Source: a virus | IMG/VR virus record: IMGVR_UViG_3300025137_000299 | Location: 1-23,532 of that record | Reading direction: 5' to 3' (one strand) | DNA: 23,532 nucleotides | Part shown: in pieces, positions 1 through 23,532 of the stretch | Position numbering within the stretch: the stretch's first letter is position 1 | Layout of the letters: each line of letters starts with the position of its first letter | The notes under the pieces: model-generated | What the model was told of the DNA's origin: nothing | Seen by the model: only the letters and a program-made list of their open reading frames with translations | Databases searched by the model: none | Translations under genes and position numbers: made by a program

Positions 1-157
1 TCCCCGTATCTGACGCCACGATAACAATAGCTTCGTCAGTTATTTTTCTGTCGTATCGTGTACCCTTAACCCATTGTGAATAATGTAATTCACTCTCTCG
101 AATCTCTAACCAGATTCTAGCATTACCCTTGTTTTGCCCTACTTTTAAATCTTTCAT
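1..157 (-). CDS. Partial gene, N-terminus resembling phage DNA cytosine methyltransferases
   Basis: Only the first 52 codons lie in the window and the frame is open to the edge. The start is ATG on the minus strand, preceded by AAGGGA about 10 bases upstream, a good Shine-Dalgarno site. The visible protein begins MKDLKVGQNKGNARIWLE and continues with a KGTRYDRKI stretch. From memory, this K-x-L-x-G-x-N-K-G-x-x-R-I-W-x-E pattern is the N-terminal module of several phage DNA cytosine methyltransferases, where it comes before the catalytic domain. None of the catalytic motifs (the PC motif, ENV) can be seen here, so the function is inferred. It is the last of three leftward genes, downstream of the 58-residue protein. 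The reading frame is fairly certain and the product much less so; it could be another protein sharing this module. Confidence 0.6.
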   Translation of the reverse strand, partial: MKDLKVGQNKGNARIWLEIRESELHYSQWVKGTRYDRKITDEAIVIVASDTG

Positions 158-190
158 TGTGAATTATTCCCTTAAATAATTTTGACATAG

Positions 191-206
191 ATTCCCTTGC
201 GGGAAT
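191..206 (-). other. Stem-loop with GNRA tetraloop between two leftward genes
   Basis: ATTCCC and GGGAAT form a perfect 6-bp stem with a four-base loop. Read on the minus (transcribed) strand the loop is GCAA, a stable GNRA tetraloop. It sits in the roughly 80-base gap between the 58-residue gene and the cut gene. No U-run follows on the minus strand, so an intrinsic terminator is unlikely; an mRNA processing or stability element fits better. This is inference from the sequence alone. Confidence 0.45.
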
Positions 207-239
207 TTCGACTATTAAAGTCTCTTCAGTATGCCTTTA

Positions 240-416
240 TTAAAGTTTTTGAGGTGCGGCTACTCCAACAAGGTAGCCCAAACATTTAATTTTTTCTATG
301 GTCTCTCTAGTGAGAGTCTTTGTACCCGCTATTTCGGCAAACAATCTGCTATGCTCGCAAGCTGGATAGATTGCCTCATTGCCAAAATTATTCTTAATTT
401 TTACTGTTATATTCAT
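240..416 (-). CDS. Small conserved phage hypothetical protein, 58 aa
   Basis: An intact minus-strand frame runs from ATG to TAA, with AAAGGA about 8 bases upstream of the start. The protein begins MNITVKIKNNFGNEAIYPAC and contains FAEIAGTKTLTRETIEKIK followed by LGY. The arrangement (short N-terminal beta strand, N-x-x-G-x-E-x-I-Y-P-x-C, L-F-A-x-I-A-G-T-K-T-L-T, then a helix and LGY) is one I recall from many small phage and bacterial hypothetical proteins. No enzymatic motif, signal peptide or membrane segment is visible. It lies between the SprT-like gene and the cut gene, probably in one leftward early transcript. A 70-codon frame on the opposite strand covers the same DNA but is less convincing. 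Function unknown. Confidence 0.75.
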   Translation of the reverse strand: MNITVKIKNNFGNEAIYPACEHSRLFAEIAGTKTLTRETIEKIKCLGYLVGVAAPQKL

Positions 417-435
417 AATGTATCCTTTTATTTAA

Positions 436-454
436 GTTTATAAACTGTTTAAAC
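436..454. promoter_or_regulatory. Two adjacent palindromes upstream of the 58-aa gene
   Basis: GTTTATAAAC (436-445) and GTTTAAAC (447-454) are perfect palindromes with centres exactly 10 bp apart. They lie in the short gap between the SprT-like gene and the next leftward gene. Same-face spacing suits a dimeric regulator, but AT-rich palindromes this short also arise by chance. A third GTTTAAAC lies at 1038-1045, inside the start region of the SprT-like gene. Confidence 0.3.
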
Positions 455-457
455 GCT

Positions 458-479
458 CTCACACTATCTCAAGTGTGAG
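458..479 (-). other. Perfect 8-bp stem-loop at the end of the SprT-like gene
   Basis: CTCACACT and AGTGTGAG are exact inverted repeats with a 6-base loop, overlapping the last codons and stop of the SprT-like gene. On the minus strand the following bases begin AGCGTTTAAAC, not a U-run, so this is not a standard intrinsic terminator. It may protect the 3' end of the transcript or act as a Rho-dependent or processing site. The structure is seen; the role is inferred. Confidence 0.5.
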
Positions 480-1073
480 GTCACCACAAGAGTTACAAGT
501 ATTATTGCTCATAAGCTCTATATTCTTTCTTGATGTTCTATAACTAAACTCACATTCGCTACATTCTACTTTTATCATTCTAGTAGACTGCTTCTTGATC
601 TGTTTTGTATAGTCCAACTTAGCATGAGGATAATCACCGATTTTTCTAACTATTTCCTCAAGCTTAACCTTTAAAGCCTCACTTGCTGTTGTGGCGGTCA
701 TCTTGCCCTCGAGTCCTATCTTCTTAGCGATAGTCCTAAATAGTCCTTTGTGACCACTCTTACAATCGTCTATTGCGTGTATGTGCTCATGTGCTAATAC
801 ACTCAATACTTCGATAGCGTCATCTAGCTTGGGTGAAATGAATATCTCATTTACATTGTTAGACGATACCGCACGGCTAAAGCATTGACCTATTGTCGCT
901 TGTCGTGATGCACCGCCAGACACTGGCCAGCCACAAGATACCTTAACATCATCCGGTATCCTGTAACCTACAGTATTAAAGACTTCACTATCTAATAGTG
1001 TTGTCGCTTCTTCTAACCATTGTTCTCTTATCATGTTGTTTAAACTCTTCTTAATTAACTTGTCCCCAAGCAT
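459..1073 (-). CDS. SprT-like zinc metalloprotease with C-terminal zinc ribbon
   Basis: A 204-residue protein with a zincin motif, HEHIH at residues 95-99 (His95 and His99 zinc ligands, Glu96 catalytic), followed by GHKGLF with His108 as probable third ligand. This is the spacing of the SprT/SprTN family. The C-terminus carries CSEC (171-174) and CNSC (193-196), a zinc ribbon also typical of SprT-like proteins. Upstream, a CGWP...GGASRQATIGQCF stretch matches phage versions I recall. Family members act on DNA-bound proteins; in a phage, clearing replication or host protein-DNA complexes is plausible but inferred. The start is uncertain. The first ATG has no good ribosome site and a TATAAA on the minus strand (1079-1084) would put the RNA start near it. 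Met14 (ATG ending at 1034) follows AAGAAGAG and may be the true start. It is the first leftward gene after the origin-like region. Confidence 0.88.
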   Translation of the reverse strand: MLGDKLIKKSLNNMIREQWLEEATTLLDSEVFNTVGYRIPDDVKVSCGWPVSGGASRQATIGQCFSRAVSSNNVNEIFISPKLDDAIEVLSVLAHEHIHAIDDCKSGHKGLFRTIAKKIGLEGKMTATTASEALKVKLEEIVRKIGDYPHAKLDYTKQIKKQSTRMIKVECSECEFSYRTSRKNIELMSNNTCNSCGDLTLEIV

Positions 1074-1093
1074 ACAGATTTATAGTGCTCTTG

Positions 1094-1132
1094 AACATTA
1101 CCGCTAAGTAATGTTACTTAGACTGAGTCTAA
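1094..1132. promoter_or_regulatory. Three overlapping palindromes, probable operator upstream of the leftward genes
   Basis: Three inverted repeats overlap in 39 bases: AACATTA/TAATGTT (7-bp arms, 8-base spacer, 1094-1115), CTAAGTAA-TG-TTACTTAG (8-bp arms, 1104-1121) and TTAGACT-G-AGTCTAA (7-bp arms, 1118-1132). They share arms, so only some can form at once as RNA, but as DNA they look like adjoining sites for a dimeric repressor. They lie 20-60 bases upstream of the SprT-like start, where an operator for the leftward transcript would be expected. Confidence 0.55.
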
Positions 1133-1188
1133 AAGATAGGCTTCACACAATGTCCTTGAAGCCACTCAAATCCGTTGCCCCTAGCTCT

Positions 1189-1228
1189 GCTATCAATCCG
1201 CTATCAAGTGCTCTTAAATCCGCTATCA
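1189..1228 (+). repeat. Helically phased GCTATCA repeats (iteron-like)
   Basis: GCTATCA occurs at 1189, 1200 and 1222, spaced 11 and 22 bases, so all copies face the same side of the helix. The last two copies sit in a longer AATCCGCTATCA, and AATCCG alone occurs again at 1169. Direct repeats at one- and two-turn spacing beside DnaA boxes resemble plasmid or phage initiator-binding iterons. Confidence 0.5.
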
Positions 1229-1278
1229 CTAGCTCGGTAATGTAGTACCCATTCCCACTCTTTCCCTCGCACTATTAA

Positions 1279-1307
1279 GGTGCAGTATCTTGCACCATCT
1301 TGGTGCA
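1279..1307. repeat. Alternating GGTGCA / TGCACC / GGTGCA cluster
   Basis: GGTGCA (1279-1284), its reverse complement TGCACC (1291-1296) and GGTGCA again (1302-1307) lie 12 and 11 bases apart, so either neighbouring pair can form a 6-bp stem with a 5-6 base loop. The cluster ends 7 bases before the first DnaA box. It may be a protein-binding cluster or a pair of exclusive hairpins. Confidence 0.5.
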
Positions 1308-1314
1308 TCCAGGG

Positions 1315-1366
1315 TTATCCACATTTTCCAAGAGTTACTCACATCTTATCCACATAGTTATCCATA
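1315..1366 (+). promoter_or_regulatory. Cluster of four DnaA boxes (candidate origin core)
   Basis: Two perfect copies of the bacterial DnaA box TTATCCACA are at 1315-1323 and 1346-1354. TTATCCATA at 1358-1366 and TTACTCACA at 1335-1343 each differ from the TTWTNCACA consensus at one position. All four are in the same orientation with start spacings of 20, 11 and 12 bases, about two, one and one helical turns. That is the arrangement expected for cooperative DnaA binding. DnaA is a host protein, so initiation or transcription may depend on the host initiator. No phage replication gene lies in the window to test this. Confidence 0.65.
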
Positions 1367-1389
1367 ATCACACTCTATCTATGGTTCAA
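1361..1389 (-). promoter_or_regulatory. Possible leftward promoter overlapping the last DnaA box
   Basis: On the minus strand, TTGAAC is followed after 17 bases by TATGGA. The -35 matches the sigma70 consensus at four positions and the -10 at only three. Its -10 overlaps the TTATCCATA box, so DnaA could affect it. An alternative leftward -10, a perfect TATAAT, lies at 1419-1424 on the minus strand but has no recognisable -35. Both are weak. Confidence 0.25.
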
Positions 1390-1425
1390 TAGACTATCTG
1401 AGCACTATCCTAGGCTTTATTATAT

Positions 1426-1446
1426 CCCCGTAAGCCCCCGCCCCCC
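1426..1446 (-). other. G-rich tract on the minus strand, possible G-quadruplex
   Basis: The plus strand has CCCC, CCCCC and CCCCCC separated by GTAAG and G, so the minus strand has G runs of 6, 5 and 4 in 21 bases. This stands out in such AT-rich DNA. The runs could be split into four GGG tracts with short loops, so a quadruplex is possible though not the ideal pattern. It lies between the DnaA boxes and the purine array. Confidence 0.4.
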
Positions 1447-1491
1447 TAAGTTTCGGTTCACAGGTACTCAGTCACCCACAATTGTACAAGA

Positions 1492-1551
1492 GAAGAGGAC
1501 ACAGGAACCCCGAAGTTAAGAGAAGATAGCCGAAGATAGAAGAAGATATTT
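1492..1551 (+). repeat. Purine-rich 10-bp periodic GAAGATA array
   Basis: GAAGTTA (1512), GAAGATA (1522), GAAGATA (1532) and GAAGATA (1542) recur at exactly 10-base intervals, and GAAGAGG sits in register at 1492. The 1502 unit (CAGGAAC) is degenerate. The plus strand is nearly all purine from about 1488 to 1548. A helically phased tandem array fits an initiator or phage regulator site, or an intrinsically bent or easily unwound element beside the DnaA boxes. Confidence 0.6.
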
Positions 1552-1655
1552 AACTAAAGAAATGCCAGATTAGAAGAACTCCCTTAAAAGGGGTTATTTC
1601 CTTAGAAATCAAACAGATAGATTAAATACCCCTAGTAATTAGAGTTAATTAGTTA

Positions 1656-1676
1656 GTGTTCGCACTCTGCGAGCAC
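1656..1676. other. 9-bp hairpin or operator-like inverted repeat
   Basis: GTGTTCGCA and TGCGAGCAC pair over nine positions with one G-U wobble and a 3-base CTC loop. It lies about 30 bases upstream of the first rightward promoter's -35, a place for an activator or repressor site. No U-run follows, so it does not look like a terminator. Confidence 0.4.
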
Positions 1677-1706
1677 GAATGTGGTATAAATACAACACTC
1701 TACTAC

Positions 1707-1735
1707 TTGACTTTTAAAAGTTTTTCTGTTAGGGT
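1707..1735 (+). promoter_or_regulatory. Rightward sigma70-type promoter P1 (weak -10)
   Basis: TTGACT is followed after 17 bases by TAGGGT. The -35 matches five of six consensus bases; the -10 keeps only the T, A and final T. The same CTTGACTTTTA sequence recurs at the stronger promoter 164 bases downstream, which supports both as real. Transcripts would carry a structured leader of about 180 bases before the first gene. Confidence 0.45.
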
Positions 1736-1761
1736 ATTAATTAGAAAGGAAGAAGAGAGAA

Positions 1762-1847
1762 CGTCCCCTTAAAGGGACGACTTACTTACTTACTTCTCTT
1801 AGAGACTCTCTGCATTTCATGCAGATAGTATCCACCCAAGGGGGGTG
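1762..1847 (+). promoter_or_regulatory. Structured leader with successive hairpins
   Basis: Between the two rightward promoters lie CGTCCC/GGGACG with a 6-base loop (1762-1779), a CTTA tandem repeat (1781-1795), CTGCAT/ATGCAG with a TTC loop (1810-1824) and CACCC/GGGTG with a 6-base loop (1833-1847). None is followed by a clear U-run. They would be present only in RNA from the upstream promoter, so they may act on its stability, processing or antitermination. Confidence 0.4.
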
Positions 1848-1870
1848 AACTAAGAACTATTATAAAGTGC

Positions 1871-1899
1871 TTGACTTTTAGGATAAAGTAATGTATGCT
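1871..1899 (+). promoter_or_regulatory. Rightward sigma70-type promoter P2 for the late genes
   Basis: TTGACT, a 17-base spacer and TATGCT, with TG directly before the -10. The -35 matches five and the -10 four consensus bases. The expected start near 1906 would leave a leader of about 17 bases containing AGGAG ahead of the first gene. This is the best promoter I can find in the window. Confidence 0.65.
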
Positions 1900-1922
1900 A
1901 TAGAAAATAGGAGAATAATTAC

Positions 1923-2168
1923 TTGCCTAATGAATCCATGTATGGTTCCTTCATGTCTACCCCTTCCACGAAGGGAGTAGATAATAAAAGATTACAGAGC
2001 TTCCCTGGCTTCTTCAGTTCTAATTCTCCACAGAACCAGACAGCCTTTGGTAGCGCAACGCTACCTACTTATCCACAACAAGAACTTCCAAACGATAAAT
2101 CTTCTGAAGATGGGCTAACGTATTTAGTTAGGCTGCTTAGACAGAACCCAGCAAAGCTAGGATTATAG
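1923..2168 (+). CDS. Hypothetical protein, 81 aa, first rightward gene
   Basis: The frame starts at TTG; AGGAG lies 9 bases upstream, so TTG is preferred over the internal ATG at codon 6, which would be too far from the site. The protein is rich in Ser, Pro, Asn and Gln in its first 60 residues (for example STPSTKGVDNKRLQSFPGFF), suggesting disorder, and ends in a short amphipathic helix (LTYLVRLLRQNPAKLGL). No known family was recognised. As the first gene after the promoters it might be regulatory or a small virion protein; nothing in the sequence decides this. The next gene begins 2 bases after its stop. Confidence 0.6.
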   Translation: MPNESMYGSFMSTPSTKGVDNKRLQSFPGFFSSNSPQNQTAFGSATLPTYPQQELPNDKSSEDGLTYLVRLLRQNPAKLGL

Positions 2169-2170
2169 CC

Positions 2171-2341
2171 ATGAAAGGCGTTAAACATTTTAAAAGAGAT
2201 GGAACAGAGTGGAAAGGCGGAAGTCATAAGATGGCTAATGGGCAGCTCCACTCAGGGAAAACCCACGGTAAAACCAGCCAAAGGCTGTACCACCTAAAAG
2301 AATTATCTAAGAAAGCACAAACAAAAGCTAAAAGCGTATAA
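2171..2341 (+). CDS. Small basic phage protein, 56 aa
   Basis: An intact short frame fills the gap between two clear genes: it begins 2 bases after the upstream stop and ends 1 base before the next ATG. The protein starts MKGVKHFKRDGTEWKG and has HKMANGQLHSGKTHGK, then LYHLKELSKKA. The pattern (K-H-F-x-x-D-G-x-x-W-K-G, H-K-M-x-x-G-x-L-H-S-G, L-Y-H) matches small lysine- and histidine-rich proteins I recall from marine phages next to the basic protein that follows here. It is strongly basic with no membrane segment, so nucleic-acid binding is plausible. Function unknown. Confidence 0.75.
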   Translation: MKGVKHFKRDGTEWKGGSHKMANGQLHSGKTHGKTSQRLYHLKELSKKAQTKAKSV

Positions 2342-2342
2342 C

Positions 2343-2663
2343 ATGGCTAGAACAGGTGTAGGCCCAGCAAGTAGGCAAAGAAAGAAAAATGTCAGTAGAA
2401 CTACTACAGGCAAAAGCCCTAACTATCGCAAGACTTCTGCTGGAGCAGGAATGACTAAAGCCGGAGTACGTAGACATCGAGCAGCAAATCCAGGAAGTAA
2501 GTTACAGACTGCAGTGACGGGAAAAGTTGAACCAGGAAGTAAAGCAGCAAAAAGAAGAAAGTCTTTCTGCGCTAGAATGAAAGGTATGCCTGGCCCGATG
2601 AAAGACTCTAAAGGAAGACCGACTAGGAAAGCAGCGTCCTTAAAACGCTGGAGATGTAAGTAA
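2343..2663 (+). CDS. Basic phage protein resembling DUF6321 family, 106 aa
   Basis: A very Arg/Lys-rich protein. It contains the run SAGAGMTKAGVRRHRAANPG, then SKLQTAVTG, PGSKAAKRRKSFCARMKGM and a C-terminal SLKRWRCK. The blocks T-x-x-G-V-x-x-x-R-x-x-N-P-G-S-K-L-x-T-A-V-T, G-S-K-A-A-x-R-R-K-S-F-C-A-R and a terminal R-W-x-C are those I associate with a conserved phage protein family annotated DUF6321. The biochemical role is not known to me; charge and conserved cysteines suggest nucleic-acid or metal binding, which is inference. Its TAA overlaps the ATG of the next gene by one base, so the two are translationally coupled. Confidence 0.8.
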   Translation: MARTGVGPASRQRKKNVSRTTTGKSPNYRKTSAGAGMTKAGVRRHRAANPGSKLQTAVTGKVEPGSKAAKRRKSFCARMKGMPGPMKDSKGRPTRKAASLKRWRCK

Positions 2664-3109
2664 TGTTTGGTTTGCCTGTAGAGGCTATGTCTATGCTCGG
2701 TAGTACCGCTTTAGGCGGTATAATGAAGATGTGGTCTCAGTCACAGGCAGACAAGGCTGAGCAGCATAAGATGATGCTCCAAGCTAACCAACAAGTCCAA
2801 GAGACTGTAGACAGTGCTAGAGCTTACCAGAATCCTAATGCAGCTTGGATACGAAGATTTATTGTAGTAACGGCTATGCTCTCAGGCATAGGCATTGTAT
2901 TTCTTGCCCCTTTAATGGGGCAGGTTACTAACATACCTATGGAAACTACCACAGGAAGTAAGTACCTATTCGGTATTATAGATAACACAAAAGTAGTTAC
3001 AGAGTATTTAACCTTAGATGGGTGGGTAACTCCAGAGTGGCTACCTGTAGCTATTATGAACATTATAGGCTTCTACTTCGGAAGCGCAGCAATGCAAAGG
3101 AATAAGTAA
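2663..3109 (+). CDS. Holin-like membrane protein with three hydrophobic segments
   Basis: A 148-residue protein with an N-terminal hydrophobic or amphipathic stretch (about 3-24, GSTALGGIMKMW), a charged helix rich in Gln, Lys and Glu (25-55), a clear membrane segment (66-86, FIVVTAMLSGIGIVFLAPLM) and a second one near the C-terminus (126-144, WLPVAIMNIIGFYFGSAAM). The order helix, charged linker, R-R, membrane segment, then W-x-P and a G-F-Y-F-G helix recalls phage and gene-transfer-agent three-segment holins. It lies directly before the lytic enzyme, the usual holin-endolysin pairing. Holins make lesions in the inner membrane that time lysis. A second holin candidate lies at 10857-11063. 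Confidence 0.65.
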   Translation: MFGLPVEAMSMLGSTALGGIMKMWSQSQADKAEQHKMMLQANQQVQETVDSARAYQNPNAAWIRRFIVVTAMLSGIGIVFLAPLMGQVTNIPMETTTGSKYLFGIIDNTKVVTEYLTLDGWVTPEWLPVAIMNIIGFYFGSAAMQRNK

Positions 3110-4084
3110 GTGGCGCTACCATTTGAACCTATGCCGTACGTCGAAGGATACGACCCTTTAGAAACGGCGTTAAAAACGCAAGGTATGCCTAGCCAAGTAA
3201 TACAAGATACTATCCCTTTTATGACTGACGAAGAGGCTTTAAATTTAAACAACCCAATACTTCAAGAAATAAAGCCACAACTTTCTGATTCGTGGGAAAA
3301 CGACAACTTTACACAGGTTATTTCGAAAGCCCAAGACCCCGCAGGGATTGCTTGGCAAAATGAACAATTTGGAAAGTTACCACAAGAACATAGGGTAGTT
3401 CCTACTTATAACTTAACTGACGTAGGTGACGAAGCAACGGGCCTTAACGCACTAGAATGGACAAAAGAAAATTTTTTAAGTGATCCAGATTATATAGGTT
3501 TTAATAACGAAAATAATCCAGTGTTTCAAGAAGCTATGCAACCTTTTTTAGATAAGACAGGCGCAGACGACCTTAATGTTGCAAACTGGTGCGCTGCGTT
3601 TTTGAACGGAATATTAAACACTGCTGACCCTGATTTTATGACAAAGTTAATACCAGCAAACGATGCGGGTATTATAGAATTTCCTACTAAAAGCAATTTT
3701 AAAATTGCTAGTCGGAGAGCTACAGAATTTTCTAGAATTGGAGAGTTAATTTATGATTCGACAACAAACAAAGGAAAAGTAACTAAAGATAATCCTTATG
3801 GTATAAATTTTAAAAATCTTCAAAAAGGAGATATTATTATTTTTAGTAACAATAAACGACTAGAAGACGAAACAAGAAGTTTTGAAAAAGGCCAAGGTCA
3901 CGTAGCTCTTGTAGACGATATAGATCAAGTAACAGGGCGCATACATTACGTTGGCGGAAACCAACAAACTTCTTCGGGCCTTTCAGAAGAGATTAACCGT
4001 AGCGTATTTAACGCCAAATCTAGCAACAGAACTTTTAGGGTTGTAAGATTAAACAGAAAAAAAATTAAAGATATTATAAAATGA
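3110..4084 (+). CDS. Endolysin-type peptidoglycan hydrolase, C-terminal NlpC/P60-CHAP-like domain
   Basis: A 324-residue protein starting at GTG directly after the holin-like gene, with AAGGA in the end of that gene. Residues 1-110 have no recognised domain. From about 115 there is a cysteine-peptidase layout: NWCAAFLNGIL with Cys161 as nucleophile, KGDIIIFSN (239-247), GQGHVALVDD with His264, and HYVGGNQ with Asn284. This Cys-His-Asn order and the W-C-A-A-F, G-D-I-x-x-F, G-H-V-x-x-V and G-G-N-Q blocks match the TIGR02594-type NlpC/P60 relatives common as phage lysins. It probably cleaves peptide bonds in peptidoglycan. No signal peptide is visible, so it would depend on the holin. Its TGA overlaps the ATG of the pqqA-like gene (ATGA). 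A virion-associated hydrolase is an alternative. Confidence 0.82.
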   Translation: MALPFEPMPYVEGYDPLETALKTQGMPSQVIQDTIPFMTDEEALNLNNPILQEIKPQLSDSWENDNFTQVISKAQDPAGIAWQNEQFGKLPQEHRVVPTYNLTDVGDEATGLNALEWTKENFLSDPDYIGFNNENNPVFQEAMQPFLDKTGADDLNVANWCAAFLNGILNTADPDFMTKLIPANDAGIIEFPTKSNFKIASRRATEFSRIGELIYDSTTNKGKVTKDNPYGINFKNLQKGDIIIFSNNKRLEDETRSFEKGQGHVALVDDIDQVTGRIHYVGGNQQTSSGLSEEINRSVFNAKSSNRTFRVVRLNRKKIKDIIK

Positions 4085-4155
4085 ATTGGAAAAAACCTAG
4101 CTACGTAGACGTTCGCTTCGGCTTTGAAGTAACAATGTACGTAAACAACAGATAG
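4081..4155 (+). CDS. pqqA: PqqA-like PQQ precursor peptide, 24 aa
   Basis: An intact 24-codon frame fills the gap between lysin and small terminase; its ATG overlaps the lysin TGA (ATGA) and its TAG ends one base before the next ATG. The peptide includes MNWKKP and the run KPSYVDVRFGFEVTMY, ending VNNR. This matches PqqA, the 22-30 residue ribosomal precursor of pyrroloquinoline quinone: W-x-K-P, D-x-R-x-G, and the core E-V-T-x-Y. Glu16 and Tyr20 correspond to the Glu and Tyr that the radical SAM enzyme PqqE joins with help from PqqD, after which the rest is removed. All hallmark residues are present. Form and ending resemble gamma/betaproteobacterial PqqA. No pqqB-E gene is in the window, so host enzymes would be needed. 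There is no strong ribosome site; translation probably couples to the lysin gene. The match is read by eye; the role in infection is inference. Confidence 0.88.
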   Translation: MNWKKPSYVDVRFGFEVTMYVNNR

Positions 4156-4156
4156 T

Positions 4157-4525
4157 ATGGCAAAATCAAAAGGAAACCCAGCCTTAGTTAAAGGTGGGCC
4201 TTCGTTAAACCCTGCAGGAAGACCTAAAGGCTCTAAGAACAAGCTAACTCAGATGCAAAATGAGTTAATTGATCAATTTGCAGGAGAGATGAACAAAGAA
4301 TTTAAAGCTGTTATTCGTACAATCATACGAGAAGCCAAAAATGGTGATATGACAGCAGCTAGATTGCTCATGGATAGAGCAATTCCAGCTAGAAAAGCCG
4401 TAGAACACTACGGCGCACAGGATTCTGGCGGCATTGTAATCAATATTAAAGGATTAGAAGACGTTAGTTTAAATGAAGATACAGCAATTAATGCAAACTT
4501 TGAGGAGATAGACGAAAATGAATAA
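4157..4525 (+). CDS. Probable small terminase subunit (DUF5681-like), 122 aa
   Basis: The N-terminus has GNPALVKGGPSLNPAGRPKG followed by SKNKLT. The N-P-A-G-R-P-K-G-S-K-N block is the signature of the DUF5681-type N-terminus seen in phage proteins next to large terminases. A helical middle (QNELIDQFAGEMNKEFKAV, then IREAKNGDMTAARLLMDR) is followed by an acidic tail (FEEIDENE). Small terminases bind viral DNA, form rings and regulate the large subunit. Size, basic N-terminus, helical core and position one short gene before the large terminase support this; sequence alone does not prove it. The ATG has no clear Shine-Dalgarno site and lies just after the pqqA stop, so it is probably read by coupled translation. 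It overlaps the next gene by 8 bases. Confidence 0.7.
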   Translation: MAKSKGNPALVKGGPSLNPAGRPKGSKNKLTQMQNELIDQFAGEMNKEFKAVIRTIIREAKNGDMTAARLLMDRAIPARKAVEHYGAQDSGGIVINIKGLEDVSLNEDTAINANFEEIDENE

Positions 4526-4676
4526 AAACCAGTGTAGTGACTATGCTAACGCAGGAAAGTCAGGCGGAAACAATAATCAAGGCGGAACCGCTTCTGATGG
4601 AACTCTTTATTACGCAGCTAGTTCTGCTGCAGCAACAGTAATCCCTGCAAAGGGCACTTCTAACGGCGGTAAGTAA
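4518..4676 (+). CDS. Small Gly/Ser/Ala/Asn-rich protein, 52 aa
   Basis: The frame opens at an ATG inside the end of the small-terminase gene and closes just before the large terminase. The protein starts MNKNQCSDYANAGKSGGNNN and continues TASDGTLYYAASSAAATVIP, ending in SNGGK. It is low in complexity, has one cysteine and no membrane segment. The close fit between neighbours and the 8-base overlap support a real gene, though composition alone is weak evidence. Function unknown; a minor virion or assembly peptide is possible. Confidence 0.55.
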   Translation: MNKNQCSDYANAGKSGGNNNQGGTASDGTLYYAASSAAATVIPAKGTSNGGK

Positions 4677-4677
4677 C

Positions 4678-4719
4678 GTGGGTAAAAAGAAAGGAAAGCC
4701 AAAGCCGTATGCCTACTGA
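4678..4719 (+). CDS. Possible 13-codon basic leader peptide overlapping the large terminase start
   Basis: A GTG-initiated frame encodes MGKKKGKPKPYAY and stops 8 bases inside the large terminase gene, starting one base after the previous stop. It may merely reflect the purine-rich ribosome site of the terminase (AAAGGAAAG), but reading through it would deliver ribosomes to the terminase start. No peptide this short can be confirmed from sequence alone. Confidence 0.25.
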   Translation: MGKKKGKPKPYAY

Positions 4720-6001
4720 GCTTAATTTTTCGTTACATCCTGCACAGCAAGCTATTTTTACTTCTGATAGTAGATTTAAGGTTGTTGGCGCAGGAAGACG
4801 ATTCGGCAAGTCTTATCTTGCTAGAGTTAAGCTAATATGCAAAGCGTTAGAAGAAACTAACGAGTTTGGTTACAATTTGTCGGATAAAGCTTGTTATTAC
4901 ATAGCTCCTACGTTTAACCAAGCTAAAGACATTATGTGGCACTCTCTTAAACAGATGGCTGCTCCAATAACTAAGAAGGTACGAGAAAACGAAGGTATTA
5001 TTACTTTACTTAACGACAGAACCATACATTTAAAAGGTTCTGATAGACCAGAGTCTCTTCGAGGCGTAGGGCTATCGTATGTAGTAATGGATGAGTATGC
5101 TTTTATGAAAGAAGAAGTTTGGACTTCTATAATACGTCCAACTTTAGCTGACGTTCGCGGCGGCGCTCTTTTTATTGGAACTCCTAACGGTAAAAACCAC
5201 TTCTATGACCTTTTTATTAACGCTCAAGAAGGGCTAGATGCAGAAGATTGGGAAGCATTTACGTTTAAATCTATTGACAACCCGTTTTTAGACCCTAAAG
5301 AAGTGTTAATGGCTACAAAAGATATGCCGTTAGAGTACGTTAGACAAGAGTTTGAAGCTAACTTTGCCTCTTTTGGAGGCACAGTATTTAAGTCTGACAT
5401 GATAGAAGTAGAAGACAAACCTAGAGAAACTGGCGATATATACATGAGCGTAGACCCTGCGGGATACGAAGATGTAAAAGGTATTTCTCAAGGCAGGACT
5501 AAAAGATTAGACGAGACCGCTATATCTATTGTAGAAGTTTCTAATGCAGGGTGGTATGTCCACGATGTTATTACAGGCCGTTGGAACGTAAGAGAAACGG
5601 CATTAAGAATATTAAGGGCTGCACAAAAATACAGACCAAAATTGTTAGGAATTGAAAAAGGAGCGTTAAAAAACGCTCTTATGCCTTACCTACAAGATAA
5701 CATGAGAAGGTTAAATGTATACCCATACATTGTAGAACTCTCTCACGGTAATCAGAAGAAAGCAGACAGGATTGTTTGGGCGCTACAAGGAAGACTAGAA
5801 CAAGGTAGACTAATCTTTGCTCCTGGCGCATATTTATCAAAAATAACAGAGCAACTTTTAGATTTCCCAAACCCTATGTCACATGATGACATGATAGACA
5901 GTTTGGCGTATATAGACCAGATTGCAGTAACACCATACGACATGAGAGTTAACAGCGAAGTAGAAGAGTGGGAAGCTCTTGATCCTGTTAGCGGAATGTA
6001 A
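4709..6001 (+). CDS. terL: Terminase large subunit (packaging ATPase/nuclease)
   Basis: A 430-residue protein with the expected two-domain plan. ATPase: an adenine-binding region near FSLHPAQQAIF (7-17), Walker A GAGRRFGKS (27-35) with Lys34, Walker B SYVVMDEY (123-130) with Asp128 and catalytic Glu129, and coupling motif GTPNGKN (157-163). RNase H-like nuclease: first acid Asp249 in YMSVDPAG, second Glu316 in LGIEKG, third in SHDDMIDSLAY (391-401, Asp393/394 and Asp397). It cuts concatemeric DNA and pumps it into the prohead through the portal. The length is near the family's usual 430-550 residues, so it is compact but complete. The portal gene follows 11 bases later. AAGGA lies about 13 bases before the ATG. 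Confidence 0.95.
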   Translation: MPTELNFSLHPAQQAIFTSDSRFKVVGAGRRFGKSYLARVKLICKALEETNEFGYNLSDKACYYIAPTFNQAKDIMWHSLKQMAAPITKKVRENEGIITLLNDRTIHLKGSDRPESLRGVGLSYVVMDEYAFMKEEVWTSIIRPTLADVRGGALFIGTPNGKNHFYDLFINAQEGLDAEDWEAFTFKSIDNPFLDPKEVLMATKDMPLEYVRQEFEANFASFGGTVFKSDMIEVEDKPRETGDIYMSVDPAGYEDVKGISQGRTKRLDETAISIVEVSNAGWYVHDVITGRWNVRETALRILRAAQKYRPKLLGIEKGALKNALMPYLQDNMRRLNVYPYIVELSHGNQKKADRIVWALQGRLEQGRLIFAPGAYLSKITEQLLDFPNPMSHDDMIDSLAYIDQIAVTPYDMRVNSEVEEWEALDPVSGM

Positions 6002-6012
6002 AAGGACGTACA

Positions 6013-8415
6013 ATGGCAGTAACTAACATCGTAGAGGGATACAACGGGAACACAGACCCCGAAATGAAACCCGTCGATACAGAACTAACAGGGTGGATTA
6101 CCTACAAAGTAGATAATTGGGAAGAAGCCAGAAATCGTCAACATCAAAATCGTTGGCAAGAATATTATCGTCTTTGGAGAGGCCAACACGGTGGCCCAGA
6201 AGATAAGATTCGACAGCACGAACGATCTAAAATTATTGCACCTGCTTTGCAGCAGTCTATTGAGGCTGGAGTTGCAGAGATGGAAGAAACTGTTTTCCAC
6301 AGAAAACGGTGGTTTGATTTAGAAGACGATGTAAGAGAGAAAATCTTTGCACAACTTATTAAAGAAAACAGAGACAACATAGACCCAGCTCAGATTGAAG
6401 AGTTAGCTAGAGATGTTGATACTCGTTTAGATGCGATTACTTCTCAATTACTAGAAGACTTTGAAACAAGAAATGTTAATAAAAGCATTTCAGAAATTCT
6501 TTTAAATGCTGCGCTGTATGGCACAGGCATAGGAAAAATATCAGTAGAGCAAAAACCACGTAGAGTGCCTATTACAGGTTCTTCTGGTGTAACTAGTGAT
6601 ATAGAGATGGTTGACGATATACACGTTAAACTTATTCCTGTTGACCCTAATGAATTTGTAATTGACGTAGCGGCTAAAAGCATAGAAGAAGCTTTAGGCG
6701 CAGCTCACATCTACACAATACCTAAACACGAAGTTGCCCAAAAGCAAGACAGAGGTTTGTGGAATAAAACAGACGTAGGTCTGTACGACTCAGAATCTTC
6801 TGCTCACCAAGAGTTTGATATACACGAAGAGTCTTACGAGGACATAGAACACGTTGAGATTGTAGAGTATCACGGATTAGTACCTAAAGATTTATTTAAA
6901 GACGCTGCTAAAGAAAGCGTTAGCGACCCTTTAGCTGAATTTGCAGAAGAGAACTCTAACTTAGAATACGATGATGCAGGAGAAATGGTAGAAGCTATTG
7001 TTTGGATTGCTAATCGGTCTGAACTACTAAAAGTAGTTCGTAACCCTTTTATTATGCAAGACAGGTCTTTTGTTGCGTTCCAGTGGGACACAGTACCTAA
7101 CAGGTTTTGGGGTAGAGGCATAGCTGAGAAAGGTTATAACCCACAGAAAGCACTTGACGCAGAGTTAAGGGCTAGAATAGATTCGTTAGCGCTAGCTACG
7201 TATCCAGTAGCCTTAGTTAACGGTATGATGGCTCCGCGTAACGGAGACTTTTCTATAAGACCAGGAAGGAACATAATTGTCTCTGGCCCTGTTAACGAAG
7301 CTATTGCTCCGTTTAAGTTTCCTGGCCCAGACCCGCAGAGCTATCGACAGTCTGCAGAGTTTGAGCGTATGGTGACTATGGCTACAGGATCTATGGATAC
7401 TGCAGCTCCATTAGGTGTTAACCCTAGAAACGCCACTGCAGGTGGCATGTCTATGATGATGGGAGCTATCCTTAAACGAGCTAAAAGAACACTCCGTAAT
7501 ATGGAGTTTGAATTTTTAGGCCCACTAATACACAAGATAGCTTGGAGATATATGCAGTTTGATACCGAAAGGTATCCTGTAGCAGATTATCGGTTTAGAG
7601 TACACGGCGCTCTTGGAGCGCAAGCTAGAGAGTTTGAAGTAGCACAACTTACACAGTTGATGCAAACAGTCCCTCCTGCTTCTCCTGCGTATTGGTTATT
7701 GCTTAAAGGCGTAATCAACAATTACAACATAGAAGACAAAGAACAGCTTGTTAACATTGCAGATAAGTTCTTAGAACAAGCGCTTAATCCTCCAGAGCCT
7801 CAACCAGACTTTGATCAACAGACTAAAATAGCTGACCAAGAACTTAAAAAACAAGCTCTTATGTTTAAAGTTATGGAGAGTAAACTTACAAATGCTCGTC
7901 AAGATATTGAAATGGAAGCTGAAGCTGAGAGAGATAGAGGAGAAGCTATTTGGAACCAATCAGAAGCTCTGCTTAATATTGCTAAAGCTAAAACTGAAGA
8001 ACAAAGAACTTCAGCAGAAGCTGTTTACAAAGAAGCTAAAGCTGCGGAAGCTCTTGCTGGCAAGGCAGCCACGGAGAAACAAGACGCAGTGGCTCCTATT
8101 GATTATTTAAATTTAGTTGAAACTCTTAAAGATCAATACGAAAGTTACACTAATACGGCTATTGACCAAATTAGCAACAAAGTTAACGAGAGTATGAATC
8201 ACATTACTCAACGTCAACAGATGTTTCAGATAGACCCGCTTAACTCTAAATTAGATGCAATACTACAGCAACAAGGTCAAATAGCTCCACAGCAACCTCA
8301 AGAAATGCAAGAACCAGATTTAAACATTGAAAGAGGCCCAGATGGTAGGGTCGCCTCTATAGGAGGCCGACCTGTTCGTAGAGGAGATAACGGCGAACTT
8401 AGAGGCGTTGAATAA
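6013..8415 (+). CDS. Portal protein, 800 aa
   Basis: Follows the large terminase at the place expected for the portal, the dodecameric ring through which DNA enters and leaves the capsid. The early part has RQHERSKIIAPALQQSIEAG then EETVFHRKRWFDLEDD, and the middle VPNRFWGRGIAEKGYNPQKA near residue 361, followed by RARIDSLALATYP. These are the clip/wing-type blocks of large podovirus portals. The C-terminal part has an Ala/Glu/Lys-rich helix (about 606-693, KAKTEEQRTSAEAVYKEAK) likely forming the barrel, and a Gln/Pro-rich tail (about 745-771). At 800 residues it is longer than T7-type portals (about 535), which suggests a P22-like barrel, an inference. AAAGGA lies 9 bases before the ATG. Its stop overlaps the tail-fibre start by one base. 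Confidence 0.88.
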   Translation: MAVTNIVEGYNGNTDPEMKPVDTELTGWITYKVDNWEEARNRQHQNRWQEYYRLWRGQHGGPEDKIRQHERSKIIAPALQQSIEAGVAEMEETVFHRKRWFDLEDDVREKIFAQLIKENRDNIDPAQIEELARDVDTRLDAITSQLLEDFETRNVNKSISEILLNAALYGTGIGKISVEQKPRRVPITGSSGVTSDIEMVDDIHVKLIPVDPNEFVIDVAAKSIEEALGAAHIYTIPKHEVAQKQDRGLWNKTDVGLYDSESSAHQEFDIHEESYEDIEHVEIVEYHGLVPKDLFKDAAKESVSDPLAEFAEENSNLEYDDAGEMVEAIVWIANRSELLKVVRNPFIMQDRSFVAFQWDTVPNRFWGRGIAEKGYNPQKALDAELRARIDSLALATYPVALVNGMMAPRNGDFSIRPGRNIIVSGPVNEAIAPFKFPGPDPQSYRQSAEFERMVTMATGSMDTAAPLGVNPRNATAGGMSMMMGAILKRAKRTLRNMEFEFLGPLIHKIAWRYMQFDTERYPVADYRFRVHGALGAQAREFEVAQLTQLMQTVPPASPAYWLLLKGVINNYNIEDKEQLVNIADKFLEQALNPPEPQPDFDQQTKIADQELKKQALMFKVMESKLTNARQDIEMEAEAERDRGEAIWNQSEALLNIAKAKTEEQRTSAEAVYKEAKAAEALAGKAATEKQDAVAPIDYLNLVETLKDQYESYTNTAIDQISNKVNESMNHITQRQQMFQIDPLNSKLDAILQQQGQIAPQQPQEMQEPDLNIERGPDGRVASIGGRPVRRGDNGELRGVE

Positions 8416-10625
8416 TGGCTAGTACTTATACCTCAAACTCTGGAATTGAGAAACCAGGAATCGGTGACCAATCGGGAGAGTGGGGCACAACGATAAATAC
8501 CAATATGGATATATTGGATAGAGCCACTAATGGCGTAGGTGCAATAACGCTATCGGGAACAACTCACACCCTAACTACTACTGATGGAGCGTTGTCAGAC
8601 GGACAATACAAAGTTCTTGTTTTAGGTGGTAGCCCTAGCGGTACAAACACGATAACTATTGCCCCTAACGATCAAGACAAATTATATTTTGTAGTTAACA
8701 GCAGTGGACAAACTGCTACGTTTACACAAGGCGATGGCGCTAATGTTAGCGTTGTTAACGGCGACACTAAAATTATATACGCTGACGGAGCAGGGTCTGG
8801 AGCAGTAGTTACAGAATTTGCCTCTGAAGTAGATGCGTTAGAAGGAATTACAGCAGGTACAGTTGCTGCGTCTAAAGCAGTAATAGTTGACGCTAATAAA
8901 GATATAGCGTCTTTTAGACACATTACATTAACGGGTGAGTTAGACGCGGGATCGCTAGATGTATCAGGCGATGCTGATATAGACGGTACGCTAGAAGCTG
9001 ATGCTATGACTTTAAATGGTACAGCTATAACCGCGACAGCTACGTTATCTACAGGGATTAGCAATACCAATGTCCCTGTATTTACTAGCGGTGTGGCAGA
9101 TGATGACTTTTTAAGAGTTGCCGGAACGTCTATAGAAGGCAGGTCAGCTAGTGAAGTACTATCAGATATTGGCGGTCAGGCATCTTTAACCTTTGGCATA
9201 GCTAATACAAATGCAGTCAAAGTAGACAGTGGCAGTGTAGCCGATGATGAATACGCAAGATTTACCGCTAACGGGTTAGAAAGTAGAAGCACCTCGGAAG
9301 TATTGTCTGACATAGGGGCATCTGCTGTTGCAGGTTCTAGCTCTATAGTAACTACAGGCGCATTAAACTCTGGAAGCATTACTAGTGGTTTTGGCGCTAT
9401 TGATAATGGCGCATCTGCTATTACAACAACTGGTGCAGTCTCAGGCGGCACAATAACAGGCAGCACATCAGTCAAAACGCCATTGATTGAATATACCGAT
9501 GGTGATGATGCTATTACGATTGCCAATGGCGGAGGCACTACGTTTGCACAAACTGCGGCTATTCCAGCTATTACTGGCCTTGCTAGTATCAACTCAGGGC
9601 AGATAGGCGGCAGCCGTAACAAAATAATCAACGGGGCTATGGAAATAAACCAACGTGGAACCGCAGCGGTAGCCGCTGATGGAGCGATGATTTCTGATAG
9701 ATGGAAAGAGATAGAAACAGGTGGGGGCAATATGACTTGTCAGGTCGTAGCAGATGCTCCAGCAAGTTTTAGAAACAGCATAAAAGCAATTGCATCTACC
9801 GCAGATGACTGCTCACAAGCCGCTGATGAATATCGCCTTCTGCACAGGATTGAAGGCAATAATGTTGTTGACCTTTATTATGGAAACTCTGGGGCTAAAA
9901 CAACTACGTTATCTTTTTGGGTAAAAAGTTCTCTAACAGGAAATTTTCCTGTAGGTTTAGAAAATAGTGCATCAAATAGAACGCACGTAAAGCAATACAC
10001 TATAAACAGCGCAGACACTTGGGAAAAGAAATCTGTAACTTTTGTTGGAGATGAAACAGGGACTTGGTTAATAACGAATGGCGTAGGATTAATGGTAAAC
10101 TTTGTTTTAGGTGCAGGAAGTAATTACACAGGCACAATAGATAGTTGGCAAGGCTCAAGGTTGTATCGTGGCAGTTCTAGTGTGCAGTTTATGGCTACTG
10201 TTAACGCTACGTACTTTGTTACAGGAGTTCAGCTTGAAGTAGGTTCTACAGCTACTGATTTTGAATATAGAAGTTTTGGTGAGGAGTTAGCGTTGTGTCA
10301 ACGATATTTATATAAATCGCAAGGCACTCATGCTTTTACTGCTCATGGATTAGGTTCAGTTTTTGCGGCAAACCAAGTTGATTTTATAACACGTTATCCT
10401 GTTACTATGCGAGCAATTCCAACTATAAGTAAATCAGGGACAATTTATGGAGCAACAGGCGATAGAGGTGAAGCAATTTCTTCTATGGCTGATGCAGGTG
10501 GCTCAACTACTACGTCATTTGTAAGAATAACGCTTGCGGCTTCTGATTTTACGATAGGCGAGTGTTTAGTCATTAATAATGTAAATGATGCGGCAGCGTT
10601 CATTCAGTTTGAAGCGGAGTTATAA
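8415..10625 (+). CDS. Long tail fibre / receptor-binding protein
   Basis: A 736-residue Ser/Thr/Ala/Gly-rich protein. The N-terminus (TYTSNSGIEKPGIGDQSGEW, then INTNMDILDRA) is the virion-attachment block common in aquatic phage fibres. Residues 160-400 are a beta-rich shaft with short repeats (SGDADIDGTLEADAM; TGAVSGGTITGS) and two longer repeats ending SEVLSDIG. From about 399 the protein changes to a C-terminal domain opening SRNKIINGAMEINQRGTAA followed by SDRW, which I recall as the start of a carbohydrate-binding-like domain at fibre tips. It should recognise the host surface. The position right after the portal, before the capsid genes, is unusual, since a collar-type fibre gene also lies with the tail genes at 16562. 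It is coupled to the portal by a one-base overlap. Confidence 0.85.
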   Translation: MASTYTSNSGIEKPGIGDQSGEWGTTINTNMDILDRATNGVGAITLSGTTHTLTTTDGALSDGQYKVLVLGGSPSGTNTITIAPNDQDKLYFVVNSSGQTATFTQGDGANVSVVNGDTKIIYADGAGSGAVVTEFASEVDALEGITAGTVAASKAVIVDANKDIASFRHITLTGELDAGSLDVSGDADIDGTLEADAMTLNGTAITATATLSTGISNTNVPVFTSGVADDDFLRVAGTSIEGRSASEVLSDIGGQASLTFGIANTNAVKVDSGSVADDEYARFTANGLESRSTSEVLSDIGASAVAGSSSIVTTGALNSGSITSGFGAIDNGASAITTTGAVSGGTITGSTSVKTPLIEYTDGDDAITIANGGGTTFAQTAAIPAITGLASINSGQIGGSRNKIINGAMEINQRGTAAVAADGAMISDRWKEIETGGGNMTCQVVADAPASFRNSIKAIASTADDCSQAADEYRLLHRIEGNNVVDLYYGNSGAKTTTLSFWVKSSLTGNFPVGLENSASNRTHVKQYTINSADTWEKKSVTFVGDETGTWLITNGVGLMVNFVLGAGSNYTGTIDSWQGSRLYRGSSSVQFMATVNATYFVTGVQLEVGSTATDFEYRSFGEELALCQRYLYKSQGTHAFTAHGLGSVFAANQVDFITRYPVTMRAIPTISKSGTIYGATGDRGEAISSMADAGGSTTTSFVRITLAASDFTIGECLVINNVNDAAAFIQFEAEL
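9054..9317 (+). repeat. Duplicated 40-residue shaft module in the tail fibre
   Basis: Two in-frame copies (9054-9173 and 9195-9317, period about 47 codons) share the pattern G-I-x-N-T-N, S-G-x-V-A-D-D, R, E-x-R-S-x-S-E-V-L-S-D-I-G. The copies differ by many substitutions, so the duplication is old or under diversifying change. Such S-D-I-G modules are typical of extended fibre shafts. Confidence 0.7.
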
Positions 10626-10627
10626 AA

Positions 10628-10795
10628 ATGAATATTACAAAAGCTAAGTATATACAAAATTACAACACGAACATAAGTGTTAACGCCACAATAAATGGAA
10701 TAGATTTAGCAGTGCCAATGGATACAGATAATCGTCATTATCAAGCAATCCTTGAGTGGGTAGACGCAGGTAACACAATAGAGGCAGCAGACTAA
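10628..10795 (+). CDS. Small conserved phage protein, 55 aa
   Basis: A short intact frame with GGAG 8 bases before the ATG, starting two bases after the fibre stop. The protein begins MNITKAKYIQNYNTNISVNA and has PMDTDNRHYQAILEWVDAGN then TIEAAD. The ending pattern N-x-x-Y-x-x-I-x-x-W-V-x-x-G-N-T-I is one I know from many small phage proteins encoded just after tail fibres. It is a compact alpha/beta protein with no membrane segment. It might be a fibre chaperone or assembly factor by position; the sequence does not show that. Its stop overlaps the next short frame by one base. Confidence 0.8.
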   Translation: MNITKAKYIQNYNTNISVNATINGIDLAVPMDTDNRHYQAILEWVDAGNTIEAAD

Positions 10796-10854
10796 TGGCA
10801 TTATTAAATTTTGGACGATTGATGCGAGCTGCTAGACAAACCATAAGGGCTTAA
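10795..10854 (+). CDS. Possible 19-residue basic amphipathic peptide
   Basis: A 19-codon frame (MALLNFGRLMRAARQTIRA) begins on the last base of the upstream stop and ends two bases before the next gene, exactly filling the gap. GAGG lies about 11 bases upstream. The peptide would form a cationic amphipathic helix. The close fit and overlap argue for translation, at least as a coupling device; a membrane-active or ribosome-relay role is speculation. Confidence 0.4.
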   Translation: MALLNFGRLMRAARQTIRA

Positions 10855-10856
10855 CT

Positions 10857-11063
10857 ATGGATTTAGACAAACAAATTTTTGATTGCCTCGCTAGAGTAGA
10901 AGCCCACGAAGCTCGCTGTGAAGAGCGAGATAGATTTATCTTTACTAGATTAGAAAAGATAGAAAAACATCTTGAAGAGTTAAACAACAGACTTTTAAAA
11001 GGTGCAGTTATTGTAATAACAGGTATGGCTACTTTTATAATAGCCGTAACAGGGCCATTTTAA
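10857..11063 (+). CDS. Coiled-coil and C-terminal membrane-anchor protein, 68 aa (XhlA-like)
   Basis: Residues 1-48 are a charged helix with heptad-like spacing (VEAHEARCEERDRFIFTRLE, then KIEKHLEELNNRLL). They are followed by one membrane segment (49-65, GAVIVITGMATFIIAV) and a short GPF end. A coiled coil followed by one C-terminal membrane helix is the plan of XhlA-type lysis accessory proteins and some small holins. It may help lysis together with the holin-like protein at 2663, or be a minor membrane factor for assembly. AAGGGC lies just before the start. The layout is clear and the function moderate. Confidence 0.7.
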   Translation: MDLDKQIFDCLARVEAHEARCEERDRFIFTRLEKIEKHLEELNNRLLKGAVIVITGMATFIIAVTGPF

Positions 11064-11067
11064 TTAA

Positions 11068-11268
11068 ATGTCTTTGTTAGATTCAGGAAAAGGTTGGGGA
11101 AGAAAAGCCTGGAGTTCTGGAGCTTTTGGCTTCAATCACCTTGCGGGGACTGTTACTGAGCAAGTTAAATACGACAAGCTTAAAAAGCTTCGTAGACAAC
11201 AAATTAGGGAGAGGGACGACGAAGAGGTTCTCGCACTAATGATGTTAACAATAATACGAGGCAGTTGA
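11068..11268 (+). CDS. Hypothetical protein, 66 aa
   Basis: Begins with a Gly/Trp-rich stretch (SGKGWGRKAWSSGAFGFNHL), then a basic and acidic helix (KYDKLKKLRRQQIRERDDEE) and a hydrophobic end (VLALMMLTIIRG). The starting ATG lies four bases after the previous stop, with no strong ribosome site, so coupling is likely. No family was recognised. It belongs to a group of small genes between the fibre and the scaffold. Confidence 0.65.
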   Translation: MSLLDSGKGWGRKAWSSGAFGFNHLAGTVTEQVKYDKLKKLRRQQIRERDDEEVLALMMLTIIRGS

Positions 11269-11270
11269 TA

Positions 11271-11519
11271 ATGGATACAGAAGAGATATTAAAATATGAG
11301 AAAATGTTTGAAACATTACACTCAGAAGGTTGGGATTTAATTCGTAATCGTTTAGTAGAGATGTTTAACGCTCAAAACAACATACTAGCAATAGGAGACG
11401 AGAAGTCTTTTTGGCAAGCTAGAGGTTCGTTAGGAATGTTACATCTTATCATCGAATTTGAAGACGCTTTACGGGCTGAGACAGCCCAAGAAGAGGAGAT
11501 TGAAGATGGTCTTGAATGA
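11271..11519 (+). CDS. Hypothetical phage protein, 82 aa
   Basis: The ATG three bases after the previous stop is chosen over an in-frame TTG two codons upstream (11265), which lies further from a usable GAGG. The protein is helical with an acidic C-terminus: MDTEEILKYEKMFETLHSEG, then FNAQNNILAIGDEKSFWQAR, then LHLIIEFEDAL and EEEIEDGLE. The layout (W-x-x-I helix, middle L-x-I-x-D, then a helix beginning W-x-x-R-G and L-H-L-I-I) recalls small phage proteins encoded near the head genes, but I cannot name a family. It overlaps the zinc-ribbon gene by 14 bases. Confidence 0.7.
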   Translation: MDTEEILKYEKMFETLHSEGWDLIRNRLVEMFNAQNNILAIGDEKSFWQARGSLGMLHLIIEFEDALRAETAQEEEIEDGLE

Positions 11520-11739
11520 TTACAAATGTAATTCTTGCAGAGCAATATATGAGTATTGGTCTGCAGACGAAACAGTAAAGTGCAAAGATTGCTCTGATAC
11601 TGCTTCAAAAATTATGTCAGGCGGGAATTTCTCATTACCTGGCATAGACACAGGCTTTCCTACTGCTGCCGATAAATGGGCTAGGAGACACAGGAAAGCT
11701 AATCACGCCGAGTTAAAAGAACTGGGCATACCTACATAA
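11506..11739 (+). CDS. FmdB-type zinc-ribbon protein, 77 aa
   Basis: The ATG is preceded by GAGGAG 9 bases upstream, so it is preferred over an upstream in-frame codon at 11458 lying deep in the previous gene. The protein has two knuckles, CNSC (residues 8-11) and CKDC (26-29), around YEYWSADE, matching the short zinc ribbon of FmdB-family regulators. After ASKIMSGGNFSLPGIDTGFP it has a basic helix (ADKWARRHRKANHAELKELG). The C-terminal half with TGFPTAADKWARRHRK is a type I recall from marine phages. It may bind nucleic acid or serve as an assembly factor; placement just before the scaffold gene is suggestive only. Confidence 0.82.
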   Translation: MVLNDYKCNSCRAIYEYWSADETVKCKDCSDTASKIMSGGNFSLPGIDTGFPTAADKWARRHRKANHAELKELGIPT

Positions 11740-11775
11740 TCCCCTTGTATAAGGTTAAGATTGGAGAAATAAAAA

Positions 11776-12606
11776 ATGGCAAATCCTATAGTAGAGCTAG
11801 AAGAAGATTTTATAGACACTGACAGTGCAAAATTAACTGAAAGCTTGAGTCAAGAACGGGAACCAGAAAACGAAGTTATTACAGAGATAGCTAACAACGT
11901 CAAAAAAGAAGAAGCTCAACTACCCCCAAAGTTTGAGGGTAAAAACGTAGACGAAATAGTAAAGTCGTATGCTAATCTTGAGCAACAATTTGGAAGACAA
12001 GGCAGCGAACTAGGAGAACTTCGGAAACTAGCCGACAGCTTGATACAAAAAAATCTACAGGATACCAGCAATACAAGATCAGAATCTCTTGAGAAATCTA
12101 TTTCTGAAGATGATTTTTATAGCGATCCTGTTAATGCTGTACGTAAAGTAGTAGAAGAGGCGTTAGAGCCGATGAAGAGTAATCTATCTCAAACAAAGGT
12201 AGACTCTACGGTACAAAGACTTCAAGCCAAACACCCAGATATGGCTGACGTTGTTAATGACTTAGGTTTTCAACAGTGGATTATGGAGACTACGCCCCGA
12301 CAAGACATGTGGGTTAAAGCAAGTAACGGAGATTTTGAATATGCCGACGAACTGTTTACACAGTACAAAGGCAATAATACATCTCAAGTGCAAGCACAAA
12401 AAGAGCAGAAACAAGTTGTTAAAAGCAAAGAACTTGAAGACGCTTCTTCTGTATCTTCGGGAGCATCGCAAGATGCTGGTGGGTCATCAGGGAAAACGAT
12501 TTATCGTCGTTCTGAGTTGATACGCCTCAAGATGAACGACCCTACTAGATACAGTGATTTACATGGAGAAATTATGCAAGCGTATGCAGAAGGCAGAGTT
12601 CGTTAA
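11776..12606 (+). CDS. Capsid scaffolding protein
   Basis: A 276-residue acidic, helical protein just before the major capsid gene. It has a disordered acidic start, the block PKFEGKNVDEIVKSYANLEQ (51-70) followed by FGRQGSELGELRKLAD, a Lys/Gln-rich linker, and a C-terminal helix pair with YRRSELIRLKMNDPTRYSDL and ending AEGRVR. The F-x-G-K-x-x-x-E-I-V-K-S-Y-x-x-L-E block and the basic R-S-E-L-x-x-L-K...Y end are standard for podovirus scaffolds, whose C-terminal helices bind coat protein. It directs prohead assembly and is then lost. GGAG precedes the ATG; no protease gene is seen nearby. Confidence 0.85.
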   Translation: MANPIVELEEDFIDTDSAKLTESLSQEREPENEVITEIANNVKKEEAQLPPKFEGKNVDEIVKSYANLEQQFGRQGSELGELRKLADSLIQKNLQDTSNTRSESLEKSISEDDFYSDPVNAVRKVVEEALEPMKSNLSQTKVDSTVQRLQAKHPDMADVVNDLGFQQWIMETTPRQDMWVKASNGDFEYADELFTQYKGNNTSQVQAQKEQKQVVKSKELEDASSVSSGASQDAGGSSGKTIYRRSELIRLKMNDPTRYSDLHGEIMQAYAEGRVR

Positions 12607-12650
12607 TTTATCCAAGTTTTAATTTATAACATAATATAGGAGAATATGGC

Positions 12651-13601
12651 ATGGCCCTCGGCACAGCACATATGACGACTACCACTCATACTAAATTTAT
12701 TCCTGAGTTGTGGTCAGACGAAGTAGTAGCGGCATACAAGAGCAATCTTGTACTCGCAAATTTAGTTACCCGAATGAACCACAGTGGTAAAAAGGGTGAC
12801 ACCATTCACATTCCAAAACCAACTAGAGGCGCAGCTTCTGCAAAAGCAGCGCAAACTGAAGTAACTCTTATTGCTGCAACTGAAACTGAATTAACAATTT
12901 CTATTGATAAGCATTTTGAGTATTCTCGTATGATAGAGGATATACTAGAAAAGCAAGCTTTGTCAAGTATGAGAACTTTTTATACTGATGATGCTGGTTA
13001 TGCGCTTGCTAAACAAGCGGATACTCACCTTTGGTTGCAAGCTTACACGTTGACTGGTGGTACTATCAACACTGTTAGTTCTGGAACTACTGTTGACTTT
13101 GGTACTGCTGGAACTGTAATTGGTTCTGATGGTTCTACTGCGTTTAACGCAGGTAACGATAACGCAGCAGCACTAGCTGACGCAGGTATCAGAAAAGTTA
13201 TTCAGACTCTTGATGATTCCGACATTCCTATGTCAGATAGATTCTTTGTTATTCCACCTGTGGAAAAGAAAAATCTAACTGGGCTAGCTCGATTTACTGA
13301 GCAAGCGTTCGTAGGTGAAGCTGGAGCAGGAAACTCTATTAGGAATGGCTTAGTTGGAGATGTATACGGAATCCCTGTATATGTATCTACTAACTGTCCT
13401 ACAGATACTGAAGGCTCCCAAGACGCTAGATTGTGCTTAATGGCACATAAATCTGCGTTGGTAATGGCTGAACAGATGTCTGTCCGTACACAGACTCAGT
13501 ACAAACAAGAATGGTTAGGAGACTTGTTTACTGCTGATACTATCTACGGTACAGGTGAACTCCGAAACGATGCTGGCATTAAAATTGCTGTCGTTGCGTA
13601 A
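12651..13601 (+). CDS. Major capsid protein, 316 aa
   Basis: Follows the scaffold gene with a strong AGGAG eight bases before the ATG; a second ATG five bases upstream, in another frame, is ignored. The protein has an N-terminal arm (THTKFIPELWSDEVVAAYKS), then GKKGDTIHIPKPTRG, FEYSRMIEDILEKQALSSMR, and a late FVGEAGAGNSIRNGLVGDVY followed by GIPVYVST. The order helix, G-D-T-I-x-I-P, long helix, then G-x-I-x-G-x-P-V-Y is that of HK97-fold coats of the kind seen in marine podoviruses. It forms the icosahedral shell. A terminator lies directly after the stop, which would let this gene be expressed above its downstream neighbours. Confidence 0.9.
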   Translation: MALGTAHMTTTTHTKFIPELWSDEVVAAYKSNLVLANLVTRMNHSGKKGDTIHIPKPTRGAASAKAAQTEVTLIAATETELTISIDKHFEYSRMIEDILEKQALSSMRTFYTDDAGYALAKQADTHLWLQAYTLTGGTINTVSSGTTVDFGTAGTVIGSDGSTAFNAGNDNAAALADAGIRKVIQTLDDSDIPMSDRFFVIPPVEKKNLTGLARFTEQAFVGEAGAGNSIRNGLVGDVYGIPVYVSTNCPTDTEGSQDARLCLMAHKSALVMAEQMSVRTQTQYKQEWLGDLFTADTIYGTGELRNDAGIKIAVVA

Positions 13602-13609
13602 TAACTTAC

Positions 13610-13639
13610 GGGGAGGCAGTAATGTCTCCCCCTTTATTT
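13610..13639 (+). terminator. Intrinsic terminator after the major capsid gene
   Basis: GGGGAG and CTCCCC form a GC-rich stem that extends by a G-U and two further pairs to a GTAA loop, followed by CTTTATTT. The U-rich tail is moderate, so partial readthrough to the next gene is likely. The next gene's AGGAGG lies right behind. Confidence 0.75.
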
Positions 13640-13652
13640 AGGAGGAAATCTT

Positions 13653-13931
13653 ATGTCTAGGTTATCAGGTATTCCAGTTGTTGAGGCAACTTGGGATGCA
13701 TCAAGTATTGCAGATGGAAACGAGGAAGCTGTAAATGTTACAGTGCCAGGAGCAGCTTTAGGCGATTTTGCTCTGGCTTCTTTGTCTCTTGATGTAGCAG
13801 ACTTAGTTTTAAGTGTCGCAGTCACGGCTGCAGACACGGCAACTGCCGTATTAGCTAATAATTCAGGTGGTGCAATAGACTTAGGTTCTGCAACTTTAAG
13901 TGTTTACGTTATTCCAAAGAGCGTAATTTAA
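13653..13931 (+). CDS. Probable capsid decoration or minor head protein, 92 aa
   Basis: A short, acidic, Ala/Val/Ser-rich protein with mostly beta propensity: SRLSGIPVVEATWDASSIAD, then NVTVPGAALGDFALASLSLD, AVTAADTATAVLANNSGGAI and a final YVIPKS. It has almost no lysine or arginine and no membrane helix. A small beta-rich protein directly after the coat gene, with a very strong AGGAGG and a terminator on each side, suggests high expression and a decoration or head-surface role. I recall similar N-terminal text in marine phages but no certain family. The structural call is inferred from position and composition. Confidence 0.65.
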   Translation: MSRLSGIPVVEATWDASSIADGNEEAVNVTVPGAALGDFALASLSLDVADLVLSVAVTAADTATAVLANNSGGAIDLGSATLSVYVIPKSVI

Positions 13932-13938
13932 TCTAAAT

Positions 13939-13962
13939 GGGGGCGTAAAACCCCCTGTTTTT
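13939..13962 (+). terminator. Intrinsic terminator after the decoration gene
   Basis: GGGGG and CCCCC enclose a seven-base loop and are followed by TGTTTTT, a textbook Rho-independent terminator. The next gene's AAGGAGG follows at once, so downstream tail genes would depend on readthrough or antitermination. Confidence 0.85.
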
Positions 13963-13976
13963 AAGGAGGAATCTAC

Positions 13977-14699
13977 ATGTCATCTACTGCGGTTACATTA
14001 TTAGACGTTGTTAATAAGATTCTTATTCGGTTAAGAGATCAAGCTGTATTGTCTGTAACAAGCTCAATAACAGCAACAGGCGGCGCACCAGCCTACACCG
14101 ACACTATTGTCCGACTAGTTAATGACGCAAAGAGAGAAGTAGAAGATTCTTTTGATTGGATAGCATTACAAGACACTATTACAATAGCGACAACAAGCGG
14201 TACAAATATGTACAATTTAGAGAACGGTAGTCAAAGTCTCTATACTAATCAAAGAAGTAGGGTATTAGACGTATATAATACAACTACTGATGTAAGACTA
14301 GCACCAAGACCTTATGAATTATTGAGGCAACAGAATCAACTAAGCTCTAGGACTGACCAAGAGCCATACGCATACGCTGTCTCTGGTGTCAGCGCAACTC
14401 AATCATTAAAAATGATGTTGTACTCAACTCCAGACGCAACATACTCTCTTTCTGTAGAGTGTGTTATTCCTCAAGACGAGTTAACAGCTAATACAGACTA
14501 TTTTAAAGTTAACTGGTATCCAGTCTATCTCAGAGCTTTAGCGCTTGCTATTAGAGAACGAGGCGAAGACGAAGGAGAACTAAGTTCTGAAGTTCAAAAT
14601 GCTTACGAAAAGTCTTTAGGAGACGCTATAGCTTACGAACAAACTCACAAGTGGCAAGGTCAAGGTGGCGGTGACTGGGTTGTTTATGGAGATTTTTAA
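13977..14699 (+). CDS. Tail tubular protein A-like adaptor, 240 aa
   Basis: A 240-residue protein with AAGGAGG before the ATG. It begins with a helix (VTLLDVVNKILIRLRDQAV), then VRLVNDAKREVEDSFDWIAL, SRVLDVYNTTTDVRLAPRPY, and a C-terminal helix region with LRALALAIRERGEDEGELSS and the ending WVVYGDF. The N-terminal I-N-x-x-L...V-N-D-A-x-x-x-V-x-x-x-x-D-W pattern, the middle R-V-x-D-V and the tail helix are those of T7 gp11-type adaptors that join portal and nozzle. Its position before the large nozzle-like protein agrees. A ring of these proteins would sit under the portal in the short tail. Confidence 0.82.
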   Translation: MSSTAVTLLDVVNKILIRLRDQAVLSVTSSITATGGAPAYTDTIVRLVNDAKREVEDSFDWIALQDTITIATTSGTNMYNLENGSQSLYTNQRSRVLDVYNTTTDVRLAPRPYELLRQQNQLSSRTDQEPYAYAVSGVSATQSLKMMLYSTPDATYSLSVECVIPQDELTANTDYFKVNWYPVYLRALALAIRERGEDEGELSSEVQNAYEKSLGDAIAYEQTHKWQGQGGGDWVVYGDF

Positions 14700-14702
14700 C
14701 TT

Positions 14703-16556
14703 ATGAGTAGTCAACTACAGTCTCTAGTATTACGAGCGCCAGGAATGTACGGGCTTAACTTTGAAGGCGAAACTTATCAAGAATCACCTATTTTTGCAGA
14801 AGTTGCAGAAAACATTGCTTACGACTCTGCAGGAAGGCTAACAAACAGAAAAGGGTTTGACGGACTTACTAACGGACACGCTAACGCATTAGGCTACGAA
14901 GACGTTGGAGACAATCCAATAACAACTGTTACAACTGCGGGGCTTACAGGTCGTCTTACAATAGCAGATACAAGTCACGGACAAGTTACAGGAGATTTTG
15001 TAACAATTAGCGGAGCTGCGACTACCAACGGTATTACAGCAGCTCAGATTAACACTAGATTTGCACTTACAAAAATAGATGCAAATAGTTACTACGTTTT
15101 TACAACAGGAACAGCCACCTCCGCTTCTGCGGCAGGAGGCACTGCAGTAAAAGTTAAGTACGAGCCTAAAGTAGATACGTTGTTTATGTACAACTACTCA
15201 GGTGGACAAAGACTACTGTCTACCTGCGCTCACGGCGGAAACAACATATACGAAGATACAGCTTCTTTTGACAACTTTACGTCTGTTAAAGGAAGTGTAA
15301 CTATAGCAAACACACGGCCTCAGTTTGTTAATTTTAACGACGATGTTATTGCTACTAACGAAGGGTCTGCTTTAATTATAAAAAGCGGTACAGGTAACTT
15401 TGCTGCTGTTCCAGCAACCAGTGGAAGCGTTCCTACAGGGCGATTAGTTCACAGTGCTTTTGGTAGAGTTTGGGCGCAGAAGTCTCACACAGGCGCAAGC
15501 CAAAACATAATTGCTTACAGTACATTTTTAGAAGAAGATAAATGGGGAGGAACTGGAGGAGAGATAACTGTATTAGGAACTTTCTCTGCCGTTAAAGACG
15601 GCTTTGACGAACTAATTGCTATATCGTCTTTTGATAAATATTTAGTTGCGTTTCTCCGAAACAGCATTATTATTTATAATAGCCCAGATGCTCCTGCTAG
15701 TTTAGGTATACAGCAAGTAATACAGGGTGTAGGGTGTATTGCTAGAGATAGCATACAGCAAATAGGACAGGATTTATACTTCCTATCTGCAACAGGTATA
15801 CGTTCACTACGACAAGTTATATACACAGGCGATAGAGCAGACTTAACAGAAATTTCTACTTTAGTTAGACGAGAGTTTTTAACAGACGTAGCAGGAAGCG
15901 AGTCTGCGTTAATTAATGTTCGCTCTAGCTACGACCCCGAAGAGGGTCAATACTGGATTAAAGCTCCTGGTGGGAATATTTGGGTGTTTGATATGCACTC
16001 GCTAGATCAAAACGTACCAATCAGGGTTACAAAATATGTAGACACTGGTTGGGATAGTTTTGCTTATTTTGAAGGTGACACATACATAGGCTCAAGGGGC
16101 CTAATAGGAAAATACAGTGGTTATACAGACGATACTCCTACAGATAGTACCTCATATACTTGCACTTGGCGTAGCAATCCTGCAGATTTAGGTACATCTA
16201 AATTAAAATTTCTTAAAAGATTGACTGCTACTATAGAAGGCTCTAACGCAGACGTTGTAGCAGTTACTTACGCCTTTTCAGAAGGCGGTTCTGGTGAAGT
16301 TCCTTTTACCCTATCTTTAAATAATGCGTTTAATAGACAATCTGGTTTAACTGTAGGAACCCCTGCTGAGTGGGGAGTGGCTAATTGGAACGTAGACGAG
16401 TGGGGAGGCGGTACTGCCCTAGCGTATAATTTAGGAGCTTCTGTCTCACAATCAGGCAGGACATTTAAAATCGGAGTCAGATTTATTTCAAACGGCTTCC
16501 AAATTGCTGTAGAGCAATTATCTTTATTTATGAAATTAGGGCGAGAGGGTAGATAA
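14703..16556 (+). CDS. Tail nozzle-like protein (tubular B / P22 gp10-type)
   Basis: A 617-residue protein right after the adaptor. The start SLVLRAPGMYGLNFEGETYQ followed by AEVAENIAYDSAGRLTNRKG is the usual N-terminus of podovirus nozzle or stabilisation proteins, which close the portal channel and bind fibres. Residues about 74-150 (ADTSHGQVTGDFVTISGAAT, then ANSYYVFTTGTATSASAAGG) look like an inserted beta domain of the HG-x-V-T-G-D-x-V-x-I-S-G type found in various phage proteins. The later part has beta-propeller-like repeats (NIWVFDMHSLDQ; YTCTWRSNPADLG). It is shorter than T7 gp12 (794). The next gene begins after five bases. Confidence 0.82.
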   Translation: MSSQLQSLVLRAPGMYGLNFEGETYQESPIFAEVAENIAYDSAGRLTNRKGFDGLTNGHANALGYEDVGDNPITTVTTAGLTGRLTIADTSHGQVTGDFVTISGAATTNGITAAQINTRFALTKIDANSYYVFTTGTATSASAAGGTAVKVKYEPKVDTLFMYNYSGGQRLLSTCAHGGNNIYEDTASFDNFTSVKGSVTIANTRPQFVNFNDDVIATNEGSALIIKSGTGNFAAVPATSGSVPTGRLVHSAFGRVWAQKSHTGASQNIIAYSTFLEEDKWGGTGGEITVLGTFSAVKDGFDELIAISSFDKYLVAFLRNSIIIYNSPDAPASLGIQQVIQGVGCIARDSIQQIGQDLYFLSATGIRSLRQVIYTGDRADLTEISTLVRREFLTDVAGSESALINVRSSYDPEEGQYWIKAPGGNIWVFDMHSLDQNVPIRVTKYVDTGWDSFAYFEGDTYIGSRGLIGKYSGYTDDTPTDSTSYTCTWRSNPADLGTSKLKFLKRLTATIEGSNADVVAVTYAFSEGGSGEVPFTLSLNNAFNRQSGLTVGTPAEWGVANWNVDEWGGGTALAYNLGASVSQSGRTFKIGVRFISNGFQIAVEQLSLFMKLGREGR

Positions 16557-16561
16557 CCATT

Positions 16562-17215
16562 ATGAGCGATTATACTAGAACACAGAACTTTACGGCTAAA
16601 GATAGCCTTGCAACAGGTGATGCAGAGAAAGTTATTACTGGAGCAGATGTAGACGGAGAGTTTAATGCTATTGCAACGGCTATAGCAACTAAAGAAGATA
16701 CAGGGCTTATTCCGTCAGGAACAGTCATGTTGTTTGTTCAAACTGCAGCCCCTACGGGCTTTACTAAAGTTACTACCCACAACGATAAGTCTCTTAGGGT
16801 AGTCTCTGGTTCTGTAGGCACAGGAGGCAGCGTAGCGTTCACTACGGCGTTTGCTTCTAATAGGACTGCTACGGGTACGACTGGAGGCACTGCGGTCAGT
16901 GTAAGCGGTACAGTTGGCTCTCACACGCTATCAACAGGAGAGTTGCCAGCGCATAATCACACATTTAGTATAGGCCAGTTTGTAGGCTCTGATGATGGGC
17001 AATCTAACGGCAGTGGTAGAATTATTATGGCAAATAGAAACTTTGCGTCTGGTGGCGGGGCTGCTGACGTTACTATAGGCAATACAGGAGGAGCTGGGGG
17101 CCATACGCATCCTGTAGGTTCACTTGCTGGCGCTTCGCACACGCACTCGTTTACTAGTAGTAATATGGCTTTTGACGTAAATTATGTAGATGTAATTATA
17201 GCAACAAAAGATTAA
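16562..17215 (+). CDS. Tail-collar / short fibre protein with HxH motifs
   Basis: A 217-residue protein. The N-terminus (YTRTQNFTAKDSLATGDAEK) is the attachment block of many podovirus fibres. LIPSGTVMLFVQTAAPTGFT (49-68) is the collar domain of T4 gp12-like proteins. The C-terminus is Gly/Ser/Thr-rich with three His-x-His motifs, HNH at 131-133, HTH at 181-183 and HTH at 193-195. In short fibres these bind metal ions at the centre of a trimer. It probably forms a short spike or fibre attached to the nozzle. Weaker Shine-Dalgarno (GAGAGGG). Together with the protein at 8415 the phage has two candidate host-binding proteins. Confidence 0.85.
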   Translation: MSDYTRTQNFTAKDSLATGDAEKVITGADVDGEFNAIATAIATKEDTGLIPSGTVMLFVQTAAPTGFTKVTTHNDKSLRVVSGSVGTGGSVAFTTAFASNRTATGTTGGTAVSVSGTVGSHTLSTGELPAHNHTFSIGQFVGSDDGQSNGSGRIIMANRNFASGGGAADVTIGNTGGAGGHTHPVGSLAGASHTHSFTSSNMAFDVNYVDVIIATKD

Positions 17216-17220
17216 AACTT

Positions 17221-17514
17221 ATGAAATTAGAAGTAAAAGACAACTGCCCACTAAACAACTTTCAGCCTTGTAAGAAGTTTGACTGCGGGTGGTTTATGCA
17301 GTTACGAGGTAACGATCCCCAAACAGGGGAAGAATTAGATAATTGGGTATGTTCGGTAGCGATGCTACCGTTACTTCTAATAGAGAACTCACAGCAAACT
17401 AGACAAACGGGAGCTGCAATAGAAAGCTTTCGGAACGAGATGGTAAAAGACAACGCTACTTCTCAAAAGCTATTCTTAGCGACAGCAAAACAGAAACTTA
17501 AAAACGTATTGTAA
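17221..17514 (+). CDS. Conserved four-cysteine phage protein, 97 aa
   Basis: Starts after a six-base gap with no strong ribosome site. Conserved-looking blocks are NCPLNNFQPCKKFDCGWFMQ (8-27), DPQTGEELDNWVCSVAMLPL (32-51) and LIENSQQTRQTGAAIESFRN (53-72). Cys9, Cys17, Cys22 and Cys44 could bind a metal ion. I recall the same C-P-x-x-x-F-x-P-C-K-x-x-D-C-x-W pattern in marine phage hypothetical proteins beside tail and virion genes. No membrane segment or signal. Role unknown; a small virion-associated or assembly protein is plausible. Confidence 0.8.
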   Translation: MKLEVKDNCPLNNFQPCKKFDCGWFMQLRGNDPQTGEELDNWVCSVAMLPLLLIENSQQTRQTGAAIESFRNEMVKDNATSQKLFLATAKQKLKNVL

Positions 17515-17526
17515 CGGAGACAAAAG

Positions 17527-18699
17527 ATGTTTAATTTAGGGCAATTTGAAAAACTAGGGCGCAACGAAGACGACACAATAGCTCACGTTGCAACGGGAGA
17601 AATGGTAATTCGTCCTGAGTTACTAGGCGGCACTTTAACCAATCAGATTAAAAGCAAAATGAAAGGTTTTGGGTTAAACCCAGATAGGTATACTGTAGGT
17701 AACAAAGCTAACTCTATTAACCCTAATACTATGCAGCCTGAGTTTGGTTTTTTTAGTGATCTGTTTGGTAGTTCAGGTTCGGGAAAAGAATTAAAAAAAT
17801 TAGAAAACGAGTTTCTTCCTCAAATACAAGATTCACGGTACGCTACTCCTGGTTTTAGTGGGCCATACGGAGATTACTCTATTGACAAAGGCGGAATTTC
17901 TTTAACTCCTTCTGAGCAAGCTACAGCTACAAGCAACATGTTTCAGAATTTACTTCCAGGATTACAAAGTCAAGCAGCAGATAATCCATATGGACAACAG
18001 TTAATGGGAGCTTATCAAGCTCCTACTATGGATAGACAACAACTTCAGAACTTGTTTATGTCTGGGTTGCAGCCTCAATTTGAATCTCTTAATAGACAAG
18101 CTGATTCAGAGTTAAGTCAAAAATTTGGATCAAGTGGTTTAAATACTGGTTCTGCTAGTGCCATGCAGAACATCCTTAATCAACGAGATTTAGGTAAACA
18201 ACAGTTAACAATGAACGCTTACGGAGGCGCACAAAAATCTTACTTAGATGAAATAACTTCTTTACAGAATATGTTGGGGTCTTCTCTTGGATACCAAACG
18301 CAATCTCTAGGTAATCTGTCAGGCGCAGCACAGAATCAATTTACTCCTTATGCTGGTTTAAGCGCTAACTTAGCTAATGTTCTACAGTACGGACAAAATC
18401 AAACTAACTTTGACGTAGGTAAAATAGGTTCTGCTATTGATTTACGGAATCAATATGCTCAATACAAAACAAATCCAAAACAAGGGTTCTTTCAATCTAC
18501 AGTATTGCCAACTATTGCTGCTTTTACAGGCGGCAATGTAAGTATGCCAAGCGGAAATGCTAATACTGGCACAGCTACTACATCTTCTCAAGCAACAAAC
18601 GCAATGTTTGGAGGGGGAGGCACTAGTGCTTCGCCCTTCTATCAACCCAGCTCAATGCAACCTCAAAATACTGAATATACTAGCGGTATGTATTTCTAA
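17527..18699 (+). CDS. Probable internal virion or tail-associated protein, 390 aa
   Basis: GGAG lies 8 bases before the ATG. The N-terminal region has EDDTIAHVATGEMVIRPELL (14-33) and NPDRYTVGNKANSINPNTMQ (51-70), then PEFGF. The D-T-x-x-A-H-V-x-x-G-E-M-V-I and R-Y-x-V-G...N-S-I-N-P blocks are ones I recall at the start of virion proteins in marine phages. The rest (from about 110) is Gln/Ser/Asn-rich and helical (FESLNRQADSELSQKFGSSG; YQTQSLGNLSGAAQNQ), with a Gly/Ser-rich end, resembling ejection or inner-capsid proteins. It is followed by two more large helical proteins, a group typical of podovirus inner-core or ejection genes. Function by position. Confidence 0.7.
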   Translation: MFNLGQFEKLGRNEDDTIAHVATGEMVIRPELLGGTLTNQIKSKMKGFGLNPDRYTVGNKANSINPNTMQPEFGFFSDLFGSSGSGKELKKLENEFLPQIQDSRYATPGFSGPYGDYSIDKGGISLTPSEQATATSNMFQNLLPGLQSQAADNPYGQQLMGAYQAPTMDRQQLQNLFMSGLQPQFESLNRQADSELSQKFGSSGLNTGSASAMQNILNQRDLGKQQLTMNAYGGAQKSYLDEITSLQNMLGSSLGYQTQSLGNLSGAAQNQFTPYAGLSANLANVLQYGQNQTNFDVGKIGSAIDLRNQYAQYKTNPKQGFFQSTVLPTIAAFTGGNVSMPSGNANTGTATTSSQATNAMFGGGGTSASPFYQPSSMQPQNTEYTSGMYF

Positions 18700-18720
18700 A
18701 CTTCTCAAGGAGAATTAACA

Positions 18721-20196
18721 ATGGCTAACATGTTTGGATTTACACCCGTAACAGACTATACAAGACAAGCAGACCTTGGCTTTAAAATGAGCCAAGACAC
18801 AGCTACTAAAACTAAAAAAGCTATGCAAAATATTTCTGGAATAGTAATAGAAAAGCGCATAGCAAAGCAATATCCAGATGCGCCTTATGGCGAAGAAGCT
18901 TTAAAAGCTAGGGTACAAGCTTATGCAGGTATCGACCCAGAAAGGTCGCAACAAGCTCAAAAGATGTTGCAATCTACCTACGACAGAAATGTACAACAAG
19001 CTAAAATATCTTTAGACAAAACAAAATTTGGTTACGATGTAGCAAAAAACAAACGAGATTTTTCGTATACTGCACAAAAAGACACAAACGAACTTGCATT
19101 TAACAAGAAAAAAGAAGAACGTTTAGGAAGAGAATTTGAGCAAGAACAAAAAATAAAAAGAGAACAACTTTTAGATAAAGGTGAAGAAATAGCTTTAAAA
19201 GAATCTCAGTTTAGCGCAGACGAAGCAGAGAGGAGGAGAAAAAGCGCCAAAGAAAAAGTTACTGCAGATTTAAACCAAGCAAAGTTTCTAGAAGCAGTGA
19301 GAGCAAAAGGCGTTGAGGAAGGTTACACCGAACAAAGATTACTTTTTGAACAAAAGAAAATTAAGAATGACATAGCCAACGGAAGTATTGTTTATGATCC
19401 AGACACTAGACAGTGGTTTGATAAAAGAACTAGAAAAGTAATTGATATTGAAGGAAATGCTAGCGCAAGAACTCAAACAGAAACAAGACCTACAACAGGT
19501 ATAGACTATATAGAGGCAAGAGATAACGCTTTATTAAATAGACAAAATGCTGACGAGTTAGTAGCTACCGCTACAGGAGCAAGCCAAAGCAAATTAGCTA
19601 AAGCACAACAAACCACCGCCGAAAGAAATTACAAAGAAACCCAAGCCCGTTTAACTAAAATAGACACTCTTTATGAGCCTATTAAAGCAGAATTAGAACC
19701 TTCGTTAGACACTGTTGCTTCGGGTAGGAGTCAACTAGAAGAAATAAAAAACTCTAAAAATCCCCGAACGCTTGTAACCAACATAACAAAGTTAATAGGT
19801 ACGTTAAATCAAGATAAAAGATTAAGTAATCTTGATTTTACTACTGCTCTTGGTACAGGAAGCATTATAGAACAACTTAACAAAGGATTTACTCAACTTA
19901 TAAGCGGTAAACTTGATCCAGATACTCTAGCTTCTATGGAAGATTTATTTGATTTTATGGAAAAAGATACAAAAAGAGCTATTAGAACAAAAGAGTGGAA
20001 CATAATTAAAAGAGATTTAAATAGTTCAAGCTATGTTAGAGAAATTTCTTCGCTCCCTAGTGCAGCATTTACTGACGAACAACTTCAACAGTATAACAAA
20101 GTGTATTTTTCTTTATTAGAAAAAACCCCTAGTAACAAAGCTTATCTTGCTTCAGATTATTATATACAATCTGGATTAATGCCTCCGACACGATAA
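18721..20196 (+). CDS. Probable internal virion / ejection protein with coiled coil, 491 aa
   Basis: AAGGAG precedes the ATG. The protein is highly charged and helical. Residues about 86-216 are rich in Lys, Glu and Gln with coiled-coil character (AQKDTNELAFNKKKEERLGR; QEQKIKREQLLDKGEEIALK). A helical C-terminal part (TNITKLIGTLNQDKRLSNLD) follows. No cysteine-rich, membrane or enzyme motif was seen. Long helical proteins encoded between tail and large core proteins in podoviruses form the internal core ejected with DNA. I find no direct family match, so the role rests on position and helical content. Confidence 0.65.
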   Translation: MANMFGFTPVTDYTRQADLGFKMSQDTATKTKKAMQNISGIVIEKRIAKQYPDAPYGEEALKARVQAYAGIDPERSQQAQKMLQSTYDRNVQQAKISLDKTKFGYDVAKNKRDFSYTAQKDTNELAFNKKKEERLGREFEQEQKIKREQLLDKGEEIALKESQFSADEAERRRKSAKEKVTADLNQAKFLEAVRAKGVEEGYTEQRLLFEQKKIKNDIANGSIVYDPDTRQWFDKRTRKVIDIEGNASARTQTETRPTTGIDYIEARDNALLNRQNADELVATATGASQSKLAKAQQTTAERNYKETQARLTKIDTLYEPIKAELEPSLDTVASGRSQLEEIKNSKNPRTLVTNITKLIGTLNQDKRLSNLDFTTALGTGSIIEQLNKGFTQLISGKLDPDTLASMEDLFDFMEKDTKRAIRTKEWNIIKRDLNSSSYVREISSLPSAAFTDEQLQQYNKVYFSLLEKTPSNKAYLASDYYIQSGLMPPTR

Positions 20197-20206
20197 AGGA
20201 TTTTAT

Positions 20207-23029
20207 ATGCCATCTCCAATGGAAAATATTTTTAATGCTATTCAAAGTAGACAACCACCTACAAGGGAAGACGAAGAAGAATTTAGCTTAGAAGAACTAG
20301 GTGATTTATCCCTAAACTCTTCTGGAAGACTTTTAGACCCTAATAGAGCTGAGTCTGCATCTGAATACTTAAAAACTCAAGCACAAATAGGTTTTACTGA
20401 AGGTAATGCTATTTTAGGGGCTTTAGGAGAAACTGCTGTACAAACTTTTGGGCCTGGCGGAGATGTTAATGTTGCAGATATTTTACAAAACTCCTTGTTT
20501 GGAGAACAAGGCGAATACAGTGTAAACAATCCTGAAGCTCGCACTATGAGAGAAATTCCTCAGTATTTTGGACAAGCAATAGACAGGTGGTCAACTAACT
20601 CAGAACAAGCTTTTGTAAATACTGCAAATAAAATGCTTAGTCAAGGCGTAACTGATTATCAAGTTACCCTCCCAAATAAAAATTTAAGGACTAACAGTTC
20701 TCTTGTTGAATCTGCAGGCGCTGGGGTTAGATTAGCATCAGACCCTATTACGCTTTTAGGAGTGCCGTTTAAAGCAGGAGCAGTAGCTACTAGATTAGGA
20801 GCAGAAACTGTTTTAGGCACAGAAATAGACCTTGCAGGAAAATTAGGAAAAAGAGTAGAAGAAGTTACAGTTGGTTCTGACACAGAAATAGGAAAAGTTT
20901 TAGGACAGTCAACAGCGTTAGTAGTTGGGTCTTACAAACAAGGTGTTGTTGAAAAACTTCTTGGTGGAGCAGGTAACGTAGTAAAAAAACAAGGTGGAAA
21001 AGTTCTTAATACTTTACTTAACAGGCCCGTTTCTGGGGCAGATGCTGCAACTGATCAAGCTTCAGGCGCTGCCCAAAGGTTACTAAGGTTAACTACAGAA
21101 GGAACAGACGTTAATAAACTAGACGAAATTGTTTCTGAATTTAATTTATTAGCCGAAAGAGTAGATAGAAAAAGCTTTCCTATTTTAGTTGCATTAGGAG
21201 ATTCTCCTTTTATAAAAGAAGAAGCTACTAGATTAGCAAAAAATGACCCTAATTTTAGAGCGCAAGTTTCTACAGAACTTGCAAAACTTAGACAAGAGAT
21301 TGAAGCAAATGCTACTAGTATTTTTGGAACTAGGTACGCTCGAATTGCTCCTTTAGCAGACTTATCAGAAAGTACTTTAAACAAACTAGAGGGCGTTAGA
21401 AGAACAAGAATAGAAGTTGACCAAAGAATTAAAAACGCTTCTACAAATCCAAACCCTAGTTTAACGGCAGAAGAGCAGGGCAAAGTTGTTACAAATTTAA
21501 TTGCTTCAAGAGAAAAATTAGCTAAACTAGAAATGGCTCCGCATTATCAAAGTTTAATGTCAGAAGCAACAACGGGTAAAATTACATTGCCAAAAGAAGG
21601 GGTAGAACAACTTTATAATTTTGTTAAAGATAATAAACTAAGAGATTTATTTGGAATAGGAACAAAAATAGACAAACAAATTTTAAGTTATCTTACTCCT
21701 ACAACAAAACAAGTTGAAAAAATAGATTTTACTACCGGAACTAAAACAACAACCGAACAAAAAGTGTTTAGTGAGCTATCGTTTGAGAACGTAGATTCTT
21801 TAAAAAAAGCTATTAACCGAATTCAAAGAGGCACATTAAGCGCAGAAAGTCGAATGAAACTTGGGCAATTAGAAGACGTATTTTCTGAAGCAAGAGAATT
21901 AATTCCTGGTGGGTTTTCTCAAAAATTACAAGATTTAGACTATTTATATTGGGAAAAAGTAGGCGTACCTTTTGGAGAGCAGGGAATAAAAGATTTAACT
22001 TCTAAAAAATATAGCGAACAAGTAATTCCTGTTTTATTAAAAAATAATAAAGTAGTTGATGATTTTCTTGAAGCCACAGGAACGAGAGGCGTTCCTATAG
22101 TTAAGGATGCCATACTAACAGACATGTATAAAACTGTATTTAAAACAGGCGAGTTTAACGCAAGAGCTTACAAACAGTGGGAACTTAAAAGAAAAGAACA
22201 AATTAAACATGTCCCAGGATTAGGAGAACAAGTTAATAAAATTAGATTTGACTCAGACGAATTGTACAAAGAGATAGACAGGTTAGACGGCGTAGAAGCG
22301 TCTATCCAGTCAGAGTTGTCTAATAATTATTTTAAAGGGCAAAAAGGTAGTTCTTCTTTTGGCTCTAAATATTATGCAGAAGGTTTTGATGCTCCTGATT
22401 ATGCAAGCCTTGTAGGAGATATAACAACAGACCAACAAAAAGCTGCTCAATTTTTTAATAGCCTTGATGGGCTAGAACCAACTACAAGAGAAGCTATTTT
22501 AGGGACTACTAGAAGAGAGATGCTAGAGTACACTAAAACTAAAGGAGGAGTTTCTTTTCTGCTCGACGTTAAAAACAAACCAATTTTAGACAGATTAATG
22601 GGAAAATCTTATCAAAACGATTTAATTGAGTTAACAAAATTAACGGAAGCTATGCAAGAAGCAGATGTTGCTACACTTGCTTTTAATGCTGCAAATAAAC
22701 TTAACGCTAAGATTAAATTAGGCGGCGGAGAACTAGACGTTACTTATTTAGCGTCACAACTTAAAGATAAAATTACTAGCCTTCCTATAAAAACTTTGAG
22801 GCTTGGTACAAAGTGGTATGAGTCTGTAGTAAAAGGAGCAACAGACGAAACAATTAAAAAATTATTGTTAAGTCCAAATGGTTTAGCTGAATTAGCTAAG
22901 TTAAACAAAGAAAGAAAAGGTGCAGAATTTAAAAAAAGTCACTTAGAAGAGTTTATAAAAATTGCCCAAAAGTATCGTTTAATAGGTGCTTATGACATTA
23001 CAAAAGAGCGAATGCTTAATGAAGAATAG
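20207..23029 (+). CDS. Large internal virion / DNA ejection protein, 940 aa
   Basis: The largest gene in the window, with AAAGGA before the ATG. The first 60 residues are acidic and disordered. Residues about 167-205 form a Gly/Ala-rich hydrophobic patch (SAGAGVRLASDPITLLGVPF, then KAGAVATRLGAETVLG), a kind of stretch seen in core proteins that enter the envelope during ejection. The rest is long helices rich in Lys, Glu and Leu (KLEGVRRTRIEVDQRIKNAS; ELVEKL-type repeats). No lytic transglycosylase motif was recognised. Size, position at the end of the tail block and helical make-up suggest an inner-core protein comparable in role to T7 gp15/gp16. Its end overlaps the next gene by 11 bases. 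Confidence 0.65.
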   Translation: MPSPMENIFNAIQSRQPPTREDEEEFSLEELGDLSLNSSGRLLDPNRAESASEYLKTQAQIGFTEGNAILGALGETAVQTFGPGGDVNVADILQNSLFGEQGEYSVNNPEARTMREIPQYFGQAIDRWSTNSEQAFVNTANKMLSQGVTDYQVTLPNKNLRTNSSLVESAGAGVRLASDPITLLGVPFKAGAVATRLGAETVLGTEIDLAGKLGKRVEEVTVGSDTEIGKVLGQSTALVVGSYKQGVVEKLLGGAGNVVKKQGGKVLNTLLNRPVSGADAATDQASGAAQRLLRLTTEGTDVNKLDEIVSEFNLLAERVDRKSFPILVALGDSPFIKEEATRLAKNDPNFRAQVSTELAKLRQEIEANATSIFGTRYARIAPLADLSESTLNKLEGVRRTRIEVDQRIKNASTNPNPSLTAEEQGKVVTNLIASREKLAKLEMAPHYQSLMSEATTGKITLPKEGVEQLYNFVKDNKLRDLFGIGTKIDKQILSYLTPTTKQVEKIDFTTGTKTTTEQKVFSELSFENVDSLKKAINRIQRGTLSAESRMKLGQLEDVFSEARELIPGGFSQKLQDLDYLYWEKVGVPFGEQGIKDLTSKKYSEQVIPVLLKNNKVVDDFLEATGTRGVPIVKDAILTDMYKTVFKTGEFNARAYKQWELKRKEQIKHVPGLGEQVNKIRFDSDELYKEIDRLDGVEASIQSELSNNYFKGQKGSSSFGSKYYAEGFDAPDYASLVGDITTDQQKAAQFFNSLDGLEPTTREAILGTTRREMLEYTKTKGGVSFLLDVKNKPILDRLMGKSYQNDLIELTKLTEAMQEADVATLAFNAANKLNAKIKLGGGELDVTYLASQLKDKITSLPIKTLRLGTKWYESVVKGATDETIKKLLLSPNGLAELAKLNKERKGAEFKKSHLEEFIKIAQKYRLIGAYDITKERMLNEE

Positions 23030-23532
23030 ACTTTTACTCTTAATCTTAGTGTTGTTTTCTGGTTGTGTACTTATACAGCCAGTAGAAGCTGAGACTAATA
23101 CTATTGCTAGTACCCTTACAGGTACTACAACAGTAGACAAAACACCGCCGACTGCCTCGGCCCCAAACTTGGTACTCAACAACCAAGATGTGTGTAGCTA
23201 CCCTGCATCAGCAGCAATTCAAACCCAGATACTAGGTTTTGCGGCTGGAACGACGATCCGTGACAAGAATTGCGAGCGTCTTAAACTGAGTAGGGTACTC
23301 TACTTTTCAGGCATGAAGGTAGCGGCGGTATCTTTACTTTGCCAGGATACTAGAGTTTACTCTGCTATGAATATGGCAGGTACTCCGTGTCCTTATATGG
23401 GTAAAATTGGAGCAGAAGCTGCAGCTCTCTGGGAAGCTAACCCAGAGATGAGACCAGACTATAAAGCGTTTAAACGCTCTAAGCGTTCTGAAAACGGTAG
23501 GTGGACAAGAGTTAAAGGAAAGATGCAGTGGG
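23019..23532 (+). CDS. Partial secreted or lipoprotein-like protein, Cys-rich
   Basis: The ATG lies inside the end of the large core gene and the frame is open to the window edge (171 codons). The N-terminus MKNRLLLLILVLFSGC then VLIQPVEA is a signal peptide; FSGC resembles a lipobox but has Phe rather than Leu at -3, so cleavage after VEA is also possible. A Thr/Pro-rich linker follows, then a conserved-looking domain: NNQDVCSYPASAAIQTQILG, GTTIRDKNCERLKLSRVLYF, VAAVSLLCQDTRVYSAM and NMAGTPCPYMGKIGAEAAAL. I recall the D-K-N-C-E-R-L-K-L...C-Q-D...G-T-P-C-P pattern in many marine phage hypothetical proteins. Four or more cysteines in an exported protein suggest disulfides. Role unknown; a spanin-like or envelope-active role is speculative. 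Confidence 0.78.
   Translation, partial: MKNRLLLLILVLFSGCVLIQPVEAETNTIASTLTGTTTVDKTPPTASAPNLVLNNQDVCSYPASAAIQTQILGFAAGTTIRDKNCERLKLSRVLYFSGMKVAAVSLLCQDTRVYSAMNMAGTPCPYMGKIGAEAAALWEANPEMRPDYKAFKRSKRSENGRWTRVKGKMQW

Follow-up and report, generated by a model that had tools for sequence, protein, structure and literature searches.

One PqqA peptide is consumed for every molecule of the cofactor pyrroloquinoline quinone (PQQ) that is made, while the enzymes of the pathway can be reused. PqqA is a short peptide of about 20–30 residues with an N-terminal leader for PqqD, which binds it; PqqE then crosslinks it through Glu16 and Tyr20, the residues named as reactive in Methylorubrum extorquens PqqA (PMC10906245). 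In the Methylophilaceae, 3–12 copies of pqqA are found versus typically one set of the other pqq genes, pqqBCDE (PMC4109929), and in the Methylophilaceae genomes that we sampled pqqA was present in 120 of 120, at 1–12 copies each. These extra solitary copies, which are chromosomal and not viral, encode more substrate than there are enzyme genes, and by analogy can be regarded as a natural case of substrate-gene dosage.

Phage pqqA has been known since 2020, when PqqA and methanol dehydrogenase were reported from Lake Baikal phages (PMC7678222). The pqqA of the methylotroph phage VP_266, from a T4-like population with a methanol dehydrogenase gene as well, was read as an auxiliary metabolic gene (PMC7678222), and a 2026 paper includes viral pqqA, pqqD and pqqE in its list of phosphorus-cycling genes of viruses (PMC13188868). 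The parts of the open-licence literature available for the phages Venkman and MEP301, the MEP401/402 group and the Melnitz phages make no mention of a phage pqqA. A paper on RiPPs (PMC11118758) concerns a PqqA family that is co-expressed with bacterial defence systems and is not a phage gene. What is new in the present analysis is the phage group, and the breadth, mobility and selection evidence.

The stretch of DNA analysed here, from a marine virus of bacteria and referred to as the window, is the 23,532 nucleotides of IMG/VR record IMGVR_UViG_3300025137_000299. Its PqqA resembles the bacterial peptides described by PF08042 and TIGR02107 in its length, WxxP leader, RFGFEVTMY core, Glu16 and Tyr20; unlike the bacterial genes, it is phage-encoded, lies inside a lysis and packaging block and is unaccompanied by pqqB-E. 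The window shares with VP_266 a phage-borne pqqA that can be read as an auxiliary metabolic gene, but differs from it in its SU10-type portal, in its gammaproteobacterial type of PqqA and in that no dehydrogenase was seen within its 23.5 kb. We propose, with a probability of roughly three in four, that the window carries a functional pqqA which acts as an auxiliary metabolic gene and replenishes the substrate that the host PQQ pathway uses up.

The pqqA frame and its neighbours

The frame occupies positions 4081–4155 on the forward strand and translates to MNWKKPSYVDVRFGFEVTMYVNNR, 24 residues, followed by a stop. It had been predicted to carry the PqqA signature, with Glu16 and Tyr20 at the positions used to build PQQ, and both the translation and the profile searches confirm this: the NCBI equivalog model TIGR02107 scores 47.5 bits (E=1.1e-12, cut-off 20) and the Pfam PqqA model PF08042 44.1 bits (E=1.8e-11, cut-off 21.1). 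In a PqqA profile search of the whole 23.5-kb record the frame is the sole match (E=3.3e-13), and the same search gave matches in none of 14 control genomes; PHROGs yielded no family for the peptide. Its leader reads WKKP, its Glu-x3-Tyr pair is Glu16 and Tyr20, and the 22-residue core from W to R (4087–4152, forward strand), made up of the WxxP leader and the RFGFEVTMY core, was used in comparisons. Judged by profile scores and sequence features, the frame is a full, intact PqqA.

The gene is closely fitted into its operon, as the original prediction had it. Its start codon and the stop of a 324-codon frame (3110–4084) overlap in the sequence ATGA, and at its other end a single base (4156) lies between its stop and the ATG at 4157. 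A Shine-Dalgarno-like motif lies 4–16 bases upstream of pqqA in 140 of 143 viral copies, whereas none is visible at the window copy, so that the ATGA overlap probably matters for the translation of the latter. The upstream gene (3110–4084, forward) encodes 324 residues with a CHAP-like C-terminal part, a possible cell-wall hydrolase; its matches to TIGR02594 (29.8 bits, E=6e-7, cut-off 70.55) and to CHAP (E=0.0017, under the gathering score) are both sub-threshold. The downstream gene (4157–4525, forward) encodes a 122-residue DUF5681 protein (PF18932, 43.8 bits). The names lysin and small terminase that these genes had been given are likely: the first has weak backing from the CHAP/TIGR02594-like part although both scores fall short of the cut-off, and the second is a small-terminase candidate by its position, its protein family being DUF5681.

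Further downstream, and judging from sequence and gene order, a mini-ORF encoding VGKKKGKPKPYAY (4678–4719, forward) overlaps the start of the terminase large subunit gene, terL, and supplies a GKKKGKPKPY leader that in the window is separate from pqqA. A leader like that of the mini-ORF forms an in-frame N-terminal extension of PqqA in the relative L020 (L020:2837-2947). The terL gene itself (4709–6001, forward; phrog_2, E=5.6e-45; PF03237) was used to gather relatives, and is followed on the same strand by genes for an SU10-type portal protein (6013–8415; PF23899, 58.9 bits; phrog_1216) and a major capsid protein (12651–13601; phrog_267, E=6.7e-52). The record is that of a tailed phage. The named relatives of the portal are distant, mostly phages of Roseobacter-type bacteria, Pelagibacter and Puniceispirillum, and those of the capsid are likewise distant and mixed. 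A tRNA search of the window found none. A SprT-like metallopeptidase gene (weak match) lies at 459–1073 on the reverse strand, and the Venkman record also opens with an annotated SprT-like protease.

Selection and placement within the lineage

Gathering by terminase gave 80 viral contigs related to the window, and a TIGR02107 profile search of their records found an intact pqqA in 16 of the 80, although many of these records are fragments, and a missing pqqA is not proven record by record. The distribution is all-or-nothing: with a position matrix, pqqA copies score 61–68 bits versus less than 13 in the records without pqqA, and no decayed remnant was found by this matrix in relatives that lack an intact copy. 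In ten lineage copies the W and P of the leader and the amino acids of RFGFEVTMY are invariant; silent variation is seen in eight of the nine RFGFEVTMY codons, the exception being the single-codon Met. Pairwise values, which are rough as they come from 22 codons, are dN 0.10 and dS 0.95 for the window and L004, and dN 0.08 and dS 1.06 for the window and L009. These substitution patterns show a phage pqqA that is kept by purifying selection.

The first set of DNA patterns used to find viral copies had fixed the R, G, E, T, M and Y codons, which makes conservation there circular. We therefore searched viral contigs with the pattern R-F-G-F-x-V-T-M, which places no constraint on the codon of either Glu or Tyr. 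Among the matches listed, all 117 with a WxxP leader keep both Glu and Tyr, the latter encoded by TAC in 63 and by TAT in 54; three listed matches without the leader look like chance matches and were not counted as true copies. Glu16 and Tyr20 are conserved in all relatives that carry pqqA, and none of the contrary signs sought in the sequence (a missing PqqA profile score, Glu or Tyr lost, interrupted frames in relatives) was found.

These patterns bear on the possibility that the peptide is a decoy or inhibitor, occupying PqqD and PqqE to stop PQQ synthesis or to spare S-adenosylmethionine. Such a peptide would also retain the leader and core for binding, and conservation by itself is compatible with it. 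A dead-end peptide would, however, be free to lose Glu or Tyr, which the free-codon scan does not bear out, and for 45 of the 143 viral copies the 22-residue core has an identical counterpart among the bacterial PqqA peptides of our set. We consider a decoy unlikely. The original prediction had offered a peptide that hijacks PqqD and PqqE as an alternative to substrate supply; nothing was found in its favour, while the interpretation as a genuine, operon-fitted phage PqqA without pqqB-E and with Glu and Tyr kept is upheld.

Gene order and DNA context distinguish at least five placements of pqqA within the lineage. In the window and L002 its neighbours are the CHAP-like gene on one side and the DUF5681 gene on the other. 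In L004–L008 and L010 it lies directly 3' of a gene for 148 residues, with no CHAP-like gene detected between, and in L016 it is upstream of this same gene. In a fourth placement, directly before terL, it is fused in frame to a MGKKKGKGKPKPY leader in L020, has a probable GTG start in L022 and L023, and stands alone in L036. In L025 and L043 it carries an MGKKRKPKPSY leader and lies well upstream of the DUF5681 gene.

The N-terminal extensions in some relatives (L020, L025) might be taken to favour a different product: the phage peptide would be crosslinked by host PqqE but then put to another use, such as signalling between infected cells. As a peptide made on ribosomes and then modified, PqqA belongs to a class of precursors that can be re-used. 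On the other hand, over all 22 residues the core keeps the form seen in ordinary bacterial PqqA, and a casual, not systematic, look at the adjoining genes revealed no recurrent maturation or export gene. A new role for the product is quite improbable in our estimation.

Breadth among phages

Among annotated phages, tblastn matched 13 records, of which ten are real phage records with pqqA: Venkman, MEP401, MEP402, MEP301, P19250A, four Melnitz phages and one uncultured podovirus. The nine named records, from phages of methylotrophs, represent five phage types. PqqA is annotated in none of the ten. In Venkman, MEP401, MEP402, MEP301 and P19250A the match is not covered by any annotated feature, while in Melnitz-1 (MZ577095.1, 74848-74943) and the uncultured podovirus (MW202481.1, 2067-2195) a hypothetical ORF is annotated on the strand opposite the real pqqA. 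Like the window, these phages of OM43/LD28 (the nine named ones) have a single pqqA, and their hosts are PQQ-making methylotrophs; unlike it, they belong to other phage types and their PqqA is mostly of the Methylophilaceae type (E-M-RFGFEVTMY). Capsid and terminase comparisons among Venkman, MEP402, MEP301, P19250A and the window revealed little or no mutual similarity, the exceptions being a weak capsid match between the window and MEP301, a partial terminase match between the window and Venkman, and a short one between Venkman and MEP301.

The other three tblastn records were set aside. CAKLQF020000010.1, labelled Acinetobacter phage MD-2021a, is a piece of bacterial chromosome that carries polyphosphate kinase and further host genes alongside pqqABCDE; CAKLQH020000055.1 is a second, shorter record of the same name with the same match; and in the third the match is at chance level.

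Two mutually exclusive DNA patterns were used to scan viral contigs more widely. D-[IV]-RFGFEVTMY is found in 80 viral contigs (a complete scan) and E-M-RFGFEVTMY-x-MNK in at least 120, so that together at least about 200 viral contigs, mostly unannotated and from several unrelated phage groups, carry pqqA. Of 75 new loci from the first pattern, 12 have two or more genes in common with the window and the other 63 have none. Clustering of the loci by single linkage put most phages together and was not used for lineage counts. Given this recurrence in unrelated groups, phages of PQQ-making bacteria seem to supply PqqA repeatedly.

In some phage pairs the common DNA is confined to pqqA and a few tens of bases in that region. 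For Venkman and MW202481 the stretch in common there is 85 bp long, at 90.6%, and many other pairs show the same behaviour. Such matches across lineages may reflect independent capture from similar hosts or transfer from phage to phage. We give about even odds to the broader idea that pqqA is a general, overlooked and mobile mini-gene in phages of PQQ-making bacteria, a cassette of about 100 bp made up of a ribosome-binding site and 24 codons, which unrelated phages gain repeatedly and which shifts between slots. If so, infection would widely be limited by the supply of PqqA, in methylotrophs as in other users of quinoproteins.

The patchy presence of pqqA in the lineage would also be expected of a passenger, host DNA caught by chance and not yet lost. 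This is very hard to reconcile with the strong bias of silent over replacement changes and the lack of decayed copies, unless most copies are very young, or with the Shine-Dalgarno motif in nearly all copies and the recurrence in several unrelated phage types. Misassembly or bacterial contamination of the viral record, of which the MD-2021a record is a real example, is highly improbable, as several metagenome records of the window lineage have phage genes to either side of pqqA and the gene is also present in cultured isolate phage genomes.

Proposed substrate supply to the host pathway

The proposal that the window phage supplies PqqA as substrate is left as the best explanation. The gene is of host type, lies in bona fide phage genomes, as its phage flanks and the isolate genomes indicate, and is kept by selection, all of them features of an auxiliary metabolic gene. 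During infection, phage PqqA would be translated along with the lysis and packaging genes and passed to host PqqD and PqqE for the Glu16-Tyr20 crosslink; a host peptidase, PqqB and PqqC would then complete PQQ. The cofactor would load periplasmic quinoprotein dehydrogenases, such as the XoxF/Mxa methanol dehydrogenase, which would run on and supply electrons and ATP until lysis. Because PqqA is consumed and the enzymes are reusable, the phage could sustain PQQ production after shutdown of host gene expression by bringing nothing but the substrate. A benefit of pqqA to infection is inferred from these considerations.

Earlier work is in line with such a supply: a cell extract given purified PqqA produced PQQ (work cited in PMC9851590), and overexpression of pqqA alone was reported to raise PQQ (work cited in PMC7936290), as in Gluconobacter, where single genes were overexpressed to raise PQQ and pqqA was among the best (cited in PMC7936290). 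Our own results show three further points in support: the lack of pqqB-E, the many unrelated phages, and the identified hosts, which are PQQ-making bacteria. The absence of pqqB-E had been noted for the window; it was borne out there, and no pqqB-E homologues were found in the other viral loci examined. Against substrate supply stand the lack of pqqA in most of the lineage relatives gathered, though many of these are fragments, and the presence of a quinoprotein dehydrogenase in just one of 50 records. The late-operon position in the window is also late for a metabolic boost, but Venkman and MEP301 differ in this respect, with pqqA among replication and recombination genes.

On the host side, PqqE scores over the cut-off in 18 of 20 bacterial genomes with PqqA of matching types. 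Among the matches listed, bacteria with the same core are mostly methylotrophs or methanotrophs (Methylotenera, Methylophilus, Methylophaga, Methylococcaceae, OM43). The bacterial PqqA most similar to the window peptide matches it at 79%, and for the lineage copies the nearest named bacteria are Thiotrichales, Methylophaga and MAGs of methanotroph type. The window PqqA belongs to a gammaproteobacterial type and not to the Methylophilaceae one, and PqqE in the host of this phage is assumed.

Most auxiliary metabolic genes encode enzymes. The product of pqqA is a ribosomal substrate that is destroyed in use, and 75 bases could suffice for a phage to steer a cofactor pathway. A gene of 24 codons is easily overlooked. 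If supply of PqqA is routine among phages of marine methylotrophs, viral infection would have a direct influence on methanol oxidation and C1 flux. Cultured pairs of host and phage exist for Venkman, Melnitz, MEP301 and MEP401/402.

In a search of 50 virus records, almost all of which carry pqqA, the one PQQ alcohol dehydrogenase found is in the 72-kb record IMGVR_UViG_3300025120_009955 (34049–35731), with pqqA near 41890. This pairing, known from the Baikal phages too, speaks for substrate supply. This record also encodes ribonucleotide reductase, GroEL, a NifU/IscU-like protein, a molybdopterin formate-dehydrogenase-like protein, SoxY/SoxZ and curlin repeats. If the contig is not chimeric, the gene set contains parts of a methanol-to-formate oxidation kit.

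Another pqqA-bearing relative (G021) encodes an ErpA/IscA-like Fe-S carrier (L340:5030-5359, reverse strand). PqqE is an Fe-S enzyme, and a link between the two is conceivable. Host assignment through the ErpA-like protein was uninformative, with a best identity of 67% and matches in 286 of 369 class genomes. Among bacteria, two loci from Methylophaga-type genomes (L283 and L287) have three pqqA copies within 8 kb, some of them close together.
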